Shown here: piece after piece, positions 1 to 64,000 of the stretch | Layout of the letters: every line of letters starts with the position of its first letter | Position numbering within the stretch: the first letter of the stretch is position 1 | Origin: Acidobacteriota bacterium | GTDB taxonomy: Bacteria > Acidobacteriota > Terriglobia > Acidiferrales > UBA7541 | Reading direction: 5' to 3' | Length of the DNA stretch: 64,000 nt | NCBI GenBank assembly: GCA_003167215.1 | Contig: PMTV01000050.1 | Coordinates: 34,954-98,953, forward strand | Position numbers and translations under genes: made by a program | The notes under the pieces: model-generated | Databases searched by the model: none | What the model was told of the DNA's origin: nothing | The model's input: only the letters and a program-made list of their open reading frames with translations

Positions 1-1
1 G

Positions 2-460
2 GGTGAAGTTACGCACGATCAGGTCAATTTAATGCTGCGGTTGTACGATATCCGTCGCGAACCTCGCCTTCGTGAAGCGCGTCAATGGTTCATGGATAAT
101 TTCCGCCCCGCCACGATGGACGACGTGATGAAGCAATATCCTCCGGCGAGCCAGGAAAACGCTTACTTCCGCATGGTCATGAGTTACTGGGATATGGTGG
201 CCAGTATCGTCAACCGAGGATTGATCGATGAAGAATTGTTCTTCGAGAACTCCGGGGAGCAGTGGATCGTTTGGGAACGCTTGAAGCCCGTAGTCGGTCC
301 GTGGCGGGCGCTTTTCAAAAATCCGCACATGCTCAAGAATCTTGAAGAACATTGCAAGCGCCTGGAGGCCTGGCGCGAAAAGCGTTCGCCCGGAACAAAC
401 CAGGCGATGCGTGACATGTTTGCCCAAATGGAAAAGGCCACGCCAGCCGCAAAGAAATAG
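2..460 (+). CDS. Hypothetical protein, 5' end outside the window
   Basis: The reading frame is open from the first bases of the window (GEVTHDQVNLM...) and ends at a stop at 458-460, so the true start lies upstream and the ATG at 32 is probably internal. About 152 residues are visible. They are soluble, rich in Trp, Arg and Glu, and predicted helical, with no signal peptide or membrane span. The pattern (FRMVMSYWDMVASIVNRGLI then ENSGEQWIVWERL) resembles small DUF4760-like helical proteins, but this is a loose resemblance and I assign no function. The next gene is 214 bp downstream and behaves as a separate unit. Confidence 0.6.
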   Translation, partial: GEVTHDQVNLMLRLYDIRREPRLREARQWFMDNFRPATMDDVMKQYPPASQENAYFRMVMSYWDMVASIVNRGLIDEELFFENSGEQWIVWERLKPVVGPWRALFKNPHMLKNLEEHCKRLEAWREKRSPGTNQAMRDMFAQMEKATPAAKK

Positions 461-674
461 GCTGGCCGGGATTGAGCGGGAGCGAGGGGCGCACACGGCC
501 GCCCAAGTCGATGCCTCAAACACCTCGACTGCGGCAATTTCCCTAGGTTTTCGTGGGGAATTTGTGATAGCTTTTCTCAGACCCCGCGATCAGATTTTTT
601 TATAAGACGTAAGGAATCCGGGAGCATTGCTTAGTTTTCCGCCCTACCCAGGGCATCCGGAGAGGAATATCCAA

Positions 675-1511
675 ATGAATGTCCGTCATCCTGTCATTTC
701 TACTCTCGTGCTCGTAATCTGCCTGGCGCTGGTAGTGCCTCCCGATGTCGCGGCTCAGGCAGCCCAAAGCGCCGGGAAAATCACTGCGGTGGTGCCGATC
801 GTGAACGTGATTCGAGGCGCCCAGCAAGTGCCCGCTTCAACTTCTCAGCAAGTATTTTGGGGCGATGTTATTAATACCGGGCATCTGGCGCGCGCTCGCG
901 TCGCCTTGGATGACGGCTCGATTCTGAGTGTCGGCTCGGATTCCAACTTGGCGATTGCCAAGCATGATGCCGCACAGCAGCAGACCGACCTGGATTTGAA
1001 TTACGGGCGCGTCCGCGCCAAAGCGGCCAAGCTCGTGAAGCCGGATGCCCACTTCCAGATCCGCACTCCCGTCGGTGTTGCCGGCGTCGTCGGCACAGAC
1101 ATGGCCGTAATATTTGACGCTAACGGAAAGATGGAGGTCTTCTGCATCGAGGGCGCCTGCAAGGTTTGTGACACGGGCGGACACTGCGTTCTGATGAAGG
1201 GTGGCCAGGAATCCAGTGTTCGTAGCAACGAACCGCCGTCTCAGCCTGTTCAAGCTACGCCACTGAACATGACCGAGGCCGTAAATACAACTGCCACATC
1301 TGGCGCTGGTGCGGCCGGCGGAGGACTTGGAGTTGCCGGCGGCGTGGCCGTCGGAGTGGGTGCCGCAGTGGCAGCTACGGTCGCAATCGTGGTGGTCCGC
1401 GTTGTCACCAAAACACAATCTTGCGGCACGACCCCGACGAACACCGGCGTCCACGCCAATTGCACGAAGATCGATACCGGCGGGAAAATTAACGGACAGC
1501 GGGTGCCCTAG
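675..1511 (+). CDS. Secreted FecR-domain protein with C-terminal hydrophobic segment
   Basis: The 278-residue protein has a Sec signal peptide (about residues 1-28, ending DVAAQA) and a FecR-type beta-rich domain at about 35-155, including 'GDVINTGHLARARVALDDGS' and 'FQIRTPVGVAGVVGTD'. A Gly/Ala/Val-rich hydrophobic stretch around 210-245 could be a membrane anchor, followed by a short polar tail with two Cys. FecR domains are best known as periplasmic sensors or binding modules, but here there is no neighbouring sigma factor or TonB receptor, so a regulatory role is not supported. The start at 675 is chosen because the signal peptide begins there and a GAGAGG motif lies just upstream. An in-frame upstream codon at 627 would add a non-signal-like extension. 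Confidence 0.85.
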   Translation: MNVRHPVISTLVLVICLALVVPPDVAAQAAQSAGKITAVVPIVNVIRGAQQVPASTSQQVFWGDVINTGHLARARVALDDGSILSVGSDSNLAIAKHDAAQQQTDLDLNYGRVRAKAAKLVKPDAHFQIRTPVGVAGVVGTDMAVIFDANGKMEVFCIEGACKVCDTGGHCVLMKGGQESSVRSNEPPSQPVQATPLNMTEAVNTTATSGAGAAGGGLGVAGGVAVGVGAAVAATVAIVVVRVVTKTQSCGTTPTNTGVHANCTKIDTGGKINGQRVP

Positions 1512-1556
1512 CTGCCGTGGCGTCGAGTCGGCGCCCTGTAGAGTTCAAAAACCTCA

Positions 1557-1901
1557 TTGCTCACACATCTTCTTCTTCGCTTCGTGATCGGCGGAATTAT
1601 CGTTTGTGGCTTTGCTGCGATCAGCGACGTCTTGAAACCGAAAAGCTTCGCCGGACTTTTTGGCGCTGCGCCGTCGGTGGCCTTGGCTACCCTGTGGATG
1701 ACGATTTCCTCAGAGGGTAAAATCTACGCCGCAGCGGAAACTCGCTCGATGATTGCTGGTGCCGCTGCATTTTTCATTTATGCCTCCTGCGCGACCTGGC
1801 TGCTGATGAAGGGCCAGTGGTCCAGCCTTTCGGTTACCGTGAGTCTGATCCCGGTGTGGTTAGCCGTTTCTCTTGGTCTTTGGTTTTTGCTGCTGAGGTA
1901 A
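1557..1901 (+). CDS. DUF3147-type small membrane protein, first copy
   Basis: The 114-residue protein has four hydrophobic segments covering most of its length (LLLRFVIGGIIVCGFAAI; FGAAPSVALATLWMTI; MIAGAAAFFIYASCATWLL; VSLIPVWLAVSLGLWFLLL). It starts with TTG, because a TAG stop lies in frame 15 bp upstream and no other start fits. The layout matches DUF3147-family inner-membrane proteins of unknown function. The stop codon is immediately followed by the ATG of a second, related gene, so the two are almost certainly co-translated and may form a heteromer. There is no convincing ribosome-binding site for the TTG, so the start is uncertain. Confidence 0.75.
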   Translation: MLTHLLLRFVIGGIIVCGFAAISDVLKPKSFAGLFGAAPSVALATLWMTISSEGKIYAAAETRSMIAGAAAFFIYASCATWLLMKGQWSSLSVTVSLIPVWLAVSLGLWFLLLR

Positions 1902-2345
1902 ATGTTCTTGAATATCAGCGTCAATTTGTCGGCACTGCGCCAAGCGAAATGGTACCAATTTGCTCTACGATTCCTATTCGGAGGAGCCATCTGCGTTCTT
2001 GCGGGTATCGTCGCGAATAAATATGGACCCGCAGTCGGCGGCCTGTTTATGGCTTTTCCTGCTATCTTTCCTGCAAGCGCGACGTTACTTGAAAACGAAC
2101 AGAAAGAAAAAAAGGAACGAGCTGGATTGCACGGCACGATCCGCGGAAGAAGAGTCGCCGGTGTTGATGCAGCCGGCGCCGCCATGGGAAGCATCGGAAT
2201 GATCGTGTTTGCCGCGATTGTCTGGGGGCTCCTGCCGAAGCACCCTGCTCCCGCGGTGTTGATCGGCGCGACCACAGCCTGGTTTGGCGTTTCTGTGTTC
2301 GTCTGGCACATGCGCAGCATGTGGGTGCACTCGCGCAAGTGTTGA
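1902..2345 (+). CDS. DUF3147-like membrane protein, second copy
   Basis: The 147-residue membrane protein has its ATG directly abutting the stop of the preceding DUF3147 gene (zero intergenic bases), which indicates translational coupling. It repeats the family plan: a first helix (FALRFLFGGAICVLAGIVA), a 'GPAVGGLFMAFPAIFPAS' segment comparable to 'FAGLFGAAPSVALA' in copy one, a charged cytoplasmic loop rich in Lys/Glu/Arg, and two C-terminal helices. The charged loop between helices two and three is longer than in copy one. Function is unknown. The pair is convergent with the barrel-like gene downstream. Confidence 0.75.
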   Translation: MFLNISVNLSALRQAKWYQFALRFLFGGAICVLAGIVANKYGPAVGGLFMAFPAIFPASATLLENEQKEKKERAGLHGTIRGRRVAGVDAAGAAMGSIGMIVFAAIVWGLLPKHPAPAVLIGATTAWFGVSVFVWHMRSMWVHSRKC

Positions 2346-2411
2346 ATTGAACAGTGTTTTCCGGGCATCAATTATTTCCCCAGGTGCAGTCATATATGTG
2401 TAATGCCTCGG

Positions 2412-3173
2412 TCATTCTTTCTCGAAAGGCCGGGAAGGCAGCAAGAACTGCAACCCAAAGTAGCCAACGAAATATGGCTGGGTGGTTCCTGCTGTTTGCA
2501 TGCTGCGTCCGGCCATTAAGAGGAGGATTACCGGAGGGTGTATCTTGTAGCGGAGTCCTCCCTCCAGCGTTTCTTGGTTCGTGGATGGATGGAATGTTCC
2601 CGTTGAGTAAAATTCCGCGTCCAGTTCCAGGTTCTTTGTAAAGTCATGGCCGACGACAAGGCCTGCGAGCCACCCGTCCGGCCCGCGGTGTACGAGATTG
2701 TAGCCAGCCTCCCAATTCAGATCGATCGGGCCAAGCTTTTTAGAAAATTCGAGAGGCAAGATCAAGCTCGCACCTCGCGGGGTGATTCCTCGCTCGACGG
2801 AGTTATTCGGATTATTGATGGAGAGCTGCGGAAAAAGTGACATAGCGAATCCCGAGTCCTGATTGTCGTAGAATCGCCATTTCACTCCCAATTGGTCCTG
2901 CCCCAGCCCGTATTTCACCGGCGAGGGATTGTCCACGCGCAGCCACGCGTTTTCGTAAGTCAACTGGATTCGATCGCCGAGGCCAAGGTTGATGTCTACG
3001 TCCGGAGTGTGCGCGACCGAATGGTCGGGATAAAGAAAAGGCATGTAGGCCAGATTAATCTCCCATTGCAGGTTTCCAGGGGTGCCGGGATCGTTGGTGT
3101 AATACGGCGGCCCGCCCTGCGCAAAAACGGCGGGGCAAGAAAATAAAAGAAGGCAGACTAGCCGGGAGGAAAT
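2412..3173 (-). CDS. Outer-membrane beta-barrel-like secreted protein; start codon problematic
   Basis: The mature protein (about 235 residues after 'CPAVFAQ') is rich in alternating hydrophobic and aromatic beta strands such as 'DRIQLTYENAWLR' and 'FVGYFGLQFLLP', with an aromatic near the C-terminus. This fits an outer-membrane barrel of the phenol-degradation MetA-like transporter class, an assignment by style rather than by firm homology. A signal peptide is obvious (SSRLVCLLLFSCPAVFAQ), but no ATG, GTG or TTG lies between the upstream tRNA-Cys and that peptide. The only near-cognate start is ATT at 3173-3171, two bases after the tRNA CCA end. The frame stays open back through the tRNA to an ATG at 3371, and a GTG inside the tRNA is also in frame. 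The C-terminal assignment is much surer than the start. Confidence 0.7.
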   Translation of the reverse strand: MSSRLVCLLLFSCPAVFAQGGPPYYTNDPGTPGNLQWEINLAYMPFLYPDHSVAHTPDVDINLGLGDRIQLTYENAWLRVDNPSPVKYGLGQDQLGVKWRFYDNQDSGFAMSLFPQLSINNPNNSVERGITPRGASLILPLEFSKKLGPIDLNWEAGYNLVHRGPDGWLAGLVVGHDFTKNLELDAEFYSTGTFHPSTNQETLEGGLRYKIHPPVILLLMAGRSMQTAGTTQPYFVGYFGLQFLLPSRPFEKE

Positions 3174-3175
3174 TT

Positions 3176-3250
3176 TGGAGGCGCGGGCGAGAATCGAACT
3201 CGCGTATGAAGGTTTTGCAGACCTCTCCCTTACCACTTGGGTACCGCGCC
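3176..3250 (-). tRNA. tRNA-Cys (anticodon GCA), CCA encoded
   Basis: The minus strand folds into a cloverleaf. The acceptor stem is GGCGCGG (3250-3244) paired with CCGCGCC (3186-3180), followed by discriminator T at 3179 and genomically encoded CCA at 3178-3176. The D arm contains AGTGGTA. The anticodon stem is GAGGT/ACCTT with loop CTGCAAA and anticodon GCA at 3218-3216. The T arm is GCGAG-TTCGATT-CTCGC. Length is 75 nt including CCA, with a short variable loop. All stems are fully paired apart from one G-T pair in the anticodon stem. The matching synthetase gene cysS is also in the window (19333-20772), though not adjacent. Confidence 0.96.
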
Positions 3251-3372
3251 TTAGATTCAAAGTATAACGAAAATCGCGTTCCGTTTCAGCCCGGAAAAGA
3301 CGCGCGAGGTTCCATTCGCCGCCAAATGGGGCCGGCCAGAATTTAGGTTGGCCATCAATATTTATTCCCAAT

Positions 3373-5067
3373 TTATTTTATGTGCAGCTCGTAGGGCAGG
3401 CGCGCCTGGATGGGTTCCATGAGGCCCAGAATGTGTTGCAGCGTGGCTTCCAGGGATCTTGATTCGTTCATCTGTTCTTTTTCGCGCTCAAGAAGCTGCT
3501 GAAAGAAAGTCTTCTCTTCGGGAAGGCGCACGATGCGAACGGAATCGCTCGCGGGGATGTGGGCCAGCCGCTTGGCGACTTCGATTGCGTGGTCCGTACC
3601 TCCCAGCTCGTCAACGAGCCCCAGGTCTTTGGCCTGCGCTCCAGACCAGACGCGGCCCTTGCCGACTTTGTCCACCGCTTCCACGGACATTTTACGGCCC
3701 GCAGCCACGCCCTTTGTGAATTCGTCGTAGGTTTCGTGCAGAGACTTTTCAATGTAATCGCGCTGGGCCGGGGTGAAATTCTGTTGCGCGGAAAAAAGCG
3801 TGGCGTTGTCGCTGGTGGCGACGTAATCCGTGCTGACGCCAAGCAGATTGAAGAGTCCCGACACATTCAGCTTGCCGATCAAGACGCCGATCGAGCCGGT
3901 TATAGTGTTCGGATCCGCGACGATTTTGTCCGCAGGCGAGGCGATCCAGTAACCGCCGGAAGCAGCAACATCCGACATGGAAACGACTACGGGTTTCACT
4001 TCGTGCGCGAGCTCCACTTCCCTGCGAATCACTTCGCTGCCAACCACAGAGCCACCACCGGAATCCACGCGCAGAACGATGGCTTTGATACTCGAGTCCA
4101 TGCGCGCTTTGCGAATGTCCGCGGCCACCGAATCGCCGCCCATAATGGATCCGCCGGCGGGTGTGGTGCCGGAACTTCCGGAGACGATCAGGCCACTGGC
4201 GTAAACGATGGCGATTTTCTGCAGGGCAAAATTCGGTGCGTTCAGCGAAGTGCGGTAGCTATTCAGAGAAATCGGATTCCAGCCACCTGCGCGTCTTTTG
4301 AAGAAGTCCTGGACCTGGTCCCAATAACCGAGCTTGTCAACGATCTTGGTCGCCAGTGCATCGCCGGTAGCGAGCGGGCCACGGTTAAGAATTGCTTCAA
4401 ATTCATCGCGGCTCATGCCGCGCGCTTTGGAAGTGTCGCCTAGATATTGTTCGTAAACGCTGTGCAGAAGCGATTCCACCTCTTCTTTGTGCGCCGGGGT
4501 AAATTTTTTCTCGGTAAACATGTTTCCGGCAGTCTTGAACTCGGCGATGTGATAGTACTCGGGGACGATTTTCAGCTTGTCGAGCGTGCCGCGGACAAAA
4601 ATAGCCTCTGCCATCATTCCGCGAATGCTAACAGGCGTGGTGGGCACGAGCCAGATTTGCTGGCAAGCGCTGGCGAGATAATATTCCTGGTTTTGGATGC
4701 CGTCATAGCCCAGATAACAAATGCTGGGTTTGCCGCTCGCGCGGAACGCAAGCAGATGATTGCGAATCTCTTCGAGTTTTGCCCAGCCGGTTTCGAGCGG
4801 AGCGATACGGACTACTAGACCGGTGATGCGTGGATCGGTGCGAGCGTTGTCGAGCGCGTCGAGATAATCATGCAGGACAGGAATGGTGCCGTTGAAGGCG
4901 CTGAAAAAGTCCGGGACGCGCTGCTCTTCGATTTGGCCGGTCGCGTCGATAACCAGGACGGAATTCGAGGCGACGCGGATGCCCGGCTTCGAAGCGGCCC
5001 AAATAATGAGGATCACAAAAACAAACAATACGATGATTACAATCGCTCGCCGCTTGCCCCAAGTCAT
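3373..5067 (-). CDS. sppA: Signal peptide peptidase SppA, long (67K-like) type
   Basis: This inner-membrane protease degrades cleaved signal peptides. The protein has one N-terminal membrane helix (about residues 10-26), then the two tandem S49 domains of the long SppA form. Counted from the first ATG at 5073, the catalytic Lys is K180 in 'IAEFKTAGN' in the first domain. The nucleophile is S372 in 'SDVAASGGYWIAS' in the second, after 'LRVDSGGGSVVGSEVI'. Both residues of the Ser/Lys dyad are therefore present. The start at 5067 is preferred because GAGGTG (5075-5080) sits seven bases upstream, whereas it is only one base from the ATG at 5073. Length (564 residues) is normal for the long form. 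The gene is transcribed away from a decayed intergenic region and has its own promoter-like sequence. Confidence 0.95.
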   Translation of the reverse strand: MTWGKRRAIVIIVLFVFVILIIWAASKPGIRVASNSVLVIDATGQIEEQRVPDFFSAFNGTIPVLHDYLDALDNARTDPRITGLVVRIAPLETGWAKLEEIRNHLLAFRASGKPSICYLGYDGIQNQEYYLASACQQIWLVPTTPVSIRGMMAEAIFVRGTLDKLKIVPEYYHIAEFKTAGNMFTEKKFTPAHKEEVESLLHSVYEQYLGDTSKARGMSRDEFEAILNRGPLATGDALATKIVDKLGYWDQVQDFFKRRAGGWNPISLNSYRTSLNAPNFALQKIAIVYASGLIVSGSSGTTPAGGSIMGGDSVAADIRKARMDSSIKAIVLRVDSGGGSVVGSEVIRREVELAHEVKPVVVSMSDVAASGGYWIASPADKIVADPNTITGSIGVLIGKLNVSGLFNLLGVSTDYVATSDNATLFSAQQNFTPAQRDYIEKSLHETYDEFTKGVAAGRKMSVEAVDKVGKGRVWSGAQAKDLGLVDELGGTDHAIEVAKRLAHIPASDSVRIVRLPEEKTFFQQLLEREKEQMNESRSLEATLQHILGLMEPIQARLPYELHIK

Positions 5068-5105
5068 GGTCATTCACCTCTTACCCGCGCGCGTGGGAGA
5101 AATGG

Positions 5106-5134
5106 CTGATACCGCGGGCTGGTACCGCTGACAA
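5106..5134 (-). promoter_or_regulatory. Putative sigma-70 promoter for sppA
   Basis: On the minus strand, TTGTCA (5134-5129) and TATCAG (5111-5106) are separated by 17 bp and point toward sppA, about 40 bp from its start. Five of six bases match at -35 and four of six at -10. No other good pair was seen here. Confidence 0.45.
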
Positions 5135-5390
5135 CAAGGTAGCATCGAGGCGGGCAAAACTCCAATTTGGGCTGCGGTTGATGTGTTCACGGCGAATATT
5201 CTTGCTGCTACCAGAGCGGCAGAAACGGAACAAAAAGGAGGATATCCATTTCTGAATTTTTTGGCGATTTGAGCATGTCGCGCTCGTTTGTTTTCAGTGA
5301 GTTGGAGCATGTTCTACTTCCTGAGTTTGGCGATTTAATTTTGCAGCTTCGGTGTTCGCGGGGGGATCCAGAGGAACAGAAAATGCAAGA

Positions 5391-5420
5391 GCAGATCCCT
5401 CGCTGCGCTCGGGATGACAG
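5391..5420. repeat. Dispersed palindromic-like repeat ('CHPERSEG' type)
   Basis: The segment contains ATCCCTCGCTGCGCTCGGGA plus flanks, with inverted ATCCC/GGGAT arms. Its minus-strand translation gives the 'CHPERSEGS' string, a known hallmark of a short dispersed repeat often mis-annotated as protein. One copy was seen here. It lies in the roughly 590-bp stretch between the sppA start and the regulator remnant, which otherwise shows no gene I trust. A minus-strand frame over about 5420-5640 has gene-like codon choice but is interrupted by this repeat and is not recognised. Confidence 0.6.
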
Positions 5421-5653
5421 TGGACAGAAATCGGGGACTCGTTCGGAGCGGAATGAGTATTCTCTCCGGATGCGTTCTGGTGCTGCACAATTACGATGTG
5501 CTTGGTGGGATGCTTAACCCATTCTCCGAACTCGTTGATGTGAGTGTAGGCGTGCACGGCTTTGACCACGGAAGAGGCTGTAACTTTGACGATTTCCGCG
5601 CACTCGATAACCGATTCCAGGGCAAGCGGACGGCTCTTCGGCGACGGGCAAAA

Positions 5654-5950
5654 ATGCCTGTGGCATGGACGGGCGTGGCGTCGCGATGGCCGGGCTTTTT
5701 GAAAATGGGACGCACGATTCTGGCTGCCGCGGGATTTCATCCAGAGAGCCTGCTATTTCGCGATGCTCGCAAGGCAAATTGGCAGCGAGGTTTGAAAGAG
5801 ACTGCGGCGGTTGTTTGCGATTCGGTGACCGCGTCAGAACTGCCGAAAACATTTCGTGTGGTGCAATTCCCTCTCGTTTCGGAAGCTACTTTGGCGGAGC
5901 TACGGCGTTACGAGAAGTTCATCCGCAATCCGCTCGTTCCTTCAGTGTGA
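5654..5950 (+). pseudogene. Remnant of a regulator-type protein (C-terminal domain only)
   Basis: From about 5680 the plus frame reads like the effector or output domain that follows a GntR-type HTH in some acidobacterial regulators. Fragments are 'LAAAGFHPESLLFRDAR', 'GLKETAAVVCDSVTASELPK' and 'FPLVSEATLAELRRYEKFI', ending with a normal stop at 5948-5950. No DNA-binding HTH could be read upstream in any frame, and the preceding bases contain a dispersed repeat and frame breaks. I interpret this as a 5'-truncated relic. Alternatively it is a short stand-alone protein starting at ATG 5654, although no ribosome-binding site supports that. The family assignment comes from memory of similar C-termini and is tentative. 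Confidence 0.4.
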
Positions 5951-6017
5951 CCCTGTGGCGATGAAATCCCCGATCGACTACGAAGCCTAAAAAAAAAGGC
6001 AAGGACACGTCAAAACC

Positions 6018-6046
6018 CGCACCCTTCGAAAAACGAAGAGTGCGGC
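6018..6046. repeat. Short perfect-loop hairpin
   Basis: CCGCACCCTTCG (6018-6029) and CGAAGAGTGCGG (6035-6046) form a 12-bp stem with one mismatch around an AAAAA loop. A smaller A-rich hairpin (GCCT...AGGC) lies just upstream at about 5985-6000. There is no T-tract, so it looks more like a dispersed intergenic hairpin than an intrinsic terminator, although it lies between the regulator relic and the next gene. Confidence 0.45.
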
Positions 6047-6211
6047 ACCCTGAAATTCGGTCTTCGGCGTAGGGGGAGTACGGTGTGCTGCCGAGGGGTC
6101 TCTGTGGCAGGGCGCTTCGTAAGTCCTTTGGCACTGCTCTTAAGCTGTACTTTCGTCCAGTTGTTCGGCGGCGGCACGCACGCGCATCATCGAAGCAGGG
6201 ATTAGCCTGCA

Positions 6212-8047
6212 TTGGCATTTGTGTCGGTGCCACTAGATCGAAACACCTGGAGAAGACCTTTGCGTCGCGCGCACCAATGGCTCGTTGTCGCGTTCATACT
6301 TGTGCAATTGGGCTGCTCGGGCACAACGAAGACGCCTGGAACGCCGCCAGCGCAGATCGCTGTGAGCGTGATGCCGACCGCCGCGAATGTGCGAGCAGGA
6401 GCGACGCAGCCTTTTACTGCCAGCGTAACCGGCACAACGAATCAGAATGTGACCTGGTCGGTGAATGGGGTTGCGGGCGGCAACGCGACAAGCGGAACGA
6501 TCAGCGGGTCGGGGGTGTACACCGCTCCGGCTAGCTTGCCGAATTCAAACGCGATCACGATCGGCGCCGCGTCCGCTGCGGATTCCAGCGCGAGCGGAAC
6601 GAGCAAGGTCACGTTGTGGAATGCCACGCCGACGGTCAGCAGCGTAACTCCGACGAGTTTTACCGCGGGCGCCTATACGCTTACGGTGACGGGCAGCAAT
6701 TTCGTGAGTGGCGCGCAAGTGCTGTTTGGAGGCGCGGCGGTCACTACGGCCTATGTTTCAGCTACGCAGCTTACCGCGACGGGTTCGGAATCCAGCGCGG
6801 GACTATTTGCCGTCAGCGTGAGCAATCCGAATCCAGGGAGCAGCACTTCTTCAGGCATCAACGTGACGGTGACGTCGCAATCCGGCGGCAATCCTCCACC
6901 GCCGAGCGCTTGCAGCGCAATCAGCCTCGGGCAGGGCGGCAGCCTCAACGGCTTCCTTCCCTTTCCGGCGGATAACGCATGGAACCAGAATATTGCAGAC
7001 GCGACGGTGGATCCGAATTCCGCCGCGATTATTAATTTCATCGGAGCAGGCGATCCGGTGCATCCGGATTTCGGCTCCGGCGAGTATCAAGGATCGAGCA
7101 TTGGAATTCCTTACATCGTGGTTGATTCAGACCAAGCGCCGGTGGCGATTAATTTCACAGCCTATGGAGACGAGAGCGATCCCGGGCCGATGCCGGTTCC
7201 GGCGAGCGCGCCGATAGAGGGATATCCGAATCCGGGAAGCGGCGACCGGCACGTGCTGGTTCTCGACAACAGCAACTGCTGGCTGTACGAACTCTACAGC
7301 TCGTATCCGCAGAGTGATGGGAGTTGGAATGCGGCGTCCGCAGCGGTGTGGGATTTGACGGCAGACGAGCAGCGGCCACTGACGTGGACATCCGCCGATG
7401 CCGCGGGGCTTTCGGTTTTCGCCGGGCTCGCGCGCTACGACGAAGTTGCCAGCGGGGAAATCAAGCACGCGCTACGGTTCACGCTGCAAGACAGCCGCGC
7501 GGCTTTCGTGCCGCCGGCTTCGCACTGGGCTGCGAATTCAACGAATGCGAATGCCGCTCCCATGGGCATGCGTCTGAGGCTGAAAGCGAGTTTTGATATT
7601 TCGCAGTTTTCGGCCACGAACCAGGTGATTCTGACGGCGCTGCAGCAGTACGGCATGATCATGGCTGACAACGGCTCAAACATGTACATCAGCGGCGCGC
7701 CGGACGATCGCTGGGATAACGATGACCTGCACAATCTGGATCAGGTCACGGCTTCGGACTTCGAAGTGGTGACGATGAATCCGATCTACACGCAAGCTAA
7801 CTTGCCTACCGGAGCAGCACCGGCGATTTCGAGCTTCACGGCAAGTCCCTCGACGGTTTCCGCCGGGGCGCAAGTGACGCTGCAATGGAATGTAACGGGA
7901 GCGTCGTATTTCGATGTGACGCCGGAAGTTGGCGCGATCCGCGGCGCGAGTGTGGTGGTTACGCCGTCGCAGACTACGACGTTTACGCTCAACGCGACGA
8001 ACGAATTCGGACGCACGACTTCAACCGTCACTGTTACGGTGCAGTGA
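6212..8047 (+). CDS. Large secreted lipoprotein with Ig-like (Big, IPT/TIG) domains
   Basis: A hydrophobic N-terminal segment (WLVVAFILVQLGC) ends in Cys and suggests a lipoprotein signal, although Gln at -3 is atypical. A bacterial Ig-like repeat follows at about residues 48-135 ('VTWSVNGVAGGN', 'GSGVYTAPASLP'). An IPT/TIG domain is at about 140-220 ('SVTPTSFTAGAYTLTVTGSNF'). A larger unrecognised middle domain runs to about 525 ('FPADNAWNQNI', 'NGSNMYISGAPDDRWDNDDL'), and a final Ig-like repeat ends in 'TVTVTVQ'. The middle domain resembles secreted proteins of unknown role in soil bacteria. The start is ambiguous: TTG 6212, GTG 6221 and GTG 6227 are all in frame. A cell-surface or binding role is inferred from the architecture. 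Confidence 0.8.
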   Translation: MAFVSVPLDRNTWRRPLRRAHQWLVVAFILVQLGCSGTTKTPGTPPAQIAVSVMPTAANVRAGATQPFTASVTGTTNQNVTWSVNGVAGGNATSGTISGSGVYTAPASLPNSNAITIGAASAADSSASGTSKVTLWNATPTVSSVTPTSFTAGAYTLTVTGSNFVSGAQVLFGGAAVTTAYVSATQLTATGSESSAGLFAVSVSNPNPGSSTSSGINVTVTSQSGGNPPPPSACSAISLGQGGSLNGFLPFPADNAWNQNIADATVDPNSAAIINFIGAGDPVHPDFGSGEYQGSSIGIPYIVVDSDQAPVAINFTAYGDESDPGPMPVPASAPIEGYPNPGSGDRHVLVLDNSNCWLYELYSSYPQSDGSWNAASAAVWDLTADEQRPLTWTSADAAGLSVFAGLARYDEVASGEIKHALRFTLQDSRAAFVPPASHWAANSTNANAAPMGMRLRLKASFDISQFSATNQVILTALQQYGMIMADNGSNMYISGAPDDRWDNDDLHNLDQVTASDFEVVTMNPIYTQANLPTGAAPAISSFTASPSTVSAGAQVTLQWNVTGASYFDVTPEVGAIRGASVVVTPSQTTTFTLNATNEFGRTTSTVTVTVQ

Positions 8048-8150
8048 GCAGCCGCCTCTGACCAACCCCTTCGCTCTACTCTGATCGATAAACCCCGGGC
8101 AGAATTAAGAGAAGGCGAAGCTATCTAGGCGTGATTGATTTGGAGCGGTC

Positions 8151-9677
8151 TTAGTGAGGCCTTTGCTGCGCTGCTCGTTGTTGTGCTGCGGCGGCTGCTG
8201 CGGCTCTGGCCTGGGCTTGCGCGTTATATTGGTAACCTGGTGCGGGTTGAGGCGGATAGCCGGGGCGCAGACCGGGATTGAGCGGGTTCATCTGACCAGG
8301 TCCTGGTGGCGCACCACTTTGTGCGGCCATTAGTCTTTGTTGATCGCCGGCGAGCTCAGGGCTACTCGGGTAATAAACCAGCATCGCGTTCACCAAGTGG
8401 AGAGCGGCAGGAAAATTCTGCTGCTGGGAGAGCTGGTTGAGCTGCGTGCGAAACTGATTGCCGAGTTGCTGCTCCATCGCTTTACCGGCGGGATTACCCG
8501 CTTTCCCGGCGAGGATAGCCCAGTGAAGCGCGCAATCATTCGGCGGCTCGAAGTAGCGCGCCTGCGCGTAGGCGGCCTGCGCATTTGAAAGCATGGCTTG
8601 ACTCGGATTGGCGGAAGATACGGGAACGGTTGATGCGGGAGCAGCCGGCTTGGCGACTCGCACGTTTTCTCCAGGCGCTTTGGCCGGCTCGGTGCTGGCA
8701 TCGACAACTTCCATAACTCCTGTGCCGCCCGGCTTGCTTTGCCAGTTCATATCGAAGACAACGCCATCGTGAACGTCGATGACGCCCGAGCCTGAAGCAC
8801 TGCTGGGCTTTCTGCCGGGGCAGGAAACCAGTCCATCAATGGAATACTGCTGCTGCCCTTTGGGCACGTCGTTCGCGGCATAAGGATTGGTGGCGAGATG
8901 AAAGGTTTTGCCGGCGACGGTCATATTCAGATTCGGCGTGCACAGATGGCGATCCACGTTGTATTTCAAGACGATGGTGGCAGTGGCGGGCGCAACCGGC
9001 ACAGGAGCAGGCTTTGGATGCGGCTTGAGAAAATGCCATCCGGCAAGAGCAGCGACGACAACTGCGGCGCCTGCGGCTATCGGAATCCACGGAGGTTTCG
9101 TCGCGGCGGCAGGAGAGCCGCTCGCAACTTGAGCGCTCGGCGCGGGAGGCGGGACCGCACGCACGCTGGGCGGAGCGGTGGGAGCGACGTCGGGCGCCGG
9201 GCGCGTGACGGCCGCGGGCGGAGCAGGCGGAGTTGAACTCTCCACGTCGGCACGAATGCCCTTGGCATGGAGGCCGGCAACCAGGGCTGGAATGATAGTG
9301 GGGATTTGATCGGCGCGAACGCGAGTGGCGTTGGCGGCAGCCATGGCCTGTTTCCAACCGGGCCTGCGGTGCGCGTACTCGTCGTGGGTCAAGTCCAGAA
9401 GCAGCGGCAGGGTGGCTTTGTTAGCTTCGACGGCGCGGACGATCTCGCGCGTAATTTGGTCGGAGGGCAGCGAGCGAGGAGAAATAATAATGGCCATCGC
9501 CTCGCAGTCCGATATTGCTTTGAAGGTTTCTTCGAAGTAATCCGCGCCCGCGGGGCAATCGCGTTCGTAATACCAACTGCTATAGCCGTGCGACTCCAGC
9601 TGCTTGGCAATTTCGTGCGCTACGCCGCCGTCTTCCTCAACGTAACTGACAAAAACCTTTTTGGGCCCTGAATCCAT
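8151..9677 (-). CDS. TIR-domain protein with one membrane helix and extended C-terminal region
   Basis: The 508-residue protein starts with a TIR domain (about 6-140): 'KKVFVSYVEEDG', 'GYSSWYYERD', 'AIIISPRSLPSDQITREIV' and 'LPLLLD'. Glu78 in 'TREIV' aligns with the catalytic Glu of NAD-cleaving TIRs such as SARM1 ('HKEIV'), so NADase activity is plausible. A Pro/Ala-rich linker follows, then one membrane helix (about 197-216, 'IPIAAGAAVVVAALAGWHFL'). Next comes a beta-rich domain with Cys246 and Cys286, a helical stretch ('DCALHWAILAGKAGNPAGKA') that may be TPR/Sel1-like, and a Gln/Ala/Pro-rich tail. The ATG at 9677 is chosen because GGGAG lies six bases upstream and the TIR fold starts there. 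An upstream in-frame codon at 9803 is unsupported. The gene is divergent from the RyR/SLATT pair. Confidence 0.85.
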   Translation of the reverse strand: MDSGPKKVFVSYVEEDGGVAHEIAKQLESHGYSSWYYERDCPAGADYFEETFKAISDCEAMAIIISPRSLPSDQITREIVRAVEANKATLPLLLDLTHDEYAHRRPGWKQAMAAANATRVRADQIPTIIPALVAGLHAKGIRADVESSTPPAPPAAVTRPAPDVAPTAPPSVRAVPPPAPSAQVASGSPAAATKPPWIPIAAGAAVVVAALAGWHFLKPHPKPAPVPVAPATATIVLKYNVDRHLCTPNLNMTVAGKTFHLATNPYAANDVPKGQQQYSIDGLVSCPGRKPSSASGSGVIDVHDGVVFDMNWQSKPGGTGVMEVVDASTEPAKAPGENVRVAKPAAPASTVPVSSANPSQAMLSNAQAAYAQARYFEPPNDCALHWAILAGKAGNPAGKAMEQQLGNQFRTQLNQLSQQQNFPAALHLVNAMLVYYPSSPELAGDQQRLMAAQSGAPPGPGQMNPLNPGLRPGYPPQPAPGYQYNAQAQARAAAAAAAQQRAAQQRPH

Positions 9678-9813
9678 GCGCACTCCCGAAGGACCGCTCG
9701 GATTTGATCGCAAGAAACCGCAAGTATTGTCTAATACCCGTTGCGGCTTTTGCAAACTGAAAGCGAGTAACAGTACTGTTCGACTCTGATTCAGGACTGC
9801 CACCGGGGAGTTG

Positions 9814-9842
9814 TTGGGCCGGGTTTGGTCTTCTGGTATAGT
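9814..9842 (+). promoter_or_regulatory. Putative sigma-70 promoter for the RyR/SLATT pair
   Basis: TTGGGC (9814-9819) and TATAGT (9837-9842) are separated by 17 bp, about 90 bp upstream of the RyR gene in the 254-bp divergent intergenic region. A short out-of-frame ATG at 9920, behind a GGAG motif, could be a leader peptide (14 codons overlapping the RyR start) or chance. Confidence 0.45.
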
Positions 9843-9931
9843 GGCGCGCTCCAGGCGATTTTTCGGGACAGTAGCGGCAAGTTCCTAAGAAGTCCCAAGT
9901 TCTTCTATCAGCAAGCGGAGATGGCAATCGA

Positions 9932-10222
9932 ATGGCAGAGAAACCATACATTCCCCACCCGATAGATACGTCGCGGGTCAGCCTCAGCGAGGTGCAGCCG
10001 TTGCTGGAAGACCTGGCGCGAAATGCGCATGAAGTGTGGGCGCAAAAACGGATCGAAGATGGGTGGACGCTGGGGCCGCGGCGTGATGATGCCCAGCGTA
10101 CGCATCCATGCCTTGTTCCCTACGAGCAGCTTCCGGAATCCGAGAAGGAGTACGATCGAGCCCTGGTGAATCAAACGCTTAAAACGATTCTTGCATTGGG
10201 GTATCGCATCGTAAAACGGTGA
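9932..10222 (+). CDS. Stand-alone bacterial RyR-domain protein
   Basis: The whole 96-residue protein is one RyR domain (the repeat first described in ryanodine receptors). It carries the family hallmarks 'YIPHPIDTS', 'NAHEVWAQKRIEDGW', 'GPRRDD', 'HPCLVPYEQLPESEKEYDR' and 'TLKTILALGYRI'. There is no signal peptide or membrane span, so it should be cytoplasmic. In prokaryotes RyR domains have been linked by comparative genomics (Burroughs and colleagues) with nucleotide-dependent conflict systems, as likely ligand-binding modules. The stop is three bases from the start of the SLATT-like gene, which has GGTGAG overlapping this stop, so the two are translationally coupled. By context it may sense a nucleotide made or consumed by the adjacent TIR protein. 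That link is inference. Confidence 0.93.
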   Translation: MAEKPYIPHPIDTSRVSLSEVQPLLEDLARNAHEVWAQKRIEDGWTLGPRRDDAQRTHPCLVPYEQLPESEKEYDRALVNQTLKTILALGYRIVKR

Positions 10223-10225
10223 GAG

Positions 10226-11356
10226 ATGGCAACTCCGGCATCGGCAGTATCGGGTTCATTCGATGACATGGATGACTCCTTTGAGATTTCGTTTTGCCGG
10301 GAGAAAGTAGAAGCGGGTCACAAACGTTATCTGCCTCTTTTCAATGCGCTGAAGCTGGCTGAGGAATTGATCCTCGACAAATTTCGGGAAGCGGACGAGC
10401 GCGCGAAGACTTACCGGAGCAGATACCAGAACATTTCCTTGGGTGCGGTGCTTGCCGGATTGTTCGCGGTCATGCTAGGGATCTGTGAAATTGTTTTACC
10501 CCACTTTTGGCCCGTCGTTTCCGAACTACGCCTGGCAGTATTTGAATCCGCCGCAGCCGTCATTTGCCTAGCTTTAATCCTTGTGGGAACTATCGGTAAA
10601 CCGAAAAATCAATGGCTGCTGGCGCGATATCAAGCGGAAAATCTACGGCTTCTAAAATTCAAGACGCTCATGGACTCCCGTCTATGGTGCGAAGAACCTG
10701 AACAAATCGATAGGAGCGGTGAAACGCCTCCGGATCATGTTCGTGCGGAAGTACGCGACGCGGTTCGTGCTCTCCACGGATTGGTTTATGAAGACGTGGC
10801 GGAACGTGCGGCGCAAGGTGTGGTACCGGACGTCTCGGAAATACATTGTCCTGATAGTTGCCATGAGGCACTGCAGGAAATAATTCAATATTACCGTGAC
10901 AAACGGCTCGCCACACAGATGGATTACCTCGCGGCCAAGAGCGACGAAGAAGAAAGCGGCGGTAGAGTGTGGCGCTTGGCGACAAGTATCTTATTTTTCG
11001 TCAGCTTCGGCTTGGTCCTGTTCCATTTGCCGTTCGTTACCAAGACGGATAAGCTGAAGGACCCCAATGACTTCAAGGACCCCTATTACTTACTAACCAG
11101 TTTACTGCTGTTAGGGGCGGCGTTGCTGCCGGCCATGGTTGCGGGAATTCGGACCTACCGCGCTTCTCGCGAGTTCGAGAGGAACGCTTTGCGCCATCGC
11201 GCAACGCTTCATTCGCTGGAAGGGCTAAATGTGGAGATGGGCAAGGCCAAGAACCTGCCGAGAAAATTCCGAATTGCCCGAACTTGCGAGCTGATTCTGG
11301 AATTCGATTCTTGCGAATTCATGCGCTTGCTGCGCGAAGTGGAATGGTACGGCTGA
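10226..11356 (+). CDS. SLATT-like (DUF4231-type) membrane protein with two 2TM units
   Basis: The 376-residue protein has four predicted membrane helices in two pairs: about 69-91 with 102-124, and 249-269 with 287-309. After the first pair comes the SLATT-type signature 'WLLARYQAENLRLLKFKTLM' (an Arg, Ala-Glu, Leu-Arg helix). After the second pair a similar charged amphipathic helix follows ('YRASREFERNALRHRATLHS'). A cytoplasmic domain of about 120 residues separates the pairs. SLATT proteins are proposed pore-forming effectors of nucleotide-activated systems. The tandem arrangement is longer than single-unit SLATT proteins. The start ATG is coupled to the RyR gene. The role as membrane-disrupting effector is inferred from family and context. 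Confidence 0.82.
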   Translation: MATPASAVSGSFDDMDDSFEISFCREKVEAGHKRYLPLFNALKLAEELILDKFREADERAKTYRSRYQNISLGAVLAGLFAVMLGICEIVLPHFWPVVSELRLAVFESAAAVICLALILVGTIGKPKNQWLLARYQAENLRLLKFKTLMDSRLWCEEPEQIDRSGETPPDHVRAEVRDAVRALHGLVYEDVAERAAQGVVPDVSEIHCPDSCHEALQEIIQYYRDKRLATQMDYLAAKSDEEESGGRVWRLATSILFFVSFGLVLFHLPFVTKTDKLKDPNDFKDPYYLLTSLLLLGAALLPAMVAGIRTYRASREFERNALRHRATLHSLEGLNVEMGKAKNLPRKFRIARTCELILEFDSCEFMRLLREVEWYG

Positions 11357-11845
11357 CGTATTGAGGCCGGGTGTTGCGGCTCTCGGTCAGAAAATGGGCT
11401 TTTTCCCTCCGCAAGGTTGCCTGCTTCATTCCGCCCCGCCTGATTTCCTCGCGCGATTCAGCGCAACAAAAATCCAGAACTTGGGTTGAATCGGTCTGTA
11501 AACAAGCGGGCTACCAGCCGGAAGCGCAGTATCCGGCGGCTGAATGACGAGAAATGGCTACGGTGGCTATGGAACGGGATTACAGGGTTTCCGGCATGGC
11601 CCAGAATTAGAGAAATGTAATACTTTCTTGCCCGACTGTACTACTCCCTCAATCAAACGGGGCGAGTAACCTCTAGCGGGCCGAGTTAAATTGGAATTGA
11701 TTGCAGGATTCGCCGGGGGTAAAATTCAGGCTCACGGAACGGTACTTGCGGCCGGCTATTACACAGGTTTGACCCACAGCCGGCGGGGATAACTGTCGCT
11801 TCGGAAGCCGCGCGGTCTGGTGCAGTCCGCAAGCGGAGGTGATAT
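11357..11845. other. 489-bp intergenic region
   Basis: I see no coding region here on either strand. It holds the end of the RyR/SLATT unit (no clear terminator) and, near its right side, the sigma-54-type promoter described separately, followed by an untranslated leader of about 85 nt with GCCGGC and CCGC-rich hairpin potential before the strong ribosome-binding site of the zinc-ribbon gene. No known riboswitch motif was recognised. Confidence 0.5.
11735..11750 (+). promoter_or_regulatory. Putative sigma-54 (RpoN) promoter
   Basis: CGGAACGGTACTTGCG has the -24 GG (11736-11737) and -12 GC (11748-11749) with their first bases exactly 12 bp apart. It fits the TGGCAC-N5-TTGC consensus apart from the first base and one inner base. 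Transcription would start near 11761 and read into the zinc-ribbon gene at 11846. rpoN itself is encoded in this window. No enhancer-binding-protein gene was seen nearby. Confidence 0.5.
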
Positions 11846-12028
11846 ATGTCGACCAATACGTTGCAACATTCAGCTAGCGCGGTGCAACATACATGTCCTC
11901 AATGCGGCAGTTCGATCGTCCGCCGATCGCACAGGCACGGAGTGGTTGACCGAATACTGCAGATGGTGCGATTTCGGCCCTACCGTTGCCAGGAATGTCA
12001 CAACCGATTTTTTAAGATTGCGGCGTGA
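11846..12028 (+). CDS. Small two-CxxC zinc-ribbon protein
   Basis: The 60-residue basic protein has two CxxC knuckles, CPQC at 17-20 and CQEC at 48-51, giving a four-Cys zinc site across an Arg-rich segment (IVRRSHRHGVVDRILQMVRFRPYR). The plan fits a treble-clef or zinc-ribbon nucleic-acid-binding mini-protein. The start is well supported by GGAGGTGATAT immediately before the ATG. It is a single-gene unit behind the sigma-54-like promoter, suggesting regulated expression. The specific role is unknown; similar mini-proteins recur in acidobacterial genomes, as far as I recall. Confidence 0.8.
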   Translation: MSTNTLQHSASAVQHTCPQCGSSIVRRSHRHGVVDRILQMVRFRPYRCQECHNRFFKIAA

Positions 12029-12095
12029 AACAGGCTAGTGAATCGGCGGTTAACCGAAGACGATTCCGAACTCCTCGTAGCATAAACCAGAAATT

Positions 12096-12248
12096 TTAAC
12101 TGAGCCGCCCTTTGCAGCCGGGGTGCGCGCAGTGGCAGTCAATATCAGGAGTTTTTTCCATTGCCTCGCAGGCTTCGCTGCAATACTTCTGTGATGTTAC
12201 AGTGCACGAGCATACTGGATGAGCGCACTTTTTCCCTTCGTTAGCCAT
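12096..12248 (-). CDS. Bacterial metallothionein-like Cys-rich mini-protein
   Basis: This 50-residue protein has 8 Cys (positions 8, 13, 15, 23, 27, 38, 40, 45) and 3 His. Key pieces are 'CAHPVCSC', 'KYCSEACE' and 'DCHCAHPGCKG'. The arrangement closely follows the cyanobacterial SmtA/bacterial BmtA plan, in which KYCSEAC-type and CxHxxC motifs bind Zn, Cd or Cu in a cluster. The ATG at 12248 has GGAG six to seven bases upstream, and the frame closes at a TAA at 12098-12096. It probably sequesters metal or buffers zinc in the cytoplasm. It sits tail-to-tail with the zinc-ribbon gene and downstream, on the same strand, of the stress-protein pair, from which a strong hairpin separates it. No metal-responsive regulator gene was seen next to it. 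Confidence 0.85.
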   Translation of the reverse strand: MANEGKKCAHPVCSCTVTSQKYCSEACEAMEKTPDIDCHCAHPGCKGRLS

Positions 12249-12334
12249 TTGCAGCTCCAGTTAAAAATTTCAAAGAAGAGATTCTTTCATCTTATTTTCG
12301 AAGCTCGTTTAAATTCCGAAATCCCATGCGAGAT

Positions 12335-12368
12335 TTGAGGAGGAAGGCCGCGAGGCCCTCCTCCTCAA
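12335..12368 (-). terminator. Strong hairpin downstream of the BON/stress-protein pair
   Basis: TTGAGGAGGAAGGCC (12335-12349) pairs with GGCCCTCCTCCTCAA (12354-12368), a 15-bp stem with one mismatch and a 4-base loop, six bases past the stop of the stress-protein gene. The minus-strand side lacks a clear T-tract, so it may stabilise the mRNA 3' end or act with other factors rather than be a classic intrinsic terminator. Confidence 0.6.
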
Positions 12369-12373
12369 GGGAT

Positions 12374-12952
12374 TTAGTCAGTGGCGCCGGCTGCGCGACG
12401 ATTGAGGTCGCGGTCGGATTTTGAGACGTCGGAAGAAGATTCGCTGGTGGAGGAAATGTCTTCCCCGCCGGTGTTCTTCATGACTTCCTTCGCGCGCTTG
12501 ATCTCGTCGGAAGTATCGCAATGCACCGACAAGAGAATTCCGCCCTTTTGAATGCGGCCTTCGTAGCGTTTTGCCTCGTACTCCGGAATGCCCAAACCGA
12601 TCAGAGCACCTGTAAAACCGCCCACTGCGCCACCTACGCCGATGCCGGCCAATGCGGCCATGATCGGGCCTGCGGCGATGAACGGACCCACGCCTGGAAT
12701 CGCGAGAGCGCCAATTCCGGCCAAGAGTCCCAGAGTTCCGCCAATGACGGCGCCAGATCCTGCGCCGGCGGCTGCGCCTTCAGGAGCCTTGGTAGCCTTG
12801 TCCGTTGCGATGGGCTTCGCACCCAGATTTTCGGGCAAGAGGACCGAAACGTCTGAGGTTGAGAAGCCGCTCTTTACAAATGTATCGACGGCGCGCTCGA
12901 CTGTTTCGCGCGAACCGTAAATCCCGAATACTGCAGTTTTCTTTCCTGACAT
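12374..12952 (-). CDS. General-stress-type protein with YflT-like N-terminus and glycine-zipper segment
   Basis: The 192-residue protein begins with a fold like the YflT / general stress 17M N-terminal domain ('TAVFGIYGSRETVERAVDTF', 'KSGFSTSDVSVLLPENLG'). A long Gly/Ala-rich hydrophobic segment follows, resembling a glycine zipper that could insert into or associate with a membrane ('GAVIGGTLGLLAGIGALAIP'). Next is a short alpha-beta segment ('GILLSVHCDTSDEIKRAKEVM'), repeating the N-terminal theme, and a Ser/Asp-rich tail. The start is set by AAGGAGA eight bases before ATG 12952. It lies 55 bp downstream of the BON-domain gene in the same orientation, so the pair is probably one stress-induced operon. 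Confidence 0.82.
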   Translation of the reverse strand: MSGKKTAVFGIYGSRETVERAVDTFVKSGFSTSDVSVLLPENLGAKPIATDKATKAPEGAAAGAGSGAVIGGTLGLLAGIGALAIPGVGPFIAAGPIMAALAGIGVGGAVGGFTGALIGLGIPEYEAKRYEGRIQKGGILLSVHCDTSDEIKRAKEVMKNTGGEDISSTSESSSDVSKSDRDLNRRAAGATD

Positions 12953-13007
12953 TTTTTGTTTCTCCTTTTTTCTATAAGTAAAAGACGAACTTCCGCGAAA
13001 TCGAAAG

Positions 13008-13403
13008 TTACTGTTTTGGAGCAATTTGAAGCTGGTCGGTTACGTTGTCCGCGCCAGCTACGGCAACGGCCTTGGCTACTATGTTCGCCTTGTCGTCCGC
13101 AGTACGAACCGGCCCCTTCAAAGTGACCTTCCCGTCCTGCGTGATGATCTTGATGTTGTGACCGTAAGTGGAGAGGGACTGGTCCTGCATGATGGATTTG
13201 CGAATTTGTTTGGTAGTGTTGCGATCCGCGGGATTCATCTTTTGCTGATCGGCGGTCGTTGCATCTTTACTGGCGTCCCCTTGATTATTCTTCGTGTTGT
13301 CAGGGGCAGGCTGCTGACCGCTCTGTGGCACGGGGCTTGCGAGCAGTGATGCGCCGAAAAATAAGGTAGCTCCCAAAACTGATAAGCGCTTCCCGAATTT
13401 CAT
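13008..13403 (-). CDS. Secreted BON-domain protein
   Basis: The 131-residue protein has an N-terminal signal peptide ('MKFGKRLSVLGATLFFGASLLASP'), a low-complexity Gln/Asn/Asp-rich linker, and a C-terminal BON domain ('IRKSIMQDQSLSTYGHNIKI', 'DGKVTLKGPVRTADDKANI', 'VTDQL'). BON domains are periplasmic, phospholipid-interacting modules found in OsmY-like osmotic-shock proteins. The start ATG 13403 has AAGGAGA eight bases upstream, and a longer in-frame reading to 13454 lacks support. It is probably co-transcribed with the downstream stress protein, which would make this a small envelope-stress unit. Confidence 0.88.
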   Translation of the reverse strand: MKFGKRLSVLGATLFFGASLLASPVPQSGQQPAPDNTKNNQGDASKDATTADQQKMNPADRNTTKQIRKSIMQDQSLSTYGHNIKIITQDGKVTLKGPVRTADDKANIVAKAVAVAGADNVTDQLQIAPKQ

Positions 13404-13817
13404 TTTTAGATCTCCTTTCGTCAACAATGATCTTCGTGTGAAAAATGGAATCAAATATCAACAACGCAAACCGGTTGCTTAATCCTTGCGAGAGAATCAT
13501 AGCTTCAATATTGAATCGAACCTATACAGGGAACGGGGTAGATTACAGGGGGGCATTCGGTATTGCATTGTGCTTAAAGCATTTAAGGCAAAACACGTAC
13601 CAGGTCAGAAAGCGGAATTCGCAGACCCTCCCCGCGTCAGGGCTCCCGCCGTTCTCCCGGTCGTTGCTAACCATGTTCGTTGAGTGTGGGTTCCGGACAA
13701 AATACGGCTTCTATCCGCGAATAGAATCAAGTACTTAAGAGGCACCTCCTTAGTACTAGAGGCCCATTTTCACCGGCGATTCGCCCTGTTATTTTTCTCT
13801 AGTCCAGAAAACTGCCA
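13404..13817. other. 414-bp divergent intergenic region with hairpin
   Basis: No gene is seen between the BON gene (minus) and the hybrid kinase (plus), so promoters of both should lie here; none is unambiguous. Near the kinase, AGTACTTAAGAGG (13730-13742) and CCTCCTTAGTACT (13745-13757) form a near-palindrome with 6-bp perfect outer arms. It could be an operator or a 5'-leader hairpin. A short open frame over 13445-13738 has no coding character. Confidence 0.5.
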
Positions 13818-16106
13818 ATGAGAATGCCAGAAATCTCGAAGTGTCTGCAGTGGCTACAAGTCGCGCGCAAGACTCCGGTCGTTCTGCGCCTGCGGACGAA
13901 GTTCCTGTTGTCGATCGTTCTGATCATCGCCTGGCTTACGTTCGCGACCTTATTGATCGTAGGGCGTACCGCGCAGAAAGAAGTTGAACGGGGGATGGAG
14001 AAGGACACGCGGAATTCGATGTTGACGTTCCAGAATCTAAAGGCCGAACGCCAGCTAGAAGAAAATCGCCAGGCGGAATTGCTGGCCACGCTCCCCACGG
14101 TGAAATCGCTCCTGTCGGAAGAAGACGACACCCCGGAGGCGCAAGAAGCCGCGGAAAGCCTGTGGCTTTCGGGGGGATACGAACTCGTGGTGGTGGCCGA
14201 TTGGAAGGGAAAAGTTATTGCGCTGCATTCCAACGTCCCCGGATTTTCTGAGGGCGATGCAGAACAAATGTTTTCTCGTTCGCAAAAGATAAGTGGGGCA
14301 GGGGGATGGTGGTACGGCGACCGACGTCTGTATCAAGTTGCGTCTCGCCCCGTCCAACTTGGACCGGCCTCTGCGAATATGCGTTTGGGTACGGTGGTGG
14401 TCGGACGCGAAATTGATTCGAGTGTGGCGCACGATGTGGGGCAGATCGCATTTTGCCGTGTGGCGTTGCGCTACGGCGACGAACTGGTGGTGAGTTCCCT
14501 TCCGGCGATGGATGAGCGCACGGCGGCAGATGCGCTTCTAAATTCTCCGGGCGCGAACAAGATTCAGATTGGGAAAGAATGGTATCTGGCCAACACAGTG
14601 GATTTGACTCCGGGCTCGTCTCCGGCGGTCACGCTGACGGTGCTGAAGTCTTACGATGATGCGACTGCATTTATAACACGGCTGAATCAGACTCTGATCG
14701 CGCTGGGCTTATTTGCCGTTTGCGCAGGAGGAGGGCTGGTCTTCCTGATTTCATACACATTCACGAAACCACTGGCGACGTTGGTGAACGGCGTTCGAGC
14801 GCTGGAACAGGGAGACTTCGATTATCCGGTGGATATTGGGGGCGGAGATGAAGTAGCAGAAGTGACCGCCGCTTTCGACCGCTTGAGAAGCACGCTGCTT
14901 CGAAATGAAGAACAAAGCAAACGGCTGGGAGAACAGCTGCGGCAGGCGCAAAAAATGGAGGCTGTTGGCAGGCTGGCGGGCGGGGTGGCACATGATTTCA
15001 ATAATTTGCTGACGGTGATCAAGGGCCACAGCGACCTGCTTGAAGAAAAAATCACTTTGGCCACTCCGATGTTCCACAGCATCACGCAAGTGAAGAAAGC
15101 GACGGACCGCGCGACTTCGCTGACGCGCCAACTGCTGGCATTCAGCCGCATGCAGGTATTGCAACCGAAGATTCTGGATCTGAATTCCTTGATTGCGGAG
15201 ACCTGCAAAATGCTGCCGGTGCTGATCGGCGAGGATATCGACTTCAAATTCTATGCGGCGCGGTCTCTGGGATTGGTGAAAGCGGATCCTTCGCAGATCG
15301 AGCAGGTCTTGATGAATTTAGCCGTGAACGCTCGAGATGCGATGGAGAAAAGAGGCGGCGAATTCACCATTCGGACGCGGAACATCGTCCTCGACGAGCA
15401 GTATTCAAAGGCCCATCCTCCCACCGTGCCGGGACACTATGTATTGCTGGAGGTGGAAGACACGGGGAAAGGGATGGACGCGCCAACTAAGGCGCGGATT
15501 TTCGAGCCGTTCTTCACCACGAAGGAGCTCGGCAAGGGTACGGGACTTGGTCTTTCGACGGTGTATGGGGTGGTGAAGCAGAGCGGCGGCTACATTTGGG
15601 TGGAAAGCGAAGTTGGGAAAGGTACAAAGTTTCAGATTTTCCTGCCGCAAAGCGGAGAAAGTGTGCCGACCGCCGTATCGGAAAGCGGCTCAGCATCTTC
15701 CGCAAGCGGATTCGGCACGATCCTGCTGGCCGAGGACGAAGAGGCAGTTCGAGAGTTGGCGTCTGAATTCCTGAAGGCAAGCGGGTATACGGTCTTGGTT
15801 GCGAAGGATGGATTAGACGCGCTGGAGGTCGCCGAGCAGCGCAGAGGTTCGGTCCATGTGCTAGTGACGGACGTGGTGATGCCGCGAATGAGGGGCACGG
15901 AGCTGGCGCGGAAGTTAAAGCGCTGCCATCCGGAACTTAAGATCGTTTATATGTCCGGCTACCTCGAACACGACAGCCAGGATAATGACTACGTGCCTGA
16001 CTCGGAATTTCTGCAGAAGCCATTTACGCGAGAGAGCTTGTTGCGGAAAATACGAGAAGCCATCGAGAGCAAATCTAATGCATCCGAATCCGTCGGAGTC
16101 CGCTAG
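13818..16106 (+). CDS. Membrane hybrid histidine kinase with C-terminal receiver domain
   Basis: The 762-residue protein has membrane helix 1 at about 28-48, a periplasmic sensor of about 235 residues of dCache-like type, and membrane helix 2 at about 291-313. A HAMP linker covers about 314-370. The HisKA domain has phospho-acceptor His392 in 'GGVAHDFNNLL', a DHp motif often seen in hybrid kinases. HATPase_c follows (N-box 'NLAVNARDAM', G-boxes 'VEDTGKGM' and 'GKGTGLGLSTVYG'). A receiver domain at about 634-750 has Asp685 in 'LVTDVVMPR' and 'LQKPF'. All catalytic residues are present. It probably autophosphorylates in response to a periplasmic signal and passes phosphate to its own receiver; no partner regulator is adjacent. 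The ribosome-binding site is weak, and ATG 13824 is an alternative start. Confidence 0.92.
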   Translation: MRMPEISKCLQWLQVARKTPVVLRLRTKFLLSIVLIIAWLTFATLLIVGRTAQKEVERGMEKDTRNSMLTFQNLKAERQLEENRQAELLATLPTVKSLLSEEDDTPEAQEAAESLWLSGGYELVVVADWKGKVIALHSNVPGFSEGDAEQMFSRSQKISGAGGWWYGDRRLYQVASRPVQLGPASANMRLGTVVVGREIDSSVAHDVGQIAFCRVALRYGDELVVSSLPAMDERTAADALLNSPGANKIQIGKEWYLANTVDLTPGSSPAVTLTVLKSYDDATAFITRLNQTLIALGLFAVCAGGGLVFLISYTFTKPLATLVNGVRALEQGDFDYPVDIGGGDEVAEVTAAFDRLRSTLLRNEEQSKRLGEQLRQAQKMEAVGRLAGGVAHDFNNLLTVIKGHSDLLEEKITLATPMFHSITQVKKATDRATSLTRQLLAFSRMQVLQPKILDLNSLIAETCKMLPVLIGEDIDFKFYAARSLGLVKADPSQIEQVLMNLAVNARDAMEKRGGEFTIRTRNIVLDEQYSKAHPPTVPGHYVLLEVEDTGKGMDAPTKARIFEPFFTTKELGKGTGLGLSTVYGVVKQSGGYIWVESEVGKGTKFQIFLPQSGESVPTAVSESGSASSASGFGTILLAEDEEAVRELASEFLKASGYTVLVAKDGLDALEVAEQRRGSVHVLVTDVVMPRMRGTELARKLKRCHPELKIVYMSGYLEHDSQDNDYVPDSEFLQKPFTRESLLRKIREAIESKSNASESVGVR

Positions 16107-16160
16107 GGGCGCCCGCTGATTTCCCGCACGGAACCTGAGACATCTGAGGACTCGCAGGAG

Positions 16161-17162
16161 CTAGGGCCTTGATTCGCGGAGAAAGCGTGCGGCTTCTTCA
16201 GGGGGAGTGGGGTTGATGTAAAAGCCGGTGCCCCATTCAAAGCCAGCGACCTTGGTTAGTTTCGGCATCATTTCGATGTGCCAATGATAGTGGTCATTGA
16301 TTTCTTCGCCCATAGGAGACGTGTGGATCACGTAGTTGTAAGAAGGAAACGCGAGGACGGAATCGAGCCGGGCGAGGAAATCGCGCAAGATGCGCGCGAG
16401 ACTTCCGTAATAGGGAGCGGGCATATTTTCGAATGCTGAACTGTGCTGCCGGGGGAGAATCCAGGTCTCGAAGGGAAAACGCGGGGCGTAGGGAGCAAGC
16501 GCGATGAAATAGTCGTTTTCGAGGATCATGCGCGTGCCGGTCTCGATCTCCTGGCGAATCATGTCGCAAAAAATGCAGCGCTCTTTCTCGTCGTAATAAT
16601 GCTTGGAATTGTCCACTTCTTCGCGAACGCGTTTGGGCACGATGGGTAGCGCGATCAATTGCGAATGGGTGTGTTCGACGGTGGCACCGGCGGCCTCTCC
16701 GTGATTCTTAAACAGCAGGATGTAGCGAAAGCGGCGGTCATTCTTCAAATCCAACATGCGATCGCGGTAGGCCCAAAACACTTCCTCGACCGATTTGTCA
16801 CTGATGGTGGCGAGCGTAGATTTGTGGTCCGGCGTTTCGATGATGACTTCATGGGCGCCGACGCCGTTCATGCGGTCAAAGAGGCCTTCGCCTTGGCGGT
16901 CCAAGCCGCCTTCAATGCCGAGCGCGGGAAACTTGTTGGGCACCACGCGCAGCGACCAGCCGGGCGTGTCTTTTCCGCTGCCGTTGCGGCCATAGGCGAG
17001 GATTTCAGGCGGAGTTTTTCCTTCATTGCCGGGGCAGAACGGACAATTCGCGTTGCCCTTGATCTGAACGCTTTCGCGGACAAAATCCATGGGGCGTTTG
17101 GCCCGATCGGTGGAAATGATAACCCAACGCCCGGTAATTGGATCTTTGCGAAGCTCCGGCAA
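16161..17162 (-). CDS. galT: Galactose-1-phosphate uridylyltransferase (GalT-like)
   Basis: The enzyme would exchange UMP between UDP-glucose and galactose-1-phosphate through a covalent uridylyl-His intermediate. The 333-residue protein has the typical start 'PELRKDPITGRWVII', a zinc-site pair CPFC (40-43), and the active-site motif 'EHTHSQLIALP' with nucleophile His166. Most GalTs have HPH here; this one has HTH. A C-terminal 'HYHWHIEMMPK' supplies the second metal/His cluster. TTG 17162 is chosen as start because GGAG sits six bases upstream. An in-frame TTG at 17201 would add 13 unlikely residues. No Leloir-pathway neighbours are present, so a related nucleotidyl-transfer role cannot be excluded. 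Confidence 0.85.
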   Translation of the reverse strand: MPELRKDPITGRWVIISTDRAKRPMDFVRESVQIKGNANCPFCPGNEGKTPPEILAYGRNGSGKDTPGWSLRVVPNKFPALGIEGGLDRQGEGLFDRMNGVGAHEVIIETPDHKSTLATISDKSVEEVFWAYRDRMLDLKNDRRFRYILLFKNHGEAAGATVEHTHSQLIALPIVPKRVREEVDNSKHYYDEKERCIFCDMIRQEIETGTRMILENDYFIALAPYAPRFPFETWILPRQHSSAFENMPAPYYGSLARILRDFLARLDSVLAFPSYNYVIHTSPMGEEINDHYHWHIEMMPKLTKVAGFEWGTGFYINPTPPEEAARFLRESRP

Positions 17163-17287
17163 ATTTTTCTCCTCGGCGGTACGATTCCGCGATCGTATCA
17201 AGCCGGAATGAGCGCTATGCGCTACGGATTATTCCACTATGCCGGACAAGCACAAGGGCTACAAGCGGTCATCGTGCGTGTCGAGCA

Positions 17288-17752
17288 TCAAGCCTGGTCT
17301 TGGGCGAAAGCCGCTTTATGGAGGCGCACAGCTGGTTTTTGACCGAGGCTGGTCTCAATGGCGAGAACGTCAAACCTCCACGGCGTATTTTCCAAGTGGC
17401 GAGCGCGAAGAAATTGCCGAGCCATGCGGGCCAGGTTGCGGCGTTTTTCGTGATTGATGGCGTCTTCCGGCCGCGATTGGCCTAACTGGGAGGCGACGCG
17501 AGTTTTTACTTCCACAAACGCGAGGACTGGGCCGTCGTAGCCCACGATGTCGAGTTCACCTTTCATTCCAGGCACCGTGAAATTCCGGGCGATCACGACG
17601 TAACCATGACGGCGGAGATACCAGTAGGCATAGGTTTCGCCGCGAACTCCTGTCTTTCGCGCGCGCTGCTTAGCGGACGCTTCGATGCGTGCTTCGGCCA
17701 GGCCTTTACGAGCGGCAAAATTCAGAACGGAATACATGAGCTGAGAAATCAT
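17288..17752 (-). CDS. YraN/UPF0102 family nuclease-fold protein
   Basis: The 154-residue protein contains the UPF0102 core: 'GVRGETYAYWYLRRHGYVV', then 'GELDIVGYDGPVLAFVEVK' (the D...ExK of a PD-(D/E)XK nuclease-like fold) and 'DAINHEKRRNLARMARQFL'. The family is predicted to act on DNA, possibly with Holliday-junction or uptake processes, but its function is not settled. The N-terminus is about 35 residues longer than the shortest homologues; ATG 17734 is an alternative start. It lies 51 bp downstream of the aminotransferase gene and upstream of galT, all on the minus strand. Confidence 0.9.
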   Translation of the reverse strand: MISQLMYSVLNFAARKGLAEARIEASAKQRARKTGVRGETYAYWYLRRHGYVVIARNFTVPGMKGELDIVGYDGPVLAFVEVKTRVASQLGQSRPEDAINHEKRRNLARMARQFLRARHLENTPWRFDVLAIETSLGQKPAVRLHKAAFAQDQA

Positions 17753-17803
17753 CGTGAATCATCCCGATTATAAGATACCTGCACCAGAATCGGGCAGAAA
17801 GCG

Positions 17804-19162
17804 CTACAGCGTTCGCTCGATCTCCGTGATGATGCCATCGAGGGTGCGAACTGCAAACTCGGCTTGTTCCTCGTCGATCATGAGCGGTGGGCAAAGGCGC
17901 AGAGTGGTGTCGCCTGAACCAAGGACGAGAAGACCCTTGTGGAACGCCATCTGGACGATGCGGTTACGCAGGTCGGGCGCTCGCTCCTTAGTCTTTTGGT
18001 CGCGCACAAACTCAACGCCAATCATCAGACCGCGGCCGCGAACTTCGCCGACGATTTTGTGCCGCTCGGGCCAGTTTGCCGTTTGCCGCTTGATGAACTC
18101 GCCCATGCGAGCGGCGTTGGCCATGTAACCTCGTTCAATTAGGCCCAGCGTTGCGAGGGAAGCTGCGATGCAAACGGGATTGCCACCGAACGTGGAAGCA
18201 TGCGCCCCAGGCTTCCAGTCCATCACCGAAGCCTTTGTGATAATGGCGCTGAGCGGCATGCCGGAGGCAATTCCCTTCGCGGTGCAGATAATATCGGGCT
18301 CGACGCCGGCATAATCCACGGCCCACCACTTGCCGGTGCGGCCCATGCCCGATTGCACTTCATCGGCGACGAGCATGATTCCATACTTGCGGCAGATTTT
18401 TTCCAGGCCTTGCAGGAATTCCGCGGGGGCGGGCAAATAACCGCCTTCGCCTTGGACCGGCTCGATGAAAATTCCGGCTACTTCGTCGGGATCCACACGA
18501 CGGCGGAAGAGTTCATTTTCGAGATACGAAAGGCAATCAGCGGACGCGTTCTCCGGACGGATTCCGTAGGTGCCGCGATAAGTGTCCGGGAACGGCATGT
18601 GAAATACGCCGGAGAGTAGAGTGCCAAATCCTTTGCGCTGGACTGCCCTGCTGGCGGTGAGTGAAAGCGCGCCCATGGTGCGTCCGTGGAATGCACCGTG
18701 AAAGGCAACGAGCTTGTCGCGCTTGGTATGATATTTGGCCAGCTTGATCGCCGCTTCCACCGCCTCCGTGCCCGAATTGCCGAAATAAACACGCTTGGGT
18801 TCCTTGCCAGGCGCAATGGAAGCAAGCTTCTCGGCCAATTCCACCATGTTGGGATAATAAAAATCCGTGCCGGACATGTGAATCAATTCGGAGGCTTGCT
18901 TTTGAATTGCGGCGACGACCTCAGGGTGGCAGTGGCCCGTGGAAACGACAGCAATGCCTGCGGCAAAATCGAGGAACGAGTTGCCGTCCACGTCTTCAAT
19001 CACCGCGCCGCGGCCTCTTTTGACGACGAGTGGATAATCGCGCGTGTAAGAAGGCGAAACTACGCGCCCATCGCGCTCTACAACCTGCTGGGCCTTGGGG
19101 CCCGGCAGCGGAGTAATCAGGTGCGGAAGCTTGGTTTCAATATTTGTTTCCGTCGCTTGCAT
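17804..19162 (-). CDS. Class III PLP aminotransferase (4-aminobutyrate/acetylornithine-like)
   Basis: The 452-residue fold-type I aminotransferase has all class III marks: 'GNSGTEAVEAAIKLAKYHT' (phosphate cup), 'AFHGAFHGRTMGALSLT', Asp267 in 'LVADEVQSGMGRTG' and PLP-binding Lys296 in 'TAKGIASGMPLSA'. The 'HASTFGGNPVCIAASLATL' block is also present. Overall pattern and length fit omega-amino acid or 4-aminobutyrate aminotransferases, which pass an amino group to 2-oxoglutarate; substrate cannot be settled from sequence alone. The start at 19162 follows GGAGGAA by four to five bases. It may head a transcript running into yraN. Confidence 0.9.
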   Translation of the reverse strand: MQATETNIETKLPHLITPLPGPKAQQVVERDGRVVSPSYTRDYPLVVKRGRGAVIEDVDGNSFLDFAAGIAVVSTGHCHPEVVAAIQKQASELIHMSGTDFYYPNMVELAEKLASIAPGKEPKRVYFGNSGTEAVEAAIKLAKYHTKRDKLVAFHGAFHGRTMGALSLTASRAVQRKGFGTLLSGVFHMPFPDTYRGTYGIRPENASADCLSYLENELFRRRVDPDEVAGIFIEPVQGEGGYLPAPAEFLQGLEKICRKYGIMLVADEVQSGMGRTGKWWAVDYAGVEPDIICTAKGIASGMPLSAIITKASVMDWKPGAHASTFGGNPVCIAASLATLGLIERGYMANAARMGEFIKRQTANWPERHKIVGEVRGRGLMIGVEFVRDQKTKERAPDLRNRIVQMAFHKGLLVLGSGDTTLRLCPPLMIDEEQAEFAVRTLDGIITEIERTL

Positions 19163-19332
19163 GTCTTCCTCCAGGAAGCAGATTTATGAAATCTTTATTT
19201 AAAAACGCGCACAAGTTTCTGCACGCGAGGAACGAACAGATAGAGGAAGAAGGACTTAATCGACGCCGAAGAGGTTCGGGCGTTCGTGGGAAGGCTGACT
19301 ATGCAGCGACAGAATGTATTTCGTTGAAATCT

Positions 19333-20772
19333 TCATTTGTACTTCCAGCGGACGCTTCCGTCTTTCGTGTCTTCAACTATGATACCAGAATCGGCGAGCT
19401 GCTGGCGGATATCATCGCTGCGTTTGAAGTCTCGACGCTTCTTTGCCGCATTGCGTTCCTCGATCAGCGTTTCGATGCGTTCCGCGGGCATCCGCTCTTG
19501 TGACTGACCAAAACCGAGCTTGGCCAGCTTGTCATCGTCATCGTCCACGAGCACGGCCAGGATGGCATCTACTTTCTCCATAGTGGCGACGACGCGCGGA
19601 GCGTCCTGCTGCAGGAATTCGCCGCGGTCCATGGCCGTATTTATGTCGCGCACCAGATCGAAAACCGCGGCCAAGGCCATTGCCGTATTTAAGTCGCCGG
19701 CCAGCCCAGCGTCGAAATCCGTCTCGGCCTTTTCGGCACGCTTGAGGATTTCCGCGCTCGATCCAGCGGGAAATTGCTCCACCTTCAATCGCGAGACAAA
19801 ATTCCGAAGCCGCGCGACCGAACTTTCCGCTTGCTTCAGACTGTCCGAGGTGAAATTAAGCTGGCGGCGGTACGGAACGGAGAGTAGCAGAAAGCGGATG
19901 GTGGAGGGCTTGTGGCCTTTGGCGAAAAGATCGCGCAGGGTAAAGAAGTTTCCGAGCGATTTCGACATTTTTTCGCCGTCAATGATCAAGTGTTCCGCGT
20001 GAAGCCAGAGCCGGACAAAGGGATGGCCTGTCGCCGCTTCACTTTGGGCGATTTCGTTTTCGTGATGCGGGAATGCAAGGTCCACGCCGCCGGTGTGGAT
20101 GTCCAGGGTATCTCCCAAATATTTCATAGCCATCGCGGAGCACTCGATGTGCCAGCCAGGCCGGCCTGGGCCGATACGCGTCTCCCAAAAATGTTCGCCG
20201 GGCTTGGGGGCTTTCCAAAGAGCAAAGTCGCGCGCGTTCTCCTTCTCGTACTGGTCAACGTCAACGCGCAGGCCCGTTTTCATCCCGGCCAGATCGATCT
20301 TGGAGAGCCGTCCATAGTGCGGAAATTTTGCGATGCTGTAATAAATCGAGCCTTCGCTCGAGTAGGTCAGGCCCTTTTTTTGAAGCCGCTCGATCAGGGC
20401 AACCATGTCGTCAATGTGGTCCGTGGCGCGGACGAGCTCTTCAGGAACTTCCAGATGCAGAGCGTCCATGTCCTGGAGAAACGCCTGGACGTATTTTTCG
20501 GTGTACTCGCGGATGCTGACTCCGGCGGCCGCGGCCTTCTGGATGATGCGATCGTCCACGTCCGTTAAGTTCATGACCTGAAGCACGCGGTATTTGCGAG
20601 ATTGAAGGAAACGCCGGAGAACATCCTGAAAGACGAACGTTCGGAAATTCCCAATATGCGCAAAGTCATACACGGTCGGGCCGCAGGTGTACATGCGAAC
20701 CTCGCCTTTATGGACTGGATCCAGAGGCTGCAACCGGTTCGTCAGCGTATTGTGCAGGTGTATGGCAGTCAT
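19333..20772 (-). CDS. cysS: Cysteinyl-tRNA synthetase
   Basis: This cytoplasmic class I synthetase charges tRNA-Cys. The 479-residue protein has the HIGH-type motif 'HIGN' (39-42) and 'KMSKS' (268-272). Zinc ligands that discriminate Cys from Ser are Cys30, Cys211, His236 and Glu240 ('FPHHENE'). The C-terminal domain ends 'SVRWKYK'. The start at ATG 20772 ('MTAIHLHNTL') matches family N-termini; the 22-residue upstream extension to 20838 does not. The ribosome-binding site is weak. It is transcribed divergently from a small secreted protein gene. Its cognate tRNA-Cys lies at 3176-3250. Confidence 0.97.
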   Translation of the reverse strand: MTAIHLHNTLTNRLQPLDPVHKGEVRMYTCGPTVYDFAHIGNFRTFVFQDVLRRFLQSRKYRVLQVMNLTDVDDRIIQKAAAAGVSIREYTEKYVQAFLQDMDALHLEVPEELVRATDHIDDMVALIERLQKKGLTYSSEGSIYYSIAKFPHYGRLSKIDLAGMKTGLRVDVDQYEKENARDFALWKAPKPGEHFWETRIGPGRPGWHIECSAMAMKYLGDTLDIHTGGVDLAFPHHENEIAQSEAATGHPFVRLWLHAEHLIIDGEKMSKSLGNFFTLRDLFAKGHKPSTIRFLLLSVPYRRQLNFTSDSLKQAESSVARLRNFVSRLKVEQFPAGSSAEILKRAEKAETDFDAGLAGDLNTAMALAAVFDLVRDINTAMDRGEFLQQDAPRVVATMEKVDAILAVLVDDDDDKLAKLGFGQSQERMPAERIETLIEERNAAKKRRDFKRSDDIRQQLADSGIIVEDTKDGSVRWKYK

Positions 20773-21010
20773 TTCAGGGCTGTGCAAGAGTGTAATTCTA
20801 ACTGACGCATCGGTTTGCAGCAAAGCTCCGTGGCGCAACGAAGTTCCTGGGCGCCGCCAGTGTTTGCCCGGATGGATTTAGCGCGGTGGCCAACCCGAAC
20901 GGATCTAGCCGATATACGACGCGGCGGAGAATCCTCTGGCCGGCGGGTACTGGAACTCCTACGGAAAATTTGCGGTTCGAACAGTACCAATAGCCCGTCT
21001 GTACCATTTT

Positions 21011-21039
21011 TTGAAAAATGTGTTCGGTTAGTCTATAGG
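21011..21039 (+). promoter_or_regulatory. Putative sigma-70 promoter
   Basis: TTGAAA (21011-21016) and TATAGG (21034-21039) are separated by 17 bp, about 50 bp upstream of the secreted-protein start at 21091 in the cysS-divergent intergenic region. The rest of that region shows no gene. Confidence 0.5.
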
Positions 21040-21090
21040 CAGATTTGGAGGCTCGCGGCGAAAATTGGCGCGGGTCCGAAGAGAAAAATT

Positions 21091-21483
21091 ATGAAAAAGA
21101 TAATTCTGCTGGCAGGCATCGCGCTGCTGGCCGGCACAGCGCAGGCGCAGTTCGGCGGCTCACTAAATTCCGCGAGTGGCATGAACGATTCTCGTTCGAC
21201 TATCGCCAACAACGTGGCCCCGGCTTCGGCTCCGCAGGCGAATGTGAGCGGGACAAACCCCGGCGAGTTCGTTCCCTCGACTTTTGAAAGTTACCAGCAA
21301 GCCGTAGCAACCGGGCAGGAAGAGCTGGACGCGAGGCCGCTCCGCGTGGCAGAGGTGGCGCGAATGCTTCAGGCGCGGAGAAAATTGGAAATACAAACGC
21401 CCGCGCTTATCGCCGAGCAGGACGATGACGGGAACGTCATCATCTCCAGCGGGAAACAGCGGGGAGCCGGCAAGAGCAATTAG
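21091..21483 (+). CDS. Small secreted protein of unknown function
   Basis: The 130-residue protein has a clear signal peptide ('KKIILLAGIALLAGTAQAQF', cleavage after AQA). The mature part starts Ser/Asn/Ala-rich and disordered, then has a helical region ('STFESYQQAVATGQEELDA', 'LRVAEVARMLQARRKLE') and a C-terminal Asp/Gly-rich segment ('AEQDDDGNVII'). No known domain is recognised. Start ATG 21091 is chosen because the signal peptide begins there and the promoter-like pair lies just upstream; a longer frame from 20815 is mostly outside the likely transcript. It converges with the M28 peptidase, nine bases away. Confidence 0.75.
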   Translation: MKKIILLAGIALLAGTAQAQFGGSLNSASGMNDSRSTIANNVAPASAPQANVSGTNPGEFVPSTFESYQQAVATGQEELDARPLRVAEVARMLQARRKLEIQTPALIAEQDDDGNVIISSGKQRGAGKSN

Positions 21484-21491
21484 CGGAACGA

Positions 21492-23798
21492 TTAAGGATT
21501 CAGCTGAACCTGACGGCTGAGAATGGTCACGTCCCCTTGCGAATAGGGTGTGGCAGTCAGTGGGCGGGATTTCAGCACGAACATTCCCTCAAGAGGCAAA
21601 CCATAGCTTAGATCCAGGACGTAGACTTCAACCGGCGTTCCTAAAGGCAACTCAAACTGTACCTCAATGCCTTTCGCAGTCATCGTCAAGCAGCGATACA
21701 AATCCCAGCCGTTAAAATAACGAAAGACCCGCGCGGTCTTCTGCGGAATTGGCTGGTCTTGTATGCGGACGTGATCGATTCCCGAATCCGGCGGGAAAAA
21801 AACCACGGCCTCGGGCGCACCGCGTTCAGACCGCAGCAGAGCGCGATAGTGCCGCATTCCTCCCGATTCGGAAGATTCAAGGATGGTGAAGGTGGGTGCG
21901 GCAATTTCCAGGTGCGGCGCGTCGGCGAGAAACGCGGGTAGCGAATCCCACGGAAACGAACCTTTGTCTAGGCGATGGAAGTTTGTTGCAACTCGAATGG
22001 GCTCGGGCAGGCGGCCGGAATCCGTATAGACCACCCATTGCGATCTGCCGGAATCGGCGTCCTGCCGGTATTGCAGATTGACGTGTTCCGGCGCCTTGGC
22101 CGAGTACGCGGGTGCGACAACGGCCGCGAACACCGCGAGCAGAGTGGCTACGAGCGCTGCGCCGGGAAGAGCAAATCGTGCAAAACCTTTCGGCTCGCGC
22201 AAACTGGCCAGCAGGGGCGCGAGCGGCGAAAGTAGTAGCGCAACGAGAAGTGCGATGCCTGCAAGTATGCGGATGCCCAGTCCGTCATAGAGCAAGATCA
22301 CGTGGCCGAAACCCAATACGCCAGCTACAAATAAAGGCAAAGCCGCGGAGAGCCACACGCCATTGCGGGGTTCACCACGCCGCAACGTAAATGGCAATCC
22401 GACCAGCACTGCGGTGCAAGATGGAACGAGCAGAATGTAGCCAATTCCGCTGCTCAGCCAAGAAATCACAACTGAAAACAGCGTCCACCAGATCCACACA
22501 CCGGCCCACAAGCCCCAATAACCGGTACGACTCTCGAAGGCGAGCGACAGGACAGTCACCACGGAAATGGCCAGACACCAGAATGCGATTTGCAAAGGAA
22601 GCGGGTGGGCCAGCCAGTTAGTCGGCGTGACGCCGGTAGCATGCAGGATTTTTTGGAGTATTAATGCAAGGACACCCGTGGTAACAAAAATCGCCAGCCA
22701 GTTGACGACTCCCCACAGGAGCGCGGAAGGGAGGAGGCGATTTTTAGCTATCAGCCATCCAACTTGAAAAAGCAGAAGAATCAGGGCGACGATTGCGACG
22801 GGAAAGCTCCAACCCGCCGGCCACATAACCACGCCGCGTTCGAAGAGATCAAAGAAAACAGCCTCTCTCACCGGTGGGCTGGTAAGGTCGCTATTCGCAA
22901 GCGCCAGAATCATTCGGAGCGCGTTATCCCCGTGATGCTGCAAGCTTCCGGGATCAGCATTTGCGAAATTATCGAGCTGGGTGTGATAGTGGTTCACATC
23001 CCCGATGAAGGCAAAGTTAGCGCCCTGGTATCCGGAGGCCTTGAACACGGTAAAATCCGTGTCGTTCGGTAGCTGCTTGTAGACCTGGTAGAAAATCGAA
23101 CTGGCGGCAGGACGCGAAGCGTGCTGTGAATAAAGTTTTACGGCCCAATAGTTGGCGGTGCCCGTTTCGAACATCATGCTTGGGCCGGAAGTGCCGCGCG
23201 CTTCCAAGTTGACGGCCGCGCGAACGTCTTTAGCCCAAGGGCTCTCCGCTACAAACACACGCGCGCCGAGCAAACCCGCTTCTTCACCGTCGTCGATCAG
23301 AATAATGATGGAGTGACGCGGGACTGCGGTGGATTTCAGGGCGCGCGCAATCTCGATTACGGCTGCGACTCCCGCGCCGTCGTCGGAAGCTCCCGGACCC
23401 GCCGGAACAGAGTCATAGTGGGCGGCTAACAGCACCGACGCGCCAGGCTCGGCTCCGTCCAAGCGCGCCAGGATATTTTTTACCGTGGCGCAGGTCCCGA
23501 ACTCGTCACACGAAAAACCAGTTTGCACTTGCGGCTGATAACCGAGCTTGGTGAGCTCATCAATGACGCGCCCGCGAACGACACCGTTTGCGGCGCTTCC
23601 GGTGGGATGCGGGATACCGTCGCCCACAAGATGATTAAGAACCTCACGAGCGCGACCGGCGGAAAACTGAGCGGCAGGCGCGCTGGCCGGCTGCGGCGCA
23701 GGGGGCCGCAATCCCGCCACCGAGAGAAAAAAAATTACGGCCAGGATGGCTACGGTAGGCAGTACTCGACGGGCCCCAGGCGTATCTTCAGGTTGCAA
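21492..23798 (-). CDS. M28-family metallopeptidase with multi-span membrane region
   Basis: The 768-residue protein has one N-terminal membrane helix (VAILAVIFFLSVAGL). A zinc aminopeptidase domain of M28 type follows (about 45-310): 'LLAAHYDSVPAGPGASDDG' carries His and Asp metal ligands, 'ILIDDGEEAGLLGARVF' the catalytic Glu pair, and 'DTDFTVFKASGYQGANFAF' and 'HYHTQLDN' further ligands. About nine membrane helices come next (roughly 330-570), then a soluble beta-rich C-terminus. This is the Fxna/ERMP1-like layout, with the active site on the periplasmic side by topology. Substrates are unknown. Convergent with the preceding small gene. Confidence 0.9.
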   Translation of the reverse strand: MQPEDTPGARRVLPTVAILAVIFFLSVAGLRPPAPQPASAPAAQFSAGRAREVLNHLVGDGIPHPTGSAANGVVRGRVIDELTKLGYQPQVQTGFSCDEFGTCATVKNILARLDGAEPGASVLLAAHYDSVPAGPGASDDGAGVAAVIEIARALKSTAVPRHSIIILIDDGEEAGLLGARVFVAESPWAKDVRAAVNLEARGTSGPSMMFETGTANYWAVKLYSQHASRPAASSIFYQVYKQLPNDTDFTVFKASGYQGANFAFIGDVNHYHTQLDNFANADPGSLQHHGDNALRMILALANSDLTSPPVREAVFFDLFERGVVMWPAGWSFPVAIVALILLLFQVGWLIAKNRLLPSALLWGVVNWLAIFVTTGVLALILQKILHATGVTPTNWLAHPLPLQIAFWCLAISVVTVLSLAFESRTGYWGLWAGVWIWWTLFSVVISWLSSGIGYILLVPSCTAVLVGLPFTLRRGEPRNGVWLSAALPLFVAGVLGFGHVILLYDGLGIRILAGIALLVALLLSPLAPLLASLREPKGFARFALPGAALVATLLAVFAAVVAPAYSAKAPEHVNLQYRQDADSGRSQWVVYTDSGRLPEPIRVATNFHRLDKGSFPWDSLPAFLADAPHLEIAAPTFTILESSESGGMRHYRALLRSERGAPEAVVFFPPDSGIDHVRIQDQPIPQKTARVFRYFNGWDLYRCLTMTAKGIEVQFELPLGTPVEVYVLDLSYGLPLEGMFVLKSRPLTATPYSQGDVTILSRQVQLNP

Positions 23799-23860
23799 AT
23801 ACTCCCCCTGTGCGCGTCATCCTAGGATGCGACTGGTTTCAAGTCAATGCGGATGTGGGC

Positions 23861-24247
23861 TTAGCCGGTTGTTAAAGCGAGGTATTGGGCCGCCGTCAGA
23901 GGGACGACCGAGAGCCTGCCCTGCCGAACCAAAGGAGAATCGGCGAAGAGCTTGTTCGCTTTGATTTCTGCCAGCGATACCGGTTTGGAGAGCGCTTCCC
24001 CGGCTTGAATCTTAATCTGAGGTTTTTTCGGGTCCGAGATATCGACGGAGATCACCTTCGCTGTTCCCACAGCGGATTTTTGGGCGGCAGTTTCATAGAT
24101 GATGAGCTGGGCCCCCGGCTTCATTTCGCGCATATTTCTCAAGGCCACGGGATTTGACACGCCGTCCCACACTGTTGCTTTGTCTCGCTGCAGATCGGCA
24201 AAGGAGTACTCGGAGGGCTCGGTTTTCAGCAGGTAGTAGTCAGCCAT
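23861..24247 (-). CDS. EVE-domain protein
   Basis: The 128-residue protein covers the full EVE fold (PUA-like): 'DYYLLKTEPSEYSFADLQRD', 'WDGVSNPVALRNMREMKPG', 'LIIYETAAQKSAVGTAKVI' and 'PLVRQGRLSVVPLTAAQYL'. The aromatic/Trp pocket that binds modified bases (often cytosine derivatives) is retained in the 'TVWDGVSN' block. ATG 24247 is chosen; the in-frame GTG at 24256 adds only three residues. EVE proteins occur both as housekeeping genes and near defence systems; here the neighbours are not defence genes. Confidence 0.92.
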   Translation of the reverse strand: MADYYLLKTEPSEYSFADLQRDKATVWDGVSNPVALRNMREMKPGAQLIIYETAAQKSAVGTAKVISVDISDPKKPQIKIQAGEALSKPVSLAEIKANKLFADSPLVRQGRLSVVPLTAAQYLALTTG

Positions 24248-24290
24248 GGCGTCCACTCTAAGTCAAAAATGCGAGGAAGGAAACAGGGGG

Positions 24291-24931
24291 AGTGGGTCAG
24301 TTTCCGATAAGCGCGGTGGTCTCAATAGGTCGATGCAATACCAAGCGCGAGCCCACCTTGCATTGAAAATAAAAGCTAAAATCCCTCGCTAGGGTTCGAC
24401 CAGCCGAAACGCTGCCCTGGCTACGTCTTGGCCGAGTATGGCCAAAGACATGGTTTTCCCGCGGAAGCATTGTCGAATCAATGCACTGGATGGTGTTGCA
24501 TCGACCGGTTGAGCTGGCAGCGTTAATCAGGACTTACGACACTACGCGAGCCTCAGAGGAAACCACGACCTGGATTAGCGTCTATCCTCCCCTGAATGAC
24601 CATTTTTGTTGAGCTTTTTCAGAAAGGCTTTCACAACGAAATATCCTACGAACAGATAGGTCAGAAACACTATGGGCGGCCACGGGAAGGGCGGGAGCTT
24701 GCCATACGCGATGCTGACCCAGAGCCATGTGTAGAAAGGGGCAAAAATAATCAGGGTTACGACGCCTATTCTCCAGCCCTTGCTAAGTGATCGCATACTC
24801 GAAGATCAGATTTTACAGGTGCTCTGGAGATTTCTGACTGAATACGCGAAAAATGATTGCCAAAAGGACACCTCAAACCCGTCAGTTACGCGTTGTGCCC
24901 GATTGGTCGGATTACCGGAAACTGACCCACT
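24291..24931. repeat. Segment bounded by 20-bp imperfect inverted repeats
   Basis: AGTGGGTCAGTTTCCGATAA (24291-24310) is the reverse complement of 24912-24931 with 19 of 20 matches. The enclosed 641 bp contains one small membrane-protein frame and otherwise non-coding sequence. Such ends, including a GACCCACT core, resemble termini of insertion sequences; I recall similar ends in IS21-like elements but cannot verify this. No transposase frame or clear target duplication is visible, so it could be a non-autonomous (MITE-like) element or a decayed one. Confidence 0.5.
24575..24796 (-). CDS. Small two-helix membrane protein, hypothetical
   Basis: The 73-residue protein has two hydrophobic helices ('IGVVTLIIFAPFYTWLWVSI' and 'FPWPPIVFLTYLFVGYFVVK'), a positive N-terminus and a Lys/Asn/Asp-rich tail. 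No domain is recognised. It is inside the segment flanked by 20-bp inverted repeats, so it may be cargo of a mobile or decayed element. The start at 24796 is an ATG but its ribosome-binding site is weak. Confidence 0.55.
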   Translation of the reverse strand: MRSLSKGWRIGVVTLIIFAPFYTWLWVSIAYGKLPPFPWPPIVFLTYLFVGYFVVKAFLKKLNKNGHSGEDRR

Positions 24932-25175
24932 ATGGAAACAGCAGGTATCGCAGCGCAGATAAGTTCCTACTGAAACAATTCGCAACACCGGCCTTTACAC
25001 GGCTCGCGCGCCATGCTAATTTCTCTTTCCGTACCGCCGATCCGATAGCGCCAGGCGGCAGGGCCATTGATTAGCGACCCTCCCACGTTTTTGTCTCGAA
25101 AGACCTCCAAGGAAATTTCAAATCGAAGCCCCTTCTGCCGATGAGGCGCAGGGAGCGAACTGTGCGAGGGAACTG
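24797..25175. other. 379-bp region upstream of smc
   Basis: No convincing gene is seen. It contains the right inverted-repeat end (24912-24931). A plus-strand open frame over 24853-25074 has no start context or recognisable domain and crosses the repeat, so it is treated as chance. The smc ribosome-binding site (GCGAGGG) is at its right edge. Confidence 0.5.
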
Positions 25176-28100
25176 GTGTTAAAACTGCGCAAAGTTGAGT
25201 TGTTGGGCTTCAAATCGTTCTTCGAGAAGACGCCGATCACGTTCAGCGGCAGCGGAATCACGTGCATCGTTGGCCCGAACGGGTGCGGCAAGTCGAATGT
25301 GGTGGACGCGATCTCCTGGGTGCTCGGAGAACAGAGCCATAAGCAGTTGCGGGCGGAGCGCATGTCGGACTGCATATTCAACGGGACTGCCAAGCGGCCT
25401 CCGTTGGGTCTGGCGGAAGTGACTTTGACGCTGGTGGACCCGGAACTGTCGGAAGCCGTGGCCAAGGTGCTGGACGCACCGGAGGAAATGCCCACGGAGG
25501 CGGGACCCACGCTTGTGGAGGAGCAAATCTCTGTAGCGAACGAAGACGGCTTTCTTGAGATTCCTTCCACTCAAACTGACGTCCCAACAGAAGAAAATGC
25601 GGACAACCGCAAGCCTTGGAAGAAGCGCGCGGCTGAGAAATCTGCGATCGCTCTGAAACCTGGGGAGGTTGTTGTTGGTCGGCGGCTCTATCGCTCGGGA
25701 CAAAGTGAGTACTTGATTAATGGGCGCGTGGCGCGTTTGCGCGATGTACAAGAACTTTTTATGGGCTTGGGCCTGGGACCCGATAGCTACGCAATTATCG
25801 AACAGGGCCGCATCGGGCAGATTCTGAATTCAAAGCCGATGGACCGCCGCGCAATTATTGAAGAAGCGGCCGGCATTACGATGTACAAGACGAAGAGGCG
25901 TTTGGCGGAAGCGAAACTGGAAGCTTCGAAGCTTAATCTCTCGCGTGTGAACGATATTCTGGCGGAAGTGGAGAAGCAACTTGCTTCGCTAAAACGGCAG
26001 GCTTCCAAAGCTCGGCGTTACGCGGAGCTGCGGGAACAAATGCGGGGCCTGCTGCGCAGCGTTCTGGCCAGCAAGGCGGAGCATCTCGATATCGAAGCTG
26101 CGCGGCTGGAAAATTTACTGCGCGAAATGGAGTCGGTGGAAGAGCTCGAGGCGCGCTCGGTGCACGAGCTGGAGTCCGAGCAAGAACGGTTGAGCGCGCG
26201 GAGCTACGAGCTGGACGCCGAATTGCGGCAAATTCATAACCTGCTGGGGCAAACGGCGCTGGACCTGGATCGCGCGGAAAACCGAATCACGTTTAATCGC
26301 GAGCAAGTCGCCCAAATTGACACACGCGCCACGCGTTTGGCCGTTGAATTGGAACAGGCTGAACGGCAGGCAGCGGAGCTAACCGCGCGGATGTCGGCAC
26401 AGCGCGAGGCGGCGAGTTCTCTTCGCGGACAGACCGCACTGCTGGAGGCTTCACTCCACCAAACGACAGAGCAAGCCGCGTCCAGCGCCGGCGAGCAAGA
26501 ACGGCTGGAAGCGCGCATTGCGGAGCTGCATCAGCTGGCAGCGCGGTTGGTGGAAGAATCGGCACGCGAACAGGCGGAATCGCTGCAGGCTGAAGAAGCA
26601 GCCGCCCGGCACGCAGCTGCCGAAGAACAGCGCGGCATCGCGCTGCGAGCAATCGAAGACGAGTGCGCTGTATTGAAAGAAAGAGTTGCAGCGGCTGAAC
26701 GCACATTCGAACAGGCGCAACTGCAAGCACAGGAATTCGGCAAGGCGGTTCAAAATTCGCAGGCGCGGCTCGCAGAACTTCGACACAACCAGCGCGAAGC
26801 CGGGCAGCGGCTGGAAGGGATTCGTGAAAACCTTTCGGCCGAGCGAGCGCGCCGCACATCCATCGAGCAGATCCTGAGCGACCGGGCCTACACAGCCGAC
26901 GCGGTACAAAAATTATTCAGCGTCAATCCGCAGCATAATCAGGCTTCCTCTGACGACGGCTTCCGAGCGATCGGATTGCTGGCCGATTACGCTGAGGTGC
27001 AAGAAAAATACGAAAGTGCCATCGAGCAATTCCTGCGGGATGAACTGGAATACATCGTGGTCGAATCGTTCGATCACGCCCGGGCCGGGATCGCGCTGCT
27101 GCGCAATGAAATGGGCGGGCGCGCGACTTTCTTTGTCGATTCGCAAGTGAATCTGGATATTCAGGCGCCCGAAGCCGACGGTTCCCTTCCCCTCGCGTCG
27201 GGCATAGTAGCGAGACTTGACCGACTGGTGGAATTCCGCGATCCGGTGGGGCCGACGGCGAAACATTTTCTCACCAAGCTTCGCACCGCGTACCTGGTGG
27301 AGCCCGCCGTAGCCGAACGATTGGCGCACGAAAATCCGCATAGTTATTATTTGACGCTCGACGGCACTTGTTATCACGGGCGCATCGTTTCCGGAGGCCG
27401 CGCGGGAGAGGCAGGCCCGTTGGCCTTGAAGCGTGAACTTCGCCAGCATGAGGCCGAGGCGATACGCCTGGAGCGAATCTGCCAGGAACAGCAGGAGCAA
27501 CTCACTCAACTCGGCCATGAAATCTCCGCGGGCGAGTCCACCGTGGCGCTGGCAAATTCGCGGCACGTGGAAGCAGAAAAATCCCTGGTCGCGGCCACTC
27601 ATCTTCTGGACCAGGCGCGCTTAGATCTGCAGAGAATCGAACTTCAAGTTTCTACCGAGCGCGAAGAAATCGGCCGGCTGAACTCCGAAGCGGACGCGGC
27701 GCGCTTGCGCGTGGAACAATCGCGGCGGCAACATGCGGAAGCTGTCCGTTTGCGGGCCGCTACGGAGACGGAGAGTTCCGAATCCGCCGAGAGACTCTTG
27801 CGGATGCGTCAAGATTTTCAGGTTTTGCAGGAACGGCTGGGCACAGGCCGCGAAGAGCTGGCAACCATGACCGAACGATTGGTAAGCGCCGAGGCCGCCG
27901 GACAAAAGGTTTCGGAGGAAATCGGCCTCGCCGAGGAGCGTTTGTTATCGTTGCGACAGCAGCAGAAAGCGATGTATCAGGAAAAGTCCGAGTTGGAGTC
28001 TTCCTGCGGCCAGCTCTCGCTCCAGGCGGACGACCTGCGTAAAGAGAAGCACAGGATGGAAGAACAAAAGGGCGCGCTCGAAAAGGAATGGGAAGCGGCC

Positions 28101-28997
28101 CGGTCGCGCACAGCGGTGCTGGAAGAATCCGTACGAGGAAAACGCCAGTCTCTCGACGAGCTTCGCGCCGAACGCAGCCAGCGGCAAATCGAAAAGGCGC
28201 GTAATGACGCGGATCGCGATTACCTGCGGCAGACATGCGTGGCGGAGCTAAACGCTCAGCCCGAAGACCTGATGGCGCAAGAAGCGCAATTGCTTATCGG
28301 CGAAGACCTGGTGACAGCGGAGACGAATTACAACGAAATGAAAGCCCGCGTGGAAGCCATGGGGCCGGTCAATATGATGGCGCTGGAAGAGTTTCAAGAG
28401 TGCGAGCAGCGCGAGGAATTCTTGCGACGCGAGCGCGACGACTTGGTTGCAGCCATCGAAAACACGCGGCTTACCATTACGGAACTGGATCAGGTGTCGC
28501 GGCAAAAATTCGAAGAAGCGTTCAACTTCATCAATGCGCATTTCACGATTGCGTTTCAATCTCTGTTTGGCGGCGGACACGGCGAGATGCGGCTCAGCGA
28601 ACCGGACAGCTCGGGCGAAGCCGGGATTGACATTGCGGCGCAGCCACCGGGAAAGCGGCTGCAAAATATTCTTCTGCTCTCCGGGGGCGAAAAGGCCCTT
28701 ACGGCACTGGCACTACTCATTGCCGTGTTCCGCTACCAGCCCAGTCCATTCTGCATACTTGACGAAGTGGACGCACCGCTCGACGAGGCCAACGTTGGGC
28801 GCTTCAATAAAATGCTGGCAGAGATGTGCGCGCAAACGCAGTTCATCGTGGTAACCCACAATCGGAAGACGATGGAGATGGGATCGGTCATGTATGGAGT
28901 GACGATGCAGGAACCGGGCGTCTCGAAGCTGGTTTCCGTCAAGTGGGAAGATGCCGCCTCCGCGGCCGCACCGAAAGCCGCCAGCAACGCCGCTTAA
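25176..28997 (+). CDS. smc: Chromosome segregation ATPase SMC
   Basis: This is the structural maintenance of chromosomes subunit of bacterial condensin. The 1273-residue protein has the N-terminal head with Walker A 'GPNGCGKSN' (33-41) and 'LYRSGQSEYLINGR'. Long coiled coils run at about 230-560 and 750-1080, with a hinge at about 590-730 ('DELEYIVVESFDHARAGIAL'). The C-terminal head has signature 'LLSGGEKALTALALLIAVF' and Walker B 'FCILDEVDAPLDEANV'. An acidic insert of about 60 residues (about 90-160) lies between the two N-terminal head motifs and is absent from Bacillus-type SMC. The start is GTG 25176, preceded by GAGGG. ScpA and ScpB genes are not adjacent. Confidence 0.97.
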   Translation: MLKLRKVELLGFKSFFEKTPITFSGSGITCIVGPNGCGKSNVVDAISWVLGEQSHKQLRAERMSDCIFNGTAKRPPLGLAEVTLTLVDPELSEAVAKVLDAPEEMPTEAGPTLVEEQISVANEDGFLEIPSTQTDVPTEENADNRKPWKKRAAEKSAIALKPGEVVVGRRLYRSGQSEYLINGRVARLRDVQELFMGLGLGPDSYAIIEQGRIGQILNSKPMDRRAIIEEAAGITMYKTKRRLAEAKLEASKLNLSRVNDILAEVEKQLASLKRQASKARRYAELREQMRGLLRSVLASKAEHLDIEAARLENLLREMESVEELEARSVHELESEQERLSARSYELDAELRQIHNLLGQTALDLDRAENRITFNREQVAQIDTRATRLAVELEQAERQAAELTARMSAQREAASSLRGQTALLEASLHQTTEQAASSAGEQERLEARIAELHQLAARLVEESAREQAESLQAEEAAARHAAAEEQRGIALRAIEDECAVLKERVAAAERTFEQAQLQAQEFGKAVQNSQARLAELRHNQREAGQRLEGIRENLSAERARRTSIEQILSDRAYTADAVQKLFSVNPQHNQASSDDGFRAIGLLADYAEVQEKYESAIEQFLRDELEYIVVESFDHARAGIALLRNEMGGRATFFVDSQVNLDIQAPEADGSLPLASGIVARLDRLVEFRDPVGPTAKHFLTKLRTAYLVEPAVAERLAHENPHSYYLTLDGTCYHGRIVSGGRAGEAGPLALKRELRQHEAEAIRLERICQEQQEQLTQLGHEISAGESTVALANSRHVEAEKSLVAATHLLDQARLDLQRIELQVSTEREEIGRLNSEADAARLRVEQSRRQHAEAVRLRAATETESSESAERLLRMRQDFQVLQERLGTGREELATMTERLVSAEAAGQKVSEEIGLAEERLLSLRQQQKAMYQEKSELESSCGQLSLQADDLRKEKHRMEEQKGALEKEWEAARSRTAVLEESVRGKRQSLDELRAERSQRQIEKARNDADRDYLRQTCVAELNAQPEDLMAQEAQLLIGEDLVTAETNYNEMKARVEAMGPVNMMALEEFQECEQREEFLRRERDDLVAAIENTRLTITELDQVSRQKFEEAFNFINAHFTIAFQSLFGGGHGEMRLSEPDSSGEAGIDIAAQPPGKRLQNILLLSGGEKALTALALLIAVFRYQPSPFCILDEVDAPLDEANVGRFNKMLAEMCAQTQFIVVTHNRKTMEMGSVMYGVTMQEPGVSKLVSVKWEDAASAAAPKAASNAA

Positions 28998-29057
28998 TGC
29001 CGGATTGTTGTCGAAGCCATTGGGCGAATCATCGCTGAGGAAAAAAATTCTTAGGCG

Positions 29058-29085
29058 TTGACATCCAGTCTCGCTGCGCTAGAAT
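29058..29085 (+). promoter_or_regulatory. Strong sigma-70 promoter upstream of purC
   Basis: TTGACA (29058-29063) and TAGAAT (29080-29085) are separated by 16 bp, about 28 bp upstream of the purC start. This is one of the best consensus promoters in the window; no purine-repressor operator was recognised. Confidence 0.7.
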
Positions 29086-29113
29086 ACCCGCCTCCAGTGA
29101 GGAAAAATATCCA

Positions 29114-30019
29114 GTGTCTTCTCCACAAATGAGTGCCGTCATTTCACAAACTGATTTCCCCGGGCTGAAGCTTCGGGCACGAGGCAAGGTTCGCGATATT
29201 TATGAGCTTGGCGACCGCTTGCTTATCGTGGCTACCGACAGGCTTTCGGCTTTTGACGTCGTGCTGCCGACGCCGATTCCCGATAAAGGACGCGTTCTAA
29301 CGCAATTGTCGCTTTTCTGGTTCAAAAAGCTCGCAGACGTGGTTCCGAATCATGTTCTTACGGCGGAGAATTTTGACGGCGAGTTAGCACCGTACAAAAG
29401 CTCGCTTGCGGGGCGTGCAATGTTGGTGCGGAAGACCGAGCCGATTCCGATCGAGTGCGTCGTGCGGGGCTATATTTCCGGGTCAGGCTGGAAGGACTAT
29501 CAGAAGAGCGGGAGAATCTGCGGCATCGAGCTCCCGCCAGGCCTGCGCGAATCTGACCGGCTGCCTGAGCCGATTTTTACGCCTTCGACAAAGGCTACCA
29601 GCGGGCACGATGAAAATATTTCTTTCGAGGAAACTATCTCGCGCATCGGCCGGCCCCTCGCCGAACGCCTGCGTGAGACCAGCTTGAAAATTTATCGCCT
29701 GGCGTCTGAACACGCGCGCGCGCGCGGGATCATCATGGCCGACACAAAATTCGAATTTGGATTGATCGGTAACGATATGATCTGGATCGACGAGGCACTG
29801 ACTCCTGATTCCTCGCGCTTCTGGCCCGCCGATCAATATGCTCCGGGCAAAGCGCAGCCATCCTTCGACAAGCAATACGTTCGCGACTATCTGGAACGCA
29901 TCGGCTGGAATAAACAACCTCCGGGCCCTGCTCTGCCGCCGGAGGTGGTTAGCGGAACGCAGGAGAAATATCGAGAAGCGTATCAGCAGATTACCGGCCA
30001 CTCACTCGACGGAAAGTAA
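29114..30019 (+). CDS. purC: Phosphoribosylaminoimidazole-succinocarboxamide synthase (SAICAR synthetase)
   Basis: The enzyme joins CAIR and aspartate with ATP in purine synthesis. The 301-residue protein has '[20 protein letters not shown]' (nucleotide-binding edge), '[20 protein letters not shown]', '[20 protein letters not shown]' (family signature), '[15 protein letters not shown]', and the catalytic/metal block '[14 protein letters not shown]...[15 protein letters not shown]'. Length is that of the longer eukaryote-like/short-linker form. The start at GTG 29114 is within reach of GAGG; ATG 29129 is an alternative. The Fis-like HTH gene follows 39 bp downstream on the same strand. Confidence 0.97.
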
Positions 30020-30058
30020 GGACCTTCGCCCGGGCGTATTACTGCGGAGCGTGAAACC

Positions 30059-30280
30059 GTGAAAGATCAATTGGAATCGCTGGTCGGAATGATGGTCGAG
30101 CGAGGTATCCTACTCGAAGAAGCGGTCACGGAATTCGAGAAAAAATTCATCAAGCGAGTGCTGGAACGCCTCAAGGGAAACCAATCCCGCGCCGCCAAAG
30201 CGCTGGGAATCCATCGCAACACTCTCAGCCGTAAAGTCGGAGAGTACAAGCTAGACCACGTTAGCCGCCGCCGCAGCTAG
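30059..30280 (+). CDS. Fis-type helix-turn-helix protein
   Basis: The 73-residue protein is mostly a Fis-family HTH (HTH_8): 'FEKKFIKRVLERLKGNQSRA' then 'AAKALGIHRNTLSRKVGEY'. This is the same module that ends NtrC-type sigma-54 activators, here without an AAA+ domain, so it should act as a small DNA-binding or nucleoid protein. The start is GTG 30059. It may share the purC transcript. The two features of this window that use sigma-54, rpoN and the -24/-12 promoter, make a link to this HTH tempting, but nothing in sequence supports it directly. Confidence 0.85.
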   Translation: MKDQLESLVGMMVERGILLEEAVTEFEKKFIKRVLERLKGNQSRAAKALGIHRNTLSRKVGEYKLDHVSRRRS

Positions 30281-30379
30281 AACGCCAACAGACTCCAATC
30301 GAACGACGTGAGGGGTTACAGGCCGAAGGACATCGCTTCGTATCGCCGGTATCAGTGCGCCAATCTAGACGGACAGGCT

Positions 30380-30416
30380 TTAAAAGAAAATGGCCGGCCC
30401 AAAAACGAGCCGGCCA
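30380..30416 (-). terminator. Intrinsic terminator for the TPR gene
   Basis: TGGCCGGC (30391-30398) and GCCGGCCA (30409-30416) form a perfect 8-bp stem with a 10-base loop. Read on the minus strand it is followed by TTTTCTTTTAA. It lies 27-60 bp past the end of the TPR protein gene. Confidence 0.8.
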
Positions 30417-30442
30417 GATTCTTTAAACTTGCTCCGTGAACG

Positions 30443-31771
30443 CTACTTTCCGGGATTTTTCGGAGCGACCTTGTGAGGGGTATGCTTGCCCTTTTCGGCC
30501 GGGATGTCTTCAGGGTTCACTTTGGCTTTGTCCCAGTGGAGCATGAAAGCCGGATCGGGATCGTAGCTGACGATAGTGCCGCTGAAGCGCACGCCATCAT
30601 CCTTCTGCAAGCGCGCAGCTTCGGGCTGGCCTGGAACTTTTACATCGAGATTGGCCTCCGTCGCCTTTTCAATTTCCTCGGGCGTGGCCCCAGTGACCAA
30701 GTGCAACTCCACAGAATCGGTTCCGGGGACGACGTCTATCACTTTACCGACGACTTCCGGGAATTCGGCGCCGCAGATGGCCAGCCAGGTCATTTTGGCT
30801 TTGTCGCCGCCACCTTTGAGATCCGCGAGCACGGTCAAAATGTTACTCGAAGCTTGAATTTTCTTCAGATCGTCGGCGCTGGGAATGGTGTAGGTGGAAG
30901 GCCGGTCCGGAGAATTCGCCGCCAACTGAAGCAACTCCGCTAGCTGCGCATCCACTTGGGAGTCACATCCAGGTTGCTCGTAGGCGAGAATTTGCTTGCG
31001 GAGGTAATCTTTGACCTTGGCGTCGTCGGGAATCTTCTGGTCGATGGCGCGCGCCAAGTACCAGAAGCCATCGAGGGGCTGCGGAGGAGTTGACTGCAAA
31101 TAAGAAAGTCCCAGACGGTAGTTTGTTATGGCGTCAGTGGGATTCACAGCCAGAGCCGCTTTGAAATACTGAATGGCGCTAGGGTAATCCTTCAGGGTGT
31201 AGGACGCGGACCCGGCCGTGTAATTAAACAGAACGGTTGGCCCCTTCTTCTGCTCGGCGAACTGGTCGTCGGTCATGGGAGGGGTGGCGGGCTTGGCGAT
31301 GCTGGTCAGGATCTTCAGTCCTTCAAGAGCCGCCGCGCGAGCCTTGGTGAGCTGATCGGCTGCGTCGGCTGCCTTCTCGTTGAACGCGTAGTTAAACGCC
31401 AGCGATCGTGTGTAGAGAGCTTGCAAGCGGGTTCCGGCATCAAGCTTATCGCCCAGGGCGACCAGCTTATCGGCGTACTCGACCGTTTTCGGATAGTTTT
31501 TGAGCTCGTTATAGCTCGCGACGTAGAGCTGCAGGACGTAGGGCATCAAAGTGGAATTGGGGAATTTTGCAACAAAATCGTCGAGGCACTTCACGCGCAT
31601 TTGCGCGTTGGTTTCCGCGTGGCAGGCCTGGAAACCGTTATATTCCGGCATAGTGTAGGGAGCCGGCTTATTTTGATCCTGCTGGTCCTGGGCTGCGGCG
31701 GGGCGCACGGACAGGCAAAGCATCCCAAGGATGGTGAAGAACGCTCCGATAATGGCAAAAGACTTTCGCAT
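30443..31771 (-). CDS. Secreted tetratricopeptide-repeat protein
   Basis: The 442-residue protein starts with a signal peptide ('KSFAIIGAFFTILGMLCLSV', cleavage near AAAQ). Helical repeats follow, with TPR character at 'AGSASYTLKDYPSAIQYFKA' and 'LAVNPTDAITNYRLGLSYL'. The C-terminal half carries a beta-rich domain that recalls a conserved module in such proteins ('MTWLAICGAEFPEVVGKVID', 'VRFSGTIVSYDPDPAFMLHW'). The tail is Lys/Pro-rich. ATG 31771 is chosen because AGGGA precedes it and the signal peptide begins there. Likely a periplasmic scaffolding or assembly protein; partners are unknown. Confidence 0.85.
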   Translation of the reverse strand: MRKSFAIIGAFFTILGMLCLSVRPAAAQDQQDQNKPAPYTMPEYNGFQACHAETNAQMRVKCLDDFVAKFPNSTLMPYVLQLYVASYNELKNYPKTVEYADKLVALGDKLDAGTRLQALYTRSLAFNYAFNEKAADAADQLTKARAAALEGLKILTSIAKPATPPMTDDQFAEQKKGPTVLFNYTAGSASYTLKDYPSAIQYFKAALAVNPTDAITNYRLGLSYLQSTPPQPLDGFWYLARAIDQKIPDDAKVKDYLRKQILAYEQPGCDSQVDAQLAELLQLAANSPDRPSTYTIPSADDLKKIQASSNILTVLADLKGGGDKAKMTWLAICGAEFPEVVGKVIDVVPGTDSVELHLVTGATPEEIEKATEANLDVKVPGQPEAARLQKDDGVRFSGTIVSYDPDPAFMLHWDKAKVNPEDIPAEKGKHTPHKVAPKNPGK

Positions 31772-32011
31772 ATTCTTCCCTGCCTCCTGGGCCGAATTCA
31801 CTTTTGGATAGAAACGAACTTTGGGGCTGCGACCCGCATAGAATAACGCGGTAAACGAATCCACGGGATTATAGGGAAAGCTATTCAAGCACGCAAGGTG
31901 AATCCGCCTGTGGCTCTCAATTTATGGGGTCTGGAGGACGTCCGCGCACGCCACCGCCTCAATGTTATGATGTTACATCTCGGTAAAGAGTCGCCTCGCT
32001 GGAGCGCACTG

Positions 32012-32737
32012 ATGGCGTCGGAAAAACCTCTGGACGGTAAGATCGCACTCATCACCGGCGGCAGCAAGGGAATCGGACTGGCCATTGCGCGAAGTCTCGG
32101 CCGGCTGGGAGCGAAGCTGAGCTTGTGTGCCCGGCATGCGGACAAGCTCGAAACCGCGGCCGCTGAGCTACGAAACGAAGGTGCCAAGGTGATGGTGACG
32201 GCAGCGGACGTCACACGCGCGAGTGATATTGGGAAGCTGGTGCAGAAAACGGAGCAATCTTTTGGTGCGATCGACGTCCTGGTGAACAATGCGGGCATTG
32301 GATACTTTGGTCCTTTCCAGGGAGCGGCGGAGGCTGATTGGGACGCAGTATTAGACACCAATCTGAAGTCTGTGTTCCTGTTGAGTAAAGCTGTGGCGCC
32401 GGGAATGATCGAGCGCCGCGCCGGGCACATTATCAATATTGCGTCATTGGCCGGCAAGAATGCTTTCGCCGGCGGGGGCATCTACTGCGCTTCGAAATGG
32501 GGCCTGCTGGGATTGACTGAATGCATGGCGGAGGACCTGCGGCAATACGGCATAAGAGTCAGCGCGATTTGTCCGGGAAGCGTGGCGACGGATTTTTCAC
32601 CACACCCTGGAAAGGATGTTCGTAAGATGCTGCAACCAGAAGACATAGCCCATGCGGTCGAGGCTATCGTCCTGCAAGGCCCCAAAGCTTCATCAGCGAG
32701 ATTCTGCTGCGGCCCACCCAAAAACCCTAGTCCGTGA
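32012..32737 (+). CDS. Short-chain dehydrogenase/reductase with a C-terminal frameshift
   Basis: This classical SDR has 'ALITGGSKGIGLAIARSLG' (TGxxxGxG cofactor site), 'DVLVNNAGIG', catalytic Ser in 'IINIASLAGKNAF', and YxxxK as 'YCASKWGLLGL', then 'ICPGSVATDF'. All catalytic residues are present. The last 16 residues are not SDR-like. The other frame from 32689 instead reads FISEILLRPTQKP and stops at 32728-32730, the family-typical end. One base missing in the CCCCAAA run (32680-32686) would restore it. The ATG at 32012 is preferred because GGAG lies eight bases upstream. It precedes the MarR cluster on the same strand. Confidence 0.85.
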   Translation: MASEKPLDGKIALITGGSKGIGLAIARSLGRLGAKLSLCARHADKLETAAAELRNEGAKVMVTAADVTRASDIGKLVQKTEQSFGAIDVLVNNAGIGYFGPFQGAAEADWDAVLDTNLKSVFLLSKAVAPGMIERRAGHIINIASLAGKNAFAGGGIYCASKWGLLGLTECMAEDLRQYGIRVSAICPGSVATDFSPHPGKDVRKMLQPEDIAHAVEAIVLQGPKASSARFCCGPPKNPSP

Positions 32738-32767
32738 ATCCCCGACGCGTTGTGCTGCATCTGATGC

Positions 32768-32779
32768 TTTGATATCAAA
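32768..32779 (+). promoter_or_regulatory. Palindromic MarR-type operator
   Basis: TTTGATATCAAA is a perfect 12-bp palindrome centred 26 bp upstream of the MarR-family start codon. ATATC-centred palindromes of this type are typical MarR-family binding sites, so autoregulation of the marR-pirin-doxX-nitroreductase cluster is likely. Confidence 0.6.
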
Positions 32780-32799
32780 TGATTCCAGGTTAAACGACT

Positions 32800-33303
32800 T
32801 TGCCAACTCACTTCCAAGGATCGCCGGAAACAAAGCGAGCGCTCAACGCTTTCATCAATCTCGCGCGTGCCACGAATTCGCTGCAAGCCAGGCTCAGCGT
32901 TCAGCTCGAAGGGCAGGGTTTGACCGTGGGGCAGTTCGGCGTCCTCGAAGCGCTGTTGCACCTGGGGCCTATGACGCAGTGCGTGCTGGGTGAAAAGCTG
33001 CTGCGCAGCGGCGGAAATATAACGCTGGTGATAGACAATCTGGAAAAACACGGACTCGTGCGCCGGGAGCGGCAGACGGAAGATCGCAGGACGATCGTGA
33101 TACATCTGACTCCGAAAGGGATGCGGTTGATCAAGCGCGTTTTCCCAGGACACGCGAGAATGATTTTGAAGGAAATGAGCCAATTAAAACCGAAGGAACA
33201 AGAAGACCTGCGCCGGCTATGCCGAAAGCTGGGAACCGGCGGGAGAGCCAGTTCAGAAGCAACCAAGAAGGAGAAAAAACATGATTCAAATCAGACCGAG
33301 TGA
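32800..33303 (+). CDS. MarR-family transcriptional regulator
   Basis: The 167-residue winged-helix protein has the MarR core: 'GLTVGQFGVLEALLHLGPMT', recognition helix near 'LGEKLLRSGGNITLVIDNLE', and wing 'LVRRERQTEDRRTIVIHLT'. It ends in a Lys-rich tail. The start is TTG 32800, with AGGT about ten bases upstream. The 3' end overlaps the pirin gene by 23 bp, so repressor and enzyme are co-translated. MarR proteins normally sense phenols, quinones or electrophiles, matching the downstream pirin, DoxX and nitroreductase genes. A palindrome sits just before the gene. Confidence 0.9.
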   Translation: MPTHFQGSPETKRALNAFINLARATNSLQARLSVQLEGQGLTVGQFGVLEALLHLGPMTQCVLGEKLLRSGGNITLVIDNLEKHGLVRRERQTEDRRTIVIHLTPKGMRLIKRVFPGHARMILKEMSQLKPKEQEDLRRLCRKLGTGGRASSEATKKEKKHDSNQTE

Positions 33304-33970
33304 CGAGCGCGGCCACAACAAGCTGTCGTGGCTGGATACGCGATTCACATTTTCGTTCGATCAATATTACGACCCGGAGCACATGCAGTTCCGCTCCCTG
33401 CGGGTGTTGAATGAGGATATCATCGCGCCCGGACAAGGGTTTGGCATGCATCCTCATCGCGACATGGAAATTCTGACGTGGATTCTGGACGGAGCGCTCG
33501 AACACCGCGACAACATGGGTACTGGTGCGGTGATCCGTCCGGGTGAGCTGCAGCATATGACGGCGGGTTCGGGCATCCTGCACAGCGAATTCAATCCATC
33601 CCCCAAGGATTCGACTCATCTCTTACAGATATGGATCGTGCCGGATCGTAAAAACCTGAAGCCGGAGTACGAGCAACTGACATTTCCGGATAAGGACTTG
33701 CGAGGAAAGTTTCATCTGGTGGCGGGCCGGCAAGCGCCCATCAATATTCACCAAGATGCGAATCTTTACATCGCTCGACTGAACGAAGGCGAGGAGGCCA
33801 AACATCCGTTGGGAGCAGGCCGTAGCGCATGGATGCAAGTTTCACGCGGAGCGGTCGCGTTGAATGGAACAAAGCTAAAAGCGGGAGATGGAGCGGCCAT
33901 TTCACAGGAATCCGAAGTTCGCGTTGAGGCAACAACACCGTCGGAAGTTCTGCTTTTCGATCTGGCGTAA
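33281..33970 (+). CDS. Pirin family protein (YhhW-like)
   Basis: The 229-residue bicupin has the conserved metal-binding set: His57 and His59 in 'GMHPHRDMEILTWILDG', His101 and Glu103 in 'SGILHSEFNPS'. These match quercetin-2,3-dioxygenase-active pirins such as YhhW. A second cupin domain, without metal ligands, follows. The start ATG 33281 is preceded by GGAG and lies inside the end of the MarR gene. It probably participates in quinone or flavonoid detoxification, or redox sensing, with the neighbouring genes; actual substrate unknown. Confidence 0.92.
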   Translation: MIQIRPSDERGHNKLSWLDTRFTFSFDQYYDPEHMQFRSLRVLNEDIIAPGQGFGMHPHRDMEILTWILDGALEHRDNMGTGAVIRPGELQHMTAGSGILHSEFNPSPKDSTHLLQIWIVPDRKNLKPEYEQLTFPDKDLRGKFHLVAGRQAPINIHQDANLYIARLNEGEEAKHPLGAGRSAWMQVSRGAVALNGTKLKAGDGAAISQESEVRVEATTPSEVLLFDLA

Positions 33971-33997
33971 AATCCACTTGGAAAAAGGAGAGGAAAA

Positions 33998-34414
33998 ATG
34001 AACGATTCTTCGAGCAGCTTTACACCGTTGGCGGGCCGAATCCTGATCAGCGTTTTGTTTTTGATTAGCGGAGTTTTCAAGATAGGCGGGTATTCGCAGA
34101 TGGTGGGCTACTCGACCGCCAAAGGCGTGCCGATAGCGAGCGTTGCCATCGCATGCGCCGCCGTGATTGAACTCGCTTGTGGGCTCGCCATTCTCGTTGG
34201 CTTTCAGACCAAGATCGCAGCCTGGATTTTGTTTCTCTACCTAATACCGGTCACATTCTTTTTCCATAACTTCTGGGCGATGCAGGGCGCAGAGCAACAG
34301 CAGAATATGATCAATTTTCTGAAGAATGTCGCGATCATGAGCGGCCTGGTAATCCTTGCCACATACGGCGCAGGTCCATATTCGATCGATCATTCGCGTG
34401 CTGCGAAAGCTTGA
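33998..34414 (+). CDS. DoxX family membrane protein
   Basis: The 138-residue protein has four membrane helices ('LAGRILISVLFLISGVFKIG', 'ASVAIACAAVIELACGLAIL', 'KIAAWILFLYLIPVTFFFHN', 'NVAIMSGLVILATYGAGP'), the DoxX/YphA-like plan. AAAGGAGAGG precedes the ATG. Family members are associated with thiosulfate:quinone or other quinone-linked redox steps and with oxidative-stress complexes. It is the third gene of the MarR-controlled cluster, 27 bp after pirin. Confidence 0.9.
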   Translation: MNDSSSSFTPLAGRILISVLFLISGVFKIGGYSQMVGYSTAKGVPIASVAIACAAVIELACGLAILVGFQTKIAAWILFLYLIPVTFFFHNFWAMQGAEQQQNMINFLKNVAIMSGLVILATYGAGPYSIDHSRAAKA

Positions 34415-34495
34415 AAAGAAAACTGTTTCAGAGATGAAAGCGCGGAGTAGCGGCGGCAATAGAACAATACTGATACGAAAATGTGAGGAGGAAGT

Positions 34496-35116
34496 ATGAG
34501 CTCATTAAAAAAACCGGCGGAAACGAGTGCGCCGATTCATGATTTGATCAGGCATCGCTGGAGTCCACGCGCGTTCGACGCCAGGGCGGTCGAGCCGGAG
34601 AAACTTCGAAGCTTGTTTGAGGCCGCGAGGTGGGCTTCATCGTCTTACAACGCGCAACCTTGGTACTTCATCGTCGGAACGAAGGACGACCCGGAGAATT
34701 ACAATCGCGTACTGGATGCCTTTGTCGAATTCAATCAAGGCTGGGCAAAGCAAGCACCGGTTGTCGCGATTAGCGTCGCAAAGCTCAAATTTGACGATGG
34801 AAAACCGAATCGCCACGCGTTCCACGACGTGGGACAGGCAAGCGCGAATCTAACCATTCAGGCGGAAGCGCTTGGTTTGTCCGTTCACCAAATGGCGGGA
34901 ATTGATGCTGAGAAAGCGCGGAAGCTCTTCCACATTCCTGCGGATTACGAGGCCGTCGCGGGAATAGCGTTGGGTTATGCGGGTGATCCTGCATCCTTGC
35001 CGGAGGAATTGCGCAAGCGCGAGCTCGCTCCGCGCCAGCGTAAACCGCTCGATTCCTTTGTATTCAGCGGAGAATGGGGCAAGAGTTCGCCCGTGGTGGA
35101 ACCAAAGCACGGGTAG
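34496..35116 (+). CDS. Nitroreductase family flavoprotein
   Basis: This 206-residue, FMN-dependent NAD(P)H oxidoreductase has 'LIRHRWSPRAFDAR' (FMN phosphate/Arg motif), 'AARWASSSYNAQPWYFIVGT' and 'ANLTIQAEALGLSVHQMAGI', followed by the family C-terminus. Nitroreductases reduce nitroaromatics and quinones; as the last gene of a MarR-pirin-DoxX cluster it is likely part of a response to electrophilic aromatic compounds. GGAGG is found five bases before the ATG. Confidence 0.93.
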   Translation: MSSLKKPAETSAPIHDLIRHRWSPRAFDARAVEPEKLRSLFEAARWASSSYNAQPWYFIVGTKDDPENYNRVLDAFVEFNQGWAKQAPVVAISVAKLKFDDGKPNRHAFHDVGQASANLTIQAEALGLSVHQMAGIDAEKARKLFHIPADYEAVAGIALGYAGDPASLPEELRKRELAPRQRKPLDSFVFSGEWGKSSPVVEPKHG

Positions 35117-35212
35117 CAGCTTTCTCGGAGCCAGGCGGGTCACCGAACAAACCTTTTATTTCCGGTGGCCCGGTACCGTCCGCTCAGGGCAGCGGTCTTC
35201 GGCCTGACCGAT

Positions 35213-37381
35213 CTAGAACTGCCTCGCGATGGTGCCAATCAACACGCGATTCGTGTCCGAATCGAATAGAAGCGCGGTGTTGTCGTCGATCACGTAGTAA
35301 ACGAGGTTGTAACTGACATCCGGATTTGTAGCCACAAGCACCGCCGTTCCACGGCCATTCGGGCCTGGGGCGGAAACCGAGCTGCTAGTGGTACTAATCG
35401 GGTCCGTTTGGATGCCAGCGTTGAAATCATTGATGTCGAGATTTCCGCTGGAAACGTGCGAGGAGTCCAGGGTGACCTGACCTTCAACGTCCTGCTGATA
35501 GGAGCCCGGCTCATCGTGAAATATTCCCTGGCCCGCAAGGTTCAATGCAAAGCTGCCGGAGGCGGGCTCGGTGACAACCTTCTGCAGGTAAGCTGAACCA
35601 GTGGCCACAGCAGTGGAATCGAGCTCGAGCATTACCGCGGCGGGCTCAACGGTTGTCGAAGTAGCCTGCGCTGTCTGATAGGTTGCGAATTGAAGCGTGC
35701 TTGCTCCGGTGGCACACAGTCCTAGCACGATGCGGCCTGTTGATGGAGCCACAGAGTAAGTGCAAGCGCTGAGCGTCGTATTTGGAGTGACCGTGCCGGC
35801 GTTGTTGGTGTCGAGAGCTCCTCCGGTAATGCTGTTTCCGCCCGCAGTAAAAACTCCCCCTGATGCGTAGGCTCCGCCAGTTGAATTTCCCCCCGCGGTA
35901 AAGACGTAGTTAGCCGACCCGAGGGTTGACGACGGGAAAGAAGTCCCCGCAGCGCCGCTATACATCTCGCCGGCCAGGTAATCGTTGTCATCGATTTCGA
36001 CGAGATAAAGATGCGTTGAATCCACGATGTAGAACGCATATTCATTTTGTTTGCCGGTCATCGCGCTGGTGAGAGTTATGGTGCCGCGGCCTGTGTCAGG
36101 CGCGGTGTTGTCCAGGGAGTAAGAAACAGTGAGCGATGTGTCGTCCGGCTTCACAACGCCGTTATCGTTGAGGTCCAGGACGCCGCTTCCGGTCTGAAGA
36201 GTGCTGCTTCCGCTGGCGGTAAATTTGCCGGCAATACCCATGGGCAAAAATGAAAGATCGGCACCCAAACCGGAGAACACGTAGGGACCGGTAATGGTGG
36301 CAAGAGTAGAGATATCATTTAGATTCTGTTGGTCGATGGTGCCGCTGCCGGTGGTGCTGCGGTCAAAGCGAATCATGAGGGCGTGTTGATTCGAGGTTAG
36401 AGCAAACTGCCAGGTGCTGGCACCCGGCAATCCCGAGTTCAGTAAGACGCCGGTGCGGCCGTCTGCGCCGACTTTGTACGTTCCGGCAATTTGGTAGTGC
36501 TTCGGGCCCGCGGTAGAAAAGCCGTCTACGTCCTCGACACCACTCTGAATATGGCCGTTGCCGTCCGCGACAAAGCTGCCTGCGACCGCCATAAAACCAG
36601 ACTCATCGTCTCCGGAATAAGAGAACGCGAATGGTCCGGATAGCGACTGGTCCGAAAACGCTATGGTCACCGTTGCGGTGGCTGTTTGAGCGGGACTGAC
36701 GGTGGTATCTTTCGCAGTGACCGTGACAGTAGCACCGGGCGGAGGAGCAGGAGGCGCGGTGTAGAGTCCGGTCGTTCGATTGATTGAGCCGATACAGGTG
36801 TCACAGCTTGGGGTTGTGGAGCTTACCGTCCAGGTGGCGTTTGCGTCGGCCACGTCATTGAGAAGCGCGGAAAACTGAAAGCTACCTCCGGCCCCCACGG
36901 TTGCGGTTGTCGGCGATACCGCGAGTCCCAGTCCTGCGCCAACCGTGATGGTGGCAGTATTTGACGTCACGACGTTGGTGTCGGTCGTACTCGAGGGATT
37001 CTGGGGAGCGGTGGCAGTAATCAACACTTGGCCGTTGTTGTTGGTGGGCGCGATCTTGGGAGCGGTATATATGCCGACCTGACTGTCATCGGGAGAATTC
37101 ACAATGGTGCCGATCGTGGTGTTACCACCGCCAATGCCGTTTACCTGCCAGGTTACGGTCGTGTCCGTCGAGCTGTTCGTGTTGGAGAGTTGAACGTTCG
37201 CGGTGATGTCGAACATGGTATTGAGATTAACCGTCCCCGCCGTAGGCGAGATCGTGATCGCAGTGACGGATGCAGAGCCGTTGCTGCTGCCGCCGCAAGC
37301 CGAAAAACCTAGAATGAGTGCCACTGCAACAAACGAAACAGCCAGAATCGAAATTTTCGCCTTGATGGTTTCCAGTCTCAT
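35213..37381 (-). CDS. Large secreted lipoprotein with bacterial Ig-like repeats
   Basis: The 722-residue protein starts with a signal ending in a Cys followed by Gly/Ser ('LGFSACGGSSNGS'), suggesting a lipoprotein. Bacterial Ig-like repeats cover about 40-235; the first has 'VTWQVNGIGGGNTTIG' and 'GIYTAPK', the second 'ATWTVSSTTPSCDTCIGS' and 'GLYTAPPAPPPG'. The rest is a long beta-rich domain built from repeats of a G-x-Y/F-x-F-x-x-S/A-G type ('GPFAFSYSGDDESGFMAVAG', 'GPYVFSGLGADL'), a form frequent in acidobacterial extracellular proteins. ATG 37381 fits AAAGG five bases upstream better than GTG 37387. Function unknown; it shares repeat style with the protein at 6212-8047. Confidence 0.8.
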   Translation of the reverse strand: MRLETIKAKISILAVSFVAVALILGFSACGGSSNGSASVTAITISPTAGTVNLNTMFDITANVQLSNTNSSTDTTVTWQVNGIGGGNTTIGTIVNSPDDSQVGIYTAPKIAPTNNNGQVLITATAPQNPSSTTDTNVVTSNTATITVGAGLGLAVSPTTATVGAGGSFQFSALLNDVADANATWTVSSTTPSCDTCIGSINRTTGLYTAPPAPPPGATVTVTAKDTTVSPAQTATATVTIAFSDQSLSGPFAFSYSGDDESGFMAVAGSFVADGNGHIQSGVEDVDGFSTAGPKHYQIAGTYKVGADGRTGVLLNSGLPGASTWQFALTSNQHALMIRFDRSTTGSGTIDQQNLNDISTLATITGPYVFSGLGADLSFLPMGIAGKFTASGSSTLQTGSGVLDLNDNGVVKPDDTSLTVSYSLDNTAPDTGRGTITLTSAMTGKQNEYAFYIVDSTHLYLVEIDDNDYLAGEMYSGAAGTSFPSSTLGSANYVFTAGGNSTGGAYASGGVFTAGGNSITGGALDTNNAGTVTPNTTLSACTYSVAPSTGRIVLGLCATGASTLQFATYQTAQATSTTVEPAAVMLELDSTAVATGSAYLQKVVTEPASGSFALNLAGQGIFHDEPGSYQQDVEGQVTLDSSHVSSGNLDINDFNAGIQTDPISTTSSSVSAPGPNGRGTAVLVATNPDVSYNLVYYVIDDNTALLFDSDTNRVLIGTIARQF

Positions 37382-37412
37382 GCTCACCTTTATAATCTCA
37401 TTTTTAAGCGCG

Positions 37413-37442
37413 CTTTGAGCATACCGTTATTCCTGCTCAAAG
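37413..37442. repeat. Perfect 9-bp inverted repeat
   Basis: CTTTGAGCA (37413-37421) and TGCTCAAAG (37434-37442) flank a 12-base loop. It lies between the ABC-operon end (37505) and the Ig-like lipoprotein start, so it may terminate the operon or lie in the leader/operator of the lipoprotein gene. No T-tract follows on the minus strand. Confidence 0.55.
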
Positions 37443-37504
37443 AGAAAAAGTTCCTGTTTATTTTTAAAGCTATGATGCAGAGGCCCACCGGACGGTTGCG
37501 CGGG

Positions 37505-38674
37505 TCAGAGCTCGCGAAGAGCCAGGGCCACGGGGCGCCGCGCGGCCCGTATGGCAGGAGGAACCCCACCGATCAAGCCCATGAACAACGCGAAAACGAT
37601 ACCAATGACTAGAAGCGTTGGTGTTATGAGGAACGCGAAGGCGACGGAAGAGAAGGTTTGCATGTTCAGCGTGCTGGTGGTGAGACCGTTGAGCGGAAGG
37701 ACCGCGACCGAGCCCAGTAGTCCCCCGATGAACGCGATGAGCAGAGCCTCGAAGAGGAAGGACATTACGATGCTGAAAGCGCCGAAGCCGATAGCGCGCA
37801 TGGTGGCGATTTCACGCGAGCGCTCAGATACCGCGGAGTACATCGTGTTGAGCGCGCCGAAAACCGCGCCGACGCCCATGATAACCGCTACCAACGCACC
37901 CAGCTTGGTTATCAAGGTGGTGAGGCCGCGAGATTGTTTTTCGTAATAGTCGAGTTCGCGCGTCACCTCCACGGTCAAGCGCGGGTCGGCGGTGAGGGAA
38001 TCTCTGAAAGCGTCGAACGCCGCGGGCGAGGTCAAATGCACGGTGACCGATTGAAAAATATTCACCGGGCGCTTGTACACCTGAGCGAGCACGCGGGCGT
38101 CGCACCAGATTTCGGAATCGAAAGCGCTGCCTCCCGCGTCGAAAATTCCAACTACCTTCCAAGTGCCGCTGCCGAAGCTAACAGTGTCGCCTAGATTCAA
38201 GCCGGAGTAGGTGCTCGCGACGTTCCTGCCAACAATCAACTCTGAAAGCCCTGGTTCAAAGAACCGGCCTTGCGAAATGTGCACATTCTTTCGAACTTTT
38301 AGAGCATCGGCGGAGACGCCGCGTACTTGAACATTCGCGTCGGTGCCCGTGGATTTCAGGGGAAAATTGGCGATCACGACAACTTCAGGGCTAACCAAGG
38401 GCGCGCCACCTTCGCGGGCGACGCCGGGGGCGTCCTGGATTACTTTCACCTGGTCGAGCCCAACGGCACCGTCTAATTCGGCGCTTGAGCCGGCGCGCAT
38501 TATTAGAGCATTGTCCGCGGATCCCGACGAGACCAGGGTGGCATGAAAGCCGCGCGCGAGGGAAAGCATGGCGATGAACACTCCGACGGTGCCGGCGATC
38601 CCGAGAACGGCCACGATCGCGGAAACCCAGCGGGCTCGAACGCTGCGTAGGTTGTAAACGATGGGGATAGCCAT
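37505..38674 (-). CDS. MacB/FtsX-type ABC permease, distal gene of an efflux operon
   Basis: The 389-residue protein has an N-terminal helix (VSAIVAVLGIAGTVGVFIAM), a large periplasmic core and three C-terminal helices ('ALVAVIMGVGAVFGALNTMY', 'IVMSFLFEALLIAFIGGLLG', 'FAFLITPTLLVIGIVFALFM'), the MacB/FtsX fold. It includes the FtsX motif 'SERSREIATMRAIGFG'. Three bases separate it from the preceding permease. With the second permease, an ATPase and an HlyD-like adaptor it forms a four-gene unit. Substrate is unknown. Confidence 0.9.
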   Translation of the reverse strand: MAIPIVYNLRSVRARWVSAIVAVLGIAGTVGVFIAMLSLARGFHATLVSSGSADNALIMRAGSSAELDGAVGLDQVKVIQDAPGVAREGGAPLVSPEVVVIANFPLKSTGTDANVQVRGVSADALKVRKNVHISQGRFFEPGLSELIVGRNVASTYSGLNLGDTVSFGSGTWKVVGIFDAGGSAFDSEIWCDARVLAQVYKRPVNIFQSVTVHLTSPAAFDAFRDSLTADPRLTVEVTRELDYYEKQSRGLTTLITKLGALVAVIMGVGAVFGALNTMYSAVSERSREIATMRAIGFGAFSIVMSFLFEALLIAFIGGLLGSVAVLPLNGLTTSTLNMQTFSSVAFAFLITPTLLVIGIVFALFMGLIGGVPPAIRAARRPVALALREL

Positions 38675-38677
38675 GGC

Positions 38678-39817
38678 TCAAACCCTCCTGAGTGCGTCAA
38701 CCACGCGCAAGCGCATTGCCGTTGTGGCAGGAAGTATCCCGGCGAGAATCCCCACGGCCAGTGAAATCGCAACTCCCATGATCATCGCTGGACCCGGCAG
38801 GCGGAAGTACGGCAGGAAACCGTGAGTAGGATCACCGCCCATGGTGAAGAGTTTTGACAAGCCTATTCCGACGCCGCCGCCGATGACGGCAATCAGAATT
38901 GACTCACCCAGAACGAAGAACAAAACGAAACGGTCGGTGTATCCGACGGCTTTAAGGACCGCCAGCTCTCCAATCCGCTCGCGCACGGCGATGGCCATGG
39001 TATTGCCGGTGACGAGAAGCAGAGTGAAAAACACGACGCCGCCAATGCTGAGGATCAGGAATGAAATGTTGCCGAATTGCTTAGCAAATCCCGTGGCTAG
39101 GGCTTTTTCCGTTTCGGTCTTCGTTTCGTAAGGAGAGTTCGCGAAGGTATCGTCGATTGTCTTTGCAACGCTGCCAGCGTGGTCGGGATCATCGAGTTTC
39201 ACGATATACCAGCCGATCAAGCCTTTCTCGATGGTGCGGCGCTCGTCGAAATAATCGTAGTGAAACCAGAACTGAGTGAGGTCGTCCTGGTCGCGCGATC
39301 CGGTATAAATACCGCGGATGTTGAATTCCCAGGTGCCTTGAAAAATCGTGCCCTTAATTGGAACGCGGTCGCCAACTTTCCAGTTGAAGCGCTTCGCAGT
39401 TGTGGCTCCGACAACGGCACCTTCGCGATCAGCCACGAACGCTTTCCATTGATCGTCAGGGATGACGAATTCCGGGAAGACCTGGCGCTGGTTTTCAACA
39501 TCAATGGCGAATTGCGGAAAGAAGTTTCGTTCATCCTGGTAGATGCCGCCGAACCAATTGTCATGAGTGACGGCTTTCACGGCGGGGATGCGAAGGATTT
39601 GATCGCGATAGGACATGGGGAGAGGCTGGATAATGGCGACTTTGTTGATCACGTCGAGACGGTCAACGCCGGCCAGATCCACTCCTTGATTGAATGCGCC
39701 GTGGACGACTACGAGGAGTCCGAAAAGAAAAAGCGCAACGGCGAACGAGCCAATCGTCAGCGCGGTGCGCAGTTTTTTGCGGAAGAGGTTTGCGAGAATC
39801 AATGGAAAGAATTTCAT
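38678..39817 (-). CDS. MacB/FtsX-type ABC permease, proximal gene
   Basis: The 379-residue permease has the same plan: helix 1 'LTIGSFAVALFLFGLLVVVH', periplasmic domain, then three helices near the C-terminus with 'ERIGELAVLKAVGYTDRFVL', the conserved FtsX-like segment. Its start codon overlaps the ATPase stop by four bases (ATGA), proving tight coupling. Two non-identical permeases in one operon suggest a heterodimeric transporter. Confidence 0.9.
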   Translation of the reverse strand: MKFFPLILANLFRKKLRTALTIGSFAVALFLFGLLVVVHGAFNQGVDLAGVDRLDVINKVAIIQPLPMSYRDQILRIPAVKAVTHDNWFGGIYQDERNFFPQFAIDVENQRQVFPEFVIPDDQWKAFVADREGAVVGATTAKRFNWKVGDRVPIKGTIFQGTWEFNIRGIYTGSRDQDDLTQFWFHYDYFDERRTIEKGLIGWYIVKLDDPDHAGSVAKTIDDTFANSPYETKTETEKALATGFAKQFGNISFLILSIGGVVFFTLLLVTGNTMAIAVRERIGELAVLKAVGYTDRFVLFFVLGESILIAVIGGGVGIGLSKLFTMGGDPTHGFLPYFRLPGPAMIMGVAISLAVGILAGILPATTAMRLRVVDALRRV

Positions 39818-40545
39818 GCGCGGTTCCCTGCCGCGGCGAGAACGCCTTCGACCAGCACGCCCTTATTCAAATGCAGTGTGGCTTGGGCGCGCTCCGCTGC
39901 CGCCGGATCGTGAGTGACCATCAAAATGGTCTTGCTGTATTCCTTGGAAAGCCGAGTCAGGAGGTCGAGGATTTCATCGGCGCTCTTGCGGTCCAGGTCG
40001 CCGGTAGGCTCGTCGCACAGCAGGAAGGTGGGATCGGCGATGACGGCGCGAGCGATGGCGACGCGCTGCTCTTGCCCGCCGGAAAGCTGGCGCTGGTAGT
40101 GATTCATCCTATCCGAGAGACCGACGATTCCGAGGGCAGCCTCGACGTGCTGACGGCGCTCGGATTTCGAGAGCTTGGTCAGAAGCAAAGGCAGCTCGAC
40201 GTTTTGAAACGCGGTGAGCACGGGGATCAGGTTGTACATCTGGAAAATGAATCCCACATGGCGCGCGCGCCAATCAGTGAGCTTGCTGCCGGACATGTGC
40301 GTGATCTCGTCGCCGGCGACGGTAATGCTGCCTTTAGAGGGCACGTCCAAGCCGCCGAGGAGATTGAGCAACGTGGTCTTGCCGGAGCCGCTCGGGCCCA
40401 TGAAGGCGACGAACTCGCCCTTGTCCACGTCGAGATTCAGACCCTGCAAAACATGAATTACTTCGCCGCCGCGGCTGTAGGTCTTATCGAGGCCGCGGAT
40501 TTGAATCAGACTGCCTGCGTTTCCTGTGCCGTCCACTCGAACCAT
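39814..40545 (-). CDS. ABC transporter ATPase (LolD/MacB type)
   Basis: The 243-residue nucleotide-binding subunit has Walker A '[18 protein letters not shown]', Q-loop '[20 protein letters not shown]', signature '[19 protein letters not shown]' and Walker B '[11 protein letters not shown]', with '[12 protein letters not shown]' as the switch His. The Q-loop and signature fit lipoprotein or macrolide-type exporters. It follows the HlyD-like adaptor by 11 bp and overlaps the first permease by four. Confidence 0.95.
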
Positions 40546-40556
40546 TTCGGGAGCTC

Positions 40557-41789
40557 CTATTTCTTGATTTCGACTGCTTCTCCATCGTGAAGCGTTGCGG
40601 GTCCTTTCACGACTACTATATCGCCGGCATCGAGGCCCGCCAGAATTTCCGCGTCGGAACCGCGCGTGGCGCCCAATCCCACGGCTCGGCGTTCCAGGTG
40701 ATCGTTCTTCACAAGGAAAACAATTTTCTTGCCCTGGTCGTCCCGCACGGCGTCCTGCGGAATCAAAACTGCCGGCTCGGCGGCGCCGCTTTTCTGTTCC
40801 GGCTCGGCGCCGAAGAAAGTCACTTTAATGCCCATGTCCGGAAGTATGCGCGGGTCCAATTTTAGAAAGGAGATGCGCACTTTCACCGTGGCTTTCTGGC
40901 GGTCGGCAGTGGGAATTACGGTGCGAACGCGCGAGGGAATCTGCCAATCTGGGTAGGCGTCGAGCACGGCAGTCACGTTTTGCCCCGGTACGACGCGCGC
41001 GATATAGGCTTCGTTCACATCCACTTCGATTTCGTTCGAATTCATATCCACGATGGTGGCAATGCCGGTTCGCGTAAAGCCACCACCCGCGGAGTTAGGC
41101 GAGACCATTTCGCCAACTTGCGCGTCCTTTGACACGACGATGCCGTCGAATGGCGCGCGGATCACGGTATTGTCCACAGCCTGCTGCGCTTCGCTGACGC
41201 GCGCTTGTGCTCCGGCCACTTGCTGCTTGGCGAGGGCAATTTTCGCGCGGAGACTGTCTGCGGCCATGGTCGCGTTATCAAGAGTCTGCTGGCTCTGTAC
41301 TCCTGCGGCCAGAAGCTGCTGCGCGCGCTGCAGCTCAATCTCTGCATTCTTAAGCTGCACTTGAAAATCGGCAATCGCGGCTTGAGCGGAGTCACGATCG
41401 GCCTTGGCGGAGTCAAGCGCGCGGCGTGCGTCGGAGTCGTCAAGGGTTGCGAGAACAAAACCTTCCGGAACGTGCAAGCCCTCGTCGAAATTGACCCTAG
41501 TGACGCGGCCCGTGATCTTCGCCGCGATAGTGGCTCGCCGCCTGGGCGTCACGTAACCGCTGGCATTTAGCAGAGCGGGACGGCCGGCTGCGGCTTTTTG
41601 CGCAACGGCCACTTCGACCACAGGCTTCTGATTACGGAAAGCGAAGACCGCGCCGGTCACGATTACAACTACGCCGATCAGCGCAGCGCCAATCCCGAAA
41701 ATTCTACCGGTCTTGCGGCCTTTGCGCTGGCCCTCATTAATCCGCAAGGAACCCAGGTCGTGTTTTGGCGAATTTTCCAGAGTTGCCAT
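40557..41789 (-). CDS. Periplasmic adaptor (membrane fusion) protein of the ABC efflux system
   Basis: The 410-residue HlyD/MacA-like protein has one N-terminal helix ('IGAALIGVVVIVTGAVFAFR'), a lipoyl-like half at 'TIAAKITGRVTRVNFDEGLH', a coiled-coil hairpin at about 110-200 ('DSAQAAIADFQVQLKNAEIE'), the second lipoyl half 'TVIRAPFDGIVVSKDAQVGE', and beta-barrel and membrane-proximal domains. It heads the four-gene operon and likely bridges the permease pair to an outer-membrane channel, none of which is encoded here. The upstream 214 bp (41790-42003) shows only a GC-rich 6-bp stem-loop at 41928-41948. Confidence 0.93.
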   Translation of the reverse strand: MATLENSPKHDLGSLRINEGQRKGRKTGRIFGIGAALIGVVVIVTGAVFAFRNQKPVVEVAVAQKAAAGRPALLNASGYVTPRRRATIAAKITGRVTRVNFDEGLHVPEGFVLATLDDSDARRALDSAKADRDSAQAAIADFQVQLKNAEIELQRAQQLLAAGVQSQQTLDNATMAADSLRAKIALAKQQVAGAQARVSEAQQAVDNTVIRAPFDGIVVSKDAQVGEMVSPNSAGGGFTRTGIATIVDMNSNEIEVDVNEAYIARVVPGQNVTAVLDAYPDWQIPSRVRTVIPTADRQKATVKVRISFLKLDPRILPDMGIKVTFFGAEPEQKSGAAEPAVLIPQDAVRDDQGKKIVFLVKNDHLERRAVGLGATRGSDAEILAGLDAGDIVVVKGPATLHDGEAVEIKK

Positions 41790-42003
41790 CGGGACCCGTT
41801 CTCCTAACGTGCGAGAGCCATACTGTGTCCTACGTACCGACTGCGCGAAAAATTACCGAGCGCGTCCGAGCATAAAGCCGGGAACTTAGAGCGATTGATA
41901 CATTGTAACTTGCTCTGCAGGTTTTCGGGCCGCACAAACGCAGCGGCCGATCCCGGAGTATTTCGGGCCAGCTAAAGCCACGGCATCAAACTGCAGCGGC
42001 CAG

Positions 42004-42558
42004 CTAAATCTTCGGAAGGACAATTCCCTGCTGCGCTTGATATTTCCCCTTCTTGTCCTTGTACGAGACTTCGCATTGCTCGTCGGATTCGAAGAAGATT
42101 ACCTGGCAGAGGCCTTCGTTCCCGTAGATGCGCGCGGGAAGCGGAGTGGTATTGCTGATTTCCAGTGTTACGAAACCCTCCCACTCAGGCTCGAAGGGCG
42201 TGACGTTCACGATAATTCCGCAGCGCGCATACGTGGATTTGCCCACACAGAGAGTCAGCACATTTCGCGGAATGCGAAAATATTCCACGGAGCGTCCGAG
42301 CGCAAAGGAATTCGGCGGGACGATACAAACGTCGCCTTTGAATTCGACGAAAGATTTTGAATCGAAATTTTTGGGATCGACGATGCTGGAATTCACGTTG
42401 GTAAAAATGCGGAATTCGTCGGCGACGCGCATATCGTAGCCATAGGACGAAACGCCATAGCTGATCACACCGTCGCGCACCTGCCGGTCCTCGTACGGCT
42501 CGATCATTTTGTGCTCGCGCGCCATCTTGCGAATCCATTTGTCAGACTTCACCGACAT
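42004..42558 (-). CDS. dcd: dCTP deaminase
   Basis: The 184-residue, trimeric enzyme deaminates dCTP to dUTP for thymidylate synthesis. It has '[15 protein letters not shown]', the substrate/Mg loop '[12 protein letters not shown]', '[14 protein letters not shown]' and the catalytic Glu in '[17 protein letters not shown]'. Total length is typical. ATG 42558 follows GGAGG by about five bases. It is divergent from the HU gene. Confidence 0.95.
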
Positions 42559-42680
42559 CGAATCCTCCAGACCAGTGTGGCAATTTCTTCGGCCAAAAAC
42601 TTACAGGAAAAGCTGAAATGTTTCGGCGAACTTCGCCCGGCTCAAAAGCGAGTTGCGCAGTTTATTACACGCCACGGCGC

Positions 42681-42709
42681 TTGACAACCTGCAAACCCAT
42701 GTCTAGCAT
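42681..42709 (+). promoter_or_regulatory. Consensus sigma-70 promoter for the HU-family gene
   Basis: TTGACA (42681-42686) and TAGCAT (42704-42709) are 17 bp apart, about 28 bp upstream of the likely GTG start at 42737. Confidence 0.7.
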
Positions 42710-42736
42710 AGGCTTCCGTTGAAGCCGGAGGATCGT

Positions 42737-43036
42737 GTGATCAAGCTCGACATCGTGAACGCTATCGTACAGAAAACAAATGTCACTCGAACGAAAGCCG
42801 AGCAGGCGGTGGAAACCGTCTTCGAAGCCATGAAGAATGCGCTTGGGCGTGGAGAACGCATCGAGCTTCGCCGTTTCGGCGTATTCAACGTGAAGCCGCG
42901 CAAGACCGGCATCGGCCGCAACCCGCGCACCGGGCAACAGGTTAGCATTCCGCCGGGGAAAGCCGTGCGATTTAAGCCGGGCAAGGAACTCCAGACGCTT
43001 CCGGCCCCGTCTCCGGCTCCTGCTCCCAAGTCCTGA
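42737..43036 (+). CDS. HU/IHF-family DNA-binding protein
   Basis: The 99-residue nucleoid protein has the family core 'KLDIVNAIVQKTNVTRTKAE', 'ALGRGERIELRRFGVFNV' and the DNA-arm 'GRNPRTGQQVSIPPGKAVRF' with Pro at the intercalating position. A Pro/Ala-rich tail ('LPAPSPAPAPKS') extends beyond the usual 90 residues. GTG 42737 is chosen: it gives the family-typical N-terminus and has GGAGG five bases upstream, whereas TTG 42719 places six extra residues ahead. Confidence 0.93.
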   Translation: MIKLDIVNAIVQKTNVTRTKAEQAVETVFEAMKNALGRGERIELRRFGVFNVKPRKTGIGRNPRTGQQVSIPPGKAVRFKPGKELQTLPAPSPAPAPKS

Positions 43037-43114
43037 TCGCGACGTTACTGCGACATGCTGACGCTTTAGCGGCAGGCGACGAACCGCTTTTTCGATGCTA
43101 GACATCTAATCCTC

Positions 43115-44110
43115 ATGGATCAAGCTCCCGGCAACGGTCACGCGCGCATTCCCGTCGAAATTCTCGATCTAGGGTATCCGCAGGTAATCGAGCTGCCTCC
43201 GCCGCCTGCCGTTCGGCGACGGCGGCGTGTGTGGCCCGCGCTGATACTTTTTTTAGTGACGCTTGTTTCCACCTTGGCCGTGGGATCGGAATTTGCGCTG
43301 TCATACTCGCACAATGTTGAGCCGTATTCCGGCGACGAAAATCCGTTCGCAGTGATCGTGGCGCCTCTCGAGCATCCGCAACTGCTTTTGCTGGGGATTC
43401 CCTTCTCGTTCACGCTTCTCGGTTTTCTGATGGCGCACGAGATGGGCCATTTCGTGGCCTGCAAGATTTATGACATTGATGTGAGCTATCCCTACTTCCT
43501 GCCATCCCCATTTCTCTTTGGCACCTTCGGCGCATTTTTGCGAATACGCTCGCCCATTACGACTCGGCGCGCACTGTTTGATATCGGTATTGCGGGGCCC
43601 ATCGCCGGCTTTCTTGTAGCGGTACCGCTATTGGCGTATGGGATTGCGATATCGAAGATGGTGCCGGGCGCACAACAGAATGCCGACATCTTCTTCGGCA
43701 ATCCTCCGCTCATGCGAATTTTCATCGGATTGTTTCATCCCGGTGCGGATCCCTCATCGCTTTTGCTCCATCCCGTAGCGCGGGCTGCGTGGTTTGGATT
43801 ATTCGCCACAGCGCTTAACTTGCTGCCGGTATGGCAGCTCGACGGCGGACACATTCTCTACAGCCTCGCGAGCAAGAAGCACAAAGAGTTTTCACTGGTT
43901 GTTTCGCTAGCGCTTGTCGCGTTGGGAATTTATTGCTGGCACGGATGGGCGCTTTGGGGAATCGTTTTGCTGGTGCTGTCCCTGCGGTTTCGCCATCCGC
44001 CGGTATACGACCGCTGGGAACAACTCAACGCGTCACGAAAATTATTGACGATCGTAGCGGTCGCGATTTTCGTTCTATGCTTCACACCCTGGCCCGTGAA
44101 CAACCCCTAG
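43115..44110 (+). CDS. Site-2 protease-like (M50) membrane metalloprotease
   Basis: The 331-residue protein has about six membrane helices. The zinc site is 'AHEMGHF' (HExxH), and a distal Asp comes from 'LDGGHI' (residues about 247-252). 'NLLPVWQLDGGHILYSLAS' is the characteristic second block. These identify it as a regulated-intramembrane-proteolysis type enzyme of the small M50/FtsH-independent subgroup. It lacks a PDZ domain. A Pro-rich cytoplasmic N-terminus precedes the first helix. Substrate is unknown; a partner anti-sigma gene was not seen nearby. Confidence 0.92.
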   Translation: MDQAPGNGHARIPVEILDLGYPQVIELPPPPAVRRRRRVWPALILFLVTLVSTLAVGSEFALSYSHNVEPYSGDENPFAVIVAPLEHPQLLLLGIPFSFTLLGFLMAHEMGHFVACKIYDIDVSYPYFLPSPFLFGTFGAFLRIRSPITTRRALFDIGIAGPIAGFLVAVPLLAYGIAISKMVPGAQQNADIFFGNPPLMRIFIGLFHPGADPSSLLLHPVARAAWFGLFATALNLLPVWQLDGGHILYSLASKKHKEFSLVVSLALVALGIYCWHGWALWGIVLLVLSLRFRHPPVYDRWEQLNASRKLLTIVAVAIFVLCFTPWPVNNP

Positions 44111-44174
44111 ATTCCGCTCGCAATCTGCGCTTCCTTGACCAGCACTGTGGGAAGGATATGATGCGCGAATAATA

Positions 44175-45536
44175 ATGCGCCTTCCTCCTGCTTCCTCGGT
44201 TCCTTCGTCCACGGCAACACTTGCTCGCACGCTCGGACTGCGCGATTTAACAATGCTGGTCATAGGCGGTGTGATCGGCTCGGGTATCTTTTTGGTTCCC
44301 GGCGCAATTCAACGCCAAGTCGGCGGCTCCGTTGGTTTGGCGATGCTGGTTTGGGCCGCCGGCGGACTCTTGTCACTCGTTGGGGCGCTAACGTACGGCG
44401 AACTCGCGGCGATGAAGCCTGAGGCCGGGGGCCTGTATGTTTACATTCGCGATTGTTTCGGCAGGCTGCCGGCGTTTCTTTACGGATGGACGCTATTTCT
44501 GGTTGTGGCAACAGGAGGAATAGCGACGCTGGCGGTAGCCTTCAGCGCTTACCTGGGCAACATTGTGCCACTCACGCCTTTCACTACAAAACTCGCCGCG
44601 ATCGCTATGATCGGAGTCATCACCGTCGTCAATATCTACGGTACTCGCGAAAGTTCGGACCTGCAAAACTGGACGACCTACATCAAAGTTGCGTTAATTC
44701 TCGGCATGAGCGCTGTGCTGCTCTGGCTCGGACATGGATTTCGCGGCTCCGGAAATATTCTGTGGTCGGAACGAATCAGCGGTTCGCTAATTTCTAACTT
44801 CGGACTGGCGATGATTGCGGCGCTGTGGTCCTATGAGGGTTGGCAGTTCGCTTCTTTCAGCGCGGGCGAGGCGGCGCATCCGCAGCGCGATTTTCCCCGG
44901 GCATTTTTTTACGGCACACTTTCGCTGACGGTGATTTATGTGATTGCAGCCTTGTCCTATGTGGCAGCGCTCGGCCCGGCAGCAGCGGCCCGCTCCGACA
45001 CCATCGCCGCGACGGCTATGGCGGCAATTCTTGGGCCGACGGCGGCAAAGTTCGTCGCCTTCCTTGTGATGATTTCCACTTTTAGCGCGGCGAACAGCAT
45101 TCAGCTCACAGCACCTCGTGTTTACTACGCTATGGCGGGCGATCGTTTATTTTTTCGCAAGATGGCCGAAGTGCACCCGCGATTCCGCACTCCCGCTTTT
45201 GCAATTCTGACCGCGGGAATCTGGGCCGCAATTCTTGCGTGCCTGGGCAGCTTTCAGCAACTGTTTACATACGTGATTTTCACCGGCTGGATTTTCTACG
45301 GGCTGGCGGGCGCCAGCATTTTCGTCTACCGCCGGAGAATGCCCGGCGCCGATCTTCCCTACCGCGTGCCGGGATATCCTTGGACTCCGGCGATTTTCGT
45401 GCTGGCAACGGCAGCGCTCGTGGTGAATGCGATTTTCTCAGGACCCGCCGGGGCAATGGAGGGACTCGGAGTCGTTCTCGCCGGGGTGCCTGCTTACTTA
45501 ATCTGGCGCACGCGCGGAGCGAAGAACAGGACTTAG
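44175..45536 (+). CDS. APC-family amino acid permease
   Basis: The 453-residue transporter has about 12 hydrophobic helices. The N-terminal 'MLVIGGVIGSGIFLVPGAIQ' is the unwound TM1 of APC/LeuT-fold carriers, and 'ALTYGELAAMKPEAGGLYVY' is the family helix 2-3 motif. Probably a proton-coupled uptake system or exchanger for an amino acid; specificity cannot be read from sequence. Its stop overlaps that of priA by four bases (convergent). Confidence 0.9.
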   Translation: MRLPPASSVPSSTATLARTLGLRDLTMLVIGGVIGSGIFLVPGAIQRQVGGSVGLAMLVWAAGGLLSLVGALTYGELAAMKPEAGGLYVYIRDCFGRLPAFLYGWTLFLVVATGGIATLAVAFSAYLGNIVPLTPFTTKLAAIAMIGVITVVNIYGTRESSDLQNWTTYIKVALILGMSAVLLWLGHGFRGSGNILWSERISGSLISNFGLAMIAALWSYEGWQFASFSAGEAAHPQRDFPRAFFYGTLSLTVIYVIAALSYVAALGPAAAARSDTIAATAMAAILGPTAAKFVAFLVMISTFSAANSIQLTAPRVYYAMAGDRLFFRKMAEVHPRFRTPAFAILTAGIWAAILACLGSFQQLFTYVIFTGWIFYGLAGASIFVYRRRMPGADLPYRVPGYPWTPAIFVLATAALVVNAIFSGPAGAMEGLGVVLAGVPAYLIWRTRGAKNRT

Positions 45537-47977
45537 AAAAGACTGGTGGGATCGACGTCAACAATCACGGCAGTGTCCGGAATTTTCTTGGCGTCGCAGA
45601 AATCCAACGCGCCGCTCAGAGCCAGAGACAGAGCCGAACGTTTGGGCGACTTCAGCACAAACTGAAAGCGGTAGTCCTTGCGCAGGCGCGCGAGCGGCGC
45701 TGCGGCTGGGCCCAGAATTTTGACGCCGCGATTCTCGAACGGAGCGAAATAACCTGCCAGAGCCCGCGACCATCGAATCGCGTTTTCAATTTTGCGATCT
45801 CGCACCAGCACGCTGGCCAGCGCCGTGAATGGCGGGTAGTGAAGCATCCGACGGAAGTGCGCTTCCTTTTCATAGAATGAAACGTAATCCTGCTGCACAG
45901 CCAGCTGAATCGCGTAATGCTCCGGGTAATACGTTTCCACCAGGACTTCGCCGGCAAGTTCGCCGCGACCCGCGCGTCCGGCTACTTGTGTGAGCAACTG
46001 GAAGGTTCTTTCGGCTGCTCGGAAATCCGGCCGACCCAGCGCGAGATCCGCCGCAACCACGCCAACCAGAGTCACGCGCTGGAAATCGTGACCCTTTGCG
46101 ACCATCTGCGTTCCGACCAGCACATCCAACTCGCCGCCCGCGAACGCGCCGAGCACCTGCTGGTATTCGCGCTTGGTGCGAACCGTGTCACGATCCAGCC
46201 GAGCGATGCGCGCAGAAGGAAACTTTTCCCGCAAGTATTCTTCTACTCGTTCCGCTCCGTCGCCTACGAAATACATGTACTCGCCAGCGCACTTCGGGCA
46301 TTTCTTCGGAGGACGAATTGCATAACCGCAATAGTGGCATTCCAGGCGCTGGCGGCTCTTATGATAGGTCAGAGCGATGCTGCAATTTTCGCATTGCACG
46401 AATGCGCCGCAACTGCGGCAAAGAAGCGACCAGGAATAGCCGCGGCGGTTGATCAACACCATTGCTTGTGTTTTTTCTTCCAGCCGCAGCGCAATCGCCG
46501 CGCGCAAGGATTCAGAAACGGGCGCCGCTTTATGCTGTTGGCGAAATTCTTCGCGCAAGTCCACAATGCGGACATCTGCAAGTGGGCGATTCTCGACGCG
46601 CGAGGTCAACTCGAGCAGGTGATATTTCCCTGAGCGCGCGTTGTGGTAGGTTTCGAGCGAAGGAGTGGCCGAACCGAGCAGCGCGATTGCTCCCTCAAGC
46701 CTTGCACGATACACGGCAACGTCGCGGCCGTTGTAACGCGGAGTTTCTTCCTGCTTGTAACTGGTTTCCTGCTCTTCGTCGACGATGATCAAGCCAAGAT
46801 TTTCAAGCGGCGCAAAAACAGCGGAGCGCGTTCCAACCACGATGCTGGCTTGCCCGTGCCGCACGCGCCACCAGTCACGAGCGCGCTCCACATCGGGCAA
46901 GCCGCTGTGCAGCACCGCGACAGTTTCGCCAAAACGCGCGCGAACCAAGCGGCCAACCCACAAAGTCAGCGCAATTTCAGGGACCAGCACGATGGCAGTC
47001 TTCCCGCGAGAAATCGTTGCTTCGATTGCGCCGAGATAGACTTCTGTTTTGCCGCTGCCGGTGACGCCGTGAAGCAGTCCCGCCGCGAATTTCCCGGGTA
47101 CCAGCCAGCGCCAAATCTCCGCAAGAACCAGCTTCTGCTCCGCATTCAGTATATTGGTGGGCGGGGCGAAATCCGTATCCCAGGAATCTTCTTCCACGCT
47201 GAGGGGCTCTTCCCAAGTAAGTACCCGGCCTTGCTTCTCCAAGCGATGGATGACTGCGCGCGACACTTGCGCCTTTTTCGTCAAGAGTGCCAGAGGCAGC
47301 GGCCCGCGCGTCGCGGTAAGGACCTCGCGAATCTTTTCCTCGGCGGCGTTTGCGGCTGGCTCTTCCTTGGCGGGATTCCAGGCGACGATTTTCTGCGAGC
47401 GCGTCTTGCGCCGGTGCACCATGTCCCGGGCCGCCAGGTAACCGCGGCGAACGAATCTTTCCGCGGCAGCTTCGCCGCCTGGCAATCGGCGCACGGCGGC
47501 GGATTGGATCGCGCTGATTTTTTCGCCGGTGCCGACGAATCGGCGCAAAAACTCCAGTTCGCTGCTTTCAACGTCCGCGTTCTCCGCGCCGGCGGCGAGT
47601 TCTTCAAAATATGCGCGCCCGGAATCCGTCAGCCAGTATTCGCGATCATGCCGCAGCTCAATTTCCGGAGGAAGCATCGCGCGAAACGTTTCGCCGACAG
47701 GCGCGAGATAGTAGCGGCTGATCCAGTGGCCTAGCTCTATGAGCTTGGGTGGCAACGCGGCGATGGGATCGAGCAGTTCAGAGATTTCCTTGACGCGCGC
47801 AATTGCCGGAGCGCGGTCGGAGACAGAGAGTCCGACGCCAACCATGGCGCGGTTGCGAAACGGCACCAACACGCGCCGCCCGACGAGATCTTCATTCTGA
47901 AAAGAATCCGGGACGGCGTAGGTGAACGTCGAGCGCAGCGGAACGGGGAGCGCGACTTCGCAATAGCGTGGAGTCAT
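45533..47977 (-). CDS. priA: Primosomal helicase PriA
   Basis: This 814-residue SF2 helicase restarts stalled replication forks. An N-terminal DNA-binding domain ('CEVALPVPLRSTFTYAVPD') is followed by Walker A 'GVTGSGKTEVYLGAI', Walker B/DEAH-like 'LIIVDEEQETSYKQEETPRY', zinc-binding Cys pairs within 'CRSCGAFVQCENCSI' and 'CHYCGYAIRPPKKCPKCAG', and helicase motifs V-VI ('GTQMVAKGHDFQRVTLVGVV', 'QVAGRAGRG'). All catalytic elements are intact. It converges with the permease. Confidence 0.97.
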   Translation of the reverse strand: MTPRYCEVALPVPLRSTFTYAVPDSFQNEDLVGRRVLVPFRNRAMVGVGLSVSDRAPAIARVKEISELLDPIAALPPKLIELGHWISRYYLAPVGETFRAMLPPEIELRHDREYWLTDSGRAYFEELAAGAENADVESSELEFLRRFVGTGEKISAIQSAAVRRLPGGEAAAERFVRRGYLAARDMVHRRKTRSQKIVAWNPAKEEPAANAAEEKIREVLTATRGPLPLALLTKKAQVSRAVIHRLEKQGRVLTWEEPLSVEEDSWDTDFAPPTNILNAEQKLVLAEIWRWLVPGKFAAGLLHGVTGSGKTEVYLGAIEATISRGKTAIVLVPEIALTLWVGRLVRARFGETVAVLHSGLPDVERARDWWRVRHGQASIVVGTRSAVFAPLENLGLIIVDEEQETSYKQEETPRYNGRDVAVYRARLEGAIALLGSATPSLETYHNARSGKYHLLELTSRVENRPLADVRIVDLREEFRQQHKAAPVSESLRAAIALRLEEKTQAMVLINRRGYSWSLLCRSCGAFVQCENCSIALTYHKSRQRLECHYCGYAIRPPKKCPKCAGEYMYFVGDGAERVEEYLREKFPSARIARLDRDTVRTKREYQQVLGAFAGGELDVLVGTQMVAKGHDFQRVTLVGVVAADLALGRPDFRAAERTFQLLTQVAGRAGRGELAGEVLVETYYPEHYAIQLAVQQDYVSFYEKEAHFRRMLHYPPFTALASVLVRDRKIENAIRWSRALAGYFAPFENRGVKILGPAAAPLARLRKDYRFQFVLKSPKRSALSLALSGALDFCDAKKIPDTAVIVDVDPTSLF

Positions 47978-48074
47978 GTGAAGGATTTAGTGTAGCAGTC
48001 CACGCTACGACTGCTCATCTAGCCTAATTGAGAGCCTTTCCTTTATTCCAAGTTAGGCTGAGACTTCATTGGGT

Positions 48075-48956
48075 TCAGATGCTGACGCAGACGATGCCGG
48101 CGAAGATGAGGACGATTCCCAGCCACTGGCTGCGCTCCAGCCGCTCGCGCAGAAAAATCCACGAAAGCAAAACTGTGACGGCGCCGTACAGTGAAGCGAG
48201 AACGCTGACCACAGAGACCGGGCCGATGTGCAAGCCAGCGTTGTTGGCTACGAACGCGGCGGTGTCCATCAACCCTACGGCTGCAAGCATCCACCAAACA
48301 CCCCCGTGCGGAAGCCGAATACTTTGGCGGGCAGGCAGCGCAAATACCGAGAGCGATACAAGCGCGGTCAGCCGCATCACCCAAACTGAAACGGCGTCGC
48401 CTACGAGCGGCACGACATGGAATCCGAGAAACCAAAACATGAATCCGAAACCTACTGCCGCCAAGATGGCCCAACCCACGCCCCGTGACAAATGCGCGCC
48501 GGAAGGTGTGGCGTTTGGAGCCGACGGATCGCTCGCTTTGGGCGCAAACGACATCGCCGCCAAGATTACACCTGCGAACGTTATTGCCATTCCGGCTGCG
48601 CGGAGCGCGTGAATGCGCTCGCCGCTCGCGAGCGCCAATATAACGGTAAGCGCAGGATAGCTGGACGAAACCGGTCCGACGATACTCATCACGCCAATCT
48701 CGAAGGAATGATAAAGCGAAAGTGAAGCGGTTACATTAAGCAATCCTGCAACCACCGTGAGTGCCCAAGGCTGCCAGCCGGGCGCGACGTGCGAAAACCC
48801 GCCGTTAAACTTCAGATATACACTCAGCGCGAGAAAGCCGAAGAACTGCATGAAGAACAGCGTGCGGTACGCGCCCACTCGGCGGGACGCGAAGCGGGCA
48901 GCAAAATCCGCCATGCCCCAGCACACGGCTCCGGTCAATCCGAGGATGATGCCCAA
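48075..48956 (-). CDS. DMT-superfamily (EamA-type) transporter
   Basis: The 293-residue protein has ten predicted helices in two EamA repeats ('LGLTGAVCWGMADFAARFAS' and 'VGWAILAAVGFGFMFWFLGF'). It is a probable exporter or uptake carrier of metabolites. The TTG start at 48956 follows GGAGA by six bases and is 21 bp after the UDG stop, so the two share a transcript. A weak AGCCTAA/TTAGGCT hairpin at 48021-48059 lies just past its end. Confidence 0.88.
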   Translation of the reverse strand: MGIILGLTGAVCWGMADFAARFASRRVGAYRTLFFMQFFGFLALSVYLKFNGGFSHVAPGWQPWALTVVAGLLNVTASLSLYHSFEIGVMSIVGPVSSSYPALTVILALASGERIHALRAAGMAITFAGVILAAMSFAPKASDPSAPNATPSGAHLSRGVGWAILAAVGFGFMFWFLGFHVVPLVGDAVSVWVMRLTALVSLSVFALPARQSIRLPHGGVWWMLAAVGLMDTAAFVANNAGLHIGPVSVVSVLASLYGAVTVLLSWIFLRERLERSQWLGIVLIFAGIVCVSI

Positions 48957-48977
48957 CGAATTCTCCGCTACGGCAGG

Positions 48978-49850
48978 CTATTTGCGTTTCGGCTGCAGAC
49001 CGAGGACGGCCATTACTTTTTGCAAATCCTTCCAGACTTCGCCCTTCGCGTTCGGATTTCGAAGCAAATAAGCAGGATGGTATGTGGCGATAAGTTTCGA
49101 GCCCCGGAAATCGAACCACTCGCCGCGGAAGCGGGAAATGCCCTGGGTCGTTTGCAACAGCGTTTGGGAGGCGCAGCTTCCGAGGCAGCAAATCACTTTC
49201 GGGCGAATCACATCAATCTGCCGAAAAAGAAATGGAGAGCAAGTCGTGATTTCATCTTTCTCCGGCAGGCGGTTTTCAGGCGGGCGGCATTTCACCACGT
49301 TGCAAATGTACACGTCCTCACGGCGCAGCCCCATCGCTTCGATCATCTGCGTGAGCAATTTTCCTGCGCGGCCGACGAAGGGCTCGCCTTTGATGTCCTC
49401 GTCGCGGCCGGGACCCTCGCCCACGAAAACCAACTGCGCTTTCATGCTGCCCACTCCGAAAACGATATTCGTGCGGCCTTTGTGCAACTTGCAGCGAGTG
49501 CAATCGCCAATGGTTTCTCTTATGAGATCGAGCGTGTCGCCTTCGATTCTATCGCTGGCTTCAAAGAGGGACGGCTCCTGCGCTAGAGAACCCGCAGGAG
49601 CAGAGCGCGAAGAAACCGATGCCGCGGGCGAAGCTGGAGGCTGCGAAAAAGCGAGGGTAGAACCAGCATCGGTTTGGCCAGCAGCAGCGGCCATTGCCTG
49701 AGACGGTTGATCCAACGATTCAACAGCAGCGCCGGGTGCCGCCATTACAGCCGTTTCAGGAACAATGCGATCGCGATAATACGGCCCGAGACCTAAATCA
49801 CTGCCGTAGCGAAGCCACGCTTCTACACGCGCACGATTGCCAGGTTCCAA
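48978..49850 (-). CDS. Uracil-DNA glycosylase, family 4 (Fe-S)
   Basis: The enzyme excises uracil from DNA. The C-terminal 190 residues hold the family core: 'LIRETIGDCTRCKL' (first two Fe-S Cys), 'FVGEGPGRDEDIKGEPFVGR' (motif A), 'VVKCRPPENRLPEKDEITTC' (other two Fe-S Cys, 16 residues apart) and 'LIATYHPAYLLRNP' (motif with His). About 90 upstream residues are Ala/Ser/Pro-rich and probably disordered, longer than typical. TTG 49850 is preferred because GGAGG sits five bases upstream; TTG 49862 is an alternative. Confidence 0.93.
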   Translation of the reverse strand: MEPGNRARVEAWLRYGSDLGLGPYYRDRIVPETAVMAAPGAAVESLDQPSQAMAAAAGQTDAGSTLAFSQPPASPAASVSSRSAPAGSLAQEPSLFEASDRIEGDTLDLIRETIGDCTRCKLHKGRTNIVFGVGSMKAQLVFVGEGPGRDEDIKGEPFVGRAGKLLTQMIEAMGLRREDVYICNVVKCRPPENRLPEKDEITTCSPFLFRQIDVIRPKVICCLGSCASQTLLQTTQGISRFRGEWFDFRGSKLIATYHPAYLLRNPNAKGEVWKDLQKVMAVLGLQPKRK

Positions 49851-49962
49851 CGAGTCCTCCAAACTTTGCGATTGAACGGAGAGACTTTATCACAGCCATT
49901 CGCGTTGCGCAGCGCAAGGAAAAATGATCGATTGATGTACTCGGAAGGAAAATACGCCAGTG

Positions 49963-51171
49963 TTACTTCGAGTGCTTTTGAATTTCGAGGACGCGATCGA
50001 GGATTTGATTCGCAACTTCAAACTTACTGAGCTTAGGGAGGGAAATTTCGCGGCCATCGCGGAGATAGAATGTGACGATGTTGGTATCCGTATCGAATCC
50101 CGCGCCTTCCTGGGTCACGTCGTTGGCTACGATCATGTCCGCGCCCTTGCGCGCGAGCTTTCCGCGGGCACTTTCCGCGACCGCGTGCGTTTCAGCGGCA
50201 AAGCCCACTAGAATCTGTCCATGCTTCTCGCGTCCCAACTCGGCAAGGATATCCGGCGTGGGTTCCAGTTCGAGGGTGAACGATCCTTCGTTGCGCTTGA
50301 GTTTCTTATCGTGCTGCGCGGCCGGGCGATAATCTGATACGGCTGCCGCCATAATCACGACTTGGGCGCTTGCTGCACGTTCGCGAACAGCACGGTCCAT
50401 CTCCTCAGTCGCGCGTACCGGAATCCAATCCACGCCGTCGGGAATTTTTAGATCGGTCGGTCCGCTTACCAGTACGACATGAGCGCCCCGGCGATTCGCA
50501 GCTTCCGCCAGCGCGTAACCCATTTTGCCGGACGAGCGATTGGTGAGAAACCGCACCGGATCGATATCCTCGCAAGTGGGGCCGGCGGTGATGAGAATTG
50601 TTTGACCAGTGAGATCGTGGCGAAGGCCCAGCACGTCGCAAACTCTCTTGGCGATCGTTTCGGTTGAGGCGAGACGGCCGGAACCCGTCATGCCGCAAGC
50701 CAGGTATCCCTCATCGGGGTCCACTACATGAACTCCGCGCTCCCGCAGGGTTGCGATATTCCGCTGGGTGGCCTCGTGTTCCCACATATTGACGTTCATC
50801 GCCGGCGCAACGACAACGGGAGCTTTCGTGGCGAGGTAAAGGGTCGAAAGAAAATCTTGGGCTATGCCGTGGGCGAATTTCCCGAGGATGTCCGCAGTGG
50901 CGGGCGCAACCAGCAGCAAGTCAATTCGCTGCGCTACCGCGATATGCTCGATTGCGCTCTCCACGTTGGCCGGTGCAGAGCCGGGCTCGGTAAACATATC
51001 GGTGATTACTTTCTGGCCGGTCAAGGCAGCAAAGGTAAGAGGGGTGATGAATTCCTGTGCCGAGCGCGTCATTACCACCTGCACGTCCAGCTTTTCCTGC
51101 TGCAGGCGGCGAACCAGCTCCGCCGCTTTGTAAGCGGCTACGCCTCCGGTAACGCCAAGCGCGATCTTCAT
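49963..51171 (-). CDS. coaBC: Bifunctional phosphopantothenoylcysteine decarboxylase/ligase
   Basis: This enzyme makes 4'-phosphopantetheine for coenzyme A. The N-terminal CoaC part has 'ALGVTGGVAAYKAAELVRRL', 'LLVAPATADILGKFAHGIAQ' (FMN/substrate site) and 'PAMNVNMWEH' with 'ACGMTGSGRLAST' (catalytic Cys loop). The C-terminal CoaB part begins 'TILITAGPTCEDIDPVRFLT' and ends with the family Lys-rich region. Total 402 residues is normal. It is the last gene of the minus-strand run, 13 bp after rpoZ. Confidence 0.97.
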   Translation of the reverse strand: MKIALGVTGGVAAYKAAELVRRLQQEKLDVQVVMTRSAQEFITPLTFAALTGQKVITDMFTEPGSAPANVESAIEHIAVAQRIDLLLVAPATADILGKFAHGIAQDFLSTLYLATKAPVVVAPAMNVNMWEHEATQRNIATLRERGVHVVDPDEGYLACGMTGSGRLASTETIAKRVCDVLGLRHDLTGQTILITAGPTCEDIDPVRFLTNRSSGKMGYALAEAANRRGAHVVLVSGPTDLKIPDGVDWIPVRATEEMDRAVRERAASAQVVIMAAAVSDYRPAAQHDKKLKRNEGSFTLELEPTPDILAELGREKHGQILVGFAAETHAVAESARGKLARKGADMIVANDVTQEGAGFDTDTNIVTFYLRDGREISLPKLSKFEVANQILDRVLEIQKHSK

Positions 51172-51184
51172 CTAGACGCGGCGG

Positions 51185-51409
51185 CTACTTCCGACGCTTT
51201 CCATCCTTGTCTTCAGGCTCGCCACTCAGTTCCTTGGCTTCATATTCGAGCAGGCCTTTCAGCAGTTCTTCTTCGGCAATACGGGTTGTCTTGCGGGATC
51301 GCGGGTTGTCAACCATCGGCCGCCCGCCGATCATCAATTGACGGGCACGGCGCGCGACGACGACCACATAGGCAAACTGGCTCTCCGGTGGATCTCTTAA
51401 CACGGCCAT
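51185..51409 (-). CDS. rpoZ: RNA polymerase omega subunit
   Basis: The 74-residue protein has the omega core: 'QFAYVVVVARRARQLMIGG', 'PMVDNPRSRKTTRIAEEELL' and an acidic tail ('GEPEDKDGKRRK'). Omega assists assembly of beta' and is a typical gmk neighbour. ATG 51409 is chosen; GGAGG lies at the end of gmk, 11 bases before it. TTG 51427 would overlap gmk and has no better site. Confidence 0.88.
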   Translation of the reverse strand: MAVLRDPPESQFAYVVVVARRARQLMIGGRPMVDNPRSRKTTRIAEEELLKGLLEYEAKELSGEPEDKDGKRRK

Positions 51410-51416
51410 AATCAGA

Positions 51417-52037
51417 TCAGCCTCCAAAGGAATTCAGAATTTCGCGAATTCGTTCTTCGTTGCGCGGCACCCGGCATCGCGACCCGAGCGCTATCGCCTG
51501 CACTTCAGTTCCGGCACGTTCCAGATCGTCATTGATAATGGCGAAATCGTAGCTGCTGTAGCTCAGCATTTCCTGGCGCGCGCGCTCGAGCCGCCGGCGA
51601 ATTTCATCTTCCGAATCCTGCCCGCGCGCCCGGATGCGATGTTCGAGCTCCGATCGAGAAGGCGGCAGGACGAACACCGCGACAGCACCGGGCAGCTTCT
51701 GCTTTACCTGCAAGGCTCCTTGGACGTCAATTTCGAGAACAAGGTCTTTTTTTTGCGCCTGCGCTTCGTTCAGCGAGTTCCGCGGCGTACCGTACCAGTT
51801 CTTTCCAAATACCTGCGCGTATTCCAGAAAATCGCCCCGCTCGACCATCTGCTGGAATTCAGGCTCGGAGACGAAATTGTACCACTTGCCTTCGCTCTCC
51901 GTCTTGCGCGGCATGCGCGTAGTGCACGAAACAGACAGCATGGTGCCCGGCAACTGCAAAATCTTTTCCACCAGGGTGGACTTCCCCGAACCCGACGGCC
52001 CCGAGACGATGAGCACCAACGGCTCCGATTTGCTCAT
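51417..52037 (-). CDS. gmk: Guanylate kinase
   Basis: The enzyme makes GDP from GMP. The 206-residue protein has P-loop 'IVSGPSGSGKSTLVEKILQ', GMP-binding 'SCTTRMPRKTESEGKWYNFV' and 'VLEIDVQGALQVKQKLPGAV' with lid 'HRIRARGQDSEDEIRRRLER'. The start ATG overlaps the yicC stop by four bases. Normal length. Confidence 0.97.
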   Translation of the reverse strand: MSKSEPLVLIVSGPSGSGKSTLVEKILQLPGTMLSVSCTTRMPRKTESEGKWYNFVSEPEFQQMVERGDFLEYAQVFGKNWYGTPRNSLNEAQAQKKDLVLEIDVQGALQVKQKLPGAVAVFVLPPSRSELEHRIRARGQDSEDEIRRRLERARQEMLSYSSYDFAIINDDLERAGTEVQAIALGSRCRVPRNEERIREILNSFGG

Positions 52038-52990
52038 TCTATGTTCTGCACTTGTTCGCGTATCTTTTCGATTTCGGACTTGATCTCCAGCGCGAACCGC
52101 GTGATTTCAAGGCCCTCGGCTTCATTTCCGGGAGTCTTCGAAAGCAAAGTGTTGGCTTCCCGCTGCATTTCCTGCAGCAGGAAATCCAATTTCTTGCCTA
52201 CGTCCGAGGAAGTTACCAGCAAGCTTTCGAATTGTTGCACGTGACTATGCAAACGCGCCAGCTCCTCGGAAACATCGCTGCGCTCGGCAGCCAATGCAGC
52301 TTCCTGCGCCAAGCGAGCAGGATCAAGCTGTGTTCCCCCGAGAATCTCCTTCAAGCGTGCCTCAAGGCGTTTTGCGAATGCCGGCCGCGCGCGTTCGGCC
52401 AGCGTGGCGACACTCGAGGTCATGGCTGAAATGCTTTTAAGCCTTGCAGACATTTCCTGGCGCAAATGGTTCGCTTCGTCCGCGCGCATGCGGTCAAGCT
52501 TGTCGAGTGATTCGATCATGCAACGCGACACTACCGTTTCAAGCCGTTCGATCCCGCTTTCCAGTGATGGTGCGGCCGATCCTACCACCCCTGGCAATCG
52601 CATGATGGAGACCACATCCGGCTCCGACTGGAGTCCGAATTGCTTTCTCAGCGCGTTCGCTTCCTGAAGATACGCCGCTGCAACATCGTGATTCACACCC
52701 ACTGCGGAAGGCCCGGCCAGATCGTAATACACGGTGACATCCAAATGGCCGCGCCGGATGCGCTCACGTATCAATTGGCGAATGCGCGGCTCAAGCGGTT
52801 CGAAACCGTCAGGCGTGCGCAAATGCAAATCAAGAAAGCGGTGATTCACACTCCGAATCGTGACGCGCAGGCTCCAGCCATTTTCCACCGCACGCGCCTG
52901 GGCGTAGCCGGTCATAGACTTCAAGCCCGCCGTGGCGGGTTTCAAAGGTTGCGCGGAAATGGGTTGTGAACCTGTGCCAGACATGGTCAT
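52034..52990 (-). CDS. YicC-family endoribonuclease
   Basis: The 318-residue protein begins, after about 20 disordered residues, with the family-diagnostic 'LKSMTGYAQARAVENGWSLR', 'IRSVNHRFLDLHLR' and 'RGHLDVTVYY', and ends with the coiled-coil DUF1732 segment ('DVGKKLDFLLQEMQREANTL'). YicC proteins are RNases that act on some small RNAs. Its ATG (52990) overlaps the msbA stop by four bases; ATG 52984 is also in frame. Position next to gmk and rpoZ is conserved in many bacteria. Confidence 0.93.
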   Translation of the reverse strand: MTMSGTGSQPISAQPLKPATAGLKSMTGYAQARAVENGWSLRVTIRSVNHRFLDLHLRTPDGFEPLEPRIRQLIRERIRRGHLDVTVYYDLAGPSAVGVNHDVAAAYLQEANALRKQFGLQSEPDVVSIMRLPGVVGSAAPSLESGIERLETVVSRCMIESLDKLDRMRADEANHLRQEMSARLKSISAMTSSVATLAERARPAFAKRLEARLKEILGGTQLDPARLAQEAALAAERSDVSEELARLHSHVQQFESLLVTSSDVGKKLDFLLQEMQREANTLLSKTPGNEAEGLEITRFALEIKSEIEKIREQVQNIE

Positions 52991-54897
52991 GCAGGGCCCG
53001 CCGCCCGGGTTACCGGCTCGACGTCTCGAAACTGAATCTCGTAAAGGCGCGCATACACGCCGCCACGAGCAAGAAGTTCTTCGTGCGTGCCGAGCTCACG
53101 GATTGTGCCGCCTTCCAGCACAGCAATCAAGTCCGCGCGACGAATAGTTGAAAGCCGGTGGGCGATTACGAATACGGTGCGGCCAGTCATCAGATTGTTC
53201 AGAGCGCCCTGGACCAGCATTTCGGATTCCGAGTCGAGCTCGGAGGTAGCTTCATCCAGAATCAAAATTGGAGCATCTTTCAGCAACGCGCGTGCGATTG
53301 CAAGCCGCTGGCGTTGGCCGCCGGAAAGTCTTTGGCCGCGGTCGCCGATCAGGGTCTGATATCCCGCCGGCATCTCCAAAATGAAATCGTGCGCGAGGGC
53401 CGCCTTGGCCGCAGCAATTACTTTTTCTTCCGGCATATTGGGCCGGCCGTAACACAGGTTGTTCCAGATCGTGTCGTTAAAAAGGATGGTCTCTTGCGTC
53501 ACGATCGCCATCTGCTCGCGCAGAGAGCGCAAAGTGACCTCGCGGACATCATGACCGTCTATGCGCACGGAACCTGAAGTCGCGGCATAGAAACGCGGGA
53601 GAAGATTGACCAGCGTGGTCTTGCCGGCGCCGCTCGATCCAACAATCGCAACCACCGCCCCGGCTGGAATCTTCAACTTGAGATTTCGGAGAGTGGGAGT
53701 TTCGCCGTCGTCGTACATGAAACTGGCGTCATCGAATTCAACAGATTGCGAGAGGCGCGGCAACACCCTCGCGTCTTGCATATCGAGCTTTTCTTCGGGC
53801 AAATCGAGAAGTCTGAATACCTGCGCGGAAGTTCCCAGCGCTTGAACGAAAAGCTGATAAATGTTGCCAATGCGCTTGATGGGTTCGTAGGCTTTGAACA
53901 GCGCGAACGTAAACGCGCCAAATAAACCTACCGTCATGCGACCGGCCTTGATTTCACCGCGCGCAAAAAAAAGGATCATCGCCACTACCACCGCGCCAAG
54001 GACGTCCATGATGGGTCCTGTGGCTGCCATGGCTCGAATCCAGCGCATGTTTTCTCGACGCAAGCTTCTGGCGGCGCCATGGAATTTCCGAATTTCGAAG
54101 CCTTCCATCCCGAACGCTTTGACCACGCGGTTACCGCTGATTGTCTCCTGAAGGATTTGACTGAGATCGGCAAGGCGGGAGCGGCTTTTTTCAGTAGAGC
54201 GGCGAATTTTGCGAGTTAATTTACCGACAGGCAAGACTACCAAGGGGACGAGAACAGCGGAGCCCACGGCCATTCGCCAATCGATGAGCAGAAGCACGCT
54301 TACAAATGCGATCAGATTGAAAACTTGGCGGAAAAAATCGGCCATGTAATCTGAGAAAGCGCTGCGCAACTGTTCGATGTCGCTGATAACAGCGGACATT
54401 ACGCGCCCGACGGGATTGTGATGGAAAAAACCGACCGGTTGTTGCACGACTTTACGGTAAACGCGGTCTCTGAGATCCGTGACGGCAGAAAGTCCCACAT
54501 ATTGAATCAACGTGCCGCCAAAATATTCCGCAACCGCCTTGAACAGGAAGATAAAAAGCAAAGCCAGCGCAAAGACAGACCAGACGTGATGTACCCGGGA
54601 CGGAACCAAATCGTTCATGTACAGGATGCGGTCCGTGCCGGGAACTCGAAAGAGGACCAGTTTCTGAAGTGCGGATTGCGGGTTCAGCACTACATCTACG
54701 GCGGGCGCGATGGCAAGCGGCACGAGGCCTTCGGCAATTCCCATGGCGGCCATCAGAACAACACCAATAGCAAGCAGCCAGGTATAGGGCGAGAGATAGC
54801 CGAGTAACCGCCGGAATTCTTCGCCCTGCGTCATGTTGGAAGCGTTGTCTTTTATTTCAGAAGCCAAATGGAAGACCCTCAGCTCGAACGCCGCCAC
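52987..54897 (-). CDS. Lipid A export ABC transporter MsbA-like
   Basis: This is an ABC half-transporter of about 630 residues: six membrane helices in the first 340 residues ('YLSPYTWLLAIGVVLMAAMG' onward), then an ATPase domain with Walker A 'IVGSSGAGKTTLVNLLPRFY', signature 'LSGGQRQRLAIARALLKDAP' and Walker B 'ILILDEATSELDSES'. Context with lptB and the lptC/A gene suggests flipping of lipid A-core (MsbA), although multidrug-type ABC exporters look the same. The start is unsure: GTG 54897, TTG 54867 (preceded by GAGG) and ATG 54834 are all in frame. It follows rapZ by six bases. Confidence 0.92.
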   Translation of the reverse strand: MAAFELRVFHLASEIKDNASNMTQGEEFRRLLGYLSPYTWLLAIGVVLMAAMGIAEGLVPLAIAPAVDVVLNPQSALQKLVLFRVPGTDRILYMNDLVPSRVHHVWSVFALALLFIFLFKAVAEYFGGTLIQYVGLSAVTDLRDRVYRKVVQQPVGFFHHNPVGRVMSAVISDIEQLRSAFSDYMADFFRQVFNLIAFVSVLLLIDWRMAVGSAVLVPLVVLPVGKLTRKIRRSTEKSRSRLADLSQILQETISGNRVVKAFGMEGFEIRKFHGAARSLRRENMRWIRAMAATGPIMDVLGAVVVAMILFFARGEIKAGRMTVGLFGAFTFALFKAYEPIKRIGNIYQLFVQALGTSAQVFRLLDLPEEKLDMQDARVLPRLSQSVEFDDASFMYDDGETPTLRNLKLKIPAGAVVAIVGSSGAGKTTLVNLLPRFYAATSGSVRIDGHDVREVTLRSLREQMAIVTQETILFNDTIWNNLCYGRPNMPEEKVIAAAKAALAHDFILEMPAGYQTLIGDRGQRLSGGQRQRLAIARALLKDAPILILDEATSELDSESEMLVQGALNNLMTGRTVFVIAHRLSTIRRADLIAVLEGGTIRELGTHEELLARGGVYARLYEIQFRDVEPVTRAAGPA

Positions 54898-54903
54898 GAA
54901 ATA

Positions 54904-55791
54904 TCAAGCATTTTTGTCGAGGTCGCGATGCACGACCTTTGCCGAATATCCTTTTTTCTTGATCGCCCGCTTGATTATTTCCGCCAGCGCGACAGACCGA
55001 TGTCGCCCGCCGGTGCACCCTAGCGCGACCGTCAGATAGCTTTTTCCTTCCTGAATGTAGTGCGGAATCAAGTACAGCAGCAAGCTTTCGATTCGACGCA
55101 GGAACTCGCCCGTTTGCGGAAAGGAACGGATGTAACGTGCCACGCGCGGATCCTTTCCGCTGAAGGGGCGCAAGCGCGGCACAAAGTGCGGGTTAGGAAG
55201 GAAGCGCACGTCGAACACGAGGTCCGCATCCGCTGGAATGCCGTAGCGGAATCCGAAGCTTACTACCGAGACAAGCAGCGGCCGCCGCCCCGGGTTTTGA
55301 AAGCGGTCGATGATGGACTGGCGCAGTTCGTGCACGTTGAATTTCGTGGTGTCGATGACGACGTCTGCCAGCCGGCGTATCGGAGCCATGCGCCTCCGCT
55401 CTTCGCGTATTCCTTCAGCGATGGAGCCGCCGCGTCCGAGCGGATGGGGACGCCGCGTTTCGCTGAAGCGCCGCATCAACGCTTCATCGCCAGCCTCGAT
55501 AAATACGAGCGTCGCAGGGTGCTCGTTAACAAGCTGGCGATAAATGCCCGGCAGCTTGTCGATCTGTTCGCCTTCGCGCGCGTCCACCAGCAGCGCAGCG
55601 CGCTCAATCTCGCCGCCTTCCACATATAATTCGCTAAATTTTGGAATCAGCGCGACCGGCAGATTATCCACGCAATAGAATCCAAGGTCTTCAAATGTAT
55701 TTAAGACGGATCCTTTGCCGGAGCCGGAAAGGCCGGTGAGAAGGACTAAGTGGTGTGCGTCGCGGGTTCGATTTCTGCGCGTGCGCTTCAC
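54904..55791 (-). CDS. rapZ: RNase adapter / P-loop protein RapZ
   Basis: The 295-residue protein has the Walker A 'LTGLSGSGKGSVLNTFEDLG', 'FYCVDNLPVALIPKF', 'VIDTTKFNVHELRQSI' and the C-terminal domain 'VSVVSFGFRYGIPADADLVF', 'LPNPHFVPRLRPFSGKDPRV' and 'VALGCTGGRHRSVALAEII'. RapZ family proteins bind nucleotides and in enterobacteria tune GlmS via sRNA decay; position next to rpoN is a conserved arrangement. Basic C-terminal tail. Confidence 0.96.
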   Translation of the reverse strand: MKRTRRNRTRDAHHLVLLTGLSGSGKGSVLNTFEDLGFYCVDNLPVALIPKFSELYVEGGEIERAALLVDAREGEQIDKLPGIYRQLVNEHPATLVFIEAGDEALMRRFSETRRPHPLGRGGSIAEGIREERRRMAPIRRLADVVIDTTKFNVHELRQSIIDRFQNPGRRPLLVSVVSFGFRYGIPADADLVFDVRFLPNPHFVPRLRPFSGKDPRVARYIRSFPQTGEFLRRIESLLLYLIPHYIQEGKSYLTVALGCTGGRHRSVALAEIIKRAIKKKGYSAKVVHRDLDKNA

Positions 55792-55801
55792 GGCGGGAGC
55801 G

Positions 55802-57247
55802 CTAAGCCTTTACCCGTCGGCGGTGCGTGCTGGGAATGCGGAGGTCTTCGCGATATTTCGCGACTGTGCGGCGGGTTACGTGAATTCCTTCGTCGCTCAG
55901 CTTTTTCGTAATCTGCTCGTCAGTCAGCGGATGTGAAGCGTCCTCATCCTCAATCATTTTTTTGACGCGCCGCTTGAGCGAGAGCAGCGACATTTCGCTT
56001 CCCTGCGGGCCGTTCACCGATTCGCTGAAGAAATAGCGCAGCTCCAGCACTCCCTGAGGCGTGTGCACATATTTGTTCGCGACTGCGCGGCTCACGGTGG
56101 ACGGGTGGACGCCAACTTCCTCGGCAACCTCTTTGATCATCATGGGCTTCAACTGATCGGCGCCGTAGTCGAGAAAATCGCCTTGACGGCGGAGAATCGA
56201 CTGGCAAACACGCTGAATCGTATGCTTGCGCTGCTCGATATTTTTCATCAACTGAATCGCGGCAGTAAAACGCTCTTTCACGTAGTTGCGCACGTCGCGA
56301 TCGGCGGCGTCGCGCGACAAAAGACGCCGGTAGGTGGGATTCAGACGAAGTTGCGGCAAGTCGTCATCGTTCATAAAAGCCTGCCACTCACCGTCCACTT
56401 TTCGGAATTGAACGTCCGGCTCGACGAGCCTGGGCTCCGTGCGGTTATAACGTAAACCCGGCCGAGGATCGAGCCGCTTGATCACATCCACGGCGCGCTT
56501 CACCAATTCGACCGGCCGGTTCAATGCGCGCGCCACTTCTTTGAGTTGGTTGTTTTGGAGTAACTTTAAGTGATCGGCGATGATCTGCTGCGCGAGAGTG
56601 TTCTGCGGGTCGATGAGCTTGAGCTGCATCAGCAGGCATTCCTGCAAATCGCGCGCGCCGATTCCCGGTGGGTCAAACTCCTGCACCATGGCAAGCGCTT
56701 CTTCCACGTCGTCCATGGAATAGTTGCCCGCTTGCGCGAGTTCATCGAGCGAGGCGGTTAGATAGCCGTTCTCATCCAGGTTGCCGACAATCGATTCGGC
56801 GATTTTACGTACGGTTTCCGTGCAGATGCTGACGCTAAGTTGCCAGTTGAGGTGGTCGGCCAGGCTCTGCGGCGAAGAGAGGAATTTATCGAACGAAGGC
56901 TTTTCGATTTCCTCGCGCTCGCTGTTGGAAATCCTCTCCGCTCCGGAATCGAGGTACTGGGTGAAGAAAGAGCCGAAATCGAATTCGTCAAAAGGGTTTG
57001 CCGGCGTTACTTCCGGAACTTTTTCAGTTTCCTTCTTGAGGAAGGCCTCGTCGGTATAGCTCTCCGCGGTGACTCCATCGTCTTCGGTAGCTTCATCGAG
57101 AACGGGATTCGCCATGATCTCTTGATTGATCATCTCGCGAAGCTCCAAGCGGTTCAGCGCCAAGACGCTGACCATCTGGACCAGGCCGGGCGTCAGTATC
57201 TGTTTCTGAGCGACGCGTAGATTAAGTTTGGGTTGGAGCCAATTCAT
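55802..57247 (-). CDS. rpoN: RNA polymerase sigma-54 factor
   Basis: The 481-residue sigma factor has region I, Gln/Leu-rich and activator-responsive ('VQMVSVLALNRLELREMINQ'), an acidic region II, the core-binding region III, and the DNA-binding end with RpoN box 'RRTVAKYRE' in the expected place (the promoter -24 reader). Residue motif 'HPSTVSRAVANKYVHTPQGV' is the HTH. Complete and normal length. The -24/-12 candidate near 11740 would be one of its targets. It lies between lptB and rapZ. Confidence 0.97.
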   Translation of the reverse strand: MNWLQPKLNLRVAQKQILTPGLVQMVSVLALNRLELREMINQEIMANPVLDEATEDDGVTAESYTDEAFLKKETEKVPEVTPANPFDEFDFGSFFTQYLDSGAERISNSEREEIEKPSFDKFLSSPQSLADHLNWQLSVSICTETVRKIAESIVGNLDENGYLTASLDELAQAGNYSMDDVEEALAMVQEFDPPGIGARDLQECLLMQLKLIDPQNTLAQQIIADHLKLLQNNQLKEVARALNRPVELVKRAVDVIKRLDPRPGLRYNRTEPRLVEPDVQFRKVDGEWQAFMNDDDLPQLRLNPTYRRLLSRDAADRDVRNYVKERFTAAIQLMKNIEQRKHTIQRVCQSILRRQGDFLDYGADQLKPMMIKEVAEEVGVHPSTVSRAVANKYVHTPQGVLELRYFFSESVNGPQGSEMSLLSLKRRVKKMIEDEDASHPLTDEQITKKLSDEGIHVTRRTVAKYREDLRIPSTHRRRVKA

Positions 57248-57256
57248 AAATTCAGT

Positions 57257-57982
57257 TCAATTCAGCCGAAACCCTTCTCCCAGATAAATGCGTCTCACCT
57301 CGGCGTTCGTAGAAAGCTCTTTGGGCGTTCCGGCGAACAATATTTTGCCGTCACTGATGATGTAGGCGCGATTTGTGACCGCGAGCGTCTCGCGCACGTT
57401 ATGGTCCGTCACCAGGATGCCAATTCCCGCCGCACTCAAATCCGCGATGATTTTTTGTATGTCAACAACCGTCAGCGGATCAATTCCAGAAAAAGGCTCG
57501 TCCAACAATACAAACGACGGCGACAAGACCAGCGATCGCGCGATTTCCAGGCGCCGCCGCTCGCCGCCCGACAGTACGTAAGCTTGGCTGTATCGCACTC
57601 CCTCGAGTCCCATTTGGGCCAGCAACTCCTCTACCCGGTCGCGCCGCTGTTCCGGAGTAAGAGGCAGCGTCTCCAGTACCGCGAGCAAATTTTCTTCCAC
57701 CGTTAACTTTCGAAAAACCGAAGGCTCTTGAGGTAGGTAGCTGATGCCGCTTCGGGCCCGGAGGTACATCGGGAGGTCGGTAATATCCTCGCCGTCCAGT
57801 AGGACGCGCCCATAGTCCGGACGCGCTAGACCGACCAGGATGTAAAACGTCGTGGTCTTTCCGGCGCCGTTCGGCCCGAGCAACCCCACCACTTCGCCTT
57901 GCTGAATCTCCAAACTGACGTCGTTAACAACTTTCCGACCTCTATACGATTTGCTTAGATCGGCGGCCTGGAGTTTCAACAT
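57257..57982 (-). CDS. lptB: LPS export ATPase LptB
   Basis: The 241-residue ATPase of the LPS export machine has Walker A '[20 protein letters not shown]', Q-loop '[20 protein letters not shown]', signature '[20 protein letters not shown]' and Walker B '[16 protein letters not shown]', all matching the LptB subfamily rather than amino-acid ABC systems. It abuts the LptC/A gene (9 bp) and rpoN (9 bp). LptF and LptG are not in the window. Confidence 0.96.
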
Positions 57983-57991
57983 GCCGGCTCA

Positions 57992-60331
57992 TTACTCAAC
58001 TCGGTGCCTGGTAAGCGTGCGCGAACTCTCTTTTGAATCAATCAAAATCGTATCATTGGCCACAAAGAAGGTCAACGAATGGCCCGTTGTTGTGTCGCTT
58101 GAGGCATCCGTAAGTGTCGGTTTTCCACCGGAAAGGACGAATTTCCCGTCCGAAGCGGTATATTCCGCCTGCTCGGATGTCCCCCGGCGGTCGCCCTGCC
58201 TGACGACAACGCCTCCCAGGGCCAGCGCCCGGTCGAGCTGGCGGGCTCCCAAGGCCCCAGCAGGCGCCCCGCCTGATGCCGTACCAGGCCGAGCTTGAGG
58301 TTCCTGCCCAGGCGTTAGAAAGACGTCCAGGGTCGGCGATTGCAACGAGCCCTGCTGCGAATTGGCGGTAACGCCCCCCTCCAAATGCGCCTTTCCTGAG
58401 TCACTCCAATAGGTCAACTCGGGAGCCCGAATTTGCCATAGCGTGGGCCCCGTCTGTGTTCCGGTGAGTTTTACCGGAGATTTGGCCGATTGGGAGCTGG
58501 CCGACTTTCCAGGGGGAAGCTTTGGCCCCGTTCCTGGGGCGTTTGGGATTTGCCCGGAAGCCTGCGGGAATATTGCGACTACGCCGCCAGAGGCGATCAA
58601 TTTTTTTTCGTCGCGCCAGATTTCGATCTGCTCCGCGTCCAATACAGATTCCCCCTGCCACATACGAGCGTGTCCGGAATAAAGCGCTCGACCGCTGGTG
58701 TTCGAGGCGCTGAGAGTGCTGGAAGAAATGTGAGTGGGGCCCGCACCTAGATTTACTTCATTATTCTGGGCAGATGACAGGTAGGTGGACGCCACGCCAC
58801 CCGTCGCGCGAATTTCTCCAGACTTCTGATCGATGGATACGCTTCGCGCAGTTGTGCGGCTGGTCGAATCGAAAAGCACAGGCGAGCCGTCGAGAGTGAC
58901 GAGATCGGTCGCGCTGACAATTCTGGTGCGCTCCGCTGTGGCTTGACGATCGGCCTGTTGAAAATGCACACTCCCGCTCTCATCCAGGGTTTCCCACTCT
59001 CCGTTCGCGCCAAAAACGGCGACGAGTTCCTTGGCCGTGCTGACTTGCGGCGCCCCGGAGCCAATCGTGCGATCTATTTCCGTGCCGGAATGTCCGAATA
59101 ATTTGGCTAGCCGGCCATCACTGTCAAATTCCGTGACGAATTTCCTGGCATGCAATTCCGTTGTTTCACTGGCACTTTTCATTTCAATCGTGGCCGGCGT
59201 CAGTGTCTCGGCGCTTCGAGCGCGCGGCTGGCTTCCTTGCTTTCCATCGCCAAATATCACGCGCAACGATTCCGTTTTCAAAGCGCGCGACTGGCCGTCC
59301 TGCCGAGAATCAAGAACCGTGCCGCCGCTTGTGGTCATCATACGAATGATATTCTGCGGCGCCATCGCAAGTTCCACATGCCCGCTTGAAAAATGGTCCG
59401 TTCCGGCAGGGGCCTCGCGTGTTCCTTCCACGTGGCCATCGGCGATCAACTTCTCTATCCAACCCGCTGAATTGAGGAATGCTTCGAACTGGTTGCCAGA
59501 GACCGTCGTCTTCCCTCCGGACCCTGCCGAATGAATCACGGGATGCCCTTCGGCGGTGGCGTGTTGCGCTCGGAAATCCGCGTCGAGATCGATCGTAATT
59601 CTGTCTGCGGAGAGGTCGCGGTTTCCTTGAGTAACATGAGCAGGGGCGGAAAGGATCACCTTGCGTTCATCGCGTCGAATCTCAAGACTGCTCCCGGTCA
59701 CATTCACCGGTACTCCGTTCGTCCGATCGGACGGCGAAAGGTCCATTTGCACATCGTGTTCCAACAGGACAACCGATTTTTGAGTGCTGTATGTAACACC
59801 CAGGGCATGTCCGTGGCCCTGTGGAAAACGGAAAGCGACCGGATCAGGAGTGGAAGCGTCGCCGGTTTCGCGGTTGAACGTCAGATCGCGAGTGGTGACG
59901 TGAATCACTCGGTCGCCGCTACCCGGAGGTGGATTTGCGCCGGCCAGGTCGATTTGCACGTCACCCTCGCATCGCACCGCGCCTGTCTTCGGCTCGTAAC
60001 TGCATTGCCGCGCATGGATATTGTCGTTCCGGTTTCCCTCGCGCCCATAAATGGTCATCCACACGTCTTCCAACAGATAAGTGTTCTGATCCTTGTACTG
60101 GGTGGCGTGGGAAGCGCGGACTGTAAATATCGTGCGGTCACCTTCTACCTTTGAGAATGTCGTTTGGTCCGATTGCTGCTGCACCGTTGCCGGCACGGCG
60201 CGAGGCTGTGCTTGATGCGACCGAGATTCGCGTATGGCGCGCTGCGAATACACGCCAACGACAACCAGAGAGATTATGCCGGCAGCGATTGCCGCCCAAC
60301 GTGCATATCTCGCTGCTTCTTTATTCTGCAA
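57992..60331 (-). CDS. Fused LptC-LptA (OstA-like) LPS transport protein
   Basis: The 779-residue protein joins an N-terminal LptC-type region with a very long OstA/LptA repeat region. The N-terminus has one membrane helix ('AAIAAGIISLVVVGVYSQR') and 'FTVRASHATQYKDQNTYLLE' (LptC hallmark). Then come many beta-jellyroll repeats, for example 'ARQCSYEPKTGAVRCEGDVQ', 'YSTQKSVVLLEHDVQMDLSP', 'VLDAEQIEIWRDEKKLIASG' and 'QAEYTASDGKFVLSGGKPTL'. It would form a periplasmic bridge carrying LPS. The usual two genes, lptC and lptA, are here one polypeptide. The start is TTG 60331, with GGAGA seven bases upstream. It leads the operon with lptB. Confidence 0.9.
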   Translation of the reverse strand: MQNKEAARYARWAAIAAGIISLVVVGVYSQRAIRESRSHQAQPRAVPATVQQQSDQTTFSKVEGDRTIFTVRASHATQYKDQNTYLLEDVWMTIYGREGNRNDNIHARQCSYEPKTGAVRCEGDVQIDLAGANPPPGSGDRVIHVTTRDLTFNRETGDASTPDPVAFRFPQGHGHALGVTYSTQKSVVLLEHDVQMDLSPSDRTNGVPVNVTGSSLEIRRDERKVILSAPAHVTQGNRDLSADRITIDLDADFRAQHATAEGHPVIHSAGSGGKTTVSGNQFEAFLNSAGWIEKLIADGHVEGTREAPAGTDHFSSGHVELAMAPQNIIRMMTTSGGTVLDSRQDGQSRALKTESLRVIFGDGKQGSQPRARSAETLTPATIEMKSASETTELHARKFVTEFDSDGRLAKLFGHSGTEIDRTIGSGAPQVSTAKELVAVFGANGEWETLDESGSVHFQQADRQATAERTRIVSATDLVTLDGSPVLFDSTSRTTARSVSIDQKSGEIRATGGVASTYLSSAQNNEVNLGAGPTHISSSTLSASNTSGRALYSGHARMWQGESVLDAEQIEIWRDEKKLIASGGVVAIFPQASGQIPNAPGTGPKLPPGKSASSQSAKSPVKLTGTQTGPTLWQIRAPELTYWSDSGKAHLEGGVTANSQQGSLQSPTLDVFLTPGQEPQARPGTASGGAPAGALGARQLDRALALGGVVVRQGDRRGTSEQAEYTASDGKFVLSGGKPTLTDASSDTTTGHSLTFFVANDTILIDSKESSRTLTRHRVE

Positions 60332-60429
60332 TGCCGATTCTCCGTCGCTCTCGCGCTTCCAACTGCATGCGAGTTTGGCAAGCTGTGTGGATCACCACGC
60401 ATCCGCAATCATTGAAATGTTAGAAGCTG

Positions 60430-60458
60430 ATTATAGGTGAGAGGTTTCCAGGCAACAA
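60430..60458 (-). promoter_or_regulatory. Putative sigma-70 promoter for the lptCA-lptB-rpoN run
   Basis: On the minus strand, TTGTTG (60458-60453) and TATAAT (60435-60430) are separated by exactly 17 bp, about 100 bp upstream of the LptC/A start. The -10 is perfect. It lies just after the GGDEF gene stop (60474). Confidence 0.6.
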
Positions 60459-60473
60459 CTCGTGAGGGCGGCG

Positions 60474-61643
<1,170 letters not shown>

Positions 61644-61736
61644 TATAGAGAACGCTTTCCGCTATTCGCAACGGCCTTAACGGCGGCGATTGACGAATGG
61701 CCAATAGGGTGAGATTGCGATGATATTTGGCGAACA

Positions 61737-61765
61737 TTGACACTCCCGCGACCCGCGCCTATATT
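61737..61765 (+). promoter_or_regulatory. Consensus sigma-70 promoter for the RodZ-like gene
   Basis: TTGACA (61737-61742) and TATATT (61760-61765) are separated by 17 bp and place transcription near 61772, about 18 nt before ATG 61790. It therefore argues against the in-frame upstream start at 61727. Confidence 0.65.
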
Positions 61766-61789
61766 TTGTGTGTCAGTCGGTCCCGGCGG

Positions 61790-62239
61790 ATGTCTTCTAC
61801 ACCTTTCGGTGAACATCTAAAACGCGAGCGGGAAATGCGAGGCGTCTCTCTGGAAGAAATTTCCTCGGCCACGCGCATCGCCCCGCGCTTTCTGGTGGCG
61901 TTGGAGAATGAGCAATGGGACCAATTACCCGGTGGCGTTTTCAATCGTGGATTTATCCGCGCTATTGCACGCTTCCTCGGCCTCGATGAAGATAGTCTGG
62001 TGTCAGAATATGCGCTGGTTACGAAAGGCCGGACCGAACCGGGCGTCGTAGCTGACCCTCCGATCGAATCGGGCAGGCGCTACCAGGAGATTACGCTGGT
62101 GATTGTTTTAGCGGTCTTACTCATTGCGGGCGCGGTCTTCGCCGCGGTCCATTTCGGCCCGAGGCTTGCCGCCCGGTGGCATAAGCATTCGGCACAGTCG
62201 GCTAACATGCCTGCGCCGGTCCCTGGAGAATCCCATTAG
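61790..62239 (+). CDS. RodZ-like helix-turn-helix membrane protein
   Basis: The 149-residue protein has an N-terminal HTH of the RodZ/HTH_25 type ('GEHLKREREMRGVSLEEISS', 'RIAPRFLVALENEQWDQLPG', 'FNRGFIRAIARFLGLDEDSL') and one C-terminal membrane helix ('ITLVIVLAVLLIAGAVFAAV') with a short periplasmic tail. Shorter than full RodZ, lacking its large periplasmic domain. The stop overlaps the downstream gene's ATT start by one base. Possible role in cell-shape control or membrane-linked regulation; uncertain. Confidence 0.85.
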   Translation: MSSTPFGEHLKREREMRGVSLEEISSATRIAPRFLVALENEQWDQLPGGVFNRGFIRAIARFLGLDEDSLVSEYALVTKGRTEPGVVADPPIESGRRYQEITLVIVLAVLLIAGAVFAAVHFGPRLAARWHKHSAQSANMPAPVPGESH

Positions 62240-63200
62240 CGCTGATCTCCGCGACAGTATCCGTACCGGCCACGCGACGCCGGAACAAAAGCTCGCGGTT
62301 TTTTCCGGCGGGGGTTCGCTGGCGCCCGAACATCGCGCGGAGTTACTTACACTTCTTACAGCCGATTCCGATCCTGCCATCGCGGAACGCGCTCAGAGCG
62401 TCATTTTAACGCAGCCTCTCGAGCCTTTCCTTCTCGCGCTCGCGAATCCGGATGCGGACCCTCGCCTGTTCTCTTATTGCGCCGACAATTTGTCTCAGAA
62501 ACCGGGGATTGCCGACGCACTCGCAAAGAATCCCGCTTGTCCCTCGGGGGTGGTCGCGCACGTTGCCTCGCGTTTGAGCGCCGCTGGAGTACAAGCGCTG
62601 CTGGACGATCTGGACCGGCTTAGCTCCGACGCGCGATTGGTTGTCGCGCTCACTCATTGCAAAGCCGCGACGCCCGAACAGCAGGAACTGCTGGTCGAAT
62701 TACAAAAAACTGAAGGACTGGCGGTACCGGAGATCGAAGAAGCTGCCGCTGAAATCGAGCCGGACGTAAAGAAGCGTGTAACCCTGCTTCAGAGACTTGC
62801 GCACATGAACGTCGTGGAGCGAATCCAGCTCGCGCTCAAAGGCGGTCGCGAGGAACGTATGCTTTTGATCCGTGATCCGAATAAAATCGTGCAGCGGGGA
62901 GTGATGCAATCTCCGCGACTCACGGATCTCGAAGTCGAAAACTTCGCCGCCATGACCAACGTCTCCACTGAAGTCTTGCGCATCATCGCGGCGAGCCGCG
63001 TCTATATGAAAAGTTACACCGTGGTGAAAAATTTGGTGAGGAACCCCAAGACGCCTCTGGATGTTTCGTTGCACCTGCTCCAGCGTCTAAACCCTTTTGA
63101 CCTCAAGCTTCTGTTATCGAATAAGAATATTCCGGAAACATTGCGCTCTACGGCCGCGAAGCTTCATCGCCAACGGTCCTTTGCGCGGCCTAGCACCTAA
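62235..63200 (+). CDS. Helical-repeat protein of unknown function, apparent ATT start
   Basis: The 321-residue protein is predicted all-helical with repeat-like segments ('SGVVAHVASRLSAAGVQALL', 'RIIAASRVYMKSYTVVKNLV', 'KLLLSNKNIPETLRSTAAKL'), HEAT/leucine-repeat style; no known domain is recognised. No ATG, GTG or TTG lies near the conserved beginning. An ATT at 62235-62237 has GGAG exactly six bases before it and overlaps the RodZ-like TAG (ATTAG), a classic coupled stop-start. The alternative is CTG at 62223. Ends four bases into the opposite amidohydrolase stop. Confidence 0.72.
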   Translation: MSADLRDSIRTGHATPEQKLAVFSGGGSLAPEHRAELLTLLTADSDPAIAERAQSVILTQPLEPFLLALANPDADPRLFSYCADNLSQKPGIADALAKNPACPSGVVAHVASRLSAAGVQALLDDLDRLSSDARLVVALTHCKAATPEQQELLVELQKTEGLAVPEIEEAAAEIEPDVKKRVTLLQRLAHMNVVERIQLALKGGREERMLLIRDPNKIVQRGVMQSPRLTDLEVENFAAMTNVSTEVLRIIAASRVYMKSYTVVKNLVRNPKTPLDVSLHLLQRLNPFDLKLLLSNKNIPETLRSTAAKLHRQRSFARPST

Positions 63201-64000
63201 TGCGAAGTTGAGTTCGGGGCGCCGCTGACGGGCGCAACGGCAAGAGAGGATGTCACCTTTTTCTTGTATTCTTCCGCCTTCGCGAGGATTTCTTTTTCAT
63301 CTAACGTGAGCATCTGCCTGTCTCTCATCACGATATGGCCTGCGATCACCACCGTCCGCACGTCGGTTGCCTTCAACGCGTAAACCAGCTCCGAATATAC
63401 GTCGTACATCGGAGTGGCGTGCGGCGCGCCGATGTCCACCAGAATCAGGTCCGCTTTCTTGCCCGTTTCGAGCGAGCCGATAGTCTTTTCCAGATGCAGG
63501 GCACGTGCGCCGTTGATGGTGGCCATTTCAACCACTTGTTTCTCGGGCAATGCGCGCGGGTCCATCCGCGCCACTTTCTGCAGTTTTGCCGCCAGATCCA
63601 TTTCTTCGAACAAGTCGAGAGTGTTGTTGCTCGCAGCGCCATCCGTAGCTAGTCCGATGGGCTCGCCCGCGGCCAGCATTTCCGGTACGGGCATCACTCC
63701 CGCGGCTGTTTTCATATTGCTGGATGGGTTGTTGATGCAGCCGACGTTGAAATGCGCCAGCGTGGCGATGTCCGCCTGATCCACCCAGATGCAGTGCGCT
63801 CCAATCACATCCGGGCCGAGAACGCCGGCGAGTTCCAGGTAAGCTACCGGTGTTGCGCCATGTTTCTCGCGGCTTTGCTCCAGTTCAAATTGCGCTTCGG
63901 CGATGTGAATCAAAATTGGCGCGCCATTGCGGCGCGCCAAGGCCGCCGCATCCTGCTAAGTTTTTTCGGAGCAGGTGTAGATCGAATGCGGCGCCTCCGC
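63197..64000 (-). pseudogene. Amidohydrolase (SAH/MTA deaminase-like), interrupted by an in-frame TAG, cut by window end
   Basis: The frame encodes the C-terminal half of a metal-dependent amidohydrolase of the SsnA/MtaD type: 'AHCIWVDQADIATLAHFNVG', 'GLATDGAASNNTLDLFEEMD' (metal Asp), 'LETGKKADLILVDIGAP'. Upstream the same frame continues to the window end as 'APHSIYTCSEKT', TAG, then 'QDAAALARRNGAPILIHIAE', a block normally unbroken in the family. The TAG is at 63958-63956. A TTG at 63940 could restart a truncated protein, but it would lack the metal-binding N-terminal half. It may be a real nonsense mutation, a read error or a suppressed codon; half of the gene is outside the window. Confidence 0.75.

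Follow-up and report, generated by a model that had tools for sequence, protein, structure and literature searches.

A linked TIR, RyR and SLATT gene trio in an Acidobacteriota genome: a candidate nucleotide-signalled defence module

Genes encoding a membrane-bound TIR protein, a single-domain RyR protein and a double-SLATT membrane protein lie side by side in a 64,000-nucleotide stretch of an Acidobacteriota genome (hereafter the window), and their linkage is not coincidental because orthologous trios are present in two further species of the genus and sets with differing TIR proteins in three other genera of the class. We consider the chances slightly better than even that the trio is a nucleotide-signalled defence module in which TIR provides the signal, RyR the receptor and SLATT the pore. 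This reading draws on the observed gene content and its recurrence, the ligand-site residues of RyR, natural RyR-SLATT fusions and a conserved glutamate in the TIR domain. With phage infection as the presumed trigger, NAD+ would be the substrate from which the TIR protein makes a signal of the cyclic ADP-ribose type. The predicted receptor of this signal is the RyR protein, which in its bound state may then open or cluster SLATT as a membrane pore. We found no description of a TIR, RyR and SLATT trio in the searchable literature.

Gene layout and protein architecture

The TIR gene (8151..9677, minus strand; 508 aa from an ATG at 9675-9677) is separated by a 254-bp divergent intergenic stretch (9678..9931, ~94-95% identical in the same-genus genome G019) from the genes for the RyR protein (9932..10222, plus strand; 96 aa, a predicted signal receptor) and the double-SLATT protein (10226..11356, plus strand; 376 aa, a predicted pore). 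The preliminary description had grouped the genes in this way, and its proposal that RyR and SLATT form a coupled pair agrees with the three bases between the RyR stop (10220-10222) and the SLATT start (10226), a gap that is kept in both same-genus relatives. The host of the locus is a bacterial contig from a 3.78-Mb genome. Pfam scans of six window proteins, namely those of the trio together with an S49 peptidase, a TIG protein and a histidine kinase encoded next to it, revealed no obvious defence island and no CD-NTase (CBASS) gene.

The TIR open reading frame extends to a GTG at 9803 (550 aa; residue numbers given here refer to this frame), and the true start is probably the ATG at 9675-9677 because the homologues P0102, P0127 and P0141 begin at the corresponding residue. 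The protein comprises a TIR head, a Pro/Ala-rich linker, one predicted membrane helix and a C-terminal part. Its TIR_2 domain (residues 50-139; 9387..9656, minus strand) passes the Pfam cut-off with E 1.2e-15 and includes Glu120 (codon 9444..9446, minus strand), which falls in an alignment column occupied by Glu in 34 of 36 aligned TIR domains and which we take to be the catalytic residue position of TIR NADases. The earlier picture of a membrane-bound TIR with an extended C-terminus is borne out by the single hydrophobic helix predicted from hydropathy (residues 240-258; 9030..9086, minus strand) and by a C-terminus that is partly shared with Ser/Thr kinases (membrane kinases). Compared with six relatives, the TIR head is 91-96% identical, as against 46-84% for the remaining parts of the same proteins. 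The best PADLOC ThsB model matches the TIR protein at 1.7e-5, and PADLOC gave no match for RyR or SLATT at E<=0.01.

Hydropathy of the SLATT protein indicates two hairpins with helices near residues 72, 97, 248 and 290, the first predicted to span helices ~72-90 and ~97-115 (10439..10570, plus strand) and the second helices ~248-266 and ~290-308 (10967..11149, plus strand). An AlphaFold model is confident, all-helical and composed of two units (pLDDT 89, pTM 0.86), and no convincing fold match was found among solved structures. The best SLATT_1 match lies in the second unit (residues 223-267; E 2.5e-6; 28.0 bits against a cut-off of 26.3), and the first unit gives sub-cut-off matches only (DUF4231, 1.7e-4; SLATT_3, 0.018). 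Both membrane hairpins diverge strongly among close relatives. The C-terminal end (11315..11353, plus strand; consensus EFMRLLREVEWYG) is strongly conserved, with R367 and W374 invariant and E364, L368, E371, E373 and G376 present in at least 90% of 40 aligned sequences. Viral contigs yielded no close relative of this protein. That SLATT proteins form pores is a published prediction, according to the available text of PMC7159879.

Recurrence and linkage of the three gene types

Full-length orthologues of TIR, RyR and SLATT are found together in three of 20 same-genus genomes (G000, G015 and G019), and these trios represent one syntenic inheritance. The sets in the three other genera of the class contain quite different TIR proteins: in one, RyR and SLATT are followed on the same strand by a TIR protein with FGE and a TIR protein with a kinase (L121); in another, a SIR2-TIR gene is divergent from RyR-SLATT, which is the layout of the window (L122); and the third has RyR on one side and SLATT and TIR on the other (L125). 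At a verrucomicrobial locus (L076), SLATT adjoins a TIR-NTPase-WD40 gene and RyR lies 4.3 kb from SLATT. The preliminary description had held that scattered genes in related genomes, or a TIR gene with no conserved neighbour, would point to coincidental proximity. For the most part this is not what we observe, as SLATT and TIR both lie beside RyR in six of the nine class genomes with an intact standalone RyR, but three sets are incomplete: G190 has RyR with a SLATT gene, its 15-kb contig showing no TIR, G283 has RyR with TIR and no SLATT that we could find, and G233 has RyR with neither.

Outside their TIR domains the TIR proteins vary, carrying a membrane helix and the kinase-shared part in the window and FGE, kinase, SIR2, LRR or NTPase-WD40 parts elsewhere. 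These variable parts are probably input sensors, with RyR and SLATT forming a constant output.

We regard it as highly improbable that the clustering is a defence-island effect with no joint mechanism. SLATT and TIR are indeed general defence parts, as the available texts of PMC7159879 and PMC9503650 present them, and the enrichment of TIR genes at RyR loci beyond the genus (18 of 50 loci, from 49 genomes, against 0.68 expected) is measured against TIR density in the same genomes and not against other defence islands. Such an effect nevertheless fits poorly with the adjacency of RyR to SLATT and with the natural fusion of RyR to a window-type SLATT in P0027 and P0028 (the latter with a SLATT_1 score slightly under the cut-off), or with the position of the TIR gene, which is on the same strand as RyR and no more than 300 bp away in 13 of the 23 TIR-bearing RyR loci outside the genus. 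Moreover, the single-linkage families found up to two genes from RyR in at least five loci are limited to RyR/channel proteins, TIR-rich groups (with TIR in 17 of 26 members of one and three of six of another) and the SLOG-SLATT type, all others reaching at most four loci. An unlikely, though more credible, explanation is that RyR-SLATT is a two-gene effector responding to a different nucleotide (ATP, ADPR or a stress metabolite), TIR being a separate receptor that is often encoded nearby. In five loci (L014, L021, L041, L060 and L177) RyR is accompanied by a longer protein that has SLATT-type hairpins at its end, with no TIR seen, and the whole genomes of the first three are without a TIR_2 match; human RyR3 repeats have been solved with AMP-PCP, ADP and ATP according to the structure titles; and the same-genus trios count as a single inheritance. 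Against this stand the TIR enrichment, the presence of both partners in six of nine class genomes with unrelated TIR architectures, and the sharing of contigs by the two families: 6 of 46 TIR-family contigs match SLATT-family contigs exactly in size (30,607 to 1,129,398 bases) among the 81 SLATT-family contigs listed; the other 40 match none in these lists, which are incomplete. Most RyR loci are without one of the trio's parts. Among 63 standalone-RyR loci outside the genus, an immediate TIR and an immediate neighbour with at least two helices coincide in two, and such a neighbour with TIR anywhere in the locus in six, and two loci with SLATT relatives (L123 and L124) have neither RyR nor TIR on the stretch examined.

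The RyR ligand site

The window RyR protein consists of one complete RyR domain (PF02026, Pfam; E 6e-35; 119.8 bits against a curated cut-off of 27.4; positions 1-90 of 91). Alignment to the phage protein RyDEP places its ligand-site codons at 10028..10156 on the plus strand, where H33 (10028-10030), W36 (10037-10039), H58 (10103-10105) and D75 (10154-10156) correspond, with identical spacing, to H75, W78, H100 and D117 of RyDEP. All four residues are present in 72 of 89 full-length RyR domains and are also kept in 12 RyRs aligned from other SLATT-type loci and in both fusions. In the available text of a 2026 preprint, RyDEP binds and cleaves the TIR products 2'cADPR and 3'cADPR; six of eight other phage RyRs bind and none cleaves, cleavage being confined, among the phage RyRs assayed, to DyoEdafos RyDEP, and the non-cleaving binders are also highly conserved (PMC13232231). 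These experiments back the earlier guess that RyR domains are ligand sensors, and the same residues suggest such a role for the window protein. The signal itself may differ, as TIR signals are not necessarily cADPR isomers: TM-macro ThsA is described as binding ADPR or IAD in the available text of PMC11204291. Phage-borne immune evasion of the RyDEP type was also considered for the window RyR and set aside, the gene being on a bacterial contig.

The RyR protein may destroy rather than sense the signal, because H33 and D75, the residues matching the RyDEP catalytic dyad, are intact. It would then be an off-switch, cleaving or sequestering the signal from TIR in the manner of phage RyDEP and sponge-type RyRs and letting it through to the effector only in a strong burst; SLATT would be triggered by other means. 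We doubt this role, despite the occurrence on SLATT-type proteins, with a separate RyR alongside, of a clear TRPM-type SLOG domain at L177 (LSDAT_prok, E 5e-20) and of a weakly SLOG-like domain at four other loci, the SLOG of ThsA being a 3'cADPR pocket (PMC11204291, available text). RyR is fused to the same SLATT family as in the window and is also found on other membrane proteins, namely 2TM-TrkA_N-RyR channel-like proteins, and therefore shows the pattern expected of a gate; none of the eight RyDEP homologues cleaves; and Pfam detects no SIR2, SLOG or macro domain on the window RyR and SLATT proteins.

Relation to known systems

Like Thoeris, the trio couples a TIR, here ThsB-like by its TIR_2 match, to a neighbouring effector, and a nucleotide signal is expected to connect the two. 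Thoeris combines the ThsB TIR with ThsA, an effector of either SIR2-SLOG or TM-macro architecture, the latter being a membrane effector (PMC11204291, available text), whereas the window has an RyR domain as receptor and a double SLATT as output, with no ThsA architecture detected by Pfam. By analogy, the trio would follow Thoeris logic with a different receptor and effector. The phage RyR proteins have the same PF02026 domain and the same four ligand residues at the same spacing, but serve phage-borne evasion, whereas the RyR proteins considered here are host-encoded, adjoin or are fused to a membrane protein and lie beside a TIR gene (PMC13232231, whose main text makes no mention of SLATT). 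The trio also resembles firmicute-phage TIR and SLATT pairs and the SLATT effectors of NTP-dependent conflict systems, in which TIR is linked to a predicted nucleotide-responsive pore or permeability SLATT (PMC9503650 and PMC7159879; the word RyR is absent from both main texts).

If the defence-module reading is correct, it would provide a host function for the bacterial RyR domain, extend the receptors of TIR signalling by a further type in addition to SLOG and macro domains, and account for the presence in phages of RyR proteins with affinity for TIR products. A broader proposal, which we offer tentatively as a possibility falling short of an even chance, is that the RyR ligand domain serves bacteria as the receptor of a TIR immune pathway and responds to cADPR isomers by gating SLATT pores or, in other settings, channels of the TrkA_N/RCK type. 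On this view the animal logic of cADPR, RyR and channel would be an old circuit of defence against phages, and the RyR sponges and glycosidases of phages would be stolen copies of the host receptor. Calcium-channel signalling in animals would have a bacterial cousin in the trio, which also brings a long-open question within reach of tests in bacteria: do messengers of the cyclic ADP-ribose type open membrane proteins by acting on RyR domains, and by what mechanism? The window RyR is homologous to the Repeat12 domain of animal ryanodine receptors, with its animal match being the first repeat of a ryanodine receptor 3 chain (9c1e, E 2.8e-22), but is a separate 96-aa protein, whereas the animal repeats are in tandem within a calcium channel of ~5,000 residues. 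The RyR part of the fusion superposes on Bacteroides thetaiotaomicron 3nrt (1.7 A) and on R12 of human RyR3.

Gene content and recurrence of the trio

The TIR gene occupies an open frame on the minus strand (8151–9803; TIR_2, E 1.2e-15) of a host genome of 3.78 Mb in 68 contigs, and encodes one predicted membrane helix and a long C-terminus; an ATG at 9675–9677 matches the residue where its homologues begin. Divergent from it on the plus strand are the RyR gene (9932–10222), comprising a single complete RyR domain (PF02026, E 6e-35), and the SLATT gene (10226–11356), which starts three bases past the RyR stop. The 376-aa SLATT protein matches SLATT_1 above the Pfam cut-off in its second half and SLATT_3/DUF4231 below it in the first, and its AlphaFold model is all-helical and confident (pLDDT 89, pTM 0.86).

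Of 20 same-genus genomes, three (G000, G015, and G019) have full-length orthologues of all three genes. In one more, G008, only a weak TIR match of 80 residues was found. Absence is soft in these assemblies, which are 55–96% complete. The three trios are syntenic on the right and similarity on the left starts at 8146 in both relatives, indicating one inheritance. A PF02026 census of 399 genomes of the class found RyR in 15, nine of them with an intact standalone copy (G000, G015, G019, G060, G190, G193, G233, G283, and G343) and the remaining six with RyR inside large proteins (G029, G076, G269, and G378) or as fragments (G169 and G317). A SLATT protein adjoins RyR in seven of the nine, a TIR lies within about 2 kb in seven, and both are beside it in six (four of six by genus), counting a G060 SLATT only at the Pfam cut-off. 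G283 has a TIR beside RyR with no SLATT found, and neither was found with the standalone RyR of G233. Window-type SLATT proteins occur in 7 of the 399 genomes, including G051 and G371, which have neither RyR nor TIR on the stretch examined. Layouts differ, being RyR-SLATT-TIR(FGE)-TIR(kinase) on a single strand (L121), SIR2-TIR divergent from RyR-SLATT (L122), or SLATT and TIR divergent from RyR (L125); the RyR-SLATT pair is therefore constant while the TIR partner swaps its other domains. A further L122 protein (18367–19881, minus strand), SLOG-like at its N-terminus and with four helices predicted, lies ∼7 kb from the RyR of that locus and has no RyR adjoining. At L178 (8826–9140 and flanks), RyR has three TIR frames and a TPR-S sensor protein as neighbors, and the same contig carries a second RyR copy of G283, interrupted by stops.

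Glu occupies the alignment column of the window TIR residue Glu120 in 34 of the 36 TIR domains compared, a set that excludes the same-genus copies and weaker TIR matches. Identity to six relatives on SLATT-bearing contigs is 91–96% in the TIR head, 46–65% in the linker, and 64–84% in the C-terminus. Ser/Thr kinases share a similar C-terminal part, with matches of 46% across 27% of the query for P0142 and 33% for L097; the window TIR thus resembles a receptor chassis topped by a TIR head. The L097 kinase (613–2400) has a membrane helix, and its C-terminal part resembles that of the window TIR, as if heads may have been exchanged on one chassis.

Divergence between close relatives

DNA identity between the window and G019 is 90–98% across TIR and RyR, 62–82% over 10346–11145 with minima (62–73%) at the two SLATT hairpins, 98% from 11146, 89–94% up to ∼11945, and 73–85% further on. 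Synonymous divergence (dS) is 0.64 for SLATT, compared with 0.17 for TIR, 0.20 for RyR, and 0.13 for the neighboring kinase, and falls to 0.024 in the last 60 SLATT codons. Identity to G015 is 51.5% for SLATT, 92.7% for RyR, and 97.9% for the TIR head. The variability of the SLATT membrane core thus looks like allele exchange rather than selection alone. To the left, 5267–8145 holds a TIG/IPT-domain protein (6212–8047) and was not found beside either G019 flank in a view bounded by contig ends; G019 similarity resumes at 8146. In G015, the histidine kinase matching 13818–16106 is split in two frames (L129:4144–6097), whether real or an assembly error.

RyR partners across bacteria

A sample of 50 loci in 49 genomes, taken from the best 80 of 215 RyR loci, contained 25 TIR frames in 18 loci. 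From 217 TIR_2 matches in the 191.6 Mb of these genomes, 0.65 TIRs and 0.68 TIR-bearing loci are expected in the 572 kb of RyR loci, a genome-wide baseline that does not set the enrichment apart from general defense-island clustering. The locus count came from a custom iterated profile possibly more sensitive than TIR_2, and 12 of the 18 loci are also recognizable, by eye from frame lengths, among the TIR_2 matches listed. By record title, the 18 span five phyla (Bacteroidota, Bacillota, Planctomycetota, Nitrospirota, and Verrucomicrobiota). With the window added to the best 80 loci, TIR is present in 26 of 81; of the 23 TIR-bearing loci outside the genus, 13 have the TIR no more than 300 bp from RyR and on its strand.

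RyR also keeps company with membrane proteins. In 28 of 63 non-genus standalone-RyR loci, a gene adjacent to RyR on the same strand is predicted to encode at least two helices; such genes make up 30 of 84 adjacent genes, compared with 57 of the 375 other genes (Fisher P 4e-5). An adjacent TIR occurs in 10 of the 63 loci, a TIR or at-least-two-helix neighbor in 36, and both in 2. When genes within two positions of RyR are grouped by single linkage, the families that recur in at least five loci comprise RyR/channel proteins, a pair of TIR-rich groups, and a SLOG-SLATT type. One recurring partner of RyR is a 2TM protein with TrkA_N and its own C-terminal RyR. Both Pfam domains are above cut-off in potassium-channel-like proteins in or near RyR loci (L010:3853–6090, L075:4406–5992, L182:3643–5505, and L056:320–2221), apparent RyR-regulated RCK channels in bacteria. 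In the L045 protein, TrkA_N is present and RyR below cut-off; the wider family rests on a custom profile, 4 of 10 proteins scanned having no Pfam match. Another partner type, longer, combines a SLOG-like N-terminal part with C-terminal hairpins (L014, L021, L041, L060, and L177), SLOG being above cut-off only in L177 and elsewhere weak or seen via relatives. At L177 (G190), this protein (6305–8080) has a TRPM-type SLOG (LSDAT_prok, E 5e-20) fused to SLATT hairpins and lies beside RyR, so that relatives of domains from two families of animal calcium channels, TRPM and RyR, meet in one bacterial locus. No TIR was seen in these five loci, nor on the 15-kb contig of G190.

The SLATT query recovered 90 relatives, two of which (P0027 and P0028) carry an N-terminal RyR; no frame fusing TIR with RyR was found. 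The TIR C-terminus query recovered 52. On equal size alone, which says nothing of the distance between the genes, 6 of 46 TIR-family contigs listed match one of 81 SLATT-family contigs listed (30,607; 37,953; 77,874; 442,653; 750,791; and 1,129,398 bases) and 40 do not; the last is the size of the contig bearing P0027.

Ligand site and proposed mechanism

According to PMC13232231, the mycobacteriophage PF02026 protein RyDEP hydrolyses 2′ and 3′cADPR via H75 and D117; among eight further phage RyRs, binding was seen for six and cleavage for none. RyDEP (L093) and the window RyR share 35% identity across 48 residues (BLASTP), and RyDEP H75, W78, H100, and D117 align with identical spacing to window H33, W36, H58, and D75. 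Among 92 RyR domains (the window and 91 from loci), H33, W36, and D75 never vary, and H58 is found in 75; all four are kept in 72 of 89 full-length domains. They are also complete in all 12 RyRs aligned from other loci with a SLATT-type protein, in both fusions, and in L178. The L179 RyR, which has neither TIR nor SLATT partner, has T in place of H58. The RyR part of a RyR-SLATT fusion superposes on 3nrt from B. thetaiotaomicron (1.7 Å, TM 0.86 on target) and also on human RyR3 Repeat12.

The simplest reading, toward which we lean with modest confidence, is that TIR would produce a signal, RyR would act as its receptor, and SLATT would serve as the pore. A nucleotide-responsive SLATT pore is a published prediction (PMC7159879 and PMC9503650). 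A fixed signal would fit the frozen TIR head and RyR, and effector diversification the variable SLATT membrane core. We think it doubtful that RyR, with its RyDEP-like residues, is instead an off-switch. A RyR-SLATT unit working independently of TIR is favored by L014, L021, and L041, whose genomes have no TIR_2 match, the SLATT part of L014 and L021 being recognized from helix pattern and relatives. Because of these three genomes, we hold the signal–receptor–pore reading less firmly and give the TIR-independent unit more weight, though it still seems unlikely.

The proposed way of working resembles that of Thoeris, but ThsA architectures are absent from the window trio by Pfam, so it is not a Thoeris member as defined. 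We found no description of a RyR-bearing trio in the literature searched, which only partly covers key earlier work. RyR matches occur in 239 phage records, and some phage RyR genes (e.g., MK511043 and BK061591) are labeled alanyl-tRNA synthetase or anti-CRISPR protein.
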